Shown: in pieces, positions 1 through 64,000 of the stretch | How the letters are laid out: the number at the start of each line of letters is the position of its first letter | Position numbering within the stretch: position 1 is the first letter of the stretch | Source of the DNA: Veillonellaceae bacterium | GTDB taxonomy: Bacteria > Bacillota > Negativicutes > JAAYSF01 | Reading direction: 5' to 3' | Length of the DNA stretch: 64,000 bases | Assembly (NCBI GenBank): GCA_012523975.1 | Contig: JAAYSF010000005.1 | Location: forward strand, 1-64,000 | Made by a program: the position numbers and the translations under genes | The notes under the pieces: generated by a model | What the model was told of the DNA's origin: nothing | Database searches by the model: none | What the model saw: only the letters and a program-made list of their open reading frames with translations

Positions 1-108
1 GAATTGGATGAATATGTAAAGTGGTTCAATGAAAAGCGGATTCATTCTACCTTAGGATACCTTAGCCCGGCTCAATATAAATCTATGTCCCTTAGCAAAT
101 CTGTCTAG
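1..108 (+). pseudogene. IS3-family transposase, 3' end only (cut by window edge)
   Basis: An open frame runs from the first base to a TAG at 106-108. It encodes about 35 residues with the signature C-terminal tail of IS3-family OrfB (rve integrase) proteins, including WFNEKRIHSTLGYLSPAQY. This tail follows the DDE catalytic glutamate in intact transposases. The rest of the gene lies upstream of the window, so I cannot say whether the element is intact or a remnant. The AT-rich bases just after the stop (about 104-130) should hold the right terminal repeat of the insertion sequence, but the left end is not available to confirm it. Family assignment is confident; intactness is unknown. Confidence 0.8.
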
Positions 109-142
109 TTTTCTGTTGACAATCCATTGATGTAAACTAAAT

Positions 143-249
143 GAATTAGCTTAAGATTGGCATTCTAAACGGCTAACTTGGTTGGAAACGGCCTGGGAGG
201 ATAGGAAGCTGCTGATTAGTGAAACACTCACGATGAAAGTGGGGTTTTT
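143..249 (+). ncRNA. Structured RNA-like element, short copy A
   Basis: The sequence from GAATTAGCTTAAGATT at 143 through ACGGCCTG near 195 is almost the same as at 440-492. It then continues directly into a segment matching the 3' part of copy B (about 551 onward), so this copy lacks about 55-60 central bases. It ends in an imperfect hairpin (CACTCAC / GTGGGG, about 225-244) followed by TTTTT, like an intrinsic terminator. I do not recognise the family. It may be a shortened functional RNA or a decayed duplicate. The open frame at 182-427 that crosses it is not convincing as a protein. Confidence 0.4.
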
Positions 250-439
250 ATTACTGCCGAAAAGCAGTGATTCACATGCCGGCACTGCCGTCGGTTCACT
301 GGGCTTCTGCATAAGCGACTCAACCGGAATTGAAAAATCCGTTTTGTTGCTTAAGCTCGTAAACGCCTATGGTAGACATTTCGTGTCTTTGAACTTTAGT
401 CTGCGTGTCGCAGAAATGTGCCATTAAAGTATCCTAAAA

Positions 440-606
440 GAATTAGCTTAAGATTCGCATTATAAACGGCTAACTTGGGTGGAAACGGCCTGCGACGGCC
501 CAGGACGGGCCTAGTACTGGGCGCGCCATGGAAGGCATAGGCACCCGGTGGAAGGATCGGAAGTTGCCGGACAAAAAAGCACTCACGAAATGTGAGTGCT
601 TTTTGT
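440..606 (+). ncRNA. Structured RNA-like element, full copy B with terminator
   Basis: This GC-richer stretch sits in an otherwise AT-rich gap and contains nested complementary segments. CGGCTAAC (467-474) pairs with GTTGCCG (563-569) as an outer stem with one bulged base. GGGTG (about 477-481) pairs with CACCC (542-546). GGCCC/GGGCC (about 497-511) and GCC/GGC (about 524-535) form inner hairpins. The element ends in a strong intrinsic terminator (573-605). Conserved GGAAACGG and GGAAGG runs lie in unpaired positions. The architecture suggests a noncoding RNA of about 165 nt. I could not match it from memory to RNase P, tmRNA, SRP RNA, 6S RNA or a common riboswitch. A comparison with Rfam families such as raiA would be informative. 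Confidence 0.5.
573..605 (+). terminator. Strong intrinsic terminator of RNA copy B
   Basis: The stem GCACTCAC / GTGAGTGC (579-586 with 592-599) has a GAAAT loop and is flanked by A and T runs, so it can act in both directions. It closes the RNA-like element on the + strand. It also sits about 5 bases past the stop of the small gene at 609-737 on the - strand. Confidence 0.85.
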
Positions 607-608
607 CG

Positions 609-737
609 TCATTTGTTTCCCAAAGCTAGCAAATAGACGTGATTCCCATGTTTACTGTTGAACACAGCCTCAAATTGCTTCAATTCATTTAGTTGTTCGG
701 CTGAAAGATTAGCGAATCGTACGTTGTTTTTCTCCAT
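609..737 (-). CDS. Small conserved-looking protein, 42 aa
   Basis: A longer frame opens at 833, but the only ATG with a good ribosome site is at 737 (GGGGG, 6-7 bases upstream), giving a 42-residue protein. It begins MEKNNVRFANLS and carries a short amphipathic helix (AEQLNELKQFEAVFN) and a C-terminal VYLLAL segment. There is no membrane segment or Cys motif. The pattern resembles very small hypothetical proteins of spore-forming Firmicutes, but I cannot name a family. It lies downstream of the aldolase in the same orientation and is separated from it by a terminator, so it probably has its own promoter. The strong ribosome site and the terminator just after the stop support a real gene. Confidence 0.55.
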   Translation of the reverse strand: MEKNNVRFANLSAEQLNELKQFEAVFNSKHGNHVYLLALGNK

Positions 738-815
738 ATGTATCCCCCTTTTATTGCTTTTAAGTAGTGATGTGCAAATTTTAAAAAATCTATACTTACT
801 ACATCCGAAAGATGC

Positions 816-850
816 AAAAAGCGTAAACCCCATAAGGGCTACGCTTTTTT
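816..850 (-). terminator. Intrinsic terminator after aldolase gene
   Basis: AAAAAGCGTA pairs with TACGCTTTTT around an inner CCCC/GGGC stem with an ATAA loop. The position, immediately past the stop of the aldolase gene on the - strand, fits termination of that transcript. Confidence 0.8.
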
Positions 851-854
851 GATA

Positions 855-1784
855 TTATAGCTGATTGCTGGAATTTAAAACATTCTTAATTTTATGTTTC
901 ACCATATTTTTAATGGCCTCGCGAGCTGGTTTTAAGTATTGACGCGGATCAAAATCACTAGGATGGTTAGCGAGATGCTCACGGATAGATGCTGTCATCG
1001 CTAAGCGAAGGTCAGTATCTATGTTAATCTTACAAACACCTAACTTACCGGCTCTAAGCAGCATTTGTTCAGGTACGCCCTGTGCTCCTTTGATTTCTCC
1101 ACCAAAACTGTTGCATTTGGCGACAAATTCGGGGAGTACAGTTGATGCTCCATGCAGAACTAATGGAAAATTAGGTAATAGCTTAGTGATTTTTTCCAAC
1201 CGTTCAAAATCTAACTGCGGTTCACCTTTAAATTTATAGGCGCCATGGCTAGTACCGATAGCAATTGCCAGTGAGTCGACGCCGGTGCGCTCAACAAATT
1301 CTACAGCCTGATCCGGATCAGTATATGTAGCCTCTCGGCCGCTAACCTTAATATTATCCTCGACTCCAGCTAGGCGTCCAAGTTCAGCTTCTACCACAAC
1401 GCCGCGCTCATGCGCATACTCGACTACTTTTTTAGTCAGCGCAATATTTTCTTCAAAAGGATATTTTGAGCCGTCTATCATTACAGAGGTGAATCCTCCA
1501 TCTACGCATGCTTTGCAAATCTCAAAATCCTCGCCATGATCAAGATGGAGACAAATCGGCAATCCGGAATCTTCTAAAGCTGCTTCAACTAATTTAGTCA
1601 AGTAAATGTGTTTAGCATACTTACGAGCACCGGCTGAAACTTGGAGAATTAGCGGTGATTGTTCTTCTTTGGCTGCATCGACAATGCCTTGTATAATTTC
1701 CATATTGTTAACGTTGAATGCACCAACGGCATATTGGCCTTCATAGGCCTTTCTAAACATTTCTTTGGATGTAACTAATGGCAT
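855..1784 (-). CDS. fba: Class II fructose-1,6-bisphosphate aldolase
   Basis: This 309-residue enzyme catalyses reversible cleavage of fructose-1,6-bisphosphate into dihydroxyacetone phosphate and glyceraldehyde-3-phosphate in cytosolic glycolysis and gluconeogenesis. The metal-dependent class II type is shown by HLDHGED (residues 80-86; D82 proton donor, H83 zinc ligand), the further zinc histidines H180 (GTSHGAYKF) and H211 (VLHGAST), and NIDTD (254-258) in the substrate loop. The length is normal for the FbaA/GatY-like subgroup. The ATG follows an AGGAGGG site. It is a single-gene unit with an extended -10 promoter upstream and a terminator downstream. Tagatose-bisphosphate aldolase is a near relative, but there are no galactitol genes nearby, so the glycolytic role is preferred. 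Confidence 0.95.
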   Translation of the reverse strand: MPLVTSKEMFRKAYEGQYAVGAFNVNNMEIIQGIVDAAKEEQSPLILQVSAGARKYAKHIYLTKLVEAALEDSGLPICLHLDHGEDFEICKACVDGGFTSVMIDGSKYPFEENIALTKKVVEYAHERGVVVEAELGRLAGVEDNIKVSGREATYTDPDQAVEFVERTGVDSLAIAIGTSHGAYKFKGEPQLDFERLEKITKLLPNFPLVLHGASTVLPEFVAKCNSFGGEIKGAQGVPEQMLLRAGKLGVCKINIDTDLRLAMTASIREHLANHPSDFDPRQYLKPAREAIKNMVKHKIKNVLNSSNQL

Positions 1785-1817
1785 TATATCCCTCCTAATA
1801 TGCTATATCATTTACCT

Positions 1818-1826
1818 ATTATAGCA
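1818..1826 (-). promoter_or_regulatory. Extended -10 promoter element for fba
   Basis: Read on the - strand this is TGCTATAAT, a perfect extended -10 for the housekeeping sigma factor, about 35 bases upstream of the aldolase start. No good -35 hexamer is visible at 17 bases, which is tolerated with an extended -10. Confidence 0.5.
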
Positions 1827-1865
1827 TAAATGTGCTACCAAATTCCTGTTTTTTAGAAATTATTT

Positions 1866-2741
1866 CTATAGTACCAGGGTCTTAAGTATTTGTTTAAAAT
1901 CCTCTGGTAGAGGACTAGACACATTGATAAATTCTCCGGAAACCGGGTGCTTGAAAATTAATCGAACAGCATGCAAGGCTTGTCTTGAGATTAGGTCGGT
2001 AGAGCCGCCATATAGATCGTCTCCCAGTAGCGGATGGCCTATATTAGCAAGATGAACCCGTATCTGATGCGTTCGGCCTGTTTTTAGTTCAAGCTCAACT
2101 AAGCTGGCATTTCGAAGGCGTTTCAGAAGGCGATAGTTTGTTATTGCGGGCTGCCCGTCGCTGCGTACGATGCGCTCAATGATACTTTCAGGGTGTCGGC
2201 CAATCGGCATATCAATAACACCGCTTAGACAATCTATTTCTCCCTCAGCGATCCCCCAGTATAAACGTGAAATAGTTTTTACGTCATCTTTGGCCAATAA
2301 ATGTTGGATATATGGCATTTTAGCTACTAGTACTAACCCAGATGTGTTTCTGTCGAGGCGGTGTATAGGGTGGAAGCCATAAGGCATATTGCTTTGCTTG
2401 TAATAGTACATCACGGCATTTGCGAGAGTTTCGGTGTCGGAGTACTTTGCAGGATGGACGAGCATGTTAGCGGGTTTATCTAGAATAAGCAGGTAGTCAT
2501 CTTCATATTTAATACTTAATGGTAGTTTGACCGGCTGTATGGCACAATCATTAGGCAAGTCCACTGTGATAGTATCACCTGATGTGACAAGTGTATACGG
2601 AAAAGCTGATTGCTTATTTACTTGTAATAAACCGGCACGCTTTATTTTTCGCCATGCCGTCAATGATAGACCAATGTGACGGCGGAGGTAATCTTTAACT
2701 GATAGATTCTTAACATCTTTCGATACTATAAATTCTTGCAT
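1866..2741 (-). CDS. RluA-family 23S rRNA/tRNA pseudouridine synthase
   Basis: This 291-residue protein of the RluA family isomerises uridine to pseudouridine in rRNA or tRNA. The N-terminal about 60 residues resemble an S4 RNA-binding domain (SVKDYLRRH, WRKIKRAG, VNKQ). The catalytic domain carries HRLDRNTSG (127-135) with catalytic D130, followed by the RTHQIRVHLA motif near residue 220 and a GHPLLGDDLYGG segment. Length and domain order are typical of RluD/YlyB/YjbO-type enzymes; the exact target base cannot be read from sequence. It is transcribed toward fba, 80 bases away, but fba seems to have its own promoter. Confidence 0.92.
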   Translation of the reverse strand: MQEFIVSKDVKNLSVKDYLRRHIGLSLTAWRKIKRAGLLQVNKQSAFPYTLVTSGDTITVDLPNDCAIQPVKLPLSIKYEDDYLLILDKPANMLVHPAKYSDTETLANAVMYYYKQSNMPYGFHPIHRLDRNTSGLVLVAKMPYIQHLLAKDDVKTISRLYWGIAEGEIDCLSGVIDMPIGRHPESIIERIVRSDGQPAITNYRLLKRLRNASLVELELKTGRTHQIRVHLANIGHPLLGDDLYGGSTDLISRQALHAVRLIFKHPVSGEFINVSSPLPEDFKQILKTLVL

Positions 2742-2827
2742 ATAACGTCACTTTCCAAGTTGTGTTCTTTATTTTCTTTCTTTAATCTTTCTCGATTTTA
2801 AAAAAATATCCTCTATAAACAGATACG

Positions 2828-2847
2828 GATGGCCTTAGCGACCATCC
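2828..2847. repeat. Inverted repeat after the 156-aa gene
   Basis: GGATGG and CCATCC form a 6-bp stem just past the stop of the 2858-3328 gene. On the - strand the T-run comes only about 20 bases later, so it is not a classic terminator, though it may still end that transcript. Confidence 0.4.
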
Positions 2848-2857
2848 TGCTGCTTGT

Positions 2858-3328
2858 TTAAACCATGTTGTGTATCATGGAAACCAGTTCGGCCATATGT
2901 TCACGTTCCATAGTTGAAGTTTCTTTCAAATAGTCCCCCATAGGTCCTCCGCGCAGACCAAAGATGTATTCCATACGGCGATGCCGGCGTAATAATGCTG
3001 CAAGGAGCAAGAGCAGCAGCAAACGCTGTAGGCCTAATTGGCGTGGATTGGAATCGTCATCAGCGGCATCGCGCATTTTCAGACCAAACCTATTCATTGC
3101 TGACCCCATTGCCTGGTCATGGATGCACAGCATATGCATTACATCCATATAAGCATGCCAGTGATTAAAAGCCATGTCGTCTAGGCTGTCGCGCAGTCGG
3201 TCACTGGCATTTTCAGCAGCCTCGACAGCAGTGCGCATTAGTTCGAGTTGCTCTATAGCTTCATGGTGAAGCATTCGCATATGATCGAGATCGAGCTGTA
3301 CGGGTTTACGAGTACGTAATCGTAGCAA
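2858..3328 (-). CDS. Unknown protein, 156 aa, His/Met-rich helical
   Basis: I do not recognise this protein. It is mostly alpha-helical. The first half (residues 15-85) is rich in His, Met and acidic residues (HMRMLHHEAIEQLELM, FNHWHAYMDVMHMLCIHDQAMG), reminiscent of four-helix metal-binding bundles. A leucine run (about 104-113) followed by RRHRRMEYIFG is short for a membrane span and is flanked by arginines. The C-terminus has EREHMAELVSMIH. The ribosome site (GGAGGG) is close to the ATG. The neighbouring Cys-rich gene in the same direction may be co-transcribed. A spore-associated role is possible but speculative. Confidence 0.6.
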   Translation of the reverse strand: MLRLRTRKPVQLDLDHMRMLHHEAIEQLELMRTAVEAAENASDRLRDSLDDMAFNHWHAYMDVMHMLCIHDQAMGSAMNRFGLKMRDAADDDSNPRQLGLQRLLLLLLLAALLRRHRRMEYIFGLRGGPMGDYLKETSTMEREHMAELVSMIHNMV

Positions 3329-3390
3329 AGTTATCCCTCCCTAGAGTTTTGGTATATCTTATGCCAAAAATCCGGGAGGGTGCAACCAAG

Positions 3391-3738
3391 TTAAAACAGA
3401 CCGCGACGCCCTTTAAAAGGGGCAAAAAATCTTAGCATTTTAATTGGAATATGCATTGAAACGGATTTGCGGCGTATGCAAGCATTTACAATAATAAAGT
3501 CACAACCAACATAGCACAAGGTACCGCAGAAAGATTCTCTGCCACAAATTCTAGCATCCACAGAGAATAAAATTTCGTCACCTAATAAGCAAAGCAGGCG
3601 ATCTCTAAAACTGGAATCACCGAGGGCCTGAACTTTACCATGATGCATGTCGTCACAGCAATAGTCTTCTTCCATATAATCGCAACAGGGCTCAAACTTT
3701 TCGCAGTCCTGATACCAGTGAGGATATTTACCAGTCAT
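3391..3738 (-). CDS. Cys-rich protein with DUF2642-like beta domain
   Basis: This 115-residue protein has an N-terminal acidic, Cys-pair-rich segment (FEPCCDYMEEDYCCDDMHH, about 16-34). It is followed by a domain of about 60 residues, LLGDEILFSVDARI..GTLCYVGCDFIIVN, that looks like the short Sm-like/DUF2642 fold found in some spore coat and YuzF-like proteins. Cysteines also recur at 50, 64, 71 and 75. Such cysteine content fits a cross-linked spore surface or metal-binding protein, but this is inference. It is transcribed in the same direction as the 156-aa gene, with 62 bases between them. The ATG has an AAGGAGG-like site about 15 bases away, rather distant. Confidence 0.6.
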   Translation of the reverse strand: MTGKYPHWYQDCEKFEPCCDYMEEDYCCDDMHHGKVQALGDSSFRDRLLCLLGDEILFSVDARICGRESFCGTLCYVGCDFIIVNACIRRKSVSMHIPIKMLRFFAPFKGRRGLF

Positions 3739-3981
3739 AATAGTTTTAAAGCCTCCTTTATTAATGATCGGTTAGCGGAATAGATTTAGCCTCTACCTGA
3801 TACATCATATGACGATCAGCAACATAATGCTACAGCCCGTAAATTAGATAAGATTTTTTAATACAGGAAATTTTATACATCTAGTAGAGATTTATACCTC
3901 GTTGTTAAACTAGAAGGCAGGAAAATAAATATTTTAACCGAATTTATTACTGTTAAATGTTTTTTTCGGAGGTATTACGAA

Positions 3982-4233
3982 ATGGAATTTGTACAACATA
4001 GCAACATAATACTAGTAGGTTTCTTAGTTTGGCTCGTCATAGCTCCGCGATTCGGAAATCCGCGCTACGGAGAGCTTTTTCTTGCATATATGGCCGCGTT
4101 AATGTTTTGTTTGATAGGTAGTTCAGAAATTATGATGATAAAACCAGTTGCATTCTTTTTTACCATTGGCGGAGTTTTAGCTTTCTTTTACATAATTGCA
4201 CGAATGACCATTAGGGTAACAATAAGGAAGTAG
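3982..4233 (+). CDS. Small integral membrane protein, 83 aa
   Basis: This is an unknown protein with about three hydrophobic segments (roughly residues 7-24, 31-49 and 52-72) and a basic C-terminal end (RMTIRVTIRK). GGAGG precedes the ATG by a normal distance. It ends 18 bases before yajQ and may form a two-gene unit with it. No motif suggests a function. Confidence 0.6.
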   Translation: MEFVQHSNIILVGFLVWLVIAPRFGNPRYGELFLAYMAALMFCLIGSSEIMMIKPVAFFFTIGGVLAFFYIIARMTIRVTIRK

Positions 4234-4251
4234 CAACAGGAGGGATTTGTT

Positions 4252-4746
4252 TTGGCTAAAGACTGTTCTTTTGATGTCGTGTCTGAAGTTAAAATGCAGG
4301 AGGTTGATAATGCTGTCAATCAAGCTATCAAGGAATTAAATCAGAGGTTTGATTTTCGCGGTAGTAAATCATCTCTGGAATTGAATGGTGAGGAAATTAA
4401 GATTATTTCGGATGATGATTTTAAATTAAAAGGTGTTATTGATATTCTAGAATCTAAGATGATTAAGCGAGGAATTTCGCTCAAAAATCTTGATTATGGT
4501 AAAATTGAACCTGCATCTCAAGGAACTGTAAAACAAATGGTTATAATTAAAAAAGGCATTAACAAGGAAAAAGGGAAAGACATTATTGCTACTATTAAAG
4601 CTTCTAAAATAAAAGTTCAAGCTCAGATTATGGATGACCAGGTACGCGTATCCGGTAAAAATAAAGATGATTTACAAGCGGTTATAGCCCTTTTAAGGCA
4701 AAAAGATTTTGGTATTGAACTGCAGTTTGTAAATTTCCGGTCGTAA
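4252..4746 (+). CDS. yajQ: YajQ family nucleotide-binding protein
   Basis: This 164-residue UPF0234/YajQ protein consists of two ferredoxin-like folds. The family binds nucleotides, and some members bind cyclic di-GMP as effectors, while others interact with tRNA or phage transcription machinery. Diagnostic features are the N-terminal CSFDVVSEV, the RFDFRGSK motif (about 32-39) and the C-terminal LQFVNFRS. It uses a TTG start seven bases after AGGAGGG. It is followed directly by a strong terminator. Cytosolic; the exact role in this organism is unknown. Confidence 0.93.
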
Positions 4747-4748
4747 AC

Positions 4749-4783
4749 AAAAAAATCCGCGGCTATTTAACCGCGGATTTTTT
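4749..4783 (+). terminator. Intrinsic terminator after yajQ
   Basis: AAAATCCGCGG pairs with CCGCGGATTTT, followed by T7. It lies between the convergent yajQ and uracil permease genes and is symmetrical enough to work for both. Confidence 0.9.
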
Positions 4784-4795
4784 TAACCCTAGTTT

Positions 4796-6052
4796 TTACT
4801 TAGTTGAATCATTTGTCAGGCCCAGTACATCCAGAAGTTTAAAGCATAAGCTTAGAGCAATCGAGACCACTGTAGCTAAAGCCATGCCCTTCATAGTTAC
4901 AGTACCAAGCGTTATGCTCGCTCCGCTAACGCCGATTATTAATACAATCGATGTTAGGATTAGGTTGCGAGACTGACTATAGTCTACTTTCGAATCTACA
5001 AGCATTCGAATGCCTGAGGTGGCTATTACGCCAAATAGGAGCAGGGAAACGCCGCCCATAACCGGGTTTGGAATGCTCTGAATTGCAGCCGCTAGTTTAC
5101 CGAAGAAGGATAGAACGATGGCGAATACTGCAGCACCGCCGATTACCCAAGTTGAATAGACTTTTGTAAGGGCCATTACACCGATATTTTCACCATAAGT
5201 TGTATTAGGAGTAGATCCAAAGAAGCCGGAGAGCATAGTTGAAACACCGTTGCCGAGTAATGAACGGTGTAAGCCGGGATCTTTGGCCAGATCCCGGCCA
5301 ACTATATTACCAGTTACAAGCAGATGGCCGATATGTTCTGCGATTACTACTAACGCGGCTGGCAGAATAATTGTTATTGCATTTAAATTAAACTCTGGAG
5401 TGTATATTGTTGGAATGGCAAGTATCGGTGCCTCAGCTATTCCGCTTAAATCTACTAGGCCCATAGCAAGCGCTAGAACGTAACCACTGACTACACCGAT
5501 TAGAATAGGAATTATGCCTAAAAAACCGCGGAATAAGATACTACCGAATACAGTAACCAACAGCGTGAATATCGAAACCGTTATTACGTTGGGATCAAGT
5601 GTTTTAGCTGTCAGTCCGGCCATATCTGCCGCTACTGGGGCAAGCTCTAGACCGATAACCGCAACAATCGCGCCCATTGCAGCTGGTGGAAACACTACAT
5701 CAATCCATTTAGTTCCGATAACGCTAATACTTAATGCGACTAAAGTAAAGATAGCGCCAACTAGGATAAAGCCGCCTAAGGCTGCGCCATAGCCGTATTG
5801 AGGTAATACAAGAAAAACTGGAGATATAAATGCAAAGCTTGATCCTAAATAGGCAGGAATTTTTCCTTTGCAGATAAAAAGATATAGTAAGGTGCCGATT
5901 CCATTAAACAGTAAGATTGTTGCCGGGTTGACTTTAAATAGAATCGGGACAAGGACAGTTGCCCCAAACATTGCGAAAAGATGTTGTAGGCTAAGTGGGA
6001 TAGTTTGCAAAATCGGTAATCTTTCTTCAACTTGGATAGCGTGTTTTTTCAT
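4796..6052 (-). CDS. uraA: Uracil/xanthine permease (UraA/PyrP, NCS2 family)
   Basis: This 418-residue inner-membrane proton symporter for uracil has about 12-14 hydrophobic helices. Family marks are IPLSLQHLFAMFGATVLVP near the N-terminus, the helix-3 YLGSSFAFISP segment, the AEHIGHL motif of helix 8 (Glu binds uracil) and STPNTTYGENIG in helix 10. The start is set at the ATG at 6052, which has AGGAGGG six bases upstream, rather than an ATG ten codons earlier that lies close to the attenuator. The upstream PyrR element supports uracil over xanthine as the substrate. Confidence 0.93.
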   Translation of the reverse strand: MKKHAIQVEERLPILQTIPLSLQHLFAMFGATVLVPILFKVNPATILLFNGIGTLLYLFICKGKIPAYLGSSFAFISPVFLVLPQYGYGAALGGFILVGAIFTLVALSISVIGTKWIDVVFPPAAMGAIVAVIGLELAPVAADMAGLTAKTLDPNVITVSIFTLLVTVFGSILFRGFLGIIPILIGVVSGYVLALAMGLVDLSGIAEAPILAIPTIYTPEFNLNAITIILPAALVVIAEHIGHLLVTGNIVGRDLAKDPGLHRSLLGNGVSTMLSGFFGSTPNTTYGENIGVMALTKVYSTWVIGGAAVFAIVLSFFGKLAAAIQSIPNPVMGGVSLLLFGVIATSGIRMLVDSKVDYSQSRNLILTSIVLIIGVSGASITLGTVTMKGMALATVVSIALSLCFKLLDVLGLTNDSTK

Positions 6053-6086
6053 GGTTTTCCCTCCTAGTTTTTTGTCCGGCACACAT

Positions 6087-6200
6087 AAAAAACCTCTTAC
6101 CGGAGTAAGAGGTTAAAATAGTACATAGCACAACTAGGTCGTAATGTGTACCTTGTTAGCCTCTCCGGACTAATTTAAAGGTTGTTTTTTCCTAAGAAGT
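6087..6200 (-). promoter_or_regulatory. PyrR-binding attenuator (pyr RNA element)
   Basis: Read on the - strand, the leader contains AGTCCGGAGAGGCT (6157-6170 region), matching the conserved PyrR-binding loop. Further downstream it has a terminator, AACCTCTTACTCCGGTAAGAGGTTTTTT (stem within 6091-6114, described here by its arms AACCTCTTAC and GTAAGAGGTT). In Bacillus-type regulation UMP-bound PyrR stabilises the anti-antiterminator so the terminator forms. The permease would then be switched off when pyrimidines are plentiful. PyrR itself is not in this window. Confidence 0.85.
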
Positions 6201-6306
6201 AATGTACCATGAAACCTCCGGTTTGTCTATCTTTTTCGGCAAAGTTTTTACAGAATATCGCAATAATGCAACTTATAAATGAGTTAGACATGAAAGGTGG
6301 CTATAC

Positions 6307-7398
6307 ATGAATAAAAGAAAAAAGCGTGCTGACGTTCAAGTCTATGTCGAGGAAAATCGTTTCCGACATGTAGATCAAATGGAAAGATGGCGACAGGAAT
6401 ATGAGCATTACCAAGCAGTAGAAAAGAAATTGGCGTCAGTTAGTAACTTTGTATTTGAGCCGTTTGACTATGAGCCGCTGCTGGTGCGTGTTAAATGGAA
6501 AGATTGCCCGATACCAAATTTTGAGTATCTTTTAGAAGAAAATCGGCTAGCTGCTGAAAGTAAATTTTTTGTTCCTATCGCGTTGAGGATACTATTATTA
6601 ATAGTAATGATATTTATATTCTTTATAAGCAGCAAAGTAATCGTACTATGGACAGCAAGTACAATTGCTGTTGCTACTGGTGCCTCACTTTATAGTACAA
6701 TTATTCAGCGTCGAGCAACTATTGATTCCGTAATGGCGAAGACCAAAGCTGAAATAGAGCAACTAATAGATTTTGCGCGACAAAAGAATGAACAAGCGCG
6801 CCATGAGCATGAGTTAAAGGAAGACCAACGAATTGAGTATATAACAAATTTACTTAAAAATGAAACAAGTGCTATCGTGCTAAGATTAGATAACGAAATG
6901 GGTAGAATGGATTTCCCTTTTCCTCTCGAAATCGATATTGATATTTACGAAAATATCCCACTAATCAAAGTGTGGCTTCCGCCTAAATCAATTATTCCTA
7001 CTCAGATTTCAAATTTATCATCATCGGGACGGTTGACTTATGAAGAAAAGGAAATAAGAAATGTTAATAAGCAATATCTTGAGCTTTGTTCAGCCATACT
7101 GGTTCGGATAGCGGCCAAAGTCTATGAGAATATACCTGGTTTTGACCGTGGTTACGTTTGGGGCTTGAGACGCGAGCATTCTCAAAATGAATGTTTTTTT
7201 GCTGCGAAAATCGACCGTGAAAAAGTAATTTATGCATGCCAGGCAACGAATGGGATAGCAGCCTTGCATCGACTAGAGACTCAATTCGATACTAATTCAA
7301 TTTTCGATTTGCAGCCATTCGAGTTAAGTGTACCTGATGAATGGCAGGACGTGCCGCCGCAATTAATACGAAATTTACATATCAAAATTTTAAAATAA
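6307..7398 (+). CDS. Unknown membrane protein with coiled coil, 363 aa
   Basis: I do not recognise this protein. The N-terminal about 90 residues are charged and hydrophilic. Two closely spaced hydrophobic helices follow (about 96-112 and 116-132; ILLLIVMIFIFFIS and VLWTASTIAVATG). Next comes a charged helical stretch (about 140-185) likely to form a coiled coil, and a C-terminal globular domain with a DIDIDIYENIPLIKVWLPP segment. No catalytic motif is apparent. The ATG has AAAGGTGG upstream. It is a single gene between the divergent permease leader and the superoxide reductase gene. Confidence 0.7.
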   Translation: MNKRKKRADVQVYVEENRFRHVDQMERWRQEYEHYQAVEKKLASVSNFVFEPFDYEPLLVRVKWKDCPIPNFEYLLEENRLAAESKFFVPIALRILLLIVMIFIFFISSKVIVLWTASTIAVATGASLYSTIIQRRATIDSVMAKTKAEIEQLIDFARQKNEQARHEHELKEDQRIEYITNLLKNETSAIVLRLDNEMGRMDFPFPLEIDIDIYENIPLIKVWLPPKSIIPTQISNLSSSGRLTYEEKEIRNVNKQYLELCSAILVRIAAKVYENIPGFDRGYVWGLRREHSQNECFFAAKIDREKVIYACQATNGIAALHRLETQFDTNSIFDLQPFELSVPDEWQDVPPQLIRNLHIKILK

Positions 7399-7489
7399 CA
7401 TAGTCGTAATTATCAAAAAAAAAGGAATTTATAATTATAGATAAAATAAGTATAATAAGGACTAGGATAAAGACTAGGGGGGGATTTAA

Positions 7490-7882
7490 ATGAAATTAGG
7501 TGATGTTATTCAGAGTGCTGATTGGAAAGCCGAGAAACATGTACCCGTAATTGATGCCCCAGACATTATTAAAGCTGGTGAAAAAGCAACGATTGAAGTT
7601 TGTGTAGGTAAAGAGATTGCGCATCCAAATACCACTGAACATCATATTCGCTGGATAAAACTATATTTTAAGCCCGAAGATGGAAAATTTATTACAGAAA
7701 TAGGGACATATCAATTCGATGCACATGGAGAATCGACTGAAGGCCCCAATAAAGGATCAGCCTACTGTGAACCATGGGTAAAGGCTGTTCTTAAACTGAA
7801 TACAGCTGGTACTTTTATAGCAGTTGCTTATTGTAATATTCATGGGTTATGGGAAAGCTCAAGGAAAATTTCTGTCGAATAA
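7490..7882 (+). CDS. sor: Superoxide reductase (neelaredoxin / class II SOR)
   Basis: This 130-residue cytosolic enzyme reduces superoxide to hydrogen peroxide without making oxygen, a typical defence of anaerobes. The centre II iron ligands are all visible: E15-K16-H17 (EKHVPV), H45 (AHPNTTEHH), H51 and the C115-x2-H118 pair (CNIHGLW). There is no N-terminal desulforedoxin Cys4 domain, so it is the one-iron form. It has a GGGGGGG ribosome site and its own terminator, so it appears monocistronic. Electrons would come from rubredoxin, which is not encoded here. Confidence 0.93.
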   Translation: MKLGDVIQSADWKAEKHVPVIDAPDIIKAGEKATIEVCVGKEIAHPNTTEHHIRWIKLYFKPEDGKFITEIGTYQFDAHGESTEGPNKGSAYCEPWVKAVLKLNTAGTFIAVAYCNIHGLWESSRKISVE

Positions 7883-7891
7883 TCGGACCTA

Positions 7892-7918
7892 AATGTCTCG
7901 GCTAGCCGAGGCATTTTA
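7892..7918 (+). terminator. Intrinsic terminator after superoxide reductase
   Basis: TGTCTCGG pairs with CCGAGGCA around a CTAG loop, followed by TTTTATTT. Confidence 0.75.
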
Positions 7919-7979
7919 TTTACATATGGACAATCATAGTCACGAATATTAATATATCTAATATTTTGGGGGGAAAGAC

Positions 7980-8468
7980 GTGGAGGAAAAAACATATGCC
8001 ATAAGAGGGGTAACACATGATACAGATATAGCGAAGATTGCCATGTTGGGTGTCCCAGATCGTCCGGGGATCGCTTTTAAAGTATTTTCTGTCTTGGCTA
8101 AAGCTAATATTGATGTCGATATGATCGTGCAAAGTATTCGCAACACCGAGGAAAACATTATTGATTTGGTCTTTACCGTAGCAAAGTCAGACTTACCAAA
8201 AGCAAAAGCAATTGTCAGTGAAGTTGGACAAGAGATACAAGTATTAGGTATAATTGCCGATGAGAGCGTTGCTAAGGTATCAATAGTCGGGGCAGGAATG
8301 TATGGTTACCCTGGAATTGCCGCAGAAATGTTTGGAGCTTTAGCAGGGGCTGATATTAATATCGAAGTAATAAGTACTTCAGAGATTAGTGTTTCGTGTT
8401 TAGTTCAAGCCGACAAAGTTAAGGCAGCGGTCAATGCGATCCATAACCGTTTTTTTCCTGAAAAGTGA
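7980..8468 (+). CDS. Stand-alone aspartokinase-like ACT-domain protein
   Basis: The 162 residues correspond to the C-terminal tandem ACT regulatory region of aspartate kinase, with no kinase domain. The first ACT starts ITKIAMLGVPDRPGIAFKVF-like (about 18-37) and has DMIVQSIRNT. The second has KVSIVGAGMYGYPGIAAEMFGAL (about 95-117) and INIEVISTSEISVSCLV. The lysine- and threonine-sensing residues of aspartokinases cluster in exactly this region. It starts with GTG after GGGGGG. It could act as a free regulatory subunit, as the beta subunit does in alpha2-beta2 aspartokinases, or sense amino acids alone. No catalytic subunit gene is nearby. Confidence 0.85.
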   Translation: MEEKTYAIRGVTHDTDIAKIAMLGVPDRPGIAFKVFSVLAKANIDVDMIVQSIRNTEENIIDLVFTVAKSDLPKAKAIVSEVGQEIQVLGIIADESVAKVSIVGAGMYGYPGIAAEMFGALAGADINIEVISTSEISVSCLVQADKVKAAVNAIHNRFFPEK

Positions 8469-8562
8469 AGTTAACTGCTATTTTTTTCAACGTATTTCAG
8501 CCTCTATTTGAAGACATGCTATTAACGGCTACCAAAATTCTTTCGAATGGAGGTTTTGCAAA

Positions 8563-8760
8563 ATGTCAAGAAGCAGAAAACCTGTAAATCCGGCTGCGCA
8601 ACAAGCGCTTGATCGTCTGAAAGAAGAAACAGCGGCTGAAATCGGTTTGAAAGATTACAAAAACACTTACAAAGGTGCATTGACTTCGGCCGATAATGGT
8701 CGCGTTGGTGGTCAAATGGTTCGTAAAATGATTCAAGCTCAGGAAAACCAATTCAAATAA
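8563..8760 (+). CDS. Alpha/beta-type small acid-soluble spore protein
   Basis: This 65-residue DNA-binding protein coats the spore chromosome and protects it from UV and heat. The germination protease site is seen at EIG (26-28). The C-terminal DNA-binding region is the conserved NGRVGGQMVRKMI. It is preceded by a GGAGG site and followed by a strong terminator, as usual for single-gene SASP transcripts. Expression would be expected from the forespore sigma-G factor. It is direct evidence that the organism sporulates or descends from a sporulating ancestor. Confidence 0.96.
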   Translation: MSRSRKPVNPAAQQALDRLKEETAAEIGLKDYKNTYKGALTSADNGRVGGQMVRKMIQAQENQFK

Positions 8761-8768
8761 TTGGCACT

Positions 8769-8802
8769 AAGCAGGCCAAAAGGCCTGCTTTAATTTTTTT
8801 TT
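8769..8802 (+). terminator. Intrinsic terminator after SASP gene
   Basis: AAGCAGGCC pairs with GGCCTGCTT around AAAA, followed by a long T-run. Confidence 0.9.
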
Positions 8803-8907
8803 GTTTAAAATGAGAGGAATTATGTGCCGTATAACGAATTAAATATTATTAAACACTTTTTAAGTATTGTATAAAAAGGGCTTAGACCAACAACATTATG
8901 GAGAGCA

Positions 8908-8936
8908 ATATTTATTATGCTTCTCATAATAAATAT
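8908..8936. repeat. Perfect 12-bp inverted repeat upstream of aminotransferase
   Basis: ATATTTATTATG (8908-8919) and CATAATAAATAT (8925-8936) are exact reverse complements separated by five bases. It lies 17 bases before the aminotransferase start and ends just before its AGGGGGAAG ribosome site. It may be a protein-binding operator or an mRNA hairpin controlling ribosome access. Confidence 0.7.
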
Positions 8937-8952
8937 ATAAGGGGGAAGATTA

Positions 8953-10194
8953 ATGACTTATAGTTTTGCAGCGTCACATGCAAAGGGAAAAGCTGCCAAG
9001 GATAAGATTTTCGGCGCCAATGCAGCTGCTGTAGCTGCCGAAGTGAAGTATGGTAAAGCTGCGGTAGCGAACGCAACAATTGGGGCATTACTGGACGATA
9101 ATGAGGTACTAACATGCCTGCCTACGGTTGAAAAAGTATTTAGAAATTTGCCGACCTCTGAGATAATCGCCTATGCTCCAATTTCTGGTTTGCCTAGTTA
9201 TCTGGAGGCAGCAATTAATCTAACTTTTGGCAACCACAAACCAGACGCGTATATTGACGCTGTTGCCACGGCTGGTGGTTCAGGCGTTATTCATCATGCT
9301 ATTTGGAACTATACTGAATTTGGCAATACGGTTTTGACCTCTGACTGGTTCTGGGGACCATACCGGGTATTATGCCAGGATGCTTTGCGAAAATTAGATA
9401 CATATCAACTTTTTGATGAAAACCTTAATTTCAACATCAAGGCCTTTGAAAGTAAAGTAAATGAACTGATAGCAAAACAAGAAAGTTTGCTGGTTATTAT
9501 TAATGCTCCGGCTCATAACCCGACTGGCTATAGTTTGACAGACGCAGAATGGGATCAAGTAATAGATGTTTGCAAATCAATACCTAAAGAAAAACGAATT
9601 ACAATATTAGTTGATATTGCATATCTTGACTACGCCGGCGAAGCTGATGCAAGCCGCGCTTTTATGACCAAGTTTGGCGGACTGCCTGAAAACATCCTTG
9701 GTATTTTTGCTTTCAGTATGTCAAAAGGCTATACTATGTATGGTCAGCGTTGCGGGGCTATGATAGGCGTTTCCTCCAATAAAGATGTAATAACTGAGTT
9801 TGCCGCAATAAATCAGTATACTAGTCGAGCAACCTGGTCAAATATCAGCCGGTCGCCGATGCAGTTATTAGCTACTATTTACAACGATAAAATATTACTT
9901 GCAGATGTACAACGCGAACGAGCTGAGCTCTATAAGCTTATTAGGGAACGGGCAGATATCTTTATGCAAGAAGCCAAGGAATCTAATTTAAAAATGCTTC
10001 CGTATATCGCTGGCTTTTTCCTAACAATTCCTGCTAAAGATCCTGATGCGGTTTGCGACAAACTTCATGATGATAATATTTTTGCTGTTCCGCTTGCAAA
10101 AGGTGTACGTATTGCCGTTTGCGCTGTGTCTGCAGCAAAAATAAAGGGTATGGCCGGGAAAGTTGCAAAGGCAATGGCAGCGGTCGAAAAATAA
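8953..10194 (+). CDS. PLP-dependent class I aminotransferase
   Basis: This 413-residue cytosolic transaminase has fold-type I features: a GGSG phosphate-binding turn (108-111), NPTG (189-192), the D221-x2-Y cofactor-contact segment (VDIAYLDY) and the Schiff-base lysine K258 in FSMSKGYTMYGQRCG. The overall pattern, including the YAPISGLPSYLEAA start of the large domain, is closest to aspartate/aromatic aminotransferases. The substrate cannot be fixed from sequence. It is a single-gene unit with an inverted repeat just before the ribosome site and a terminator after it, so dedicated regulation is likely. Confidence 0.87.
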   Translation: MTYSFAASHAKGKAAKDKIFGANAAAVAAEVKYGKAAVANATIGALLDDNEVLTCLPTVEKVFRNLPTSEIIAYAPISGLPSYLEAAINLTFGNHKPDAYIDAVATAGGSGVIHHAIWNYTEFGNTVLTSDWFWGPYRVLCQDALRKLDTYQLFDENLNFNIKAFESKVNELIAKQESLLVIINAPAHNPTGYSLTDAEWDQVIDVCKSIPKEKRITILVDIAYLDYAGEADASRAFMTKFGGLPENILGIFAFSMSKGYTMYGQRCGAMIGVSSNKDVITEFAAINQYTSRATWSNISRSPMQLLATIYNDKILLADVQRERAELYKLIRERADIFMQEAKESNLKMLPYIAGFFLTIPAKDPDAVCDKLHDDNIFAVPLAKGVRIAVCAVSAAKIKGMAGKVAKAMAAVEK

Positions 10195-10211
10195 TAAAAA
10201 ATCTACTAACC

Positions 10212-10240
10212 AAGGGGGCTATTTGCTGTAGTCCCTTTTT
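10212..10240 (+). terminator. Intrinsic terminator after aminotransferase
   Basis: AAGGGGGCTA can pair with TAGTCCCTT (one bulge), followed by TTTTT. Confidence 0.65.
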
Positions 10241-10305
10241 CCATTATAATCCTTTCTTATCATGAACTTTTTTGGGGATAATAGCATTAAAGGAGGCATG
10301 ATAAG

Positions 10306-10488
10306 ATGGGCTATTATAATAAGAACTGGATAGATGATACTCCAATGGAATTTCCACGGTGGGCATTTTGGTTAGTTCATGTAGTTGGGCCAATTCTAAT
10401 TTTTATATGGGGAATGCGTTTTGCTATCCATCGGTCGCCTCTCTCTTTAATGGGTTATCGCCTAATGCGTAAATTAGCGCGGCGATAA
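10306..10488 (+). CDS. Small membrane protein, 60 aa
   Basis: This is an unknown protein with one hydrophobic helix (about 22-40; FWLVHVVGPILIFIWGM) and an arginine-rich C-terminus. GGAGG lies 10 bases before the ATG, and a terminator follows immediately, so it is probably a real single gene. No functional motif is seen. Confidence 0.6.
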   Translation: MGYYNKNWIDDTPMEFPRWAFWLVHVVGPILIFIWGMRFAIHRSPLSLMGYRLMRKLARR

Positions 10489-10489
10489 G

Positions 10490-10520
10490 AAAAGGGTGGA
10501 CAGTAGTTCACCCTTTTTTT
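10490..10520 (+). terminator. Intrinsic terminator after 60-aa gene
   Basis: AAAGGGTGGAC pairs with the GTTCACCCTTT arm, followed by T7. Confidence 0.85.
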
Positions 10521-10634
10521 ACATATTTCGTCCCTTGATGTTGTCTTATCTGGCTATAGGTGGTAAAATTATTTTTAGTCCTTGAGGAAGATTTTACATA
10601 TCATAAGGCTTATAAATGAAGGAGAGGCGACCCA

Positions 10635-11261
10635 ATGTTTAATTTTAGATCAAAAGAGGACGAGTTTTTTAAGCTTTTTTCCGAAAGCGCAAAGTTATTA
10701 CGGGATGGCGCTTATATTCTTAACGAAGTAATGAACGATCACGCTAAAATTGGTGAAAAAATCACTCAAATGGCTAACCTGGAACATGAGGCTGATGATC
10801 ATAATGATGCGATAATTGACAAGCTCAACCAAACGTTTATCACCCCGCTGGACCGGGAAGATATTTACGCTATGGCAAACATGCTTGATGATGGTGTTGA
10901 TGCGGTTCAGGGCATACTTGAACGGATGATGCTTTATCGCACCGGTAAGCCATCTGAAGGAGCTATTGAATTAAGCCGACTTATGGCTGATTGCGCTGAT
11001 GAAATTCTTAAGGCTTTTGAGCTATTAAAAAATATCAAGGGAAATCAGCATAAGATACTTGATCATACTAGAAAAATTGTTGTGTTGGAGAGCGAAGGCG
11101 ATCGTATTTATCGCCAAGAGGTTGCTTACTTGTTTACATCTGGTGGAGATACTCTTGAAATTATTAAATGGAAAGAGGTATTAGAGAATCTTGAAAATGC
11201 TCTTGACCATTATGAGAGCATTGCTGACTTGATACGGGGCGTGGTTATGAAGTATGCCTGA
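10635..11261 (+). CDS. DUF47 family (PhoU-like) Pit accessory protein
   Basis: This 208-residue all-helical protein belongs to the DUF47/PhoU-related family that is almost always paired with Pit phosphate carriers and thought to regulate them. Characteristic parts are the FFKLFSESAKLLRDGA start, MANLEHEADDHNDAII with metal-binding acidic/His residues, TPLDREDIYAMANMLDDGVD, and the C-terminal IVVLESEGDRIY repeat. It overlaps the downstream transporter start by eight bases, indicating translational coupling. Cytosolic. Confidence 0.92.
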   Translation: MFNFRSKEDEFFKLFSESAKLLRDGAYILNEVMNDHAKIGEKITQMANLEHEADDHNDAIIDKLNQTFITPLDREDIYAMANMLDDGVDAVQGILERMMLYRTGKPSEGAIELSRLMADCADEILKAFELLKNIKGNQHKILDHTRKIVVLESEGDRIYRQEVAYLFTSGGDTLEIIKWKEVLENLENALDHYESIADLIRGVVMKYA

Positions 11262-12246
11262 TATTTTAATAATCGTTGTTGTTGTTTTAGCCCTTGGATT
11301 TGACTATATTAATGGCTTTCACGATACTGCTAATGCAATAGCTACTTCGGTATCGACTAGGGCATTAACCCCACGAACAGCTATCTGGTTGGCAGCAGGA
11401 CTAAATTTTTTAGGGGCAATGTATAGTACCGGTGTAGCCAAAACTATCGGCAGTGACTTAGTTAAGTCAGCCCAAATGGTTAACGAATATATAATAATTG
11501 CCGCCATGGTTGGAGCTATATTCTGGAACCTCTTAACCTGGTGGCTTGGAATACCGAGCAGTTCCTCACATGCCCTAATTGGTGGCGTGGTAGGGGCAGT
11601 AATAGTTTCAACAGGGTTTGCGGCACTGAAAGCTGAGGGCATCTTAAAAATAGTAGCCTCGCTTATTTTGTCACCGATTGCTGCCATATTAACGGGACTT
11701 GTTATTATGACCCTGTTGTTTTGGATTTTTGGCAAGATGGCTCCATCAAAACTAAATTCTAAATTTAAACGACTCCAGATATTATCAGCTGCGATGATGT
11801 CGTTTTCTCATGGTTCTAATGATGCTCAGAAGGCAATGGGGATTATAACGCTTGCCTTGGTCAGCGGCGGTTATCTAAGTACGTTTGAGGTGCCGACCTG
11901 GGTTAAAATTTCGGCAGCGCTGGCAATGGGAGCAGGAACTGCGGCCGGTGGTTGGCGAATAATCAAAACAATGGGCGGTAAGATATTTAAACTGGAGCCT
12001 ATAAGCGGTTTTGCTGCGGATCTCAATTCGTCAATTATCATCTTCAGTGCAACCTTATTACATTTGCCTGTTAGTACAACCCACGTAGTTTCCGGGTCAA
12101 TTATGGGTGTAGGTACAGCAAAGCGAGTTAGCGCTGTTCGGTGGGGGGTTGCTCAGCAAATGTTGGCCGCTTGGGTACTTACCATACCATGTACTGCATT
12201 AGTAAGCGGTATTGCATATAAATTTATAGAATTGGCAGTCTTATAA
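11254..12246 (+). CDS. pit: Inorganic phosphate transporter, PiT family
   Basis: This 330-residue integral membrane protein moves metal-phosphate or phosphate with a cation. Both PiT signature halves are present: GFDYINGFHDTANAIATSVSTRAL near the N-terminus (quoted as GFHDTANA) and FSHGSNDAQKAMG near residue 190. The SSHALIGG and STTHVVSGSIMG segments form the duplicated substrate site. About ten hydrophobic helices are visible. It follows DUF47 with overlapping reading frames and ends in a terminator about 55 bases downstream. Confidence 0.94.
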   Translation: MPDILIIVVVVLALGFDYINGFHDTANAIATSVSTRALTPRTAIWLAAGLNFLGAMYSTGVAKTIGSDLVKSAQMVNEYIIIAAMVGAIFWNLLTWWLGIPSSSSHALIGGVVGAVIVSTGFAALKAEGILKIVASLILSPIAAILTGLVIMTLLFWIFGKMAPSKLNSKFKRLQILSAAMMSFSHGSNDAQKAMGIITLALVSGGYLSTFEVPTWVKISAALAMGAGTAAGGWRIIKTMGGKIFKLEPISGFAADLNSSIIIFSATLLHLPVSTTHVVSGSIMGVGTAKRVSAVRWGVAQQMLAAWVLTIPCTALVSGIAYKFIELAVL

Positions 12247-12298
12247 TTAATTTAGCAAATTACGTATCTTCTTTTGCTGTTCAAACTTATACAATAGT

Positions 12299-12343
12299 AA
12301 GACCCTACATCGCTGGTTCTAGAAGTAGGGTCTCATGTTTTTT
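12299..12343 (+). terminator. Intrinsic terminator after pit
   Basis: AGACCCTAC pairs with GTAGGGTCT around a 17-base loop, with a T-run four bases later. Confidence 0.75.
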
Positions 12344-12388
12344 CAAAGCGGGATACAATAGGTTTTAAAAGGGAGAGTGTGCGAATTT

Positions 12389-14038
12389 ATGAAAGAGATT
12401 CTCGTATCATATGGTAATGGTGAAGAGCGATATGCATGCGGTACTACATTGCTTCAAATTAGCCAAGATGCACAGAAGTTTTTTGACACGCCAATTGTAG
12501 CAGCTAGAATTAATAATGAGATAAAGGGTTTAGAATCGCAAGTGACTGAAGATTGTAACATTGAGTTTCTTGATTTAAAGACTGAAGTTGGCAATAGAAT
12601 ATACCAACGCAGCTTAGCGTTCATTATGGTTACGGCAGTTCAGGAAATATTCCCATATGGTGAAGTCACGGTAGAGCATTCGCTTGGTAATGGCTTATAC
12701 TGTGAATTACATCTTGGCCGCGAAGTAACGCCTGACGATATTGCTAAATTAGAGCAGAAAATTAAACTAATAATTAAGGAAGATCGCTTAATTGTTAAAA
12801 AGACTTTACCAATTGCTGAAGCTATTAACTTATTTTCCGCGTCAGGCCAAATCGAGAAGGTTAAGCTACTTGAACAGTTAGACCGTGATAAAGTGGATAT
12901 TTACTATTGTGGCGCTTCGTATGATTATCTTCATGGTACAATGGTACCATGCACCGGATATATAAAAATCTTTGCTCTGACTTATTATAAGCCTGGGTTT
13001 ATATTGCGTTTTCCAACTAAAGATGAACCTTCGGCAATTCCCGCTTTTGTTGATCAACCTAAATTAGCCCAGATATTCCGTGAAGCTGAGCGGTGGGGTG
13101 GGATACTTAAGTGTGGCTACGTAGCGAGCTTAAACGATTATATACATAAGAATGAAATCGGTGATATTATAAGAGTTGCCGAGGCTTTGCACGAAAAAAA
13201 GATTGCTCAGATAGCCGATTTTGTCTCGGAGCATCGAGATAAAGTAAGGATTATACTAGTCGCAGGTCCTTCATCGTCCGGAAAGACTACCTTCGCTCAG
13301 CGGCTAAGTATCCAGCTTCGCGTAAATGGTTTTCGTCCAATTCCAATCTCGCTTGATGACTACTTTGTAGATCGGGAGTTTACTCCGCGAGATGAAAATG
13401 GTGAATATGATTTTGAAGCTATTGAGGCCATCGATTTGCCGCTGTTTAATGATCATCTTACAAGGCTTTTAAATGGCGAAGCAGTGAGTATCCCAACTTA
13501 TAATTTTAAAACCGGGCAAAGGGAATTCAATAATAGAATTATACAGATAAAGGCTGATCAACCGCTTATTATTGAAGGCATTCATGGCCTTAATGAGCGA
13601 TTGACCAGCGCAATACCACGCGACCATAAAATAAAAGTGTATATAAGCGCTCTGACCCAGTTATCGATTGATAATCATAACCGTATTCCAACGACAGATA
13701 CAAGATTGATCAGACGACTAGTTCGCGACAATCAGTTTCGGGGTCATGATGCGCTCAGAACGCTAGAGCTTTGGCGCTCAGTACGTCGGGGTGAGGATCG
13801 TAATATTTTTCCCTTCCAAGAAGATGCGGATATTATGTTCAACTCAGCTTTAATTTATGAACTGAGTGTCTTGAAAAAATATGCCGAGCCATTATTAAAA
13901 AAGGTCAACAACAGTCGGCCTGAGTATTCTGAAGCCAAACGCCTGCTAAACTTTCTTAGTCATTTTGCTTCAATAGATGACGTCGATATCCCTAGTACTT
14001 CAATACTGCGGGAGTTTATCGGAAAGTCTTGCTTTTAG
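12389..14038 (+). CDS. TGS/ThrRS-like N-terminal plus uridine kinase fusion
   Basis: This protein of about 549 residues has an N-terminal region similar to the TGS and second additional domains of threonyl-tRNA synthetase (to about residue 220). It is followed by a P-loop nucleoside kinase: GPSSSGKTT (about 293-301), a Walker-B-like SLDDYFVDRE, and IIEGIHGLN. The family is widespread in Firmicutes as a putative uridine kinase; its natural substrate is not well settled. An ATG at 12389 is placed 11 bases after GGGAGAG. A GTG four codons earlier is also possible but would overlap the ribosome site. Cytosolic and apparently monocistronic. Confidence 0.88.
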   Translation: MKEILVSYGNGEERYACGTTLLQISQDAQKFFDTPIVAARINNEIKGLESQVTEDCNIEFLDLKTEVGNRIYQRSLAFIMVTAVQEIFPYGEVTVEHSLGNGLYCELHLGREVTPDDIAKLEQKIKLIIKEDRLIVKKTLPIAEAINLFSASGQIEKVKLLEQLDRDKVDIYYCGASYDYLHGTMVPCTGYIKIFALTYYKPGFILRFPTKDEPSAIPAFVDQPKLAQIFREAERWGGILKCGYVASLNDYIHKNEIGDIIRVAEALHEKKIAQIADFVSEHRDKVRIILVAGPSSSGKTTFAQRLSIQLRVNGFRPIPISLDDYFVDREFTPRDENGEYDFEAIEAIDLPLFNDHLTRLLNGEAVSIPTYNFKTGQREFNNRIIQIKADQPLIIEGIHGLNERLTSAIPRDHKIKVYISALTQLSIDNHNRIPTTDTRLIRRLVRDNQFRGHDALRTLELWRSVRRGEDRNIFPFQEDADIMFNSALIYELSVLKKYAEPLLKKVNNSRPEYSEAKRLLNFLSHFASIDDVDIPSTSILREFIGKSCF

Positions 14039-14070
14039 CAGAAAACCTGTTACGATCTATGTCTAAGAAT

Positions 14071-14107
14071 AAAAAAGAAACCTGGCATACGCCAGGTTTC
14101 TTTTTTA
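14071..14107. terminator. Bidirectional terminator between convergent genes
   Basis: AAAGAAACCTGGC pairs with GCCAGGTTTCTTT around ATAC, with A and T runs on both sides. It serves both the kinase gene and the carboxyltransferase gene. Confidence 0.92.
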
Positions 14108-15463
14108 TTAGCGATTGTTAGCAAAGAAGTTGAGGGCAACTTCAGGGAACAATGCATAGGACAGAACGTCCTCCATTGAAGCATTCGGATAACCTTTTTC
14201 AGCCAGTTCAGCTTTCAGTTTATCCAATTGCGGCGGAATATCATCAGCAGGACGATGGGATATAATTTCTTCGTCTCCGATAATTAATTCGCGTACATCA
14301 TCAGCTACTGGTCTGATAGTACGGCCATATTTGCCGCGAGCTAAGTCTTTAACTTCGCGAGGAACGATTTTGTAACGCTCGCCCATCATTACGTTAAAGG
14401 TAGCCATGGAGCCAACAATTTGGCTGGTAGGAGTTACGAGCGGAGGATAGCCAAGGTCTGCACGAACGCGTGGCATTTCATCAAGCAACTCGCCGTATTT
14501 GTCTTCCATACCTTGCTCTTTTAACTGGTTGCGCAGGTTGGAGAGCATGCCGCCAGGGATTTGGAAGGTAAGAACTTTAGTGCTGACGTCAAAAGCAGTG
14601 TTAAGACCGAAGTCTTGTCCAAGGGACTTTTTAACAGCAGTGAAGTGCTCGGCAACCGGATAAAGGTCTTCTTTCTTAATGCCGGTATCGCGGTCAGTGC
14701 CTTCCATAGCAGCGATGATAGACTCGGTACAAGGTTGGGAAGTACCAAGCGCAAACGGTGAAAGGGCACAGTCAACGATGTCAACGCCAGCTTCAGCGGC
14801 TTTGAGGTATGCCATTGAAGCCATGCCGCTGGTATAGTGGCAATGTAAGTGAATAGGCACTTTGATTTTTGGATCGTTTTTCAGTGCTTTGACCAAGTCA
14901 TAAGCAGCATACGGCGAGATAAGACCTGCCATGTCTTTAATACAAATGGAGTCAACACCGCGGTCAACCAGATCGTGAGCCAATTGCAGATAGCTCTCGG
15001 TAGTGTGATACGGGCTGATAGTGTATACGCAAACGCCTTGAACGTGAGCACCTGCAGCTTTACCTGCTTTAATGCCGACTTCGAGGTTACGAACGTCGTT
15101 TAGAGCGTCGAATATACGAATTACGCCAATGCCATGCTCAACCATTTTCTTAACGAACATTTCTACAACGTCGTCAGCATAGTTGTTGTAACCAAGGATA
15201 TTCTGACCTCTGAGCAGCATGGAGATAGGAGTTTTCTTCAGGTGTGAACGGAGAGTTTTGAGGCGCTCCCAAGGATCTTCGTTCAAGAAACGCAGGCAGC
15301 TGTCAAAAGTAGCTCCGCCCCATGCTTCGAGAGCCCAGTATCCCATATTGTCAAGTACTTCCAATTGGGGGAGCATATCAGTGATACGCATACGGGTTGC
15401 AGCTAGTGACTGATGACCGTCACGAAGCACTGTTTCCATAATTTTAAGTGGTTTCTTGGCCAT
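14108..15463 (-). CDS. Biotin-dependent carboxyltransferase subunit (OadA/PycB-like), no biotin domain
   Basis: This 451-residue TIM-barrel carboxyltransferase transfers carboxyl groups between oxaloacetate/pyruvate and carboxybiotin. Family features are ETVLRDGHQS (11-20), the metal-site IHLHCHYTSG, CIKDMAG with the active-site lysine, and the PGGMLSNLRNQL segment of the PYC_OADA domain. It stops where longer OadA or PycB proteins continue into a Pro/Ala linker and biotinyl domain, so biotin must be on a separate carrier. It could be part of oxaloacetate decarboxylase, methylmalonyl-CoA:pyruvate transcarboxylase (5S subunit) or a split pyruvate carboxylase. No partner is adjacent. It is preceded by a consensus promoter and a leader of about 200 nt. 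Confidence 0.88.
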   Translation of the reverse strand: MAKKPLKIMETVLRDGHQSLAATRMRITDMLPQLEVLDNMGYWALEAWGGATFDSCLRFLNEDPWERLKTLRSHLKKTPISMLLRGQNILGYNNYADDVVEMFVKKMVEHGIGVIRIFDALNDVRNLEVGIKAGKAAGAHVQGVCVYTISPYHTTESYLQLAHDLVDRGVDSICIKDMAGLISPYAAYDLVKALKNDPKIKVPIHLHCHYTSGMASMAYLKAAEAGVDIVDCALSPFALGTSQPCTESIIAAMEGTDRDTGIKKEDLYPVAEHFTAVKKSLGQDFGLNTAFDVSTKVLTFQIPGGMLSNLRNQLKEQGMEDKYGELLDEMPRVRADLGYPPLVTPTSQIVGSMATFNVMMGERYKIVPREVKDLARGKYGRTIRPVADDVRELIIGDEEIISHRPADDIPPQLDKLKAELAEKGYPNASMEDVLSYALFPEVALNFFANNR

Positions 15464-15680
15464 GAATTATGTACCTCCTTAATATTATATAGGCAGCTAT
15501 GACCCAAGCTTACGCGTATTTATTGCAAATGGCAGACGGGCAGATTACAATGTCGCTCAGGTTGTCCGGATAGACATGATACCAATAGGCGAATTAAATT
15601 TGCTGTTTGCCGTATGCAAGAAAATTTTCTAAAAAATTTAGATTTTAGAAAAACCGCGCAGGCCGGTCTAAAACAATCTA
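15464..15680 (-). promoter_or_regulatory. Long 5' leader of the carboxyltransferase gene with hairpin
   Basis: Between the promoter and the start codon lies an untranslated leader of about 200 nt. It contains a perfect 10-bp stem, TTTTCTAAAA (15625-15634) with TTTTAGAAAA (15643-15652), and the ribosome site AAGGAGGT near 15474. No known riboswitch or protein-binding consensus was recognised. The AT-rich hairpin lacks the T-run of a terminator. Confidence 0.45.
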
Positions 15681-15710
15681 ATTATAGTTGATATATACAG
15701 GTTTTGTCAA
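15681..15710 (-). promoter_or_regulatory. Consensus housekeeping promoter for carboxyltransferase
   Basis: On the - strand, TTGACA (15710-15705) and TATAAT (15686-15681) are separated by 18 bases. Both hexamers are perfect matches, predicting strong transcription toward the carboxyltransferase. Confidence 0.8.
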
Positions 15711-15775
15711 TCTATTGGTACATTTAGTAATTGCTTTTTATGGTAGGTTTTCACTGCTAAATAGGGATTTTTTAC

Positions 15776-16927
15776 CTATTTAGTAAGCTTTCTTGCTAAT
15801 AGCTCCGAGATAGGACTTTTACCTGTAAGCTGAGGGATAGTTTCGGTGTAGCCCAGTTTTGTTAATATAGCATAGACTTGTGGATTTTCAACTGGTGTAC
15901 GGTTTTGAGATTGGTTCCCATAACTCTGAACTTGAAACGTACCTTCTTCGGCCGGAAGTAACCTTCCTGGACCTCCGACACAGCCTCCTTTACAGGCCAT
16001 TCCTTCAATGAAGTTGGCCGTAATTTGCCCGCTATTAATCTGTGCAAGCAATTTTTGGCAATCAGGAATACCATCGACTTTAACTGGATTAAAGGATTGC
16101 GTCCGATGGTGGATGAGCTGAGATATTGTTTCAGCAACTGCTGCGCTAACACCCCCAGTATGGGCATAGACACGTCCTGCCCATGAAGCTGTTGGTTTTT
16201 CATCATCTGCTAGCTCTGCAGGTGTAATACCAGCAGCATCAAAAATCGTTGACAGTTCCTGAAAGGTTAAGACGAAATCTATCGCTCCCCTTAGATCTGG
16301 TAAAAGCGCTTCAGATTTTTTTGCAACGCACGGTCCAATGAAAACGACTTTGGCGTTAGGCTCTAATGCTTTCAAAACTCGTCCTGATGCAATCATTGGT
16401 GAGACAGTAGGCGATATATGTTGGACAAGATCGGGATACTTGTTTTCAATCAGTTTAATCCAGACCGGGCAACAGCAGCTAGTAAGCATAAAATCTTCAT
16501 TAGTTTTGACTTTTTCATCGAACTCAAAAGCCTCTTTCATAGTTATCAAATCAGCAAACAGCGCAGTTTCTATCATATCCGTAAACCCAAGTGCGAGCAA
16601 TGCTGAGCGCAACTTACCAGCAGTAACTTGGTCGCCGAATTGGCCAGCGAAGGCAGGAGCTACCGATGCATAAACAGGGGTTGATCGTTGGCGTAAAATA
16701 TTGATAAGAGGTACAAATTGGGATTTTTCAGCAAGGGCACCTAATTTACACATAGTAACACAATGCCCTTCGCCCAGGCATTTATCATAATCAATTTTAA
16801 TCCTGCCGTCGGCGTCACGGCTTATAGCACCCATAGCGCAGGCCTTGCCGCATTCATGCCCAGCGTTGGTACATAGGTCACAGGCAGCGGTATTAGCAAC
16901 TACAACAGGCTCATTGCTCATACCCAT
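15776..16927 (-). CDS. [FeFe] hydrogenase catalytic domain, group-B-like
   Basis: This protein of about 383 residues (from the ATG at 16927, preceded by GAAGAGG) has ferredoxin-type cysteine clusters, then the H-cluster domain. Numbered from the longer frame at 16987, motif L1 is TSCCCPVW (169-176, with one extra Cys versus TSCCPGW). L2 is GPCVAKKSE (218-226), and L3 is EGMACKGGCVGGPG (328-341). These variants are as I recall them for group B [FeFe] hydrogenases, whose physiological roles are poorly known. All cluster-ligating cysteines are present, so catalysis is plausible. No signal peptide, so cytoplasmic. In homologs an N-terminal helical domain precedes it; here that domain is encoded separately upstream in another frame. 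Confidence 0.85.
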   Translation of the reverse strand: MGMSNEPVVVANTAACDLCTNAGHECGKACAMGAISRDADGRIKIDYDKCLGEGHCVTMCKLGALAEKSQFVPLINILRQRSTPVYASVAPAFAGQFGDQVTAGKLRSALLALGFTDMIETALFADLITMKEAFEFDEKVKTNEDFMLTSCCCPVWIKLIENKYPDLVQHISPTVSPMIASGRVLKALEPNAKVVFIGPCVAKKSEALLPDLRGAIDFVLTFQELSTIFDAAGITPAELADDEKPTASWAGRVYAHTGGVSAAVAETISQLIHHRTQSFNPVKVDGIPDCQKLLAQINSGQITANFIEGMACKGGCVGGPGRLLPAEEGTFQVQSYGNQSQNRTPVENPQVYAILTKLGYTETIPQLTGKSPISELLARKLTK

Positions 16928-16961
16928 GAGAACCTCTTCATCATCAGAATCTAGTATTTGA

Positions 16962-17159
16962 TCAGTGAGGATTAAGTCCCATTGCAATTCTAATTTGATT
17001 GGCTACATAGCGGCGGCTTACTTTGTCCTTAAATTCATTCTCTATTGCCTGACAAATTTCTTCCCTGCGTTCAAATAGGTTACCTTCCCAGGCAGCTTTT
17101 GCTACATGATACAAAACACTGGGCTTGATTCTTTTAGTTTCCAATTTAAAACACCTCAT
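16962..17159 (-). CDS. N-terminal domain of group-B-like [FeFe] hydrogenase (split or frameshifted)
   Basis: This 65-residue frame contains IKPSVLYHVAKAAWEGNL and ends NQIRIAMGLNP. This resembles the helical N-terminal domain that, as I recall it, is fused to group B [FeFe] hydrogenases. It stops at TGA (16964-16962). The next frame is open from 16987 and reads DQILDSDDEEVL just after the stop point, then continues into the hydrogenase. A single-base shift near 16965-16975 would join both into a protein of about 460 residues. Alternatively the two are naturally separate, coupled genes. The start ATG at 17159 lies about 4 bases after an AGGTG site. Confidence 0.65.
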   Translation of the reverse strand: MRCFKLETKRIKPSVLYHVAKAAWEGNLFERREEICQAIENEFKDKVSRRYVANQIRIAMGLNPH

Positions 17160-17404
17160 TAAAAAACAATCAGTTGAACGCTTGTATTATTACCTGTAAT
17201 CGTGTGATTTATATTATTTGCAATAGAAATGTTAGTTATAAAGGGCTAATTAAAAGTCAATAACTAAAATTAGGCCGAAAGAATTTGCCGAATAGATATC
17301 AATTGACCGACACAGAATATTAATCGTAAGTAATTTAGCAAACTGATAAGAATTTTGAGCCTCCCGAATGAAGATCCGTTACAGCAGACTTGTGAGGTGG
17401 CATA

Positions 17405-17641
17405 ATGGAAAAGGTATGTCCGATATGTAATGCCTTGGAGGAAGTTCATGAAAGTTGCCCGCATTGTGGCAATGAAATGCTTGACGGAGGAGCACTTCAA
17501 AATTATCTTGGGCCATATAGTCCTTATATGGAAGGGGATTTAATTCCGCATAGTAGTTTTGAACAAGGGTGTGTTCATCTTGTGTACTGCCCTGCTTGCC
17601 ATTATGATATGAAAGTCTCTTGGACCTTTGTTATTATTTGA
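17405..17641 (+). CDS. Small double zinc-ribbon-like protein, 78 aa
   Basis: Unknown protein with CPICNALEEVHESCPHCG (5-22), a Cys4 zinc-ribbon pattern, and a later C-P-A-C pair (67-70) that may complete a second site with C56 or nearby histidines. The middle is acidic/aromatic (YLGPYSPYMEGDL). TGAGGTGG precedes the ATG. It is followed by the DUF1540 gene in the same direction. Such proteins may bind zinc and nucleic acid or protein, but the function is not known. Confidence 0.6.
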   Translation: MEKVCPICNALEEVHESCPHCGNEMLDGGALQNYLGPYSPYMEGDLIPHSSFEQGCVHLVYCPACHYDMKVSWTFVII

Positions 17642-17719
17642 AACGGATAAATTGAGCAGGTAAACACATACTATAAACAGGTTTAGTCTAATGAAGAATT
17701 AACAGGGGGTGCATTTATA

Positions 17720-18109
17720 ATGGCAAACGCTAATCCGACTGTAAAATGTACTGTTGACCAATGCACACATTATATGCCTGGCGATCAATGCATGGCTGCT
17801 AAAATTAGTATTTTTAATGATGAAACAACAGGGAAATCCTCGACCTCCGCTGATACTCAGTGCAAAGCATTTCATCATCGTAAAACGGTTGGTGATATGG
17901 TCGGTGCTCTTCACAATGTAAATGTTGGCGGTATGGTTTCATCTGCTTTCCTTAATGGTACGCAAGTTACTCCTACGGTAGAATGCTTTGTCAGCAATTG
18001 TAAGTTTTGGGAGAATGGCAACTTGTGTCATGCATCAGAAATAAAAGTGGCTGGGGCCAATGCGGCACGGACGCCTGATACTGATTGTGAAACATATCAA
18101 CCTAAATAA
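17720..18109 (+). CDS. Tandem DUF1540 Cys-rich protein
   Basis: This 129-residue protein has two repeats of the DUF1540 motif. The first is VKCTVDQCTHYMPGDQCMAAKISI...DTQCKAFH (about 9-51) and the second VECFVSNCKFWENGNLCHASEIKV...DTDCETYQ (about 87-127), each with four cysteines that probably bind a metal ion. Between them is a Gly/Val-rich linker (VNVGGMVSSAF). DUF1540 proteins are common in spore-forming anaerobes and their role is unknown. AACAGGGGG precedes the start, and a GC-rich hairpin follows. Confidence 0.9.
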   Translation: MANANPTVKCTVDQCTHYMPGDQCMAAKISIFNDETTGKSSTSADTQCKAFHHRKTVGDMVGALHNVNVGGMVSSAFLNGTQVTPTVECFVSNCKFWENGNLCHASEIKVAGANAARTPDTDCETYQPK

Positions 18110-18110
18110 C

Positions 18111-18145
18111 ACAGAAAGCCGGGGATGCTTCCCCGGCTTTCTGTG
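18111..18145. terminator. Palindromic terminator between DUF1540 and MFS genes
   Basis: ACAGAAAGCCGGGG pairs perfectly with CCCCGGCTTTCTGT around ATGCTT. The U-run is weak, but the position between two convergent stop codons supports termination in both directions. Confidence 0.75.
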
Positions 18146-19351
18146 TTATTTGATTTGGTAGATTTCATTATTTTGATTTACTGGATCTGAGGGGTAGGGA
18201 ACGTAACATGCAACTGGGATAGCAATTATAAGAGGAATAATAGCCAAAAGCAATGCGCTATTCAAGCCAAAATTATCAGCAATTGCCCCGGTCAAAGCCG
18301 CCCCGGCGCCACCTAGGCCAAATGAAAGGCCTAACATCATACCGGAGGTCATAGCGGCATTGCCTGGGAGTATCCGCTGAGCCCAAACGATTGAGGAGGG
18401 GACAGTGCTCTGTAAGGCCGCGCCACAAACTATAAGTAACAACCAAGCTATCCAATTAAATGTGTCATAATTTAAAAATAAATACATAACAGGTATGCAT
18501 ATAATCAATGATCCTATCACACATTTCTTGTGGCCTAGCTTATCGCCGATATAGCCGCCAACACAACTGCCAAAAGCGCCGCCCATCAAGAAAAGCGTCA
18601 GCATACTGCCGGCGAAAGTGGCTGTTGCTCCTTTTATTGCTAAAAGAATAGGTAGGAAAGTCAAAAGCGATACCTGTGCCCACGAGCGTAGAGCCATAAC
18701 GGCATTAAGTTTAATTAAGCCACTGTTTTTATACCAAGGTAATACTTGCGTAGCGTTATCCCTTGCAAGGGATGCAAGGTTAATCCGGTGAATGCCGGCA
18801 AAATAGAATGCCGCAGTTAGTAGAAAGGCCGGTATTATTAGCCACGGTAAATTCTTAGTACCATATTGAACAAGGTAATAAATAATTGCTGCCGGAGCTA
18901 AGGCGAACCCTAGATTGCCGCCACCTATGAAAATTGCCATTGCCAAGCCTTTATTTTCCGGTAATGCTACTTTACCAATGAGACTGGAGCCTAAAGGGTG
19001 AAAGAACGAGGTCGCGAGCCCAGAAAAGGCTACTCCAATATAAAGCAGCAGCAAATTGGGGCTTAAGGGCGATAGGCAAATAAAGATTGCGCTAACTAGG
19101 ATTGTAAGCAGAAGTGTCCAAGCATACCCTCGGCGATCAATTAAATAGCCGCAAAATGGTTGAATAACATTAGAGGTCAGCGAGTAAACCATAACCAGCA
19201 AACCGCTGCTTGTTAAAGAAAGCCCAAGGGTGCTTATAAACACAGGCAAAAGCGGCGGTAAAAAGTTAGCATAAAAATCGCTAAGAAAATGTCCAGCTGT
19301 TAAAAGCCAGACGGAATACCACGAGGTACCGGACGCTTTAGTGTTTTGCAT
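18146..19351 (-). CDS. MFS transporter, fosmidomycin-resistance (Fsr)-like
   Basis: A protein of about 401 residues with 12 hydrophobic helices. It has the MFS loop motif GYLIDRRGYAWTL (helices 2-3) and the second-half copy GGYIGDKLGHKKC. FLSDFYANFLPPLLPVF in helix 1 and FHPLGSSLIGK are typical of Fsr-type drug efflux proteins. The substrate is not known. An ATG at 19351 is chosen because it begins just before the first helix; an earlier frame start lies inside the upstream DUF896 gene. It overlaps that gene by 14 bases, indicating coupled translation. Confidence 0.85.
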   Translation of the reverse strand: MQNTKASGTSWYSVWLLTAGHFLSDFYANFLPPLLPVFISTLGLSLTSSGLLVMVYSLTSNVIQPFCGYLIDRRGYAWTLLLTILVSAIFICLSPLSPNLLLLYIGVAFSGLATSFFHPLGSSLIGKVALPENKGLAMAIFIGGGNLGFALAPAAIIYYLVQYGTKNLPWLIIPAFLLTAAFYFAGIHRINLASLARDNATQVLPWYKNSGLIKLNAVMALRSWAQVSLLTFLPILLAIKGATATFAGSMLTLFLMGGAFGSCVGGYIGDKLGHKKCVIGSLIICIPVMYLFLNYDTFNWIAWLLLIVCGAALQSTVPSSIVWAQRILPGNAAMTSGMMLGLSFGLGGAGAALTGAIADNFGLNSALLLAIIPLIIAIPVACYVPYPSDPVNQNNEIYQIK

Positions 19352-19547
19352 GGCAGCCGCATGAACACTCTTTGCTGTGGGAAGATATCTCGATCGGGCC
19401 AAGTTGGTGTTTTATCTGATTTTTTATATTATCAATATATAGTCGGCGTAAACGAGTTTGTTCTTCACGTTCTTGTTCCGTCAGATTATTTTCTCGCTGT
19501 TTTTTGGCGAGCTCATTAATTCTTGCTATTACTTCTGGTGTAATCAT
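19338..19547 (-). CDS. UPF0291/DUF896 protein with Cys/His tail
   Basis: This 69-residue protein has the DUF896 helical hairpin: ITPEVIARINELAKK, a central acidic segment (NLTEQEREEQTRLRRLYI) and NIKNQI. In Bacillus the YnzC type is a small cytosolic protein associated with SOS regulation (yneA operon). Here an extra C-terminal tail, HSKECSCGCHAKH, adds three Cys and three His residues that could bind a metal; I do not recall this tail in typical members. It overlaps the downstream MFS gene. Confidence 0.88.
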   Translation of the reverse strand: MITPEVIARINELAKKQRENNLTEQEREEQTRLRRLYIDNIKNQIKHQLGPIEISSHSKECSCGCHAKH

Positions 19548-19699
19548 TTTTAGCCCTCACTTTAAAACATTATTGTAAAAATGCTAGCAGATAATGATTG
19601 CGCTGTCAATTACATTACCCTTGGATTCATGGTGTGAACAATAAAAGTATTACTTTCATAATCTATAGTAATTCCACCAGAGGAATGGGGGTATGGGAT

Positions 19700-20608
19700 G
19701 TGTACGATTTAATAATTATTGGCGGCGGGCCGGCTGGCATGACAGCATCAGTATACGCCGCCCGTAAAAAAATGAAAACTTTACTTGTAACTAAAGAGTT
19801 TGGCGGACAGCCAATGTGGACTATGGATATTGAAAATTATATGGGATATCAGTTTATTACAGGGCCTGAATTAATGGTCAAGTTTGAAGAACAAGTGCGG
19901 CGTTATTCAGTAAATATTAAATATGAAGAAGTTACAAAGCTGCAAGTGAATGAAGATGGGACATTCAAAGTAATGACCGATGCTGATGTACACCAAGCTA
20001 AATGCGTTATAATTTGCTCAGGGAAGCGTCCCCGGAGACTTGAAGTTCCCGGTGAAGAAGAATTTACTGGACGGGGTGTAACTTATTGCGCGACTTGTGA
20101 TGGACCATTATATGCCGGGAAAAATGTTGCCGTAATCGGCGGTGGGAATTCCGCGCTGCAAGCGGCGATTGAATTAAGCGCCATAGCTAATAAAGTCTAT
20201 CTAGTTGCTCGTAGAAACTTCATCGCTGATCCGATTGTTATCGATAAGATGAATGAATCTAATAACATCATAAAACTAATAGGATACAGTGTAGCGGGAA
20301 TATATGGTCAAGACTTTGTCGAAAGGCTTGTTATAAAGTGTACAGCAGATGAACGTATAACAGAGTTAGATGTCCAAGGCGTATTCATAGAAATTGGCCT
20401 AAACCCAAATTCAGAATTTGCAGAGGGAATAGTTGGTATGAGTAAAGACCGTGAAATAATAGTCGATTGCCGAACAAGCACAGGGATACCGGGACTTTTT
20501 GCGGCTGGAGATGTAAACAATGGTCCTGACAAGCAGATTGTAATAGCTGCAGGCGATGGGTCAAAAGCGGCACTTATGGCCTATGAATATTTGCTGCACA
20601 GAAAGTAA
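19700..20608 (+). CDS. trxB: Thioredoxin reductase-like FAD/NAD(P) oxidoreductase
   Basis: A cytosolic flavoprotein of about 302 residues. It has the FAD-binding GGGPAG (8-13), the redox-active dithiol CATC (130-133) in TYCATCDGP, the NAD(P)-binding GGGNSALQ, and the C-terminal FAAGDV motif. It reduces thioredoxin or a related disulfide carrier with NAD(P)H. The preferred start is the GTG at 19700 with GGGGG eight bases upstream, giving the canonical MYDLIIIGGG beginning; the open frame extends upstream to 19598 without conserved features. No thioredoxin gene is adjacent. Ferredoxin-dependent relatives exist, so the electron donor is not certain. Confidence 0.88.
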   Translation: MYDLIIIGGGPAGMTASVYAARKKMKTLLVTKEFGGQPMWTMDIENYMGYQFITGPELMVKFEEQVRRYSVNIKYEEVTKLQVNEDGTFKVMTDADVHQAKCVIICSGKRPRRLEVPGEEEFTGRGVTYCATCDGPLYAGKNVAVIGGGNSALQAAIELSAIANKVYLVARRNFIADPIVIDKMNESNNIIKLIGYSVAGIYGQDFVERLVIKCTADERITELDVQGVFIEIGLNPNSEFAEGIVGMSKDREIIVDCRTSTGIPGLFAAGDVNNGPDKQIVIAAGDGSKAALMAYEYLLHRK

Positions 20609-20619
20609 TTATATACTTT

Positions 20620-20641
20620 TAAGCCGAAAGGCTTTTTTTCT
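20620..20641 (+). terminator. Short terminator after trxB-like gene
   Basis: AAGCC pairs with GGCTT around GAAA, followed by TTTTTTT. The stem is short but the position is right. Confidence 0.65.
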
Positions 20642-20671
20642 TTTGCCTTCCTGCAGGAATAAGACGTCTTT

Positions 20672-20678
20672 TGTCGAA
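20672..20678 (+). promoter_or_regulatory. Candidate Spo0A box (TGTCGAA) upstream of ACT gene
   Basis: TTTTGTCGAAGAA carries the 7-base core of the Spo0A-binding site. It lies about 77 bases before the ACT-domain gene start and about 25 bases before a plausible -35/-10 pair (TTTACA...TATACT). A single 7-mer can occur by chance. Confidence 0.35.
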
Positions 20679-20754
20679 GAACAAAGTTTTACAAAAAAAG
20701 TGCTAGGTTATACTAGCCATATCTAAGAGCAATAATTATATGGAGTGTGATTAT

Positions 20755-21024
20755 ATGAAAGTTGTAGTTACAATTGTTGGACAAGACCGCGTAGGTATAA
20801 TTGCTGCAGTTAGCAAAATTTTAGCTGAAAACAATATTAATATTCTAAAGATTAACCAAACCATTCTAGATGGCTTTTTTAACATGGTAATGATTGCCGA
20901 TATGACTGAAAGTAAGGTTAATTTAGCAACGCTACAACAAATGCTTGGTGAGACCGGAAAGCAAATGGGTTTACAAATGAAAGCTCAACATGAGGGTATA
21001 TTCCGCAGTATGCATAGAATTTAA
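20755..21024 (+). CDS. ACT domain protein, UPF0237 family
   Basis: An 89-residue single-fold ACT protein beginning [19 protein letters not shown], followed by [16 protein letters not shown]. The GQDRVGI turn is the usual ligand-binding loop of GcvR-like and UPF0237 proteins, which sense amino acids. The ATG at 20755 has TGGAGTG seven bases upstream and fits the family start better than the ATG five codons earlier. It is followed 26 bases later by the UPF0210 gene. This pairing is widely conserved, implying a joint role that is not yet defined. Confidence 0.9.
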
Positions 21025-21050
21025 CCATAGCCCAAAACAAGGAGGATATT

Positions 21051-22409
21051 ATGTTTACTATTTCTGATATATTTGAAACCAATCGAATGATTGAAGAAAA
21101 TAAACTTGACGTTAGAACAATTACGCTCGGTATTAGTCTCAGAGACTGCGGACACCCTGATCTTAAATGTTTTTGCAATAATATCTACGATAAAATTACC
21201 AAGACAGCAGTAAACCTTGTGAATACAGGTGAACAAATTGAGTCGGAATTTGGAATTCCGATAATAAATAAACGTATTTCAGTTACACCAATAGCCATTG
21301 CTGCCGAGGCTGTAAAAACCGACAGCTATGTACCTATTGCAGAAACTCTGGATAGAGCAGCCAAAGCAGTAGGCGTGAATTTTATTGGTGGCTTTTCGGC
21401 TTTAGTTGAAAAAGGCTATACAAAGGGCGACGGCGTTCTGATTAAATCGATACCGGAAGCTCTTGCTGTTACAGAACGCGTATGTTCGTCAGTTAATTTG
21501 GCATCAACTAAAACCGGGATCAATATGGACTGTGTTCGAGAGATGGGAGAGATTATCAAACGGACCGCGGAACTTACCCGCGACCGGGATGCATTGGGCT
21601 GTGCAAAACTTGTAGTATTTGCGAATGTACCTGGGGACAATCCGTTTATGGCTGGCGCATTTCATGGGATAGGTGAGCCTGAAACTGTAATCAACGTAGG
21701 TGTTAGCGGGCCGGGGGTAGTGAAAAGAGCGTTAGAAGAAGTCAAAGGCTGTGATTTTAGTACCGTTGCTGAGACTATAAAAACGACGGCGTTTAAAATT
21801 ACCAGAGTAGGCCAGCTAGTAGCACAAGAAGCGTCGCGCCGTCTTGGGGTGCCCTTTGGTATTGTTGACCTTTCACTTGCTCCGACTCCAGCTGTAGGTG
21901 ACAGCGTTGCGTTTATTCTAGAAGAGATGGGACTAGAAAGCTGCGGTGCCCCAGGGACAACCGCTGCCTTAGCGATGCTCAATGATGCAGTAAAAAAAGG
22001 TGGTCTTATGGCATCTTCCCATGTTGGCGGGCTAAGCGGAGCCTTCATCCCAGTGAGTGAAGACGCCGGTATGATCGCCGCTGTTGAGCGCGGCAGCTTG
22101 ACCTTGGAAAAGCTTGAGGCGATGACTTGTGTTTGTTCAGTAGGGCTTGATATGATAGCAGTCCCAGGCGATACTACCGCCGCCACTATTTCGGCTATAA
22201 TTGCTGATGAGGCAGCGATCGGCATGATTAATAATAAAACAACGGCAGTTCGAATTATTCCTGTTCCAGGAAAAGAAGTTGGCGATAATGTTGAGTTTGG
22301 CGGGCTCTTAGGTCATAGCCCCATTTTAGCGGTAAATAAATTTAAGGCCGATAAATTTATTGCGCGCGGCGGACGAATTCCTGCTCCAGTTCGCAGTTTG
22401 ACCAACTAG
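21051..22409 (+). CDS. UPF0210 (DUF711/PFL) family protein
   Basis: This 452-residue cytosolic protein belongs to the DUF711 family, which is structurally related to pyruvate-formate lyase-like barrels. Recognisable segments are [15 protein letters not shown] near residue 21, [31 protein letters not shown], and the Gly/Pro-rich [23 protein letters not shown]. The biochemical activity is unknown. It has a perfect AAGGAGG site and is paired with the upstream ACT-domain gene; the two are likely cotranscribed, with nth following 28 bases later. Confidence 0.92.
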
Positions 22410-22437
22410 ATGTGTACTAGATAATAAGGAGGATGGT

Positions 22438-23097
22438 ATGAAAATTTCAGGCAAGAGAAAAAAAGCGATACTTGCCGTGTTGGAGGAAACTTATAAAAAC
22501 ACAACAACAGCATTAGCTTATAGTTCACCGTTTGAATTATTAATAGCTGTTATACTGTCAGCACAGTGCACAGATGAACGCGTGAATATAATAACGGCGT
22601 CCTTGTTTGCCGAATATAACACTCCGACTAAAATATTAGCGCTTGGCCAAGCCGGACTCGAAGATTATATTAAGGGGTGCGGCTTATATCGAAATAAAGC
22701 TAAGAATATAATAGCCACATGTGAGTTACTGTGCCGTGAGCATAACAGTGAGGTACCGGCCAGTTTTGAGGAGTTAATAAAACTGCCAGGGGTAGGGCGT
22801 AAAACGGCCAATGTTATTTTAAGCCAACTATTTAATATTCCGGCAATAGCAGTTGATACCCATGTGTTTAGAGTGTCCAACCGATTAGGATTAGCAGAGG
22901 GCAAGACACCAGATCAAGTTGAACTCGGACTTATGGAGTCTATCCCTAAAGCGAAATGGGCTGCAGCTCACCACTGGCTAATATGGCATGGTCGCAGGAT
23001 ATGTAAAGCACGAAATCCTGAATGTGGAAATTGCCCAATTTCCGATATGTGCCCAAGCTCTAAAGTGAAGAATCAATCTCAGAAAAATATTGAATAA
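22438..23097 (+). CDS. nth: Endonuclease III
   Basis: This 219-residue base-excision DNA glycosylase/AP lyase removes oxidised pyrimidines. It has the helix-hairpin-helix LPGVGRKTANVIL with the catalytic lysine, the catalytic aspartate in VDTHVFRVSNRLGL, and the C-terminal iron-sulfur loop CKARNPECGNCPISDMC (C-x6-C-x2-C-x5-C). Length is standard. AAGGAGG lies before the ATG. Placed in a run of same-strand genes after UPF0210. Confidence 0.96.
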   Translation: MKISGKRKKAILAVLEETYKNTTTALAYSSPFELLIAVILSAQCTDERVNIITASLFAEYNTPTKILALGQAGLEDYIKGCGLYRNKAKNIIATCELLCREHNSEVPASFEELIKLPGVGRKTANVILSQLFNIPAIAVDTHVFRVSNRLGLAEGKTPDQVELGLMESIPKAKWAAAHHWLIWHGRRICKARNPECGNCPISDMCPSSKVKNQSQKNIE

Positions 23098-23140
23098 ATA
23101 TTAACATCGTTGTATTATTATACTGAGAGGAGGGGTTGAT

Positions 23141-23593
23141 TTGATCTACCGCAAGGCTACTTTTAAAGATGTTGAGGCTGTTCACAAGCTAGTCAATGAA
23201 TATGCTGACCAAGGATTAATGTTATCACGTTCTCGAAATGTCTTATATGAAACGCTGCGTGACCTTGTTGTTGCCGAAAACGACGGGGTAATAGTGGGTG
23301 TCGGAAGCCTTCACCTAACCTGGGATGAACTGGCTGAAATTAGAGCCCTAGCGGTTGCCCCTCATATTACTAAGGCTGGTATCGGGCGAAATATTGTTGA
23401 AACTCTTACTGCTGAAGCCACGCAATTAGGCGTGAGGACATTATTTACATTAACCTATCAGCCGGGATTCTTCGCTAAACTGGGGTTTGAAGAGGTATCA
23501 AAGGATCTTTTGCCGCACAAGGTATGGAAAGAGTGTATCAATTGCGCCAAATTTCCTAATTGTGACGAAACTGCGATGATCAAGAAAATATAG
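23141..23593 (+). CDS. N-acetyltransferase, ArgA-like (GNAT)
   Basis: A 150-residue single-domain GNAT protein. The acetyl-CoA-binding segment is VAPHITKAGIGRNIVETL (about 67-84). The C-terminal part, PGFFAKLGFEEVSKDLLPHKVWKECINCAKFPNCDE, matches short stand-alone N-acetylglutamate synthases found in anaerobic Firmicutes, including the paired cysteines. Role: first step of arginine biosynthesis, acetylation of glutamate. It begins with TTG after GAGGAGGGG. No arg genes are adjacent, so the assignment rests on similarity alone. Confidence 0.8.
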   Translation: MIYRKATFKDVEAVHKLVNEYADQGLMLSRSRNVLYETLRDLVVAENDGVIVGVGSLHLTWDELAEIRALAVAPHITKAGIGRNIVETLTAEATQLGVRTLFTLTYQPGFFAKLGFEEVSKDLLPHKVWKECINCAKFPNCDETAMIKKI

Positions 23594-23617
23594 TAGACTT
23601 AATTTCATAAGTATAAT

Positions 23618-23657
23618 AAAAAGGGATTCTAGGAGTAACTCCTGGAATCCCTTTTTG
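23618..23657. terminator. Bidirectional terminator between convergent genes
   Basis: AAAGGGATTCTAGG pairs with CCTGGAATCCCTTT, flanked by A and T runs. Confidence 0.9.
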
Positions 23658-23661
23658 GTAT

Positions 23662-24330
23662 TTAAATTTCTAATGATTCTCCTGGCTGGAGAACGTGTAC
23701 CGGGATGTTAAGCTTGTTTTCTACGGTATTTTTAAAGTGTTCCGGCGACTGTGCTATGAGCGGCCATGTGTTATAGTGCATGGGAATGACTGCTTTAGGC
23801 TTCAGTAGATTAACCGCCTCAACAGCATCTTCTGGTCCCATAGTGAAGTTATCGCCAATCGGAAGTAAGGCATAATCAATTGTTTCTAAGTGCCCCAAAA
23901 GCTCCATATCACCAAATAGGCTGGTATCGCCGGAAAAATAAATGTTTTTGCCATTAAAATTGACGATAAACCCGCAAGCATGTCCGCCTTCTACTCCTGC
24001 ACCATGAAATGCAGGGGTTATTCTAACATATCCAAAGCTAAATTTATGCTTGCCGCCAATATGCATGGCATGAACTTTACAGCCCTCTTTTTCGCAGAGA
24101 TAGGCTATTTCAGCTGTTGAGATAACAGTGGCTGATGTTCGTTTTGCAATATCAACAGTATCGCCCAGGTGATCGAAATGGGCGTGAGATACAAGAATAT
24201 AGTTGCAACTAATTTGAGAAGGCTGGGCTTTTTGAAAAGGATTAGCCGATAAAAAAGGATCAAATAATAGCGCGGTGTCGTTATTTTCCAAGTGAAAACA
24301 AGCGTGACCCAAAAACCTCAATCTACTCAT
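23662..24330 (-). CDS. UPF0173 metal-dependent hydrolase (beta-lactamase fold)
   Basis: A 222-residue metallo-beta-lactamase-fold protein. Zinc ligands are in SHAHFDHLGD (about 49-58), AFHG, FSGDTSLF and PMHYNTWPL near the C-terminus. It belongs to the YtkL/UPF0173 group, whose substrate is unknown. Cytosolic, with no signal peptide. It is convergent with the acetyltransferase gene and apparently monocistronic; TTTGCTATG-adjacent AGGTTTGC is a weak ribosome site. Confidence 0.9.
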   Translation of the reverse strand: MSRLRFLGHACFHLENNDTALLFDPFLSANPFQKAQPSQISCNYILVSHAHFDHLGDTVDIAKRTSATVISTAEIAYLCEKEGCKVHAMHIGGKHKFSFGYVRITPAFHGAGVEGGHACGFIVNFNGKNIYFSGDTSLFGDMELLGHLETIDYALLPIGDNFTMGPEDAVEAVNLLKPKAVIPMHYNTWPLIAQSPEHFKNTVENKLNIPVHVLQPGESLEI

Positions 24331-24499
24331 AGCAAACCTCCATTTTAAATTATTGATTATAGCTTAGCCAGAAATTACCTAATATTATTCGTTGGAGCTG
24401 GGTTACATTCCTTTTCAATTTTTGTCTTCTCTACCTCTTTTTCATAGGGATTTATTATGCTTTCCTTGTTGAAAATATAGATGAAAAGGAGGTTTTATA

Positions 24500-24889
24500 A
24501 TGGCTCAGGAAAGGACGATTATCGCGCAATTTCCGTCGAGCACCAAAGCAGAAGAAGTTGTGAATGCCTTATATTCAAAAGGAGTTAGCGATGTTCATGT
24601 AAAAAGAAACAGTCGGTTTGGTGTTTCGCTTGATGCCAATATGCAGGACTCTTTATCATCGAATTATACCGAGACATTAACGGGACTGACGGTGTTTTCA
24701 GCTGATACGCCAGATGATGAAAATAATTCTGCCCGCATATTAATGGGCTCTGATCCGTCCGTTAGCGGCTATAGTGGTCGCGGTTATGGTCTAGCAGGCG
24801 GGTATGCTTTTACGATGGTCATTTTTGTGCCGGAAGAAAAAGTAGAGGAAGTAGCGGAACTTATAAAACAACATGGTGGCGAAACATAA
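24500..24889 (+). CDS. Unknown protein, 129 aa, stress-protein-like
   Basis: I do not recognise this with certainty. The N-terminus (RTIIAQFPSSTKAEEVVNALYSKGV) and the C-terminus (FVPEEKVEEVAELIKQHGG) look like ferredoxin-like halves of general stress protein 17M or DUF1269-like domains, which sense or buffer ions. The centre is low-complexity, Ser/Gly-rich (SGYSGRGYGLAGGYAF). AAGGAGG precedes the ATG and a terminator follows, so it is a real single gene. Confidence 0.65.
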   Translation: MAQERTIIAQFPSSTKAEEVVNALYSKGVSDVHVKRNSRFGVSLDANMQDSLSSNYTETLTGLTVFSADTPDDENNSARILMGSDPSVSGYSGRGYGLAGGYAFTMVIFVPEEKVEEVAELIKQHGGET

Positions 24890-24914
24890 ATAGCGAGTTA
24901 ATTAATGTCTTTGC

Positions 24915-24941
24915 ATGACCTTTTAAAGGTCTTTTTTTTTA
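24915..24941 (+). terminator. Intrinsic terminator after 129-aa gene
   Basis: GACCTTT pairs with AAAGGTC, followed by nine T bases. Confidence 0.85.
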
Positions 24942-25052
24942 TACAATTATTTTCAGAAGGAATATTTTGGAAGCAAGGAGAATATTCCTTTTGTTAGATA
25001 TAAAAGTATATACCTATGACTTAATTCAGTTTTTAATTTCGGGGAGGGTGTT

Positions 25053-25280
25053 ATGGTAATAGAAATTCACTTATATGATTCATTGAGAAACTATTTGCCT
25101 TCCAGTCCGAGCGGTATTGTGACGGTTGATGTTCTTGGCGACATATCTGTCGGAGAACTGCTTGATGAACTTGATATTGATAAAGATGCGGTTTCAATAA
25201 TTATTGTAAACAATCAGAAAGGCAGCCTTAACCAAATTCTTCACGATGGTGATAAACTAAGTCTATTTGGCAGATTATAA
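25053..25280 (+). CDS. ThiS/MoaD-like ubiquitin-fold protein without GG tail
   Basis: A 75-residue protein with the beta-grasp pattern of sulfur carriers: IEIHLYDSLRNYLP at the start, SVGELLDELDI in the helix, IIIVNNQKG and HDGDKLSLFGRL at the end. Sulfur carriers need a C-terminal Gly-Gly for thiocarboxylation; this one ends in GRL, so it cannot be activated in the normal way unless processed. It may instead be a structural or ferredoxin-like regulator. GGGGAGGG precedes the ATG. It lies alone upstream of the T-box leader. Confidence 0.7.
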   Translation: MVIEIHLYDSLRNYLPSSPSGIVTVDVLGDISVGELLDELDIDKDAVSIIIVNNQKGSLNQILHDGDKLSLFGRL

Positions 25281-25328
25281 GCCCAAATAGAATTTTAGAA
25301 TAATTTCTCTAAGATCTAAAAATAATAC

Positions 25329-25357
25329 TTGACAACGAGTATTATTTAATTTAAACT
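25329..25357 (+). promoter_or_regulatory. Promoter of the T-box leader
   Basis: A perfect TTGACA (25329-25334) is followed after 17 bases by TAAACT (25352-25357) as a -10. Transcription would begin about 25365, just upstream of the T-box stem I. Confidence 0.6.
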
Positions 25358-25374
25358 GATAACTAAATAAAATG

Positions 25375-25644
25375 ATATCAAAAAGTCAATGATTGGGAGA
25401 AGTAAATCAAACGTTTTTTTCAGAGAGCCGAGGGTTGGTGAGACTCGGTAAAGGCGTTGGTTGAAATACACCCATGAGATGCAGGTTGAAGAGTTTAGTA
25501 GACTGCGCCGGAATGCCACCGTTACAGGGCTAGGGTATCGGATAGAGAAGTCCCGTACCTGAAATAAGCGGCTTGCATAGCAATGCAAGCAGGGTGGTAC
25601 CACGGGTAGTTAAATCCCGTCCCTGTTCAGGGACGGGATTTTTT
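25375..25644 (+). promoter_or_regulatory. T-box riboswitch, probable tyrosine specifier
   Basis: This leader has the conserved T-box sequence AGGGTGGTACCACGGG (25591-25606), which binds the uncharged tRNA end, and the stem I elements AGAAGTA and GGTTGGTGAGAC. A strong terminator (25613-25644) has arms AATCCCGTCCCTG and CAGGGACGGGATT followed by TTTTTT. In the stem I 3' strand, GAAATACACC suggests UAC (Tyr, 25467-25469) as the specifier. Uncharged tRNA-Tyr would favour the antiterminator and turn on aroF-tyrA. The specifier call is inference from position and from the downstream genes. Confidence 0.9.
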
Positions 25645-25676
25645 GCATTTTCATATGAAAGCAGGAGGATGGTAGC

Positions 25677-26492
25677 ATGGTGATGATGGTAAGTCGTGAT
25701 TTTAAACAACAAGATACTGTAGTTGATGTAGGAGGGGTAAAAATCGGCAGTGATAAGGTTGCAGTTATGGCTGGGCCGTGCGCGGTGGAAAGCAGGGACC
25801 AACTGCTTCTGTCAGCTCGAGCTGTTAGTAATGCCGGCGCGCAATTTCTGCGCGGCGGGGCATTCAAACCTCGAACTTCGCCGTATTCTTTCCAGGGTCT
25901 AGAGGAGTACGGCTTAAAGTTACTAGCTGAAGCACGTGAGCAGACTGGTTTAAAGATTGTAACTGAAGTTATGGACGCTGAAGCGGTGCCTTTGGTAAGT
26001 AAGTATGCTGATGTTCTGCAAATCGGCTCTCGAAATATGCAGAATTTCCATTTGCTTCGTACAGTAGGAAGAATTGATAAACCCATTCTTCTAAAACGTG
26101 GCTTATCAGCAACCGTTAATGAATGGTTAAACGCCGCCGAGTATATATTGTGTGAGGGTAATCAAAATGTTATTTTGTGTGAAAGGGGTATAAGAACCTT
26201 TGAAGACTGTACTCGTAACACGCTTGATTTGAGTGCAGTAGCAATGGTAAAAACGATGAGCCATTTACCGGTTATTGTTGATCCTAGTCATGGCACTGGA
26301 GTATGGCAGCTAGTCGAACCTATGTCAAAAGCAGCAATTGCTGCTGGCGCTGATGGCCTAATAATCGAAGTTCACCCCAATCCAGCCCAAGCTTTGTCAG
26401 ATGGTCAGCAATCGCTCACGCCTGAAAATTTTGCCGGACTAATGGACCATATTGATAATGTTGCTTTAGCTATGGGGAAGAAGCTATCATGA
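25677..26492 (+). CDS. aroF: 3-deoxy-7-phosphoheptulonate synthase (DAHP synthase)
   Basis: This 271-residue TIM-barrel enzyme condenses phosphoenolpyruvate and erythrose-4-phosphate in the first step of the shikimate pathway. Motifs: [12 protein letters not shown] (about 31-42), [14 protein letters not shown] with the substrate-binding [20 protein letters not shown], and DPSHGTG with a metal-binding His. It is the short class I-beta type without an N-terminal regulatory ACT or chorismate mutase domain, so feedback is expected at the leader. It overlaps tyrA by four bases (ATGA), an operon signature. Confidence 0.95.
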
Positions 26493-27364
26493 GCATGCTA
26501 AATATTACTATTATTGGGTTAGGGTTAATTGGCGGGTCAATAGGGCTTGCGTTTAAGGATAAATTGCAGGGTGGAAGTATTATATCCGGATGGGATATAA
26601 ATCCTGAGGTAAGAGACCTTTCGTTAGAAAGAAAAGTTGTTGACCGTATTTCAAGTAATCTTGCTGACGCTGTGCACGATGCGGATGTCGTATTCTTATG
26701 TACGCCAGTGTTGCAGATGTTATCAATTGTTGAGCGTATAGCTCCGTATATGAAAAAAGGTGCTGTGCTTACTGACGTAGGCAGCACTAAGCAATTTGTT
26801 TTTGAAAAAATCGAGCAGATGCTTCCGCCAGGAGTAAATTATGTGGGCGGTCACCCTATGGCAGGTAGTGAACGAAGTGGCGTTGCAGCTGCTGACAAGG
26901 AACTGTTTATGAATAAATATTATATTCTTGTAAGCAGTCCAAAAACGCCGCCTGCAGCGATAGGAATGATAAGATCATTGATAGCGTTAACAGGGGCTAT
27001 AATAACAACGATGGACATGGAGAAACATGATTTGTATGCCGCAATGACTAGTCATGTGCCGCATGTTACGGCAGCAGCGTTAGTTAACCTGCTTGAACAT
27101 CTTAGCGAGCCGGAAGGCTTGCAGTTAGCAGGGGGTGGGTTTCGCGACACTACCCGTATTGCAGGCTCCGATGCTGATGTATGGGCAGATATTTGTGTTA
27201 GTAATTGTGATGCCGTTGCAGATGGTTTAAGAAAGCTCCAAGATCTTCTGGGCGAAGTGATTGCGGCGGCTCAAACTAGTGATCGCGAGGCGCTGCATAC
27301 GTTTTTCAGCAAAGCTAAACAACGACGTGACTTAATCGTTACCTCGTTACTCGCCACCAATTAG
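26489..27364 (+). CDS. tyrA: Prephenate dehydrogenase
   Basis: This 291-residue NAD-dependent enzyme converts prephenate to 4-hydroxyphenylpyruvate on the tyrosine branch. The N-terminal Rossmann motif is [12 protein letters not shown] (about 8-19). [32 protein letters not shown] and [14 protein letters not shown] are the family signatures of the helical domain. There is no C-terminal ACT domain. Coupled by overlap with aroF under the same tyrosine-type T-box. Its 3' end overlaps the convergent SGNH gene by 26 bases. Confidence 0.95.
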
Positions 27365-28955
27365 CGTTGATAATTTGGGCGATAAGCTTTTTTCCTTCAA
27401 TATCGGGATGTAAGCCATCAATGGCGTAATGGTCCGGAAGTTCACGGTTAGCGTTGCAAAAGTAAGGATCAAGAACGATATGGTAACGCTGCTGACGGAT
27501 AAAAGAATTTACGAGATCAAATTGCTCCCGCCAATTCGGCGCAGTTTCTTCGTTGAAGGCCCGATCAATTGCAGTGGGGTTAATAGGAGGTAATGTTAAG
27601 AAAATTGGCCGTATCCCGTTGATGAGGCATTTTTCGCGGATAACAGTAAGATTTTTGATAACTTGTAGTGCGGTAGTACCACTACGTAAACTGTTAGTAC
27701 CGCCTAGTATTAGTAAAAATTTTGGCTGGTAGGGTAAGACATCTCTATCGAACCGTTCAACCATTGACTCCGAAGTGTCCCCGCTCCTTCCTAGATTAGT
27801 GGCAGTAAATTGCAAATAGATTTGGTAACTATATTCCCAATCAGCTGGTGAATACGAAATTGCACCTCCGCCATGCGTAATACTATCACCAAAGGTAGCG
27901 ATATAGCTGCCGTGACTAAGGTCAACGGTGAATTGATGAGCATCAGAGTATACACCAACAGGGTTGCCAAACATGTCTAGTCCCCGCACACGCCAGAAAT
28001 AAACGCCTGGGGTGATGCGGGGCTGATTGTCATAACAATTAGAGCTTCCGACTACTTCTTTACTCCAGATTCGAAATTTCGACGGGTTAGTGCTATTAGG
28101 GTTTTCCGGCGGAGCATTTGTTAACTCGACTTCATAGCTGACTGCTCCTGATATCGGGATCCAAGAGTAAACTGGGTATAGCGGAGCAGGTCTGCCGTCT
28201 TTATTGATGTCACTATTAATAAGTGGCTTAAGCGGAAGATTTAAATTATGCTCAATATATATTTCAGTGGCATCCGAATAAACCCCGAGCGGGTTACCGT
28301 CGTAATCCAAGGCTCGCACCCGCCAGTAGACCGTTGGATTAGCATATTTTGAAAAATTAGCATTATAGCCATTTGTAAAAATTTGCTGCGTGCTGTGAAT
28401 ACGGTAACGGGAGGGGATTGTTGTATTAGGATTTTCGGGAGGATTACTTAAGATTTCTATTTCGTAAGAAACCGCACCTTCGACTTTTGACCATGTAAGC
28501 ATTGATTTCTCGGAGGCGGGATTATCAATATCATAATTTGAAATAGGGATAGGCTTTATATTATAGAAATCTTCGGCAGATATACCCATGATTTGCGATA
28601 AGTTTATTGAATCAGAATAATAGCCAAGAGGACGTTGAAATAGGCCTTGTGCTGATACACGCCAATATGTTCGGAAAGGGAAGTTTTTATCAATAGTTAT
28701 ATTGTTTTTCCATGTACGGTATTTAATAATGGATTGTAATGCCGAGGGATTATAAGCGTCGTCTGATGGCTTACTTAACACCTCGACTTCATAATATGCT
28801 ATATATGGAATTCTGGGCCAGGAAAGGATATATTCGTTACTTACTAAGTCGGCTGTAAGTGTAGGTTTATATTTATGCAGCCCCGCAATGGAAGTGTTTT
28901 CGAGAATGTATAGTAAAAGGGCAAATACAAGCACTACAAAGGTAAAACGCTTCAC
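27339..28955 (-). CDS. Secreted or anchored SGNH/GDSL hydrolase with Fn3-like repeats
   Basis: A 538-residue protein with an N-terminal hydrophobic signal or anchor (about 4-18). It has three similar beta-rich modules, each ending near YWRV..LG.YSD (about residues 97-114, 210-227 and 320-337). The C-terminal SGNH esterase domain has Ser358 in GDSIT, a GGTNSLR block and Asp/His in DGLHPD (513-518). The catalytic domain could deacylate carbohydrates or lipids; the repeats probably bind cell wall or sugar. It begins with GTG after AGGTG. The C-terminal coding end overlaps tyrA on the opposite strand. Confidence 0.83.
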   Translation of the reverse strand: MKRFTFVVLVFALLLYILENTSIAGLHKYKPTLTADLVSNEYILSWPRIPYIAYYEVEVLSKPSDDAYNPSALQSIIKYRTWKNNITIDKNFPFRTYWRVSAQGLFQRPLGYYSDSINLSQIMGISAEDFYNIKPIPISNYDIDNPASEKSMLTWSKVEGAVSYEIEILSNPPENPNTTIPSRYRIHSTQQIFTNGYNANFSKYANPTVYWRVRALDYDGNPLGVYSDATEIYIEHNLNLPLKPLINSDINKDGRPAPLYPVYSWIPISGAVSYEVELTNAPPENPNSTNPSKFRIWSKEVVGSSNCYDNQPRITPGVYFWRVRGLDMFGNPVGVYSDAHQFTVDLSHGSYIATFGDSITHGGGAISYSPADWEYSYQIYLQFTATNLGRSGDTSESMVERFDRDVLPYQPKFLLILGGTNSLRSGTTALQVIKNLTVIREKCLINGIRPIFLTLPPINPTAIDRAFNEETAPNWREQFDLVNSFIRQQRYHIVLDPYFCNANRELPDHYAIDGLHPDIEGKKLIAQIINANWWRVTR

Positions 28956-29181
28956 TTATGCACCTGCTTATCAAGTTTTTCTTAATACTACGACAGTCCA
29001 GGCAAAACTGGCTAAATTAACCAAGAGGCCATGGACGGGGTATATATTATTTTTGTCAAAAAGGGTATAAAAAAACCGGCTGGAGTTTTACTAAATTGTA
29101 ATTTATTCACTACAATTGCGAAGTCACCAATTCTCGCTTTTTAACATAAATTATAGTAAATGTTAAAGGGGGAATGCAGTA

Positions 29182-29610
29182 ATGGTCAATGACGAGGAAA
29201 GAAAGGCGAATGTCAGCAACGAGGCCGAAAGATATATGCATGTGCATACATTTTTAAACGAAACAAATGTAGCTGACGAGCATCAGCATACTATGCTAGG
29301 GGTAAGCAGTCCGGCTCGTGAATATGGAGCGTCACATGTACATCGTCTCCGCGGCAGAACTTCATACTTATCTGAAGATAATAATGGTCATTGGCATATG
29401 TACGATGTAATGACAGGCCCAGCAATAGAAATGCCGGACGGGACACATACGCATTACTATAATGGCAAAACAAGTTATGATGATAGACATTGCCATACAT
29501 TTGCTGATGTTACAGGCCTGGCACCTGATCAAGACTTTGAGGATGATTGTGATGATAATTATAACCATCACAAAAAGCACTACAAGAATAAGCGCCCAGA
29601 AGACGAATAG
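29182..29610 (+). CDS. YmaF-like His-rich protein
   Basis: A 142-residue protein with repeated metal-binding-like histidine patterns spaced regularly: YMHVHTF, DEHQHTM, ASHVHRL, GHWHMYD, GTHTHYY and RHCHTF. This layout matches the YmaF family of spore-formers. The C-terminal tail is acidic, then His/Lys-rich (DDNYNHHKKHYKNK). The function is unknown; metal binding or spore surface association are guesses. GGGGGAATG precedes the ATG. It is divergent from the SGNH gene. Confidence 0.85.
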   Translation: MVNDEERKANVSNEAERYMHVHTFLNETNVADEHQHTMLGVSSPAREYGASHVHRLRGRTSYLSEDNNGHWHMYDVMTGPAIEMPDGTHTHYYNGKTSYDDRHCHTFADVTGLAPDQDFEDDCDDNYNHHKKHYKNKRPEDE

Positions 29611-29618
29611 ATAACCTG

Positions 29619-29652
29619 CAGCCACCTTAATTGGTGGCTGCTCTCTTTTTTA
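29619..29652 (+). terminator. Intrinsic terminator after ymaF-like gene
   Basis: CAGCCACC pairs with GGTGGCTG, followed by a CT-rich then T-rich run. Confidence 0.8.
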
Positions 29653-29742
29653 GATATAATATTAAAACTGATTAAATCTTGCAGCGGTAATAATAACTTG
29701 ATATGTTAATTATATTATATACAGATAGAGAGGCGGATTGTA

Positions 29743-30912
29743 ATGGAAATAAAAGAATTAACATCAAATTGCCATGAAGTAGTAGTGGGATTTAGACGGC
29801 ACTTTCATAAATACCCTGAGCTCAGCGGACAAGAATTTAAGACTCAACAGAGAATTCTAGCCGAATTGGACAGGCTGGGGATTGAACATCACAAGGCGGC
29901 TGGAACTGGCATAATAGCTGAAATTAGGGGTAATAAGCCTGGCAGGACAGTTGCTTTGAGAGCTGATATTGATGCCTTGGAGCTTGTTGATAATTGTGGG
30001 AAAGCTTATCAGTCGGTAAACGCAGGGGTTTGTCACGCTTGTGGTCATGACGGGCATATAGCAATCCTATTAGGGGCGGCTCAGGTACTATTACAGTTAA
30101 AACAGGATTTTGCCGGTAATATCAGGTTGTTATTTCAGCCGAGCGAGGAGGTGTTTCCAGGCGGTGCAGCCAAAATGATTGAAGAAGGTGCTCTTTCCGG
30201 GGTGGACTCTATTGCGGCGTTGCATCTTTGGCAGCCGTTAAGGGTTGGAACAATTGGTGTCTCACCGGGAGCCGTAATGGCTTCGCCTGATGAGTTTACC
30301 ATAAATATAAGTGGCAGTGGCGGACACGGTGGAATGCCACAGCAAACTATCGATGCCTTATTTACGGCGGCGCAAGTGGTGGTGGCGCTAAATTCTATAG
30401 TCAGCCGTAATATTGACCCTCTGGAACCTGCGGTGTTATCAGTTGGAGTTTTAAGATCTGGCGACATGCCAAACATTGTTGCTGATACCGCTGTGATAAG
30501 AGGTACGGTAAGAACCTTCAACGAAGAAACAAGACAAAAAGCTTTTAAACGAATAGAGCAAATAACTCAAGGTATTTGCCAAGCAGCAGGCGCTCAATTT
30601 TCAATTAAAAAAGTTTTTGGGTATCCTCCGGTAATTAATGATGCTGCTTTGGCCAAACTTGCGGCTAACGCAGCCAGTGAGACTGTGGGCAAAGAAAATG
30701 TGCTTGAAATAAAACCGTCAATGGTCGGAGAGGATTTTTCTTTATATCAGCAGCAGGTGACTGGCGTATTAATCTTTGTCGGTGTAGGCAACGCTGAAAA
30801 AGGAATAATATATCCACAGCATCATCCTAAATACGATATCGATGAGCAAGGGTTAAAGCTCGGGGTCGAAGTGCTAAGCAGAGTTGCTGTCAGAATGCTA
30901 TCCGACAAATAA
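29743..30912 (+). CDS. M20 family amidohydrolase (N-acyl amino acid deacylase)
   Basis: A 389-residue cytosolic metallo-amidohydrolase of the M20D/hippurate hydrolase group, removing acyl groups from amino acids or related amides. Motifs: FRRHFHKYPELSGQE, ALRADIDALEL, the metal site HACGHDGHIAILL (with Cys and His), FQPSEEVFPGGAAKMIEEGAL, and GGHGGMPQ in the dimerisation domain. The C-terminal PSMVGEDFSLYQQ supplies another metal ligand. It precedes a sodium symporter by about 170 bases, so uptake and hydrolysis of a common substrate is possible. Confidence 0.92.
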   Translation: MEIKELTSNCHEVVVGFRRHFHKYPELSGQEFKTQQRILAELDRLGIEHHKAAGTGIIAEIRGNKPGRTVALRADIDALELVDNCGKAYQSVNAGVCHACGHDGHIAILLGAAQVLLQLKQDFAGNIRLLFQPSEEVFPGGAAKMIEEGALSGVDSIAALHLWQPLRVGTIGVSPGAVMASPDEFTINISGSGGHGGMPQQTIDALFTAAQVVVALNSIVSRNIDPLEPAVLSVGVLRSGDMPNIVADTAVIRGTVRTFNEETRQKAFKRIEQITQGICQAAGAQFSIKKVFGYPPVINDAALAKLAANAASETVGKENVLEIKPSMVGEDFSLYQQQVTGVLIFVGVGNAEKGIIYPQHHPKYDIDEQGLKLGVEVLSRVAVRMLSDK

Positions 30913-31085
30913 GCAGATAAAAAACTGCCGATCTAAGTATAAATGTTGGAAAAAACCGCCTTATGATATATAATTGTTTTTTGGAGTCCGATAGTCGCTT
31001 AATTGGGTAAGGTCTGCTGTAATATTTAAGACGTCGAATATGAATAATATGGACAGGCTGAAGGTGTCTACGAAGGGGAAATACT

Positions 31086-32504
31086 GTGAATGCTTATTTA
31101 TTGTCAATTGTTATATATGCGCTAATTTTGATTGCTGTTGGTTTCATTGTAACCCGTCGGGTCAAAGGAGCATCAGATTTTTTTGTTGCTGGTCGTAAGC
31201 TCGGTCCGGCATTGCTTTTTACAACCCTTATTGCTCCCAATATAGGGGGCGGAAGTACTGTTGGAGTAGCCGGGTTGGGTTATAAATTCGGGGTTTCCGC
31301 ATGGTGGTGGATTGGCGCTTCAGCGTTAGGATCATTTATTTTAGCTGTTGTTGTTGGTCCGGCAATTTGGCGGATAGCAAAAAAGTATAATTTATACACT
31401 TTAGGCGATTATCTTGATTTTCGTTATAATCGAAACTTTCGAGGCCTTATATCCTTGTTATTAGCGGTTGGATCACTTGCCATTTTTGCCGGACAGTTAA
31501 TGGGAATTGCTTGGATACTGGGGGTTGTCGCCGGAACGGATAAAAGCACAGGCATATTGCTTGCTGCTTTAGTTGTGGTGTTGTATTTCGGTGCAGGGGG
31601 GCTTTTGTCGGCAGCCTTTGTTAATATTATTCAGATTATTGTTAAGTTTTTCGGCTTTTTGCTAGCTGTTCCCTTTGTACTAAGCTATGTTGGTGGCTGG
31701 GAGGGGTTGAACAGCATGATTGCTCAAAACATGGCCGCTCAATCTAATGTTGATAGTTATTTTAGCTATACCGGCATGGGTTTAACCATGATTATCGGCT
31801 ATTTCTTAATGCTAACGCCCTCATTTTTTATATCACCAGGTCTTATCGGTAAAGTTTATGGTGCTAAGGACGAGCACACAGTAAGATTAGGTACAGCACT
31901 AAACGCTTTTGTACAGTTGCTTTTTGCTATGGTTCCCGTTGTTTTGGGGATGTGTGCTTTTGCCATTTTTCCAGATTTGACGGACCGGGAATTAGCTTTA
32001 CCGACGGTGTTAAAAGAGATATTGCCATTTTGGGTATCAGCACTAGCCTTGGCCGCAATTTTTTCAGCTGAAGTAAGCGCTGCTGATGCTATATTATATA
32101 TGGTTACTACTTCATTTACTAAGGACTTGTATAAAACCTTTGTAAATCCTAATATTTCCGATAAGTCATTATTGAAGATCAGCAGAGTGGTGACGTTTGT
32201 AGCCGGAGCGGCAGGTGTAGTGATTGCCCTGATACTGCCTAATATTATAACGGCCTTATCTATTTTTTACTCGCTGATGTCAGTTTCACTAACTGCACCC
32301 TTGCTATTTGGGCTATTTTCACGCCGGCCGTCAACTGCGGCTGCCTTTATTTGCGCAATTTCCGGAATTGCTGTAACAATTCTATTGCAATTCGGCAATG
32401 CCGGAAAAGGATTGTGGATTCTCAACGCCCAATCGACTGGCGTTATTGTTACGTTAGTTATTATGACTTTTATGATGTATGTTTTTCCCGCAAAAGTTAA
32501 ATGA
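31086..32504 (+). CDS. Sodium:solute symporter family transporter
   Basis: A 472-residue membrane protein with about 13 hydrophobic helices. SSSF-family marks are VKGASDFFVAGRKLGPALL at the first loop, ANIGGGSTVGVAGLGYKFG-like (quoted partly as GGGSTVGVAG), TLGDYLDFRYNR, and SAEVSAADAILYMVTTSFTKDLY. It starts with GTG after GAAGGGGAA. Substrate unknown; proximity to the M20 enzyme suggests an amino acid derivative, purely by context. Upstream 30913-31085 contains no recognised regulatory RNA. Confidence 0.9.
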   Translation: MNAYLLSIVIYALILIAVGFIVTRRVKGASDFFVAGRKLGPALLFTTLIAPNIGGGSTVGVAGLGYKFGVSAWWWIGASALGSFILAVVVGPAIWRIAKKYNLYTLGDYLDFRYNRNFRGLISLLLAVGSLAIFAGQLMGIAWILGVVAGTDKSTGILLAALVVVLYFGAGGLLSAAFVNIIQIIVKFFGFLLAVPFVLSYVGGWEGLNSMIAQNMAAQSNVDSYFSYTGMGLTMIIGYFLMLTPSFFISPGLIGKVYGAKDEHTVRLGTALNAFVQLLFAMVPVVLGMCAFAIFPDLTDRELALPTVLKEILPFWVSALALAAIFSAEVSAADAILYMVTTSFTKDLYKTFVNPNISDKSLLKISRVVTFVAGAAGVVIALILPNIITALSIFYSLMSVSLTAPLLFGLFSRRPSTAAAFICAISGIAVTILLQFGNAGKGLWILNAQSTGVIVTLVIMTFMMYVFPAKVK

Positions 32505-32527
32505 GATAACGGAACGAGGTGTTAATA

Positions 32528-32998
32528 TTGCATATTGTGCTTGTCGAGCCTGAGATTCCAGGTAATACCGGTAATATCGCCAGATTATGCGCGGCGACGA
32601 ATATACAGTTGCATCTAGTACGCCCGCTGGGATTTTCAATTGAAGATAAGTATCTAAAACGAGCAGGCTTAGATTATTGGCACTTAGTAAAGGTACACTG
32701 CTACGATTGTTTCGATGAAGTGCTACAATTATACCAGGGTCATAATTTTTATTACAATACTACGAAAGCCAGCAAGCTTTATACTGATGTTCAATATACT
32801 AGCAGCGATCTATTAGTATTTGGCAAAGAGACAGCGGGTTTACCGCAAACTTTGTTGGAGGCTAATAAAGAAAGATGTATCCGCATTCCAATGTTTTCCG
32901 AAGCCCGATCGCTTAATTTATCTAATGCTGCAGCTGTGGTCGCTTATGAAGCATTACGTCAAGTAGGGTTTCCTGGTTTAAAAATAGCGCGAGGATAG
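32528..32998 (+). CDS. trmL: tRNA (cytidine(34)-2'-O)-methyltransferase
   Basis: A 156-residue SPOUT-class (knotted) methyltransferase that modifies the wobble ribose of some leucine tRNAs. The family start HIVLVEPEIPGNTGNIARLCAA, LVFGKETAGLPQ and RIPMFSEARSLNLSNAAAVVAYEAL are diagnostic. The TTG at 32528, seven bases after GAGGT, gives this conserved start; a GTG three codons earlier overlaps the ribosome site. It lies between the transporter and the endonuclease-IV-like gene with short gaps and may be part of one transcript. Confidence 0.95.
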   Translation: MHIVLVEPEIPGNTGNIARLCAATNIQLHLVRPLGFSIEDKYLKRAGLDYWHLVKVHCYDCFDEVLQLYQGHNFYYNTTKASKLYTDVQYTSSDLLVFGKETAGLPQTLLEANKERCIRIPMFSEARSLNLSNAAAVVAYEALRQVGFPGLKIARG

Positions 32999-33007
32999 GG
33001 TGATTGA

Positions 33008-33859
33008 ATGATTGCTAATTTTGGGCCTGCCGGCAATCCAGATGCTTTTTATGAATCGGGAAAGAAGGCATCAGCTGAAATGCCGGAATGGCTGGCAGGA
33101 TTAGGTCTAAATGCTTATGAATATCAGTGCAGCCGTGGTGTAAACATCCGTGAAGAAACAGCCCGAAAAATTGGTGCTAAAGCTGCTCAATTTGGGGTAA
33201 AGCTCAGCATCCATGCGCCGTACTATATAAGTTTGGCAACCGAAGATGAGACAATCGCAAGTAATACTAAACGGCATTTCTTAAAATCCTTGCAGGCTGC
33301 TAAATGGATGGGAGCTGACCGGGTTGTCTTTCATATCGGCGGAGGAAAACAAGAACGTAATGCCGCTATGTTAAGAGCTAAGCGGCTATTTGCTGCGATA
33401 TTGAATGAAATAGAAAAGGCAGGCTTAACTGGGATATTTTTGGCTCCGGAAACAATGGGTAAGCAAAATCAGTTAGGCTCCTTGGAAGAAGTTTTGGAAT
33501 TTTGTAAAATGTCTCCTTGGGTTATACCGACTGTAGATTTTGGTCATCTCCATTCAGTAACCGGAGGGATGTATACCACAAGCCAAGAATTTGAGTTTGT
33601 ATTTGATAAGGTTGGAGAGCAGTTGGGGACTGATACAGCCAAAAATCTACATATTCATTTTAGCCGAATTGAGTACACAAAAGCTGGCGAGAAACGACAT
33701 TGGACGTTCGACGATCCTTTTGGCCCGCCTCATGAACCTTTAATAGAAGTATGTGTTAATCGTGGTTTTACGCCACGTATTATCTGCGAATCTGCCGGAA
33801 CCCAAGCCGTCGATGCAAAAAAAATGCAGGACTTGTATTTAGCATTATTGAATAAATAA
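33008..33859 (+). CDS. Endonuclease IV-like AP endonuclease (TIM barrel)
   Basis: A 283-residue xylose-isomerase-like TIM barrel resembling deoxyribonuclease IV. Likely metal ligands are in SIHAPYY (His), VFHIGGG (His), APETMGK (Glu), DFGHLHS (Asp/His), HIHFSRIEY (His) and ICES (Glu). The general layout matches Nfo, which cuts the DNA backbone at abasic sites, but the sequence looks divergent, so a sugar isomerase-like role cannot be excluded. Its start is 10 bases after the trmL stop, so the genes are coupled. Confidence 0.8.
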   Translation: MIANFGPAGNPDAFYESGKKASAEMPEWLAGLGLNAYEYQCSRGVNIREETARKIGAKAAQFGVKLSIHAPYYISLATEDETIASNTKRHFLKSLQAAKWMGADRVVFHIGGGKQERNAAMLRAKRLFAAILNEIEKAGLTGIFLAPETMGKQNQLGSLEEVLEFCKMSPWVIPTVDFGHLHSVTGGMYTTSQEFEFVFDKVGEQLGTDTAKNLHIHFSRIEYTKAGEKRHWTFDDPFGPPHEPLIEVCVNRGFTPRIICESAGTQAVDAKKMQDLYLALLNK

Positions 33860-33966
33860 GCGTCGTAGGTTTTCAAAATATGATTATTTAGTCCTGTTTG
33901 AAGCCGAAAAATGAATTTAATTAAAGTATCTCGCATAATATATGTGGTGTGGAATGGGGGATTTTT

Positions 33967-34317
33967 GTGAATATATATGACAAAGCGCATGAGCTTGCAA
34001 AGGCCTTAAAAAGTTCAGACGAATACCGATCTTTCTTAGTAGCTAAACAAGCTATAGACAATGATGAACAAGCCAAAAAAATGGTAAAAGACTTTATACT
34101 AAAACAAATGGAAATAGAATATGAAATAATGTCCGGAAAGCCTGAAGATAAAGCGAAAAGTGAACAAATTCAACAAATGTACGATTTAATTGCTTATAAC
34201 GCTAAAGCACGTGATTTTTTACAAGCCCACATGCGCTTTCAGCGAATTATGGCCGATGTGTATAAAATAATTGGCGAATCTGTCGCCGAAGGACTGGATT
34301 TATTTGCTAAAGAATGA
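33967..34317 (+). CDS. YlbF/YmcA family regulator
   Basis: A helical protein of about 116 residues, NIYDKAHELAKALKSSDEYRSF at the start and MYDLIAYNAKARDFLQAHMRFQRIMADVYKIIG at the end. YlbF-family proteins form complexes with RNase Y and influence mRNA maturation, competence and sporulation in Bacillus. The GTG at 33967 after TGGGGG is preferred over the ATG six codons earlier. The 3' end overlaps the start of murB, so translation is coupled. Confidence 0.88.
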   Translation: MNIYDKAHELAKALKSSDEYRSFLVAKQAIDNDEQAKKMVKDFILKQMEIEYEIMSGKPEDKAKSEQIQQMYDLIAYNAKARDFLQAHMRFQRIMADVYKIIGESVAEGLDLFAKE

Positions 34318-35230
34318 TTGGTCTAATGATTTTATAACAAAATTAGGACTTATAATTCCAGAACATAGGCTGCTTATTAATGAGCCAATGTCGCGGCATA
34401 CAACCTTTAAAATTGGCGGACCGGCTGACTTCCTTGCTATGCCTGCCACAATTGCTGAGGTAGCTGCTATCCTTGACATTGCTAAAGAATATAAAGTACC
34501 AGTGGTTACTTTTGGTAATGGTTCGAATGTACTTGTACTTGACAAAGGGATTCGAGGTATTGTGCTGAAGTTCGGCAGAGACATGGGCTATATAAGGCAT
34601 AAGGATTCAACTATTATTGCCGGCGCCGGCGCAATGCTTGCCAGTGTATCAAGATATGCTGCGGACAATAAACTGACTGGAATGGAGTTTGCTGTCGGTA
34701 TTCCGGGCAGTGTCGGCGGGGCGGTATTTATGAATGCCGGAGCGTATGAGGGTGAGATGAGCTGTGTAGTATCAGCTGTCGCTTGTGTATGTGAAAATGG
34801 CAAGATCCGCAGGTTCAGCAACGAAGATAGTAAATTTTCTTATCGTCATAGTGTGTTTCAAGATAACGGCTGTACAATTTGTGAAGTGGAATTGACTTTG
34901 GAAGAAGGCGAACCTGATATAATTCGCAGTAAAATGACCGAGTATATCAACAGGCGTCAGACAAAACAGCCGGTCGAGTTACCAAGCGCTGGCAGTACAT
35001 TCAAACGTCCGCCAGGGTACTATGCCGGTACACTTATAGATCAGGCGGGACTAAAAGGTTTAACTGTAGGTGGGGCGCAAGTTTCAACTAAACATGCCGG
35101 TTTTATTGTAAATACCGGCGGAGCAACGGCAAATGATGTTTTGACTCTTATCAAAGAGGTTCAAAGTAGGGTACACGATATTTATGGGATAGATCTGCAG
35201 CCCGAAGTACGGATTTTGGGCGAGGGATAA
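34304..35230 (+). CDS. murB: UDP-N-acetylenolpyruvoylglucosamine reductase
   Basis: A cytosolic flavoenzyme of about 308 residues that reduces UDP-GlcNAc-enolpyruvate to UDP-MurNAc for peptidoglycan. It has NEPMSRHTTFKIGGPADF, GNGSNVLV, GIPGSVGGAVFMNAGAYEGEM (FAD site) and SAGSTFKRP with the catalytic Ser. The start is uncertain: the TTG at 34304 (AAGGA about nine bases upstream) is preferred; a TTG at 34271 would extend it by 11 codons into ylbF. It is followed directly by a terminator. Confidence 0.93.
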   Translation: MLKNDWSNDFITKLGLIIPEHRLLINEPMSRHTTFKIGGPADFLAMPATIAEVAAILDIAKEYKVPVVTFGNGSNVLVLDKGIRGIVLKFGRDMGYIRHKDSTIIAGAGAMLASVSRYAADNKLTGMEFAVGIPGSVGGAVFMNAGAYEGEMSCVVSAVACVCENGKIRRFSNEDSKFSYRHSVFQDNGCTICEVELTLEEGEPDIIRSKMTEYINRRQTKQPVELPSAGSTFKRPPGYYAGTLIDQAGLKGLTVGGAQVSTKHAGFIVNTGGATANDVLTLIKEVQSRVHDIYGIDLQPEVRILGEG

Positions 35231-35238
35231 GATGATAA

Positions 35239-35273
35239 AGCAGTACGGGGCAAAGCCCGTACTGTTTTCTTTT
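35239..35273 (+). terminator. Intrinsic terminator after murB
   Basis: CAGTACGGG pairs with CCCGTACTG around GCAAAG, followed by TTTTCTTTT. Confidence 0.88.
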
Positions 35274-35311
35274 GTAAGTGTTAATGGACCGGGGAGGTAT
35301 TTGGAATTTTC

Positions 35312-35318
35312 TGTCGAA
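35312..35318 (+). promoter_or_regulatory. Candidate Spo0A box upstream of beta-CASP hydrolase
   Basis: TTCTGTCGAATGG contains the TGTCGAA core 60 bases before the hydrolase start. It is one of five such gene-gap sites in the window. Confidence 0.3.
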
Positions 35319-35378
35319 TGGTAATTTAAGACTATAGACATCTTAAGGATTAGTTATAGTTCACAGGGAGGGTATATT

Positions 35379-36983
35379 ATGCGTTTAACTTTTTTAGGAG
35401 CCGCCAGAATGGTAACTGGCTCGTCCTTTTTACTAGAGGTAGGAGAGGATAAGATATTAATAGATTGTGGGATGTTTCAGGGATCAAAGGCAATCAGCGC
35501 GCTTAATCGCCGACCGTTTTTATATGATCCGACATCAGTTACCGGAGTTTTGTTAAGTCATGCTCATATTGACCATAGTGGGCTGTTACCAAAACTTTGT
35601 AAAGAAGGCTTTAAAGGTCCAATTTATGCAACAAAAGTAACTACGGAACTTTGCCGTATAATGCTCGCGGATAGCGCGCATATTCAAGAATATGATGCTC
35701 AATTAGCCAATCGTAAAGGTCAACGGGCTGGCAAAATCCCACTCGAACCTATCTATACTCTTGATGATGCTTACTCATGTTTGACACAATTTAAGCCTGT
35801 TGCCTACAATACTGAATTGGTTCTTTCTCCTAGCATAACTGTACGGTTCCAGGATGCTGGTCATATACTAGGATCGTCTGTAATTGAGATATGGGTAACA
35901 GAACAAGGCAAGACAACAAAACTATTATTTTCGGGGGATCTTGGCCAGCCGGACCAGCCAATCATTAAAGATCCAACTTATGTCGATGAGGCTGACTATA
36001 TTATTACTGAATCCACATATGGTGACAGAAAACATGAGCATTATGATAAAGAGGAAAAGTTTGCTGAGATTATCAATGACACAATTGCACGGGGGGGCAA
36101 TATAATTATTCCTTCCTTTGCGGTAGGCCGAACCCAGGCGGTGCTATATTATATTAGTAAACTGCAAAAGGCGGGAATCATTCCTGACATTAAAGTCGTA
36201 ATCGACAGCCCGCTAGCAATATCTGCTACTGATATCTTTATGCACAACACACAAGATTTCGACAGCGAGGTCCTGGAAATGCTGCGCAATCAGGCGGGGC
36301 CGCTCGATATGCCAAATCTTATCTTTACTAAAACGGCGGAGGAGTCTAAGGCTCTCAACAGTCTTGATGAACCCGCAGTTATCATTTCGGCCAGCGGTAT
36401 GGCCGATGCAGGACGAATACTACATCATTTAAAGCATAATTTATGGCGACCGGAATCAAGCGTTTTATTTGTAGGTTATCAAGCGCAAGGCAGCTTGGGC
36501 CGGAGGTTGATTGAGGGAGCCAGACGAGTTAAGATTATTGGTGAGGAAATTAGCGTAAAAGCTCAAATTCATAATATAGACGGGTTTTCGGCTCATGCAG
36601 ACCAGGACCAACTGCTAAACTGGCTGGGCCATTTCAAGAAAACACCATCAAATATCTTCATTGTTCACGGCGAATATGATATGTCAGAGCCTTTTGCCCG
36701 CATGATTGAAAGCAATTTGGGATATTCGACATATATCCCGCGTTATGGCGACGCTGCTGAAATTAATGGCCGTGAGTGGTCAATTGTTGAGTCGGATATT
36801 GCAACTATTGAGCCTGCCGTAAAAGAACTTTATGAATACTTACAGCAGCTTGAAACTGATTACCGCGCTTATCGGAAACGTTTGGAACATATCGCTGTTA
36901 CCGATGCCGGCAGAATACCGGAAGTTCTTAACCGACTGGGCAAAGTCTATTCTTATATTAAAAAGACATTAAATGACTTATAA
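35379..36983 (+). CDS. MBL-fold RNA hydrolase with beta-CASP domain
   Basis: A 534-residue protein of the metallo-beta-lactamase/beta-CASP RNase family (YsH1/CPSF-like bacterial group). The zinc site is HAHIDHSG (61-68), with further ligands in DAGHILGSS and LFSGDLGQP. ESTYGDR and the beta-CASP segment IIPSFAVGRTQAVLYYI follow, then ISASGMADAGRI and the C-terminal FSAHADQD with the last histidine. It probably processes or degrades RNA. The C-terminal extension of about 80 residues is helical. Cytosolic. Confidence 0.92.
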   Translation: MRLTFLGAARMVTGSSFLLEVGEDKILIDCGMFQGSKAISALNRRPFLYDPTSVTGVLLSHAHIDHSGLLPKLCKEGFKGPIYATKVTTELCRIMLADSAHIQEYDAQLANRKGQRAGKIPLEPIYTLDDAYSCLTQFKPVAYNTELVLSPSITVRFQDAGHILGSSVIEIWVTEQGKTTKLLFSGDLGQPDQPIIKDPTYVDEADYIITESTYGDRKHEHYDKEEKFAEIINDTIARGGNIIIPSFAVGRTQAVLYYISKLQKAGIIPDIKVVIDSPLAISATDIFMHNTQDFDSEVLEMLRNQAGPLDMPNLIFTKTAEESKALNSLDEPAVIISASGMADAGRILHHLKHNLWRPESSVLFVGYQAQGSLGRRLIEGARRVKIIGEEISVKAQIHNIDGFSAHADQDQLLNWLGHFKKTPSNIFIVHGEYDMSEPFARMIESNLGYSTYIPRYGDAAEINGREWSIVESDIATIEPAVKELYEYLQQLETDYRAYRKRLEHIAVTDAGRIPEVLNRLGKVYSYIKKTLNDL

Positions 36984-36996
36984 TAACGGGAAATCA

Positions 36997-37025
36997 TTGA
37001 CAGTTGGCTGTCAGTATAATATATT
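36997..37025 (+). promoter_or_regulatory. Promoter of typA with overlapping inverted repeat
   Basis: A perfect TTGACA (36997-37002) is followed after 17 bases by TATATT (37020-37025). TGACAG and CTGTCA (36998-37003 and 37008-37013) form an inverted repeat with a TTGG spacer overlapping the -35, so a repressor could bind here. Confidence 0.65.
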
Positions 37026-37042
37026 GAAATATAGTGACACTA

Positions 37043-37068
37043 AAGGGTGCATGCGGCATCCTTTTTTC
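37043..37068 (+). terminator. Terminator-like hairpin in the typA leader
   Basis: AAGGGTGC pairs with GCATCCTT around ATGCG, followed by a T-run. It lies between the promoter and the typA ribosome site, so it may attenuate typA transcription. It may also simply end the upstream transcript. Confidence 0.6.
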
Positions 37069-37087
37069 TTATTTTGGGAGGGTTATA

Positions 37088-38899
37088 ATGGAACGCAATG
37101 ATTTACGGAACATTGCCATTATCGCGCATGTTGATCATGGCAAAACAACACTAGTTGACGCTATGTTAAGACAAAGTGGAATATTTCGCGCTAACGAGCA
37201 AGTGGCTGAGCGTGTTATGGACTCCAACGACATTGAAAGAGAACGCGGAATCACCATTTTATCAAAAAATACTGCCGTTATGTACGGTGATGTTAAGATA
37301 AATATTGTTGATACTCCTGGACATGCCGATTTCGGCGGCGAGGTTGAGCGTGTTCTAACTATGGTCGACGGCGTACTTTTACTGGTTGACTCATTTGAAG
37401 GACCGATGCCTCAAACTAAATATGTTTTGAGAAAGGCATTAGAGCAGAATTTAAAACCTATTGTTGTCATCAATAAAATTGACCGCCCAGATCAGCGGGT
37501 CGAGGACGTACTTGATGAGGTTCTCGAACTATTTATTGAGCTTGATGCAAATGATGAACAACTCGACTTCCCGGTAGTTTACTGTGCTGCCCGCGATGGC
37601 ATCGCTAAGTTAAGTATGGATGATGAAAACGACAATCTACATCCGCTGTTTGACCTGTTAATTAAGCAAATCCCTGCTCCTCATGGCGATATTGACGGTC
37701 CGCTGCAAATGATGGTTACTACTCTGGATTATGACGAATATGTTGGTAAAATCGCTATCGGCAGAATTGTACGGGGGCGGATTTTAAATGGACAACAGGT
37801 AACAATCCTTAACGGTGAAAGCCAGAGGAAAGCCAAAATTGGTAAATTATACGCATACCAAGGGTTAAAGCGCGTCGAGGTAAGTGATGCTGGATTAGGC
37901 GATATAGTTGCAATTATGGGGCTTGAAGATGTAAACATCGGCGATACAATTGCCGATACTGAGAATCCGGAAGCTTTGCCCGGAATTAAAATTGACGAAC
38001 CGACCTTGTCTATGGTATTCAGCGTTAATAACAGCCCGTTTGCAGGCCGTGAAGGTCAATTTGTCACATCAAGGCATTTGCGCGAACGACTCTTTAAAGA
38101 AGTAGAAACAAATGTAAGTTTACGAGTGGTTGAAACGGATAGCCCGGATTCATTCGAGGTATCTGGTCGTGGTGAACTGCATTTATCAATCCTGATCGAA
38201 ACAATGCGGCGTGAGGGCTACGAGCTTCAAGTCGGAAAACCGGAAGTAATTTATAAAATGATTAATAACCAGAAGTGCGAACCAATGGAGCTTTTGACTA
38301 TTGATGTACCTCAAGAATTTATGGGGGCAGTTATGGAAGGGTTAGGAACAAGAAAAGCGGATCTTATCAACATGACTGAACTGGCTGGCTACCTAAGGAT
38401 GGAGTTTATTATCCCGGCCAGAGGCTTGATTGGTTTTAGATCTGAGTTCTTAACAAGCACTAAAGGTAATGGCATAATGCATCATGTTTTTCATGGTTAC
38501 GCTCCTTATAAAGGTGATATCCCTGGACGGACTCGCGGTGCGCTTGTGGCCTTTGAAGACGGTGAGACAACAGGTTATGGCATTTATAGTGTCCAAGATC
38601 GCGGGGTTATGTTTGTGTCGCCTGGTCAAGCGGTATATCAGGGCCTTATTGTTGGTGAGAATGCTAGAGAAAGCGATATGGATATCAACCCTTGTAAGAA
38701 AAAACATGTTACCAATATGCGTTCAAGCTCGTCCGATGAGGCAATTCGCCTGACTCCGCCGCGTATATTTAGTTTAGAACAGGCCCTGGAATGGATTAAT
38801 AAGGACGAATTGGTTGAGGTTACCCCTAAAAATATTCGTTTACGAAAAATGATTCTGGATCGTCATGTTCGTGGACGTGATCGTAAGGTTGGCGCCTAG
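37088..38899 (+). CDS. typA: Translational GTPase TypA/BipA
   Basis: This ribosome-binding GTPase of 603 residues helps assembly of the large subunit and growth under stress or cold. GTPase motifs: AHVDHGKTT (G1, 13-21), RERGITI (switch I), [12 protein letters not shown] (G3) and NKIDRPDQR (G4). The C-terminal domains have [14 protein letters not shown], the V-domain [16 protein letters not shown] and the BipA-specific [11 protein letters not shown]. The ATG at 37088 has GGGAGGG upstream; the earlier open frame includes the leader hairpin and is not coding. Confidence 0.96.
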
Positions 38900-38917
38900 T
38901 TTTAAGGAGGTAGGCTA

Positions 38918-40618
38918 ATGATTTCACCCGAAGCTATGACTCTGCTTAAAAACCGCTATTTATTGGAGGATGAAACGCCGGACCAGATGTTTTGGCGAGT
39001 AGCAGAGCATGTTGCTCAGGGGGAGGAGTTGTATCAGGCCGATAAGAACCAGGCTGCAGAAGAGTATTATAAATTAATGTCCAATCTTGCCTTTTTGCCT
39101 AATTCCCCAACATTAATGAATTCGGGCAAGGCTAACGCGCAGTTGGCTGCTTGTTTTGTCCTTCCAATACGAGACTCATTGTCTGATATTTTTGAAACAC
39201 TTAAGAATGCTGTTCTTGTTCATCACAGTGGAGGTGGTACGGGTTTTTCATTTTCACGCCTGCGTCCCCAAGGAGATGTTGTGAGAGAAAGAGCTGGTAA
39301 GGCGAGCGGTCCGCTTGCCTTTATTTCGATTTTTGATGCGGTTGCTCAAACTGTAAAGCAGGGCGCTGTCCGCAGCGGCGCTAATATGGCGGTATTAAGA
39401 GTTGATCATCCCGATATAAAAGAGTTTATTATAGCAAAGCATAACAATACCGAGCTTAATAATTTTAATCTATCAGTTGGAGTCACTGATAGCTTTATGA
39501 CTGCTGTCGAAAAAGATACAGATTTTGCCTTGGTTAACCCACGAACCGGCCATCCTACAGTTAGAGTAAGAGCTAGGTCAATATTTGACTTAATTGTTGA
39601 TATGGCTTGGCAAAATGGTGAACCCGGTCTCTTTTTCTTGGATACTGTAAATCGAGCAAACCCAACTCCGGAGTTGGGTGATTTTGAGTCGCCAAACCCA
39701 TGCTCTGAGCAGCCGCTTTTACCTTATGAGTCGTGTACATTAGGCTCAATTAATTTGACGAGAATGTTAAAAAGAGGCGGTGGGAAATGGGAAATAGATT
39801 TCATAAAGTTAGCTGAGACTGTTCGAACGGCAGTACGCTTTTTAGATAATGTAATTGATGTCAACCATTATCCGCTCGATGAGATTAAGCAAAAATCCCT
39901 GCAGACCAGAAAAATTGGTTTGGGAATTATGGGGTTGGCAGATGTTTTCATAATGCAGGATATGGCATATGCTAGTCAACAAGCGGTCCGAACAACGGCT
40001 AAGTTAATGAATTTTATAACAGCTACTGCTAGGCAGGAATCAGCTATACTTGCCAGTAAGCGAGGGAATTTTCTGGCCTTTGATCAAAGCATATTTAACG
40101 GTAAGTCCCGTTATATGCGCAATGCGACTGTAACAACTTTGGCTCCGACCGGCAGCATAAGCATTATTGCAAACTGCTCTAGTGGAATAGAGCCCTTATT
40201 TGGATTAGCAATTACAAGACGAGTTCTAGACGGTAGCTTGTTATCGAGTATAAACCAATCAGTTTTAGCTTACCTTAACGAACACAAGCTGTTAACACCG
40301 TCCATTGAAACCATGATACTTAACGAGGGCAGCATTCAAAGCTCGAACTTATCGCAACATGTTAAAAGAGTCCTGGCAACTGCCCATGAGATACCTCCGG
40401 AAGGACATGTAGCCCAACTAGCTGCAGCGCAACGGAATATAGACAATGGAGTATCAAAAACAGTTAACTTGCCGCAGTCGGCTACAAGGTCTGACGTGGC
40501 CCATGTGTTTTGGCAGGCCTATCGTAAAAGGTGTAAAGGTGTCACGGTGTATCGGCATATGAGCCGGCAATATCAGGTTTTGAGTCATGGAATAGCGTGT
40601 CCGGCATGCAGCTTATAG
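38918..40618 (+). CDS. nrdJ: Adenosylcobalamin-dependent ribonucleotide reductase (class II)
   Basis: A 566-residue class II reductase converting ribonucleotides to deoxyribonucleotides without oxygen, using B12 to make the thiyl radical. Motifs: FLPNSPTLMNSG near residue 57, LAACFVLP (substrate-region Cys), HSGGGTGFSFSRLRP, and the active-site NPCSEQPLLPYESC (NPCxE with Cys, then Cys). PTGSISIIANCSSGIEP is the second phosphate-binding loop. The C-terminal CPAC supplies the redox pair for re-reduction. There is no N-terminal ATP-cone. AAGGAGG is before the ATG, 18 bases after typA, so it may be cotranscribed with it. Confidence 0.95.
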   Translation: MISPEAMTLLKNRYLLEDETPDQMFWRVAEHVAQGEELYQADKNQAAEEYYKLMSNLAFLPNSPTLMNSGKANAQLAACFVLPIRDSLSDIFETLKNAVLVHHSGGGTGFSFSRLRPQGDVVRERAGKASGPLAFISIFDAVAQTVKQGAVRSGANMAVLRVDHPDIKEFIIAKHNNTELNNFNLSVGVTDSFMTAVEKDTDFALVNPRTGHPTVRVRARSIFDLIVDMAWQNGEPGLFFLDTVNRANPTPELGDFESPNPCSEQPLLPYESCTLGSINLTRMLKRGGGKWEIDFIKLAETVRTAVRFLDNVIDVNHYPLDEIKQKSLQTRKIGLGIMGLADVFIMQDMAYASQQAVRTTAKLMNFITATARQESAILASKRGNFLAFDQSIFNGKSRYMRNATVTTLAPTGSISIIANCSSGIEPLFGLAITRRVLDGSLLSSINQSVLAYLNEHKLLTPSIETMILNEGSIQSSNLSQHVKRVLATAHEIPPEGHVAQLAAAQRNIDNGVSKTVNLPQSATRSDVAHVFWQAYRKRCKGVTVYRHMSRQYQVLSHGIACPACSL

Positions 40619-40788
40619 CATACGGACATTTTTTGTCTACCAGAATTTGCAATTATCAATTCTAGTGACATAAGTGCGACTAGCGGCTTGTGTTTTCACT
40701 AAAGCTCGGCGCAAGCCGGGTTGTCTATAGTTCAGGGCATTGCTAAAAATCAGAAATAATTTACGTATAGCAGGAAAAGCTACAAGAA

Positions 40789-40817
40789 TGTCGAACACTA
40801 CTAAAAAATGGTATAAT
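40789..40817 (+). promoter_or_regulatory. sepF promoter with Spo0A-box-like element
   Basis: TATAAT (40812-40817) lies 16 bases after TGTCGAA (40789-40795), which occupies the -35 position. This is the arrangement of Spo0A-activated promoters that lack a good -35. The sepF start follows 26 bases later. Confidence 0.4.
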
Positions 40818-40843
40818 AACTGGAATTATTGGAGGGGAGTACC

Positions 40844-41263
40844 ATGGCGGTCAGTTTAATCGACAAGCTTACTAATTTTATAATGCCAGCAGATGATTTT
40901 ACTGATACTGAGGAAAAACAAAGTTCTGGTCGCAATAAACCCTCGCGTCTGCGTGTACATAGTAATAATCGGCCTGATATGAAAATGGCTGTCTTATCAC
41001 CGCTAAAGTATGAGGACGTCAAAGACTATGCTGATTATCTTAAAGCAGGTATTTCAATTGTAGTAAACTTTTCTCAGGTAGATGACTATAATCAGCAATG
41101 CATGACAGATTTTTTAAGTGGTGTATGTTATACAATCGGCGGTTCCAGTGAGAGGGTATCATCAAAGGTTTTAGTATATGTACCAGCGAATGCTTCGATA
41201 AGTAAAGAGTTATACGCTTACTCTATACCGACATATGTAAAAGGTAAATTTGAAGTGAAATAA
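40844..41263 (+). CDS. sepF: Cell division protein SepF
   Basis: A 139-residue cytosolic FtsZ-binding protein that bundles FtsZ and anchors the division ring in Gram-positive bacteria and relatives. It has the N-terminal amphipathic membrane helix (MAVSLIDKLTNFIMP), a charged linker, and the SepF core SPLKYEDVKDYADYLKAG, VVNFSQVDDYNQQCMTDFLSGVCYTIGG. The start is the ATG at 40844 with GGAGGGGAG five bases upstream; an in-frame TTG lies inside that site. It stands alone, apart from the usual ylm/dcw cluster, with its own terminator. Confidence 0.93.
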   Translation: MAVSLIDKLTNFIMPADDFTDTEEKQSSGRNKPSRLRVHSNNRPDMKMAVLSPLKYEDVKDYADYLKAGISIVVNFSQVDDYNQQCMTDFLSGVCYTIGGSSERVSSKVLVYVPANASISKELYAYSIPTYVKGKFEVK

Positions 41264-41289
41264 ATAAAATAATACTATATTTAAATTTG

Positions 41290-41318
41290 AAAAAGACTTG
41301 GCGATGCCAAGTCTTTTT
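41290..41318. terminator. Bidirectional terminator between sepF and HybB-like gene
   Basis: AAAAAGACTTGGC pairs with GCCAAGTCTTTTT around GAT. Confidence 0.92.
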
Positions 41319-41320
41319 GT

Positions 41321-42484
41321 TTAGGCGGATACTCTATAAGATTGTTTTTCTGATTGGTGCTTATCTTGATGGCCAAGAATATTAAAGTTTTCAACTATGA
41401 AACAATATGCAAGGCAGCCTGCAGAAATTAAGCCAAGACTAACAGTGAATTCCCAAATTGACGGCAAGTAATAGCCGCCATTATTTTGAGCCATACCGGT
41501 AAAAACAACGTTAAACCGGCTTAATACTACGCCGATACTAGCTAAAATCCCATAGATAAACAATCCGGTTCGAGTCTTACCAGCTTTACTAAATACGATA
41601 AGAATTGGGATCACAATTCCTAAGACAATTTCCGCAGCAAAGAAGGTTGATTCCAAGCTGTAGGTGAAAACCAGTGAGAAGGCATCGCGTGAAATGAGAT
41701 CGTAAGTTTTCAGCGCTAAATAACAGATCATCATATATCCGCTTATTTTAGCCAAGCCGCTAAGAACATTAACAGGAACTTTATGATTGAAGGCTCTACC
41801 CGCTAAAGTAGATTCAACACATACCATAGCCGCTCCTACGAAAAATGAGGACATTAGAAAAAAGACGGGGAGCAGAGGCGACCACCAGAGGGGATGCAGC
41901 TTGTGCACAGCAATTAAAAACAATCCCCCTAATGATGACTGATGCAGGGTTGGGAAAATTACGCCAAGAATTAATAGTAAAGGTAATAGTTTCTTAATAA
42001 GTGCATGAAATCTACGTCCAATCTTTTCCGTGACTATTTCTCCGAACTCTAATACTTGGATTGTAGTATAAATTGATATACACCAAAACACCTCAAATAA
42101 TACTGATGAATATCCCCAAGAAACAAAAGGTCGCCAAAAATTAAACCATTGACCAATATCTAAAAATAGACCGATCATTACTAAAAGATAGCCAAGCAGC
42201 GAAGTGACAAGTGCTGCTCTCGCAATAGGATGATACTTGTCTCGATGCAGGATATGAACAATCAGGGCCGTCGAGTAGCCTCCGCCGGCTAACGCTACTC
42301 CCGTGAAGACATCAAAGGCTATCCACAAACCCCATGGCCAATCATCATTAAGATTGGTTAACATACCCAATCCTGTAATCATACGAACTATCATGACCGC
42401 AACACTTATTGCTGTGATTGTCATTAAACAGATCCGAGTAGGTGTAATTTTAAATTTCCAGCCTAGCACTTCAAAAGTTGTCAT
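41321..42484 (-). CDS. HybB/NrfD-like quinone-reactive membrane subunit
   Basis: A 387-residue membrane protein with about ten hydrophobic helices, of the NrfD/PsrC/HybB family, which passes electrons between an iron-sulfur subunit and menaquinone. DDWPWGLWIAFDVFTGVALAGGGY (early, quoted as WPWGLWIAFDVF), QWFNFWRP and GMAQNNGGYYLPS are matches to HybB. It has the third position in the operon after the catalytic and HybA-like genes. It would form the membrane anchor of the outside-facing [FeFe] hydrogenase. GGAGAG precedes the ATG. Confidence 0.88.
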   Translation of the reverse strand: MTTFEVLGWKFKITPTRICLMTITAISVAVMIVRMITGLGMLTNLNDDWPWGLWIAFDVFTGVALAGGGYSTALIVHILHRDKYHPIARAALVTSLLGYLLVMIGLFLDIGQWFNFWRPFVSWGYSSVLFEVFWCISIYTTIQVLEFGEIVTEKIGRRFHALIKKLLPLLLILGVIFPTLHQSSLGGLFLIAVHKLHPLWWSPLLPVFFLMSSFFVGAAMVCVESTLAGRAFNHKVPVNVLSGLAKISGYMMICYLALKTYDLISRDAFSLVFTYSLESTFFAAEIVLGIVIPILIVFSKAGKTRTGLFIYGILASIGVVLSRFNVVFTGMAQNNGGYYLPSIWEFTVSLGLISAGCLAYCFIVENFNILGHQDKHQSEKQSYRVSA

Positions 42485-42503
42485 CGTTACTCTCCTTAGT
42501 CAC

Positions 42504-43313
42504 TTAAGGTTTCGGGTTAGTGGTCTCTTGCTGCTTTTGATCTTCATTGTCTTTTTTTGAAGCAATTTCATTGCGACGCTTAGTATAGAAAGATAAGCCT
42601 GTCAAAAGCATTCCCCAACCGATGGCAAGAAAAGGGGTATATTTAAGAAAATTATGTGTATAGGTTGGCAGTGCGGTTTTCCCTAATTCTGTATTAAAAC
42701 CTAGCTTCGCAAAAGGAATATCTGATATATACAGCCAGGCTGTGCCGCCAACTTCTGTTTCGCCGTAGATTTCTTTAACATATATTTTGTTGTTATTAAT
42801 AAGAGCTTTTGCTTCTTTAAGAAGTTCTGAGCGCTCGCCATATTTAAGCGCCATAGTAGGACAAACCGATACGCAAGCTGGTGACTCGCCTTGGGCTATT
42901 TTTGTAGAACACATTTGGCACTTGGTGACGAGCGGAAAAGTTTTTTTCCATTCAAATTTAGGAATATTGAATGGACAAGCTATCATGCAGTAACGGCAGC
43001 CTACGCATAAATCGGGGTAATACACAACAGCTCCATCATTGTTTTTTTGTAATGCTTTTGAAAAACAAGCAGATGCGCAGGCTGGTTCGAGGCAATGCAT
43101 GCACTGATGCTTAACAAAGCGCCATACTTTACTATTTTTATGATCAACTTCTTTAAGCGCAATTGTTGTCCAGTTATTATCATTAAGTTCGGCTTTTAAT
43201 CCAGTTGCCGGATGTTTTTCATCAAAATCCAAGTTATTCCAAAGCTTACAGGCTACTGTACAGCTTCCACAACCAATGCATTTAGTTATATCAACCAAAA
43301 CGGCTTTAGCCAT
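42504..43313 (-). CDS. HybA-like ferredoxin subunit with four Fe-S clusters and TM tail
   Basis: A 269-residue protein with four 4Fe-4S cluster groups: KCIGCGSCTVACK, CMHCLEPACASACF, CVGCRYCMIACPF and CQMCSTKI..CVSVCP. A hydrophobic helix (FLAIGWGMLLTGLSFY) lies near the C-terminus, about residues 232-247. It carries electrons from the catalytic hydrogenase to the membrane HybB-like protein. It has no signal peptide of its own, so it may be co-exported with the Tat-tagged partner. The ATG at 43313 (GAGGGTG) overlaps the end of the hydrogenase gene by eight bases. Confidence 0.9.
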   Translation of the reverse strand: MAKAVLVDITKCIGCGSCTVACKLWNNLDFDEKHPATGLKAELNDNNWTTIALKEVDHKNSKVWRFVKHQCMHCLEPACASACFSKALQKNNDGAVVYYPDLCVGCRYCMIACPFNIPKFEWKKTFPLVTKCQMCSTKIAQGESPACVSVCPTMALKYGERSELLKEAKALINNNKIYVKEIYGETEVGGTAWLYISDIPFAKLGFNTELGKTALPTYTHNFLKYTPFLAIGWGMLLTGLSFYTKRRNEIASKKDNEDQKQQETTNPKP

Positions 43314-44862
43314 TAGATTCACCCTCATCCAAGCTATATTTCTTTTTTGCTATTAACTGGCTGCTGCGGTCTTTATAGTGAGTGTGAAGTAAACGCTCGG
43401 ACATCTCGCTCAGGGGATGAATGAGAAAGTTTTTATAAACTTGCTTAACGTCGTTGTTTTCAAAGCTAAGTCTTTTTTTACGCGACTTGCTGTCTAAACG
43501 ATAAATACTGGAAATGCGAGCTGCTCTCACTTCGTCTGAAGGGGGCAATGATGTGCGTGGCTGACCGCCTCCGCCTATACAGCCACCTGGACAAGCCATC
43601 ACTTCAATAAAGTCCCAAGCTGATTCACCGGTACGAATTTTATCAAGAAGAACTCGGGCGTTCTTAGATCCATTGCACACTGCCACTCTTAATATTCCAA
43701 ACCCAGGAATGTCTACTGATGATTCTTTGACACCCTGCAATCCGCGAACAGCTCTGAAGGTTAAGAATTCCTCAGGCGGAGGTTCGTTGGTTGCTAAATA
43801 ATAAGCGGTACGTACAGCTGCCTCCATAACACCGCCGGTTGCTGCAAATATCATGCCCGCTCCGGTGCTTTCCCCTAATATACTGTCATAGGAACCATCT
43901 TCTAAGGAATTTAAATTAATCCCCTTCATTTTAATTAACCGGGCGAGCTCCCGTGTAGTTAAAACGATGTCTACATCTCGCAGGTGACTGTCGGATCTCA
44001 TTTCGGGCCGTTGGCACTCAAATTTCTTAGCTGTGCATGGCATAACCGCAACCGAAACAATTTTTCTAGGGTTGATACTCTTTATGTTAGCGTAATAAGT
44101 TTTGCTGAGTGCCCCTAGCATCTGCTGGGGAGATTTAGCAGTAGAGAGGTTTGGGATATATTCAGGATAAAAGTATTCACAAAACTTTACCCAGCCAGGG
44201 CAGCACGAGGTGAATTGTGGTAAAGTAGAAGTTTTTTCTGATAAGCGCTTAACCAGTTCGCTAGCTTCCTCTAAAATTGTAAGATCAGCGGTAAAGCCAG
44301 TGTCGAATACTGCGTCAAAACCAAGCTTTCTCAATGCTGTAACTTGTCGGCCTTCGACATTAGCCCCAGGCTGCAGGCCAAACTCTTCACCAAGGGCAAC
44401 CCTTGTTGCAGGAGCTGTTTGGATGAAGACAAAGCTGTCTTTATCGTCAAGCGCCTTTAGCACTTTACTGACGTCATCACGTTCAGTTATAGCAGCGGTG
44501 GGGCACCACATAGTGCACTGACCGCAGTCGATGCAGATGATATCACTTTTTAGAGGTAATTCGTAATAACCATATACTGTTTGAATGTTTTTACATACTT
44601 CGATGCATTGACCACACAAAATGCACTTGCGGTCATCACGAACAATTGAGGGATTGTTAAAGTCGATAGGTATGCGGCCTTTAACTTGTACTGGCCAGTT
44701 GCTTGCTGTGTGATATTGCTGAGGCAACCAGCCTGTCCCGCCAACGGGGACATTGCTGCAACCAGCCGTCGTTGAAGCGACTCCAGCTGCCCCAACTCCT
44801 CCCAGAAGTTTTAAAAAACTGCGTCTGGATAGTGAAGATGTCTTTCGGTTTCGACTGTTCAA
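43306..44862 (-). CDS. Tat-exported [FeFe] hydrogenase catalytic subunit
   Basis: A 518-residue enzyme with a twin-arginine signal, LSRRSFLKLLGG (about 11-22), followed by a hydrophobic stretch and Cys35 in TTAGC that is not a good lipobox. Two ferredoxin clusters have C80-x2-C83-x2-C86-x3-C90 and C110-x2-C113-x2-C116-x3-C120. The H-cluster motifs are canonical: TSCCPGW (218-224), MPCTAKKFE (274-282) and EVMACPGGCIGGGGQP (420-435). A catalytically competent hydrogenase outside the membrane is predicted. It begins with TTG, six bases after AGGAGG. It heads an operon with HybA- and HybB-like genes. The HydEFG maturases are not in this window. Confidence 0.92.
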   Translation of the reverse strand: MNSRNRKTSSLSRRSFLKLLGGVGAAGVASTTAGCSNVPVGGTGWLPQQYHTASNWPVQVKGRIPIDFNNPSIVRDDRKCILCGQCIEVCKNIQTVYGYYELPLKSDIICIDCGQCTMWCPTAAITERDDVSKVLKALDDKDSFVFIQTAPATRVALGEEFGLQPGANVEGRQVTALRKLGFDAVFDTGFTADLTILEEASELVKRLSEKTSTLPQFTSCCPGWVKFCEYFYPEYIPNLSTAKSPQQMLGALSKTYYANIKSINPRKIVSVAVMPCTAKKFECQRPEMRSDSHLRDVDIVLTTRELARLIKMKGINLNSLEDGSYDSILGESTGAGMIFAATGGVMEAAVRTAYYLATNEPPPEEFLTFRAVRGLQGVKESSVDIPGFGILRVAVCNGSKNARVLLDKIRTGESAWDFIEVMACPGGCIGGGGQPRTSLPPSDEVRAARISSIYRLDSKSRKKRLSFENNDVKQVYKNFLIHPLSEMSERLLHTHYKDRSSQLIAKKKYSLDEGESNG

Positions 44863-44921
44863 AGCTGTCCTCCTAGATTGCTTTATTTATATAATAAAAA
44901 AACACAGAGAAGATATAACAA

Positions 44922-44944
44922 TACCGTATGGACGGCATACGGTA
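44922..44944. repeat. Perfect 9-bp inverted repeat upstream of the hydrogenase operon
   Basis: TACCGTATG (44922-44930) and CATACGGTA (44936-44944) are exact reverse complements around GACGG. It lies 60-82 bases upstream of the Tat-hydrogenase start, so it may be an operator for a repressor or activator of this operon. Confidence 0.6.
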
Positions 44945-45225
44945 CCCATATAGCTTGCTCTATGTTTTTATGGTATCTATCATTGATGATATCCATTTGG
45001 CTGAGCTATTTTTGTTCTATTCGATAAAAAAACAAAAAATCCTGTCGAATTTTACCTAAAATTATGTGTATATTGTATTTTTAGGCAAAAGTTTCAAAAT
45101 GTATAGTCCTGGCTAATTGTGGTAATAGTTAATGCTGCGGGTTAATATATATAACGTAAGGTAGTTCGTCGAATTTACGCGATAGTTAAACTATAAATGG
45201 CATTATGAAAGTGGGGAAAAGAGCG
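44945..45225. other. Divergent promoter region, no gene seen
   Basis: This AT-rich gap separates the divergent Tat-hydrogenase operon and the 97-aa membrane protein gene. It contains a TGTCGAA element (45043-45049, Spo0A-box-like) and an imperfect dyad (GATATCATC...). I see no open frame with a good ribosome site and no structured RNA. Confidence 0.5.
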
Positions 45226-45519
45226 ATGAGTCGATTATTTAAGGAAAAAACCAGCAAGTTTGGATCGCTGCTGAGCCTTACGGCAATGACGGCGATGTTC
45301 GTGGTATTCTGGCTAGCCATCCCGGAGTTTATTACATCTTCAGTAGGTAGAATTTTTGCAGTAGTATGGGCGGTAGTTGCGATAGTGGTATTTATTGCTC
45401 ATGCAAAAAGAATGACCATCGAGAGGAAAAAGTACACAATTCCGCGTTTAGTTTCTGTAAAAAAAGATATGCGTACACAAAAGAGTGTACGCAATGCAAA
45501 CCGTTTAATGAGAGGATAG
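45226..45519 (+). CDS. Small membrane protein, 97 aa
   Basis: Unknown protein with two hydrophobic helices (about 18-38 and 43-60, MTAMFVVFWLAIPEF and IFAVVWAVVAIVVFIA) and a basic, hydrophilic C-terminal half (RMTIERKKYTIPRL..VRNANRLMRG). The ATG at 45226 is chosen because GTGGGGA lies nine bases before it; a further ATG seven codons upstream lacks a good site. No known family recognised. It sits upstream of, and divergent from, the hydrogenase operon and may or may not be linked to it. Confidence 0.6.
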   Translation: MSRLFKEKTSKFGSLLSLTAMTAMFVVFWLAIPEFITSSVGRIFAVVWAVVAIVVFIAHAKRMTIERKKYTIPRLVSVKKDMRTQKSVRNANRLMRG

Positions 45520-45524
45520 TCAGA

Positions 45525-46811
45525 CTATAACTCGTTTATTACATCATCCAGGTTATTTAATAGATCATCAAGATCATTTTTTGTAACTATAAGAGGCGGT
45601 TGGAAGGCCAGGACATTTCGGTTGGGACCATTTTTCCCGATCAAAAAGCCCCGGTCTTTCATTTTTTCCAGGATAATATCAGTCTGGTCGATAGCTGGAG
45701 ACTTATCAGCGTTGATAAGTTCGGCTCCTAACATCAAGCCAAGGCCGCGAATATCGCCGATAATATTATGCTTCTCCTGCAATCTAGTTAGGCCTGTTTT
45801 TAGGTATTCACCTAGCTCAGCTGCTCTTGCAGGCAAGTCATTCGTAGTTATTACGTCTAAAGTTGCTAAAGCCGCCGCTGCTGTTACTGGATTGCCTCCT
45901 AACGTTGATGCACCGGGGCGGGTATATTTATCAGCAATTTCGGCGCGGGTAATAAATGCACCAACAGGAGTGCCATTACCAAGGGCTTTGGCTACAGTCA
46001 TTATATCTGGTACAACATTATAATTTTCAATCGCGAACATTTTGCCAGTACGACCGAACCCTGTCTGAACCTCGTCGATTACTAAGAGAATGCCGTAGGA
46101 ATCAAGTATCTCTTTTATGCGTTTGAAATATCCAGGAGGTGGTGTAATCATACCGCCATTACCTTGTATTGTTTCGGCAAACATAGCAGCAACCTGTCCG
46201 GAAGTCGATGTCTTAATAACCGTTTCTACCTCATTTGCACAAGCAAGATCGCACTCTGGATAACGTTTGTTGAGGGGGCAGCGGTAGCAATAAGCATTTG
46301 GTGCGAAACTTATACCGCCCACGGGTGTCGTGTCTGTTCGCCATAAACTAAGGCCCGTTAGACTCATGGTCAGCTTGGTACGGCCATGGAGTGATTGTCG
46401 AAGGCTAATGAATTCATGTCGACCGGTATAAATTGAGGCTAACAGAGCAGCGCCCTCATTTGCTTCTGTACCGCTTGAACAGAAAAAGGACTTTTTTAGA
46501 TTGCCAGGCGTAACTTCAGCCACTCGCTCGGCTAAATCAACAATGTTTTGGGTCAAGTATATAGTTGTAGTATGCTGGAGGGTATTTACCTGGTCGCAGA
46601 TAGCTTTTGTTATCTGCGGATTGCAGTGACCGCAATTAACAACTGACACCCCTGCAAAGCAATCGAGATAACGCTTTCCGGTGTGGTCATATAAATATTG
46701 CATTTCGCCTTTGACTAGCTGCATTGGCTGGCGATAGAAGTGATATACACAGGGTATCAGATACTCGCGTTTTTTGCGTAAGACCTCGTCGGGTCCAATA
46801 TAAGTCTTCAT
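45525..46811 (-). CDS. Class III PLP-dependent aminotransferase
   Basis: A 428-residue cytosolic aminotransferase (AGXT2/ornithine-type). Motifs: FFCSSGTEANEGAALLA (phosphate cup), VIDEVQTGFGRTGKMFA with the cofactor-contact Asp, and VAKALGNGTPVGAFITR with the PLP lysine (AKALGNG). A CYRCPLNKRYPECDLAC insert (about 176-192) has four Cys that could bind a metal; it occurs in the alanine-glyoxylate aminotransferase 2-like group. The substrate is uncertain (omega-amino acid or alanine:glyoxylate). The ATG at 46811 follows GGTGG. Confidence 0.88.
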   Translation of the reverse strand: MKTYIGPDEVLRKKREYLIPCVYHFYRQPMQLVKGEMQYLYDHTGKRYLDCFAGVSVVNCGHCNPQITKAICDQVNTLQHTTTIYLTQNIVDLAERVAEVTPGNLKKSFFCSSGTEANEGAALLASIYTGRHEFISLRQSLHGRTKLTMSLTGLSLWRTDTTPVGGISFAPNAYCYRCPLNKRYPECDLACANEVETVIKTSTSGQVAAMFAETIQGNGGMITPPPGYFKRIKEILDSYGILLVIDEVQTGFGRTGKMFAIENYNVVPDIMTVAKALGNGTPVGAFITRAEIADKYTRPGASTLGGNPVTAAAALATLDVITTNDLPARAAELGEYLKTGLTRLQEKHNIIGDIRGLGLMLGAELINADKSPAIDQTDIILEKMKDRGFLIGKNGPNRNVLAFQPPLIVTKNDLDDLLNNLDDVINEL

Positions 46812-46844
46812 GGTAACCACCTTTCCCACTAATTATTTTAAAGG

Positions 46845-48812
46845 TTATCTAGAGATGCGGTAACGGAATACGCCTATGCCGAGTTCGCGCGGGCTTATGG
46901 CAGTGATTCTTTCAAGTTGCTTTTGGTCGAACTCATATTTGTCTTGTTGTGCCGCTAATTTATCAAGTTCTTCCCTATAAGTTTTTATAATTATACCAAG
47001 TTGCTCTGGGGTATAATGCTGACCTTCAATTCGGAATTGAGCGATACCGGCAAGTGCGCCTAGATAGGGAAGTAGGCATAAATCCTTAGCAAACAGGATA
47101 TGACTGCGGCAATACTGGTCAATCATGATAGGGTGCTGTTGACCGGCAGTATCCAGAAGAGCGTAGCGTTTATCAGAGCAATTATTGCCGCAGCTAAACG
47201 GATCAGTACCTAAAACAGCAGAGGGCACACAATGGTCAGAAACCATAGCTTCGATAGGACCATGGATAATCATTTCAAGCGGCAGCGCGCTTTTAGGTAT
47301 TAACTCAGTAATTTGACTATATGTAGCTTCCGGAGAAATGGTTGCTTTTACGGCGCCATTAGCCGCAAGCCATTTTGTGGTCAAGTGGTTGAATACATTT
47401 AAGGAAAAATCAGCTTGTATAGGTTGGGAACAAGTATGGCGTGCTAAACGTAGCATTCCTGAATTGCTTACCATTACACCGCTTGGGTTAAGGTTATCTA
47501 CATTAGCAAAAAACTGTTCATATTCCCCAATTTCCCGCTCCATTGTGATTCTCGGTGTTGTTATAACAACTTGGGTGTCATATTTTTTTGCTGTGGATAT
47601 GCCAGTAGCGATATCTCTCATTGTCCAGGGTTTGTGGGGCTTAAATGATTCACCGCCAACGTAAACTATATTCGCTCCGTTTTTACAAGCAGCATTAAGA
47701 CCGTTTAAGTCAGCTACCCGCACAGCTAGTACTGGGGAAACTTTGTATTCTTTGTTTTCACTGGTTGTGGGAAGCGTAATTGCGGAATTCATGCCGGCTT
47801 CTTGAACGGCCTGACTAAAAAAGCGCGGCTCTCGTTCACCAGTATAACCGATACCACTTGCGCCCGGATTTCCCAAAGCGTAGCAGGTTGTAAAATCACG
47901 AGCTCGGCTTTCATACATCTCCTGCCAGTCGCTATCATTGGTAGCATAACCGGTGGGATCGGCAATATAGCGATCAATGGCACGCCGATAAACGCTGACA
48001 ATTTTTTCAACAAAGTCTGCAGTACGCATCCGGCCTTCAATTTTAAATGAGCAGACACCGGCTTGAATTAGTTCAGGCAGATTGCGATATAGGCACATAT
48101 CTTTGAGAGCCAGTTTATAAGGACCGGGATCGTTGTCGGTTACTGCGGCGCCGGTTTTAGCATCAATTAGCTCATAAGGCCAGCGGCACGGTTTCAGACA
48201 GCGACCGCGGTTAGAACTTTGTCCGAATAAGATGCCAGAGTGCAGACATTGACCACTCTGAGCAACACACATATCGCCGTGGATAAAATACTCAATTTCT
48301 ATACCGGTTTTTTCTCTCAGCATTCTTAGTTGGGTAAGGCTCATTTCCCGGCTTGTAACAACTCGTGTTATTCCATATTCCTGAAGGGTTCTTACAGAGT
48401 ATTCATTGTGGGTGTTCATCATAACCGAGGCGTGCAGTGGCACTGACAAATCTAGTTCCCGAGCCAGTTCTAGTATTGCCAAGTCTTGAACGATGAGTGA
48501 ATCCGGCCCAATTTTATCAAGAAGTTTCAGATAATCACGCATCTTGTCAATTTCACGATCACTGACCAAGTTATTTACAGTTACATACAGTTTGACCTTA
48601 TTTTTATGGGCGTATTTTATAGCCCTTTCCAGCATTATATCGTCAAAGTTAACATCGGTGCGGTGCATACGCATATTAAAGCGTTTTCCGCCAAGATATA
48701 CAGCATCGGCTCCAGCCGAAATGGCTGTTTCAAGGACTTCCCACGTGCCTACGGGCGCAAGAAGTTCCACTGAATCAGGTCTTAACAACATATTGTTCAT
48801 CTCCAAATTCAT
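46845..48812 (-). CDS. U32 family peptidase (RlhA/YhbU-like, DUF3656)
   Basis: A 655-residue protein with an N-terminal U32 TIM-barrel domain (ELLAPVGTWEVLETAISAGADAVYLGG), the U32 signature cysteines in SNRGRCLKPCRWPY, the EGRMRTADFVEKIVSVYR segment, and a second barrel-like half (LAVRVADLNGLNAACKNGANIVYVGG). Despite the name, family members such as RlhA and TrhP act in RNA hydroxylation, so proteolysis is doubtful. The ATG overlaps the stop of the upstream binding-protein gene (TAATG), which indicates translational coupling. Confidence 0.88.
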   Translation of the reverse strand: MNLEMNNMLLRPDSVELLAPVGTWEVLETAISAGADAVYLGGKRFNMRMHRTDVNFDDIMLERAIKYAHKNKVKLYVTVNNLVSDREIDKMRDYLKLLDKIGPDSLIVQDLAILELARELDLSVPLHASVMMNTHNEYSVRTLQEYGITRVVTSREMSLTQLRMLREKTGIEIEYFIHGDMCVAQSGQCLHSGILFGQSSNRGRCLKPCRWPYELIDAKTGAAVTDNDPGPYKLALKDMCLYRNLPELIQAGVCSFKIEGRMRTADFVEKIVSVYRRAIDRYIADPTGYATNDSDWQEMYESRARDFTTCYALGNPGASGIGYTGEREPRFFSQAVQEAGMNSAITLPTTSENKEYKVSPVLAVRVADLNGLNAACKNGANIVYVGGESFKPHKPWTMRDIATGISTAKKYDTQVVITTPRITMEREIGEYEQFFANVDNLNPSGVMVSNSGMLRLARHTCSQPIQADFSLNVFNHLTTKWLAANGAVKATISPEATYSQITELIPKSALPLEMIIHGPIEAMVSDHCVPSAVLGTDPFSCGNNCSDKRYALLDTAGQQHPIMIDQYCRSHILFAKDLCLLPYLGALAGIAQFRIEGQHYTPEQLGIIIKTYREELDKLAAQQDKYEFDQKQLERITAISPRELGIGVFRYRISR

Positions 48813-49681
48813 TATTCATATATTTCTTTTGCTTCAGCTAGCAATTCAGGGGAAAATTCAATTCCAAGGTTCTCAGCAACAAAAGCGTTTAGGAGTATTT
48901 CGGGCTGCTCGACAATGCCTACCGGAATAACAGAAGGTGAGGTTCCGTTTAATATTTGCGCTGCTTTAGCGGCACAAGCTTCACCTAACTTATGATGATT
49001 CGATACAAGTGCAGCAAGTGCTCCGCCTGGAACATTAGGCGCGTGGGAGGCAATTACAGGCATGTTGGCACCATCAGTATAGTATACCACCGTAGCGAAA
49101 TTCTCCTCGATAATCCGCCCGATAGGGATAAACAGAGCATCCATATCAGGAGTAAGCATTCTATCTATGTTTGACAGATCCTCAGCTGTTTTTACAGGTA
49201 GTTCGACTAAGGTAAAAATGTTTTGTGCTGCACGCCTGAAGTTAGCAAGTTCCAATAATGCATTCATATCCTCTGTGTGGTATAAAACGCCTAACTTTTT
49301 TACGTTAGGCAAAATACGCTTTATAAAAGCCGTTTTTTCTGCTGCTTTTACCATTCCGGAAACACCAGTTGCCTTTGAGCCAGGTTTGTCCATGCTTTCT
49401 ACTAGTTTAACACCTACAGGATCAAAAACCGGGGTGAAAACGACGGGAATATCTCCTGGTAAATCAAACGCTGCTTGAGCTGCAGGAGTAGAACATGCAA
49501 AAATAAGCTCAACATCAAGCGATTTCAGTTTAGCAGCTAATTTAGGCAATTCGTTGAGGTTGCCATCGGCATTCATATAATGAAATTCAGCTGCTATACC
49601 TTGGTCATTTAGACCTTGCTTAAAACCTTGGACGGCGTCATCAAGGTTTTGCGTTAATTGCAAGATACCAACATGATACAA
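48812..49681 (-). CDS. ABC-type substrate-binding-like protein without signal peptide
   Basis: A 289-residue protein of the TrpX/DUF534-like periplasmic-binding fold: HVGILQLTQNLDDAVQGFKQGL at the start, IFACSTPAAQAAF, FTPVFDPVGVKLV and PVIASHAPNVPGGALAAL. ABC binding proteins of this type normally carry a lipoprotein or Sec signal. Here the frame starts with TTG (ribosome site AAGAGGTG) and a stop codon lies immediately upstream, so no signal can be encoded. Probably cytosolic sensor or ligand carrier, coupled to the U32 gene by a one-base overlap. No ABC permease gene is nearby. Confidence 0.83.
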   Translation of the reverse strand: MYHVGILQLTQNLDDAVQGFKQGLNDQGIAAEFHYMNADGNLNELPKLAAKLKSLDVELIFACSTPAAQAAFDLPGDIPVVFTPVFDPVGVKLVESMDKPGSKATGVSGMVKAAEKTAFIKRILPNVKKLGVLYHTEDMNALLELANFRRAAQNIFTLVELPVKTAEDLSNIDRMLTPDMDALFIPIGRIIEENFATVVYYTDGANMPVIASHAPNVPGGALAALVSNHHKLGEACAAKAAQILNGTSPSVIPVGIVEQPEILLNAFVAENLGIEFSPELLAEAKEIYE

Positions 49682-49810
49682 TTAAACACACCTCTTTTTG
49701 TATTATAACCAATATAATTTCCACGTTTAGCTCATAATACCTGCCAAGTTAGTTAAATTTGCCACAAACAAAACTTTTTACGAAGATTTAAAGGAAATAA
49801 TGAAGAATAG

Positions 49811-49817
49811 TGTCGAA
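49811..49817 (+). promoter_or_regulatory. Candidate Spo0A box upstream of dnaE
   Basis: TAGTGTCGAAATC contains the TGTCGAA core 37 bases before the dnaE start, close to a possible TATGAT -10 at 49824-49829. Confidence 0.3.
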
Positions 49818-49853
49818 ATCATATATGATTTTATGGGGTAGAGGGATGTAATA

Positions 49854-52800
49854 ATGATAAGTAAGATAAATAGCATTTCTGATACAGATTTTGTCCATTT
49901 GCATGTACATACTGAATATAGTTTGCTTGATGGAGCAAGCCGGATAAGAGACCTTGTCCGTCGAACTAAAGAATTGGGAATGTCAGCAATAGCAATAACT
50001 GACCATGGCACTATGTATGGTGTTATTGATTTTTACAAGGAGGCTAAAAAGCAAGGGATTAAGCCGATTATAGGCTGCGAAGTATATGTTGCCCCCCGGT
50101 CAAGGCTGGAAAAGAGTGCCGTTGAGGGAGAGTCATACTATCATTTAGTCCTATTAGCCGAAAATGAAATAGGTTATCGCAATCTTATTGAACTTGTATC
50201 GAGAGGGCATAGCGAGGGTTTTTATTATAAACCGCGGGTAGACAGAGAAATACTTGCTCGTTACAGTCAAGGAATAATTTGTTTAAGTGCCTGTATAGCC
50301 GGCGAAATCCCCGCGCTTATATTAAAAGGAAATTATGATGGGGCTGAACAATTAGCGCTGGAATACAGCAAAATTTTTGGGCCAAATAACTTTTTCCTCG
50401 AAATTCAGGATCATAAGTTGCCGGAGCAAAAGCAAGTAAATGCTGCGCTTATAGAAATGTCACGAAAGACTGGCATTGGATTAGTAGCTACTAACGACCT
50501 TCACTACATTGAACGAACTGACAGTGAATGCCATGATGTTCTGCTATGCATTCAGATGGGTAAAACTGTTGATGATCCGGGGCGAATGAAGTTTCCCAAC
50601 AGCGAATTTTATTTAAAATCACCGCAAGAGATGGCGGTATTATTTCAAGAGTTTCCCGGGGCGCTGACAAATACCTTGTTAATTGCCGAGCGTTGTAATG
50701 TTGATTTCACGTTTGGCCACCACCTTCTGCCAGAGTTTCCTGTGCCTGACGGTTTATCAGCGGAACAGTTTCTGCGGAAATTATGTCAGGACAAGTTGGC
50801 GGAGCGCTATAGTGAGATAACCGAAGAAATATTAGATCGCCTCAATTATGAGCTTTCAATAATTGAAAAAATGGGATTCTCCAGTTACTTTTTAATTGTT
50901 TGGGATTTTATAAATTATGCGCGCCAGAACGGAGTTCCCGTTGGACCGGGGCGGGGTTCGGCGGCTGGCAGCATTGTAGCCTATCTACTTAGGATAACTA
51001 ACATTGATCCGCTAAAATATGGTTTGCTATTTGAACGCTTCCTAAACCCGGAACGTGTCACCATGCCTGATATAGATATTGATTTTTGCTATGTAAATAG
51101 GGAAAAAGTTATCAACTATGTGGCACAGCGTTATGGAGCTGACCGTGTAGCTCAAATAATAACATTTGGTACTATGGCTGCTAAGGCCGCAATACGCGAT
51201 GTCGGACGCGCATTAAATATGAGTTATAGCGAAGTTGACCGGATTGCTAAAATGGTGCCTGGAGAACTCGGAATGACCCTAAAACGAGCTCTTGAGCTTA
51301 ACACTGAGCTCAAAAACGCATATAATTCTGAGCCGGCGGTCAAAAAAATGGTTGATTTAGCGATAGCGGTTGAAGGTTTGCCGCGTCATGCGTCAACTCA
51401 TGCTGCTGGGTTGGTTATTGCAAAAGAACCACTAACTTATTATGTGCCGCTGCAAAACTCTTCAGAAGGTTTTTTAACAACTCAATATGATAAGGATCGG
51501 GTTGAAGAAATTGGGCTGCTAAAAATGGACTTATTAGGACTCAGAACGCTGACTGTAATAGGCGATTCAATTACAATGATTAAGCAGAACCGGGGTATAG
51601 ATATTGATATTGACAGAATTCCCTTAGATGATTCTCAAACATGTGCTATGCTTACTAACGGCGAAACTGCCGGCGTTTTTCAGATGGAATCTAGTGGTAT
51701 GACTAACTTAGTCAAAGACCTAAAGCCTGAAAGCTTCACTGACCTTATACCGCTAGTTGCACTATATCGTCCAGGCCCTTTAGGAAGTGGAATGGTAGCA
51801 GATTTTATTAACGGCCGGCACGGAAAAAAACAAGTAAGTTATATTCATCCTGTATTGGAACCGGTACTTAAAGATACTTTTGGTGTAATCTTATATCAGG
51901 AACAAGTTATGCAAATTGCCTCGTTATTAGCCGGCTTTTCACTTGGACAAGCCGATTTGCTTCGGCGGGCAATGGGTAAGAAAAAACATGATGTTCTAGC
52001 CGCGCAGCGTGAAAGTTTTTTGCGTGGGGCCGCTAAGAATGGTATCGATCCTAATACCGCTGCTGAGATTTTTGACCTTATGGAACACTTCGCTGACTAC
52101 GGCTTTAATAAATCGCATAGCGCGGCATATGCATTGGTTGCTTACCAAACTGCCTACCTTAAGGCTCATTATCCACAGGAATTCATGGCGGCACTGCTAA
52201 CAAGTGTTATGGGTACTAATGACAAAGTTGGGTATTACATTGAGGAATGCCGTCGCATGGGTATAGCAGTATTGCCGCCAGATATTAATTCCAGTCAGGC
52301 AAATTTTAGTGTTGATGGCAACGCAATTCGGTTTGGTCTGGCTGGTGTAAAAAATGTCGGTGAGAATGCTATTGAAGCACTAATCTCGGCAAGGCAGCGG
52401 GAAGGCCGATTTAACTCGCTTATTGATTTTTGTATAAAAGTTGATATGCGGGTGGTTAACAAAAGAGTAATTGAAAGCCTGATAAAATGTGGCTCCTTTG
52501 ACTCACTCAATGTAAGAAGATCCCAACTGCTGGCTGTATTGGATCAAGCTGTCGACACTGCTCAGCTGCGTCAAAAGGAAAAAGCCAGCGGGCAAATTGG
52601 TTTATTTACTGAAGAAGCGATAAACATTGCTGAAGATATTGTTTTACCGGATATTGCTGAAATACCCGAGGATCAACGGTTAGCGATGGAAAAAGAGATG
52701 ACAGGCTTTTACGTGACAGGTCATCCGCTCAATCAATTTCGAGAAAAACTTAAAGGCTATCCCAGTATAAATGAACTGTTATCAAATGGTCATGCTGACG

Positions 52801-53276
52801 GCAAACCGGTACGGGCTGCCGGTCTAATAACCAGTTCTAAACGAATTACGACCAAACGTGGCGATATGATGTGCTTTGCAGCTCTTGAGGATTTTACAAA
52901 CAATATTGAAGTTGTTATCTTTCCACGGCTTTTTGAAAAAATTAATGGAATTTTACTGCCGGATATGCCGATAGCTGTGTCTGGACGCTTAAATATTAAT
53001 GAAGATCGGGCTAATATAGTCGCCGACACAATAAAGCTGCTTAATGCACCTAGTGAAGTTCGCATAAAAATTGGTGAGCAGCAGGAGAATGATAGTGTTT
53101 TTAACGATTTGAAAGAGATATTTGCAAAACATAGCGGCTCAGCAGTAACATTCCTCCACTTAGTTGCTAAACGGCGGGTTATAAAGACTGAGCAAAAGTA
53201 TTGGATAGATCCTTCACCTGAAGCTATCCTTGCAATTGAAACGCTGCTCGGTAAAGGCACCGTACAAATTGTTTAA
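49854..53276 (+). CDS. dnaE: DNA polymerase III alpha subunit DnaE
   Basis: This 1140-residue DNA polymerase of the C family is the DnaE1/DnaE3-like replicative subunit. The N-terminal PHP domain begins [16 protein letters not shown] (about 13-28) with putative metal His residues. The catalytic aspartates are in PDIDIDF (about 404-410); [10 protein letters not shown] and [28 protein letters not shown] lie in the palm and fingers. An OB domain follows, including [18 protein letters not shown]. Length and order are normal. A ribosome site (GAGGGATG) precedes the ATG. A long monocistronic gene. Confidence 0.97.
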   Translation: [1140 protein letters not shown]

Positions 53277-53434
53277 AGGATTTACCAATAATATTTCCGA
53301 GTACATAATTTTTCAGTTCCTATCAAAAATCATGACAGGCTTCCATTGAATATGTTATTATTCTTGGTGTAGAAGTATAGAACTTTTTGGCAATATGATT
53401 TCTTTTAGATTGAATGTGCATAGGGGGATTTTGC

Positions 53435-54220
53435 ATGGATATTATCGTTTGTGTCAAGCAAGTGCCTGACACCGCAGAAGTAAAAATTGATCCTGCGACG
53501 AATAGTATAATTCGCCAAGGGGTACCTAGTATTCTAAATCCTTTCGACAAGCATGCAGTTGAAGCCGCTTTACGTTTAAAGGAAAAAAACGGGGGCAAAG
53601 TAACCGTAATATCGATGGGACCTTCGCAGGCTAAAGATGTTCTGAAGGAGTGTATAGCCCTAGGAGCCGATGAAGCGGTATTAATAAGTGACAGAGCTTT
53701 CGGTGGGGCAGATACCTTAGCTACCAGTTATACTCTGGCTGCAGCGATAAGAAAACTTGGTAGTTTCGATGTAATCCTTTGCGGCAAACAATCAATTGAC
53801 GGGGACACCGCTCAAGTTGGCCCTGAATTAGCGGAGCATCTTGGAGTTGTTCCAATAACATACGCTGCTGATATTGAAGTTAATGGCAATGCTGTAGTGG
53901 TAAAAAGAGAGCAAGAAGATTGCTATGAAGTGATAGAAGCTAAATTTCCGGTTCTAATAACTGTAGTTAAATCAATTAATGAGCCGCGTCATGCCAGTGT
54001 TAAAGGGGTTATGAAGGCAAATCGCAAAAATATCCCTGTATTATCTCAGCAAGACCTAGAAATCGATGGTGAACGTATCGGACTGAAAGGCTCACCTACA
54101 CAAGTTCGCCGCATATTTGCGCCCAGCCATCGTGTTCAAGGTGAGATAATTGAAAGTAGTAGTGCTAAAGAGGCTGCTCATCTATTAATACAAAAACTTA
54201 GCGAAGCGAAAATTATATAG
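53435..54220 (+). CDS. etfB: Electron transfer flavoprotein, beta subunit
   Basis: A 261-residue beta subunit of an electron transfer flavoprotein. MDIIVCVKQVPDTAEVKID begins the protein; LNPFDKHAVEAALRLKEK, LCGKQSIDGDTAQVGPELAE (flavin/AMP loop) and the C-terminal recognition loop are typical. The ATG at 53435 has AGGGGG six bases upstream. With etfA 16 bases downstream it forms an EtfAB complex carrying electrons between NADH/ferredoxin and a dehydrogenase. No dehydrogenase gene (acyl-CoA, lactate or caffeyl-CoA) is adjacent. Confidence 0.94.
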   Translation: MDIIVCVKQVPDTAEVKIDPATNSIIRQGVPSILNPFDKHAVEAALRLKEKNGGKVTVISMGPSQAKDVLKECIALGADEAVLISDRAFGGADTLATSYTLAAAIRKLGSFDVILCGKQSIDGDTAQVGPELAEHLGVVPITYAADIEVNGNAVVVKREQEDCYEVIEAKFPVLITVVKSINEPRHASVKGVMKANRKNIPVLSQQDLEIDGERIGLKGSPTQVRRIFAPSHRVQGEIIESSSAKEAAHLLIQKLSEAKII

Positions 54221-54236
54221 CAGGGGGAAGGTATAG

Positions 54237-55433
54237 ATGGCTGTAAATATTTTAAAAGAAACGTGCATAGGTTGCGGCACGTGCGTTAACGCCTGCCCTT
54301 TTGGCGCTATTGCTATGGAAACTAATAAGGCAGTAATAACTGATGGCTGTACGCAGTGCGGTGCCTGCACTGAAGCTTGTCCAGTTGCTGCAATTATTCG
54401 TGAGGAGCAGGAAAAACTCGGTACAATTGATAAGGATAGCTATAAAGGGGTTTGGGTTTATATCGAACAAACTGGCGGTTTAGCCAAAAGTGTAGGCTAT
54501 GAATTACTGGGTCAAGGCCGAAAACTCGCGGATGCTTTAGGTCAAGAACTCGCCGCTGTAATTGTCGGCTACGGCATTAAGCCTTTGGCGCAACAGGCTA
54601 TTGCAAGCGGTGCCGATAAAGTGTACCTTGCTGATCAAGAAGAATTTAGTCATTACAATACAGATGCTTATACACATGTTGTAGCTGACATGATAAATAC
54701 TTATAAACCTTCTGTAGTTCTTATGGGGGCTACTCATGACGGGCGTGACTTGGCGCCTAGGGTTGCGTGTCGTGTGGGTACCGGCCTAACTGCCGACTGT
54801 ACTGATCTTAGCATTGATGAGGCTACAGGGTTAGTAGCATGGACCCGCCCTGCTTTCGGCGGCAACATAATGGCAACTATCTTGTGCCCTGACCATCGTC
54901 CGCAAATGGGGACAGTAAGGCCGAAAGTATTTAAGCGCCCCCTAATGGACAATTCGCGAAACGGAGAAATAGTCAAGGTTGAGACCCGAGTTCAGGCAGC
55001 TGAGATTCGTACGAAACTAATCGAAATAATTAAGGTAGGCACGGTGTCCTGCAATTTAGAGGAGGCCGAGGTTATCGTCTCTGGCGGACGGGGGATGGGT
55101 AAGCCTGAGAATTTTACCTTAATTGAAGAACTAGCAAATGTTCTCGGCGGGGCTGTCGGTGCTTCGCGCGCGGTAGTTGACGCAGGTTGGAAACCGGCTC
55201 TTCATCAGATTGGTCAGACAGGAAAGACGGTTGGCCCGAAAATTTATTTTGCATGCGGCATTTCTGGAGCTATTCAACATGTTGCAGGTATATCTTCGTC
55301 CGATATTATAATTGCAATTAATAAAGATAAAGATGCCCCGATATTTAAGATGGCAGACTATGGCATAGTTGGCGATGTCATGGAAGTGTTGCCTGAGCTT
55401 ATTGCCGAATTCAAAGAACTAAAACAAGATTAG
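54237..55433 (+). CDS. etfA: Electron transfer flavoprotein alpha subunit with N-terminal ferredoxin domain
   Basis: A 398-residue alpha subunit. Residues 1-60 are a two-cluster ferredoxin domain ([12 protein letters not shown] and [12 protein letters not shown]). The EtfA core follows, ending with the FAD-binding [39 protein letters not shown] and [10 protein letters not shown] (quoted in parts). EtfA with this extension occurs in electron-bifurcating complexes, such as lactate dehydrogenase and caffeyl-CoA reductase EtfAB. The ribosome site GGGGGAAGG is good. Its partner dehydrogenase must be elsewhere. Confidence 0.94.
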
Positions 55434-55435
55434 CT

Positions 55436-55478
55436 GATATGCTCCGTAGCAATTTTGAGTTGCGGAGCATATCTTTTT
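55436..55478 (+). terminator. Intrinsic terminator after etfA
   Basis: GATATGCTCCG pairs with CGGAGCATATC around a loop, followed by TTTTTCT. Confidence 0.9.
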
Positions 55479-55591
55479 CTATAGTTAAGTTTTGTAAATA
55501 ATGCTTGGCTATTAGCAGGAATACTGTCTAATATTGGAGAAAACCAAGGTGTTATATATATGAGTAACAATGTGCTACAGGAGGCAACATA

Positions 55592-55792
55592 ATGTGGACA
55601 GTAATATATATCGCATCTAACCGTTCGCATGCGGAGATGCTTAAGAACATGCTTGACAGCGAAGGTATATTGGCTAATATCAGACCTGCAGGCGTTGTTT
55701 CAATGCTCGGAGACGGTATGTTCGAAATACTAGTGCTCGAATCAGAGGCAGACGAGGCTCACGCAATTTTGTGCCAAAACGCTGCCAAATAG
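55592..55792 (+). CDS. Small DUF2007-like protein, 66 aa
   Basis: MWTVIYIASNRSHAEMLKNMLDSEGILANIRPAG followed by FEILVLESEADEAHAIL has the ferredoxin-like fold of DUF2007 or 'putative signal transducing' proteins. The exact role is unknown. CAGGAGG precedes the ATG. It ends 29 bases before pyruvate kinase and probably sits in the same operon; its terminal codons overlap an upstream in-frame extension of the kinase that is not used as start. Confidence 0.75.
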   Translation: MWTVIYIASNRSHAEMLKNMLDSEGILANIRPAGVVSMLGDGMFEILVLESEADEAHAILCQNAAK

Positions 55793-55821
55793 AACGAGTA
55801 ATCTCAGAGGAGCGTGTTCGA

Positions 55822-57576
55822 ATGTTTAAGAAGACGAAAATTATTTGTACAGTTGGTCCTGGTACAGACAAGCCAGGTATTTTAGAAGAAATGCTAAACG
55901 CCGGGATGAACGTTGCGCGATTTAACTTTTCGCATGGTAATCACGCGGACCATGCGAAAAGAATTGCTATGGTGCGCGCCGCAGCACAACGTGTCAACAA
56001 ACCGGTAGCGCTTTTGCTGGATACTAAAGGCCCAGAGATGAGGATAGGAAAATTTGCAGACGGAAAGGTCCTATTACAAGAGGGACAAAAATTTATTTTG
56101 ACAGTAAGAGATATATTAGGTACTAATGAAATTATATCCGTAAATCATAAGTCTTTGCCAAGCGAAGTTACGCCTGGGGATATCATATTGTTATCAGACG
56201 GCTTAGTAAGCTTGCGGGTTGAAGATATCAATGGTCAAGATATCATAACTACTGTTTTAAATTCAGGCGCAATGAGCGACTTAAAACGTGTTGCAGTTCC
56301 TGGAGTTGCCGTAAACCTGCCGTTCCTTTCACATCAGGACATAAGTGATATTTTGTTCGGCATTGAACAAAATATGGACTTTATTGCCGCATCTTTTGTC
56401 CAGCGAGCCGCAGACGTATTATCCATTCGCCGCGTTCTTGAAGACGCGGGCGCTTCGATGGACATCATCGCTAAAATTGAAAATGCCGAAGGTGTTAAAA
56501 ATATTGATGAGATTTTAAAAGTTGTCGATGGAATCATGGTAGCAAGAGGTGACTTGGGCGTTGAAATTCCAACCGAAGAAGTGCCAGTTGTTCAAAAAAT
56601 GTTGATTGAAAAGTGTAATAAAGCTGCAAAACCGGTTATTACGGCAACTCAAATGCTTGAATCTATGGTTGCAAATCCGCGGCCAACGCGCGCTGAAGCT
56701 AGTGATATTGCTAATGCTATAATGGATGGAACCGATGTAATAATGCTTAGCGGTGAAACCGCTTCCGGAAATTATCCGGTAGAAGCTGTAAAGGTTATGG
56801 CGAAGATAGCTGTGCGAACCGAAGAGGCTTTAAACTATGAAACTATTTTGCTTACCAATGGAATTGTCTTGCAGCGTACAACAACCGATGCAATTAGTCA
56901 TGCTACGGTGCAAATCACTCATGAACTCGGCGCTGCGGCTGTCATTACCGCTACAGAAAGTGGTTATACGCCGCGAATGCTATCAAGATATCGTCCAAAG
57001 GCCAGAATTATTGCAGTAACTCCAAATGATAAGACCTTCCGGAGTATGCTGATGCTTTGGGGAGTACACCCAATTCTTGGCGCCAGATTCAAAAATACAG
57101 ATGATATGGTAACAAATGCGGTTGGCAGTGCATTAAAAGAAGGCGTTGTTAAGGATGGTGACTTAGTAGTAATTACCGCTGGTGTTCCTGCGGGGCAGTC
57201 TGGCACAACTAATATGATACGGGTTCATGTTGTGGGTAATATTTTACTTAGAGGTACGGGCATTGGTCGCAAAGTAGTAACAGGTAAAGTATGTGTGGCA
57301 CGCACGTTAAATGATTTTACTCAAAAGTTTGCTCCTGGCGATATTCTGGTAGTATCTAGCTTGGATGAAGAAAATGCAAAGTATGCTGTTAAGGCAACAG
57401 CTATTGTAGCAGAGGCTGGTGGCATGACATCCCATGCGGCAATTGTCGGTATAAGCTACGGTATACCTGTTATTGTAGGAGTAGATGGGGCTACTGAAAA
57501 ATTGGCCGACGATATGATAGTTACGGTAGATTTGGAGAATGGCCTTGTTTATCAAGGCGAAATAAACGCTCGATAA
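55822..57576 (+). CDS. pyk: Pyruvate kinase with C-terminal PEP-utilising domain
   Basis: A 584-residue enzyme converting phosphoenolpyruvate and ADP to pyruvate and ATP. KTKIICTVGPGTDKPG, NFSHGNHADH, LLDTKGPEMRIG, the active-site IAKIENAEGVKNIDEIL (Lys), and ATQMLESM lie in the barrel and effector parts. About 110 extra residues form a phosphohistidine-like PEP-utilising domain (GGMTSHAAIVG near 532, with His), the long form found in Bacillus-type enzymes. The ATG at 55822 has GAGGAG upstream. Followed by an unknown gene 27 bases away. Confidence 0.96.
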   Translation: MFKKTKIICTVGPGTDKPGILEEMLNAGMNVARFNFSHGNHADHAKRIAMVRAAAQRVNKPVALLLDTKGPEMRIGKFADGKVLLQEGQKFILTVRDILGTNEIISVNHKSLPSEVTPGDIILLSDGLVSLRVEDINGQDIITTVLNSGAMSDLKRVAVPGVAVNLPFLSHQDISDILFGIEQNMDFIAASFVQRAADVLSIRRVLEDAGASMDIIAKIENAEGVKNIDEILKVVDGIMVARGDLGVEIPTEEVPVVQKMLIEKCNKAAKPVITATQMLESMVANPRPTRAEASDIANAIMDGTDVIMLSGETASGNYPVEAVKVMAKIAVRTEEALNYETILLTNGIVLQRTTTDAISHATVQITHELGAAAVITATESGYTPRMLSRYRPKARIIAVTPNDKTFRSMLMLWGVHPILGARFKNTDDMVTNAVGSALKEGVVKDGDLVVITAGVPAGQSGTTNMIRVHVVGNILLRGTGIGRKVVTGKVCVARTLNDFTQKFAPGDILVVSSLDEENAKYAVKATAIVAEAGGMTSHAAIVGISYGIPVIVGVDGATEKLADDMIVTVDLENGLVYQGEINAR

Positions 57577-57603
57577 ATTTCTGGATTAGGTGCGGAGGGT
57601 CTT

Positions 57604-58974
57604 ATGCTAATTTGGGTAGCGTCAATAGTGACTATCTTAATAATCTGTGTTGCGGCGGTCTGGTTTTATGCTAAAAATCCAGACCGCCGCCTAAACTTGG
57701 CTGAAACAAAACTTGACAGATACCTAAAATCCCGCATCCCCTCTACGCAAACGGTAAATAAACTATTGCAACAAATGCATATGCTGGTCAATGTAAGTAT
57801 GGAGGATGCGAATGCTGCCCGTACTTATAAGGCTGTTGATTTGTTGAAATTAGCCTATGGCAGCGGTTTACAGCGTCCAAATGAATATCAACGGCTAGGA
57901 AGCATCATTGTAAAGGCTATGCGCAACAAACAGCCTGATATTGCTGTAATTGCTCTTGGTGCATTCAGACCGTTACTCCGTAATCTGGCGGCCCAAGATT
58001 TGTCATTAGCGATAGAGCAGCTAACGCTTATAGCTTTTTGGGCAGCCCGGCTTAAATATAATTTTTTACTTGCAAAAATATTGGAGACGGTCTTTGATGT
58101 CGTTAGCCGTACTGAATGTACTAATGACCAGAAAATCCTGTCGGCTATTCTAAATTCAATCCGGATAATTGGAACACTTGCGCTTCGCCGCCAAGATCAT
58201 CAATTATTCCGGGAATTAGCAACCCGTTTTAAAGCTTGGACAAGTTCTTCTGGTTTAAAATTTCCTGAGGAAATTGAAGGGGTTTTTATTACTTGGCTGC
58301 ATCAAATAGCTAAAAATGGCGATGATATTGCTCTCGAAGCAGTAGCCAGGCTTTGCCACGATTTTTTTGACAATCAGACGATTACATCTGCTGGTGTTAG
58401 TGCAATAGTTGGGGAATCTTCAAAGGCTGCCGGCACGGCCTGTCTTAACCAACACAATAAAGTGACGCCGCTTATTCTCCAGTTTATATTAGAATTAGCG
58501 GCAAAAAGCTATGATATAGTTATATGGCGAAAGGCAGTAAGTGCTGTTGGTCAGGTTTCATCTCTTGCAATTTCCCGACGAGAAATGGCTGAAGCGTTTA
58601 GCGTACTATTACCGATGCTGGACACTGGGCGTTATATTTTGACAGATGAATTGACCTTTTGTGAGTATTCAGATGATTACCGGCGAAAAAGGCTCTTTAT
58701 AATTGTTCGTGAATGTATACTATTAGCCGAGTTAAAAGCCCGCCAGGACATGACTAGCAGTACTGGGGATGTCATAACAGAAATTTATGAAGCTTGGATT
58801 GCCAATCCTCAAACAACAGGTTTAAAAAAGTCGATAAAAAAATACTGTCAGTGTTTACTATTGTACTGGCAAAGCACTAGGCAGCGTCAAGCGCGGCGAT
58901 GTATTTTGGATAATAACAGTTTGATAGAGCCAATACTTGTGGCGGACAAGGATAGGAAGCGATTAGGTTTATGA
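57604..58974 (+). CDS. Unknown helical protein with N-terminal membrane anchor, 456 aa
   Basis: I do not recognise this protein. One hydrophobic helix at residues 2-22 (LIWVASIVTILIICVAAVWFY) suggests a membrane anchor or uncleaved signal. The rest is alpha-helical with many Leu/Ala-rich helices resembling a repeat (HEAT- or TPR-like) solenoid (for example AVIALGAFRPLLRNLAAQDLSLAIEQL). No catalytic motif. The ribosome site GGAGGG precedes the ATG. It overlaps the methyltransferase gene by four bases (ATGA), so the two may act together. It is likely cotranscribed with pyruvate kinase. Confidence 0.68.
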   Translation: MLIWVASIVTILIICVAAVWFYAKNPDRRLNLAETKLDRYLKSRIPSTQTVNKLLQQMHMLVNVSMEDANAARTYKAVDLLKLAYGSGLQRPNEYQRLGSIIVKAMRNKQPDIAVIALGAFRPLLRNLAAQDLSLAIEQLTLIAFWAARLKYNFLLAKILETVFDVVSRTECTNDQKILSAILNSIRIIGTLALRRQDHQLFRELATRFKAWTSSSGLKFPEEIEGVFITWLHQIAKNGDDIALEAVARLCHDFFDNQTITSAGVSAIVGESSKAAGTACLNQHNKVTPLILQFILELAAKSYDIVIWRKAVSAVGQVSSLAISRREMAEAFSVLLPMLDTGRYILTDELTFCEYSDDYRRKRLFIIVRECILLAELKARQDMTSSTGDVITEIYEAWIANPQTTGLKKSIKKYCQCLLLYWQSTRQRQARRCILDNNSLIEPILVADKDRKRLGL

Positions 58975-59663
58975 ATGGCAATTACTTTTATGAGCTAGCG
59001 GCAAAGTATGACGCGTGGTTTACGACACCGCATGGCCGTTACGTACAACATTATGAGCATGAAATGATTATGGATCTTGCTGACATTAAAGCTGATATGG
59101 ATGTTGCCGATGTTGGTTGTGGTACTGGACTGTATACAGAAGAACTATGCCGTTTAGGTGCCAAAGTCGTTGGTATTGATATTTCCCCGGAAATGTTGGA
59201 GATTGCCGCAAAGAAAACAATGTTATATCAAGATCAGATTAAATTTGTAGTGGGGGACGCGGCTAGTATCCCCTTTTATGATAATTCATTTGACCTTGTG
59301 TTTAGTGTTACGGCAATGGAGTTTTTTCAAAAACCCAAACAATGTCTTCATGAGATGTATCGTATACTCCGCCCCGGGGGGCATATGGTAGTAGCAACTC
59401 TAAATAGTTTAAGCCTGTGGTCAATGCAGCGTAGAATAAAATCGTTATTTACTAAAACGATATTTTCTCATGCCCATTTTTACAGTATATATGATATCAG
59501 CAATATGCTTAAGCCTCATAAGATAACTGCATGGCGCGGTGGGATATTTATACCGCCTTTTGCCCCTAAGCTTGCGATAAATAATCCGGAGCTTTTTGAA
59601 CGGATTGGTCAAAAGTTAGTACCCCAACTTGGCGCTTTTGTGGTAGTGAGAATAGATAAATAA
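58971..59663 (+). CDS. Class I SAM-dependent methyltransferase
   Basis: A 230-residue Rossmann-type methyltransferase, similar to ubiquinone/menaquinone and small-molecule methyltransferases. The SAM-binding motif I is ADVGCGTGLY (about 44-53), motif II GIDISPEMLEIA, and the post-motif block SVTAMEFFQ..LRPGGHMVVATLN is typical. The substrate is unknown. It overlaps the upstream helical protein, pointing to a shared role, and ends about 20 bases before a bidirectional terminator. Confidence 0.88.
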   Translation: MNGNYFYELAAKYDAWFTTPHGRYVQHYEHEMIMDLADIKADMDVADVGCGTGLYTEELCRLGAKVVGIDISPEMLEIAAKKTMLYQDQIKFVVGDAASIPFYDNSFDLVFSVTAMEFFQKPKQCLHEMYRILRPGGHMVVATLNSLSLWSMQRRIKSLFTKTIFSHAHFYSIYDISNMLKPHKITAWRGGIFIPPFAPKLAINNPELFERIGQKLVPQLGAFVVVRIDK

Positions 59664-59681
59664 AAGCTGTTAATAGAAAGT

Positions 59682-59717
59682 TAAAAACCGAGTCTAGTCT
59701 AGGACCCGGTTTTTTTT
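59682..59717. terminator. Bidirectional terminator
   Basis: AAAACCGAGTC pairs with GGACCCGGTTTT (one mismatch), flanked by A and T runs, between the methyltransferase and the acyltransferase. Confidence 0.85.
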
Positions 59718-60829
59718 GTACGGCTGCCTAAAAGCAATGTGCTAATCAGAGGGATAAACAGAGACAGCTTTTTTTCCAAAGCGGCAACGCTTAAACTTAT
59801 CAACACCGTCAGGATAAAGAAAATAACTACGACGGGGACTGTCATTATAATATTGTTGCTAGTTATGTAGCCAATCAGGTAATACATAACCATGGGATGA
59901 ACTAAATAAACCATATACGAATGGTCTCCAAGGCATTGAAAAATAGAGGTGAGTCTGGTAGGTATTTTGTTAAAGCTAAAAATTAAAAACCAAAATAAAG
60001 TTGCTGCGAAAGTGTAAAGTACGCCAACCGGACTTAATTGGTGGGCTGTGTTTACAGCTGCTTCAGGTGTGTAGCCCTTTACAAACAGTAAGTAATAATA
60101 AAAGATAAGCATCCCTGAAAGTGTTAGATAAAAGAATGCTGTTATTGCGGCGCGATTTTTGCGGGTAATTTCCAAAAAATCTTTATATTTTATTGCGCAT
60201 ATAGCACCTAATATAAAGATAAAGATGTAATGCGCTACCCAGTAACTTAGACGATATTGTAGGGCGAGATTTATGTAAAAGCTTGGTGATAATGGCTGGA
60301 GGAGATAACTGGAATAATAATTAAAGAGAATTTGTAAGAATAGCAGAACCGTTAAACTGCGGATTGGAGCACTTATTGTCTTGCGTACAATTAAACGCCA
60401 CAGAGGCATTAGAGCATAGAACCAGAGCAATATTACCAAAAAATAAAGTTGATAAGAGGCAAGCCCAAATAGAAAATATTCAGATAGCAGTGGTTGCTGC
60501 CAAATTGCTGTATCACCACTAACCCAAGTGTAGTGGACCATATAAATTAGTGACCAAGTCAGATAGGGAATAAAAACAGTACGTAACCGTCTTTTCATAA
60601 AATTTAAATAGTTAAATGATTCATTAAGATTTTGATTTATAAATAGACCAAAAGCAGAAACAAAGAAAAAAATAGGGACACTAAAGCGAGTAAAAATTTC
60701 TAATAAGGCAAATAAATGAATATTTACATTCGGATTACTAAGTGAAAAAGCGCCAGTATGGATACCAACGACCCCAAGCATAGAAATACCCCGAATATAC
60801 TCAATTGAGACAATACGCTGCTTTGACAT
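59699..60829 (-). CDS. Acyltransferase 3 family membrane protein
   Basis: A 376-residue integral membrane protein with about ten hydrophobic helices, of the OafA/Acyl_transf_3 family that O-acylates polysaccharides or lipids. The N-terminal IEYIRGISMLGVVGIHTGAFS includes the conserved Arg and the proposed catalytic His. FFFVSAFGLFI and MVYLVHPMVMYYLIG near the C-terminus are also family-like. CGAAAGGAAATATT before the ATG is the ribosome site. Single gene. Confidence 0.88.
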   Translation of the reverse strand: MSKQRIVSIEYIRGISMLGVVGIHTGAFSLSNPNVNIHLFALLEIFTRFSVPIFFFVSAFGLFINQNLNESFNYLNFMKRRLRTVFIPYLTWSLIYMVHYTWVSGDTAIWQQPLLSEYFLFGLASYQLYFLVILLWFYALMPLWRLIVRKTISAPIRSLTVLLFLQILFNYYSSYLLQPLSPSFYINLALQYRLSYWVAHYIFIFILGAICAIKYKDFLEITRKNRAAITAFFYLTLSGMLIFYYYLLFVKGYTPEAAVNTAHQLSPVGVLYTFAATLFWFLIFSFNKIPTRLTSIFQCLGDHSYMVYLVHPMVMYYLIGYITSNNIIMTVPVVVIFFILTVLISLSVAALEKKLSLFIPLISTLLLGSRTKKTGS

Positions 60830-61090
60830 AATATTTCCTTTCGATTACATTTAAGTTACCTGATGAGATTACTGTTTAACATCAAAACCATTTCCTTCCG
60901 ATGCCTTATACCACTTAGATATTATACTAGATAAATACTTATAGTGCCAAAATATTCATGTACTACAAAGTAACAATATGAGAAAAGATATGGCCGAAAC
61001 TGACAGGGATATAAGCTGCTAGATTCACTGTTCCTAGGGCAAAATATATTAAAACAGCTATCTAACGATTAGAATAGGAAGGAGGTAAAT
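60830..61090. other. Intergenic region, no recognised feature
   Basis: The gap between the divergent acyltransferase and the selenoprotein-like gene is AT-rich and lacks an open frame. It must hold two promoters, but no pair of good hexamers could be fixed. The strong GGAAGGAGG ribosome site at 61077-61085 belongs to the gene that follows. Confidence 0.4.
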
Positions 61091-61417
61091 ATCATCGTTA
61101 ATCTAACTCCTCTAGCTAAACAGTTTATAAGTGAGCAAGGTAATGCTATTTTAGCTAAAATCGAGCAGAAATTGTCATTTGGCTGAGGTGGCCCTAGGAC
61201 TATATCCTATCCGTCCGTGCGACTGGGAAAACCGGAAAATCACGAAACTAGTCAATTCACTAAAAGGGATGTAGACGGAATTGAAGTATATTGTCATGAT
61301 AGTGTCGAAAGACTCGCGGACACAAAGCATATTGACATCGACATCGAGGGCCAAAGTTTAATTACCCGTTTGGTGATGCGGAGGTTGCCAAAAGAAAGTA
61401 CCCTTTATCCTATTTAG
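61091..61417 (+). CDS. Putative HesB-like selenoprotein (CC/Se motif family) with in-frame TGA
   Basis: Reading through TGA at 61184-61186 as selenocysteine (codon 32) gives a continuous 108-residue protein: VNLTPLAKQFISEQG at the start, SFG-U-GGPRTISYPSVRLGKP at the active site and DVDGIEVYCHDSVERL after it. The U-GGP..P-V-x-x-GKP..VDGI-VY pattern resembles the HesB-like CC/Se family, which carries Cys or Sec at this spot. A small hairpin (TAGGA/TCCTA, 61195-61209) lies eight bases after the TGA and may be part of a SECIS. No ATG/GTG/TTG lies upstream of the TGA in a suitable place; ATC at 61091 (or 61094) follows a perfect GGAGG, so the start is odd, or the gene has lost its ATG. A 66-aa frame starting at 61217 would be the truncated alternative. 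Confidence 0.65.
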
Positions 61418-61423
61418 CAAAAT

Positions 61424-61457
61424 AAAAAAGTGAGGGAAAACCTCACTTTTTTATTTT
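61424..61457. terminator. Bidirectional terminator
   Basis: AAAAAAGTGAGG pairs with CCTCACTTTTTT around GAAAA, between two convergent genes. Confidence 0.92.
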
Positions 61458-61469
61458 TCGCTTATTCCT

Positions 61470-61811
61470 TTAAAGTTTGATGCCAATAAATTCACCGCTA
61501 TGAAATGGTGCAGATTCACAGAGTTGCTTCGGCAATATATCGAAATGCTTAAAAAATTTTTTTGCGCCTATATAAGCGCCTTTTGCAGCATAACGGACAG
61601 GAAAAGCATTTATTTGATTTTCGGCAAGTGGTAATAGACCAACAGCCATATTTTGTGAGTCAAATCCCAACATGCAAAATTGATGATTATTTAATAGCTC
61701 GCTAGCCTTTTTATTAAAGACAATCCGACCATTTGGTCTTAATTCAATAAGAGGCTCATCCGATTTAACTGTTTTTTCTCGTTTAGGCTGAAAAAGTGTG
61801 AATGAATATCC
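61470..61811 (-). CDS. Unknown protein, 113 aa
   Basis: Not recognised. The ATG at 61811 has AGGAGTG about seven bases upstream, giving a start MGYSFTLFQPKREKTV; the frame opens earlier without a ribosome site. The protein has a compact mixed alpha/beta look: IELRPNGRIVFNKKASELL (about 27-45) and MLGFDSQNMAVGLLPL (about 52-67), reminiscent of small DNA/protein-binding AbrB-like or DUF proteins, but no motif is decisive. Convergent with the selenoprotein gene, sharing a terminator. Confidence 0.6.
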   Translation of the reverse strand, partial: GYSFTLFQPKREKTVKSDEPLIELRPNGRIVFNKKASELLNNHQFCMLGFDSQNMAVGLLPLAENQINAFPVRYAAKGAYIGAKKFFKHFDILPKQLCESAPFHSGEFIGIKL

Positions 61812-62027
61812 CATAGCTTTCACTCCTATTTTAAAATTACTATATAAGTATGCACAAAAAGTATAAACCATATAATAAAATTAAAATTTTCATCAGAAAT
61901 TTTTCAATTGATACAAAGTAAAGTTTGACTGCTAAGAGAGGAGGATGATAGGATAAGTATAAGAAAATCGGTAAGTAATGATTATATGAAATTTTTGTTG
62001 TGTACTTGAATTTAAGGAGGCATTTTA

Positions 62028-62357
62028 ATGAGGCAAGTCTGGCTGCAAGTATTTACGGTAATGATTTTAGGCTCATTTGTTAAGTTTATTGTTCCGGATG
62101 TATCTTTATGGGTATTAGCTGATTTAGTAGTGTTAGGTATTTGTTATTTATTACTGCGACGCTACCCATCTATTGATATCAAAAAAAGTATGCTTTTTGT
62201 TGGCGCGTTGACTTTAATCAATATTTTGGTTGATGTGAACATTCTTAATGGCTTACTTGGAAATATAATTGGCCTTGTAATAGTTGGGTGGGTTATATTT
62301 GGCGGCGGCGGTAAAGGCAAAGGTCAGACAATATTGCGACATAAATGGAACAAATAA
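62028..62357 (+). CDS. Small membrane protein, 109 aa
   Basis: Unknown protein with about three or four hydrophobic segments (LQVFTVMILGSFVKFIV, LWVLADLVVLGICYLLL, MLFVGALTLINILVD, LLGNIIGLVIVGWVIF) and a Gly/Lys-rich end (GGGGKGKGQTILRHKW). AAGGAGG precedes the ATG, and a strong terminator follows. Function unknown; a single gene. Confidence 0.65.
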   Translation: MRQVWLQVFTVMILGSFVKFIVPDVSLWVLADLVVLGICYLLLRRYPSIDIKKSMLFVGALTLINILVDVNILNGLLGNIIGLVIVGWVIFGGGGKGKGQTILRHKWNK

Positions 62358-62395
62358 GTTAAGCGCCGCACGTTTAGTGCGGCGCTTAACTTTTT
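62358..62395 (+). terminator. Intrinsic terminator after 109-aa gene
   Basis: AGTTAAGCGCCGCAC pairs with GTGCGGCGCTTAACT around GTTTA, followed by TTTT. Confidence 0.92.
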
Positions 62396-62577
62396 ACTGG
62401 GGTTACTTATTGCTGATAAGATTTAGGCTTTTTCTTTTTACCTTACTTGCAGCTTTAGCAAAGTAGGCATCTTGACGGACTATTTTATTCCGGTCTAAAC
62501 AGTGTGCCTTTTGCTTCTTTAACACTAGTCATCGAACCTATCAAATAGGATAAAAAAATGCTCCTTTTATCAATCCT

Positions 62578-63297
62578 TTATGGGAATCTCATTAAAAGCT
62601 GCCCGTTTACTTTAAGCCAGTTACGGTTCATTTTAAAATTAGGGCAATGTTTTTCCACCAACTTCCAAAAATCTCCTGAATGATTTGGTACAATTAAATG
62701 TGAAAGCTCGTGGATTACCAGATAATTAATGACTGCAGGCGGGGCCATAACAATTCGCCAATTATAGTTTAGGGAGCCGCGGCTAGAACAACTGCCCCAA
62801 CGCGTCTTTTGATTCTTAATATTAATTTTGGTTGGGCTAACACCCAAACGAGTAGACCAATAGCGAGTTTTATCAATTAAAATATCAGCAGCGTTTTTTT
62901 TATACCAGCTTTCTAATACTGCAGTGCAATTCGACTCCATTGGAAGATTAGCCGGCAATTTAACCAAAATAAGGTTATCGTTTAGAGTTACACAGCATTC
63001 AGCTACAGTTTGAATGATTTTTAGAATGTAAGGCTGACCTAAAAAGAGGATCGATGCTCCATCGTAAATGGCACTGTTCAATGAAGTTTCAGCGATAGTT
63101 CTTAAGGCGTCGGAGTGTTTTTTAAGCCAGTCAAATTTTTTTCGCAATATTATTTCCACATCAAAATTAAGGTTTTTCTTCGGAACAATAACCTCAATAA
63201 CCTCTGGCTTAACAACTTTAAGACAAATGGTTTTGCGCCGTTCTGAATATGCTAGTGTATACGTAAAGTTAATATTATTGATTGTAATATTGGGCAT
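62578..63297 (-). CDS. YgjP-like metallopeptidase (DUF45, M48-type)
   Basis: A 239-residue protein of the YgjP/DUF45 (WLM-like) family. The HELSH motif (196-200) with a third His in VPNHS (206) forms a zincin active site. RWGSCSSRGSLNYNWRIVMAP just before it is a family signature. The N-terminal half is a beta-rich domain (YTLAYSERRKTICLKVV). The ATG at 63297 after AAAGGAGAAGC gives MPNITINN. Substrate unknown. Probably cytosolic; no signal peptide. Confidence 0.9.
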   Translation of the reverse strand: MPNITINNINFTYTLAYSERRKTICLKVVKPEVIEVIVPKKNLNFDVEIILRKKFDWLKKHSDALRTIAETSLNSAIYDGASILFLGQPYILKIIQTVAECCVTLNDNLILVKLPANLPMESNCTAVLESWYKKNAADILIDKTRYWSTRLGVSPTKINIKNQKTRWGSCSSRGSLNYNWRIVMAPPAVINYLVIHELSHLIVPNHSGDFWKLVEKHCPNFKMNRNWLKVNGQLLMRFP

Positions 63298-63389
63298 CAG
63301 CTTCTCCTTTTTCGGTATGTTAGCCTTTATTGGGCAATTGTGATCGTTTTTCCTGCTTAGACGTGTCAATAAAATCAGGAGGGTTAATA

Positions 63390-63707
63390 ATGAATATTTT
63401 TGCTTTACCAGAAACACTACCTGAGGAAGAGGTTTTTGAGCAGCTTATACCGGACAATGGTATCTTAATTGAAAGAATTATTTCAACTGGTCAGGCATCA
63501 CCGGAAGGCTTTTGGTTTAACCAAGACCGGGATGAGTGGGTGGTATTACTTCAGGGGACTGCAATTCTTGAGTGGCAAGACGGTAGTAAGAAAAATTTGA
63601 CAGCTGGAGACAGCCTTTTTATCCCGGCCCGGCAACTTCATCGAGTTGAAAGAACTTCGAACAACCCTCCTTGTATTTGGTTAGCAGTTCATGGGAAACT
63701 AAGGTAA
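63390..63707 (+). CDS. Cupin domain protein, 105 aa
   Basis: A small single-domain cupin. RDEWVVLLQGTAILEWQDGSKKNLTAGDSLFIPARQLHRVERT holds the cupin 1 and 2 blocks, quoted here by its key parts: W-V-V-L-L-Q-G near residue 47, GDSLFIPA, and HRVE with a metal-type His. One expected His is replaced (Glu/Asp in RDEW), so metal binding may differ. AGGAGGG lies before the ATG at 63390. Possibly phosphoribosyl or sugar-related; unknown function. Confidence 0.82.
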   Translation: MNIFALPETLPEEEVFEQLIPDNGILIERIISTGQASPEGFWFNQDRDEWVVLLQGTAILEWQDGSKKNLTAGDSLFIPARQLHRVERTSNNPPCIWLAVHGKLR

Positions 63708-63804
63708 TCATAGGTAACGAATGGAAATAATATCTTTCGTGACAGGATTTGCTAAAATTAACCACGAAAACTAAGATAACGTTAGTTTTCAAAAGGAGCT
63801 AAAC

Positions 63805-64000
63805 ATGATAATGCACAGCCATTTATGCTTTGATTCAGATATCGGCAGTCAAAAGCCGGAAAGTATAATTAACACAAATGCGCAATGCCCCTTTTGTGAT
63901 CGCGATCAGTTGGAAGAAATTATTGAACAGCGCGGGCAAATGATATTAGTAAAAAATAAATATCCTGTATTGAAAGATGCTTTCCAAACTGTTCTCATTG
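63805..64000 (+). CDS. DUF4931-like / galactose-1-phosphate uridylyltransferase-like protein, 5' part
   Basis: Runs past the window end; only about 65 residues are seen. AAAAGGAGCT precedes the ATG. The visible start includes a zinc-like CPFC (about 32-35), then DRDQLEEIIEQRGQMILVKNKYPVLKDAFQTVLI, matching the N-terminal part of the DUF4931/HIT-GalT-like proteins. In those the CxxC is a zinc site of the GalT fold. Function cannot be fixed from this fragment. Confidence 0.7.
   Translation, partial: MIMHSHLCFDSDIGSQKPESIINTNAQCPFCDRDQLEEIIEQRGQMILVKNKYPVLKDAFQTVLI

Follow-up and report, generated by a model that had tools for sequence, protein, structure and literature searches.

The stretch of DNA analysed in the current study (64,000 nucleotides, referred to as the window) contains on its forward strand, at 61091-61417, a frame that is open but for a single TGA at 61184-61186, which raises the question of whether the two halves form one gene in which the TGA is read as selenocysteine (Sec). 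The frame was found as the first-pass annotation had described it, with the putative Sec (U) at residue 32 of 108, and ends in a TAG stop codon (61415-61417). Frames of this kind are not rare, since the 64-kb window held 31 single-TGA-bridged frames of at least 110 codons, and a selenoprotein claim must therefore rest on homology and not on openness.

The results presented below indicate that UGA 61184 very probably encodes Sec and that the gene belongs to the CC/Se family NF041239, adding a member to a bacterial selenoprotein family that is already known but still unexplained. In the proposed mechanism, the locus would be a single gene for one small selenoprotein, and SelB with Sec-tRNA would read UGA 61184 as Sec, at the position of the conserved Cys/Sec of HesB-like proteins. 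As comparison of the family members suggests, this recoding would be directed by a hairpin at 61210-61227, which at the same time codes for the conserved residues PSVRLG.

Family membership, reading frame and start codon

With the TGA read through, the window protein matched the NCBIfam profile NF041239 ("CC/Se motif family (seleno)protein") with 45.8 bits against a cut-off of 40 (U replaced by C for scoring; residues 3-96 aligned to profile positions 3-88 of 91), and a six-frame search of the genome also flagged it over the cut-off, at 40 bits. No Pfam match was obtained for the window protein. The family is named after a Cys-Cys or Cys-Sec pair. This pair is absent from the window protein, which has Gly-Sec (FGUGG) instead, and is likewise absent from many other members scoring above the cut-off; the membership of the window protein therefore rests on the curated score.

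The family was present in 52 of 201 related genomes, often in multiple copies, about half of which carried one TGA, and 125 members were extracted besides the window gene. A CC/Se protein has been predicted earlier as a hypothetical protein of Moorella thermoacetica, with the motif CxxU (PMC13188914). The window protein resembles the NF041239 family in its near full-length match, in the Sec region and in PSVRLG. It differs in that its subgroup has FG-U-GGP, with Gly and not Cys before Sec, and in that it lacks the C-terminal cysteines, which are present in most of its nearer relatives. Scanning the genome collection with the single window protein gave no matches; a tighter alignment recovered five named loci, among them Sporomusa malonica and S. 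acidovorans. No viral relatives and no solved structure related by sequence were found.

The nearest ortholog (59% identical to the window protein) is encoded in a Negativicutes MAG of a related genus (G001). It reads CCCGG where the window reads FGUGG, and the same downstream genes adjoin both genes. A Shine-Dalgarno sequence, AGGAGG (61080-61085), is placed as it is before the ATG of this ortholog (L116), and 5 nt downstream of it lies the probable, non-canonical start, ATC (61091-61093), which aligns with that ATG. Downstream of the stop codon there is a terminator-like hairpin (GTGAGG-GAAAA-CCTCAC, followed by a T run; 61425-61452), and the ortholog has a similar one. Apart from a TTG just upstream of the TGA, no ATG, GTG or TTG was found in frame before the TGA. 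As had been predicted in the first-pass annotation, a gene caller would report at most a GTG-initiated ORF of 66 amino acids (61217-61417); gene callers overlook or truncate CC/Se genes of this type.

The ATC may represent a weak start, early decay or a wrong base in the assembly. A former selenoprotein gene now in decay, in which the start was lost by a change from ATG to ATC and translation has ceased, would account for the want of a canonical start, which all 125 other extracted members possess, as well as for the loss of the C-terminal cysteines. This is, however, unlikely, because the frame is intact and comparison with the ortholog (dN 0.25, dS 2.07, dN/dS ~0.12) indicated purifying selection on both sides of the TGA, with 50 changes at third codon positions and 28 and 22 at the other two. 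Moreover, the Shine-Dalgarno sequence and the terminator are both in place, the hairpin agrees with its consensus at 17 of 17 core positions, and the ortholog, which starts with a normal ATG, likewise lacks the C-terminal cysteines. ATC is permitted as a start in NCBI table 11, and an assembly base error would explain it equally well.

The hairpin within the PSVRLG codons

Family members with Sec encode PSVRLG by nearly one sequence, CCG TCC GTG CGA CTG GG, usually with C before it, and the consensus RNA can be folded as CCCGUC[CGUGC]GAC(U)GGG. In the window the candidate SECIS hairpin (UCCGUC-CGUGC-GAC-U-GGG) occupies 61210-61227, and its core (61211-61227) is identical to the consensus at all 17 positions, the sole perfect match in its genome. 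A signature pattern, CC[GA]TCCGTG[ACG]G[AG][CT][TGC]GGG, was detected in 57 of 68 Sec members and in none of 58 Cys members. Across 121 genomes the matches to this pattern belonged mostly to the CC/Se family, and the four matches outside the family that were inspected (L203-L206) were unrelated genes. The 17-nt hairpin signature can be used to retrieve the Sec members of the family from whole genomes with few chance matches.

It could be argued that PSVRLG is kept for the protein only, its codons being due to chance or codon bias and the true SECIS lying elsewhere, and some Cys members do retain the PSVRLG residues. This explanation is very improbable, because the codons for these residues differ in Cys members. 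Ser was encoded by TCC in 59 of 61 Sec members but in only 9 of 28 Cys members, Arg by CGA in 45 of 59 against 1 of 27, and Val by GTG in 61 of 66 against 10 of 48, whereas elsewhere in the Sec genes TCC was used for 13% of Ser and CGA for 9% of Arg. In the ortholog, the Cys version of the element (CCGTCGGTACAATTGGG) no longer forms the hairpin. The stem pairs also covary in the Sec members. Pair 7-17 was standard (G-C, A-U or G-U) in 53 of 53 distinct rows, and pair 8-16 switches from U-A to G-C; two-sided stem changes occupied 24 cells, compared with 11.8 in shuffles (none of 500 shuffles was as high), and no such excess was observed in the Cys-member control. Judged from these sequence comparisons, PSVRLG is for the most part the translated form of a presumed UGA-recoding RNA hairpin, and illustrates that a protein motif can be shaped by a recoding signal in the RNA.

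The P codon of PSVRLG lies 21-39 nt from the UGA in Sec members. The loop of the window hairpin is 29 nt from the UGA and has G then U in its first positions, features which, together with the small loop and a stem of six pairs, agree with the bacterial SECIS model (bSECISearch constraints quoted in PMC13188914). In contrast to that model, the CC/Se hairpin has a sequence that is nearly fixed across distant paralogs and is read as a protein motif, and its distance from the UGA is variable, the longest-spaced members lying slightly beyond the upper UGA-loop distance of 37. On its own, the window hairpin has a weak free energy (-3.4 kcal/mol), below the limit of the model for an isolated hairpin, and it is not selected by free-energy folding of the region. 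Since the region downstream of the TGA folded no better than shuffled sequences, folding by itself was not taken to speak for or against a SECIS. Rfam gave no convincing match at the locus.

The first-pass annotation had pointed to a small hairpin eight bases after the TGA. This hairpin exists (UAGGA-CUAUA-UCCUA, 61195-61209), but it is not conserved, and spacers of such length fold no better than shuffles; it was therefore rejected as the SECIS, which it probably is not, the conserved element lying just downstream. Among Sec members with UGA-hairpin spacers of 33-39 nt, the longer spacers tend to fold better on their own, which might shorten the distance between the SECIS and the UGA.

One additional Cys member outside the set of 58 (L209, G115:C6:46144-46434) retains a perfect hairpin, which is likely a fossil, and the hairpin is also kept in a broken tandem copy downstream (46544). 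The window's genome has a second family member (L029, G000:C55:20434-20706, minus strand) with Sec in a CUG motif, which overlaps the end of the gene for a class I/II aminotransferase; the hairpin of L029 is the variant CCGTCGGTTCGACTGGG, the extra changes of which can pair. In L117 (G111:C128:200-490, minus strand) there are two in-frame TGAs, the second of them inside the hairpin, where the CGA for the Arg of PSVRLG has become TGA. Another subgroup (L151, L153 and L156), adjoined by CoA-transferase or thiolase genes, has a different hairpin after the TGA, of the type GUAAC-AGGUA-GUUAC.

Probable selenocysteine at the TGA

Close relatives could be aligned along the protein's length, and the alignment column of the TGA (residue 32) was occupied by Cys or Sec in all of the 27 close relatives, and tRNA-Sec (anticodon TCA), selA, selB and selD were all found in the window's genome. 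The selD gene (L080, G000:C2:3839-4759, minus strand) itself carries an in-frame TGA (TKCGGUAAKIG), indicating that SelD is a selenoprotein in this genome. The first-pass annotation had suggested a likely selenoprotein, to be checked by Cys or Sec at this site in homologs and by the four sel genes; this suggestion is now supported by the NF041239 membership, the Sec/Cys exchange, the Sec machinery and the conserved, covarying SECIS.

Of the 52 family-bearing genomes, 28 have a TGA-bearing member, and 25 of these possess selA; of the 24 in which all members have Cys, 4 do (Fisher p 1.3e-7, an optimistic value because related genomes are not independent). In the three genomes with a TGA-bearing member and no selA (G074, G091 and G135), the gene may be absent from the assemblies. 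In the sister genome G001, selA is absent from the assembly (92% complete) and both family copies have Cys; in the window's genome selA is present and both family members, the window gene and L029, have Sec. That the TGA is the ordinary stop of a short peptide, or a nonsense mutation from TGC or TGT, can scarcely be credited, because a single in-frame TGA is unremarkable alone but about half of the homologs have TGA at the same site, its presence tracks both selA and the SECIS sequence, and the Sec machinery is encoded in the genome.

Fold, gene neighbourhoods and possible function

HesB-like selenoproteins carry the motif UxGP (PMC13188914). The corresponding profile, TIGR01911 (HesB-like selenoprotein; cut-off 66.35 bits), failed to detect the window protein at E-values up to 10, detected one of the subgroup relatives only at E 0.0053, and had no match in any of 101 related genomes. 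Thirty TIGR01911-type proteins of the phylum (GUGGPxFG, with C-terminal cysteines), which score below the cut-off of TIGR01911 itself, nevertheless aligned collinearly with the window subgroup, Sec on Sec. In hhalign this alignment reached a probability of 95 and a score of 46, compared with a mean of 11.3 and a maximum of 20.9 for 199 column shuffles. The two groups have in common the G-U-G-G-P motif and the predicted fold class, but PSVRLG is absent from TIGR01911.

AlphaFold2 models were obtained for the window protein (pLDDT 84) and its S. acidovorans relative (pLDDT 80). For both models, the top nine PDB matches in Foldseek were all SufA, IscA, HI1723, AQ_1857 or YneR (best matches 2d2a, 1x0g and 1r94), with best E-values of 3.2e-4 and 7.2e-4, respectively, and a probability of 1.00 for SufA/IscA, although the TM-scores to IscA/SufA were only ~0.5. 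Profile comparison and predicted structure both assign the CC/Se family to the A-type (HesB/IscA/SufA) fold. The earlier designation "HesB-like/CC-Se" is right in a wide sense for its first part, as a fold or distant homolog and not as a member of TIGR01911, and exact for its second.

Unlike IscA, SufA and ErpA (PF01521), the window protein has no C-terminal CxC. Only the first position of the ligand trio C...CxC is kept (U32), and there is one other Cys (C68). Classical three-ligand Fe-S binding is therefore not possible as such, and the protein need not bind a cluster in the way that IscA does. A PF01521 (IscA/HesB) carrier was not found in 41 related genomes at E <= 0.001, although nine of the control genomes were positive. 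With moderate confidence, we favour a family built on an A-type CC/Se scaffold, in bacteria lacking recognisable PF01521 carriers and with paralogs in different operons, in which PSVRLG would largely be a position-locked SECIS; the Sec codon would have moved relative to it (to a distance of 21-39 nt), and the PSVRLG codons would decay after loss of Sec. The placement of the SECIS at 61210-61227 and the link to the A-type fold are new here, although they may have been mentioned in earlier literature.

The gene neighbourhoods varied by subgroup. A class IV aminotransferase adjoins the Sporomusa-type orthologs, and a class I/II aminotransferase precedes the paralog in the window's genome. Five members (L027, L028, L034, L093 and L119) are placed after NiFe-hydrogenase maturation genes (HycI protease, HupH_C), and another subgroup (L102, L115, L121, L130 and L136) adjoins ArsR regulators, ArsP permeases and CDF-like transporters, which suggests metal or metalloid handling. 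Because these neighbours differ, no single pathway can be read from the operons, and assignment of a function from them was rejected. As the most likely role, fold and neighbours together tentatively point to that of a small thiol/selenolate protein acting as carrier or chaperone, its cargo being a metal, an Fe-S unit, or sulfur/selenium in reduced form, and the A-type carrier fold provides a first testable idea on the function of these common, unexplained selenoproteins. The class IV aminotransferase gene, which in the Sporomusa-type loci lies between an acyltransferase gene and the ortholog, is missing in the window, where a homologue of that acyltransferase gene is found at 59699-60829.
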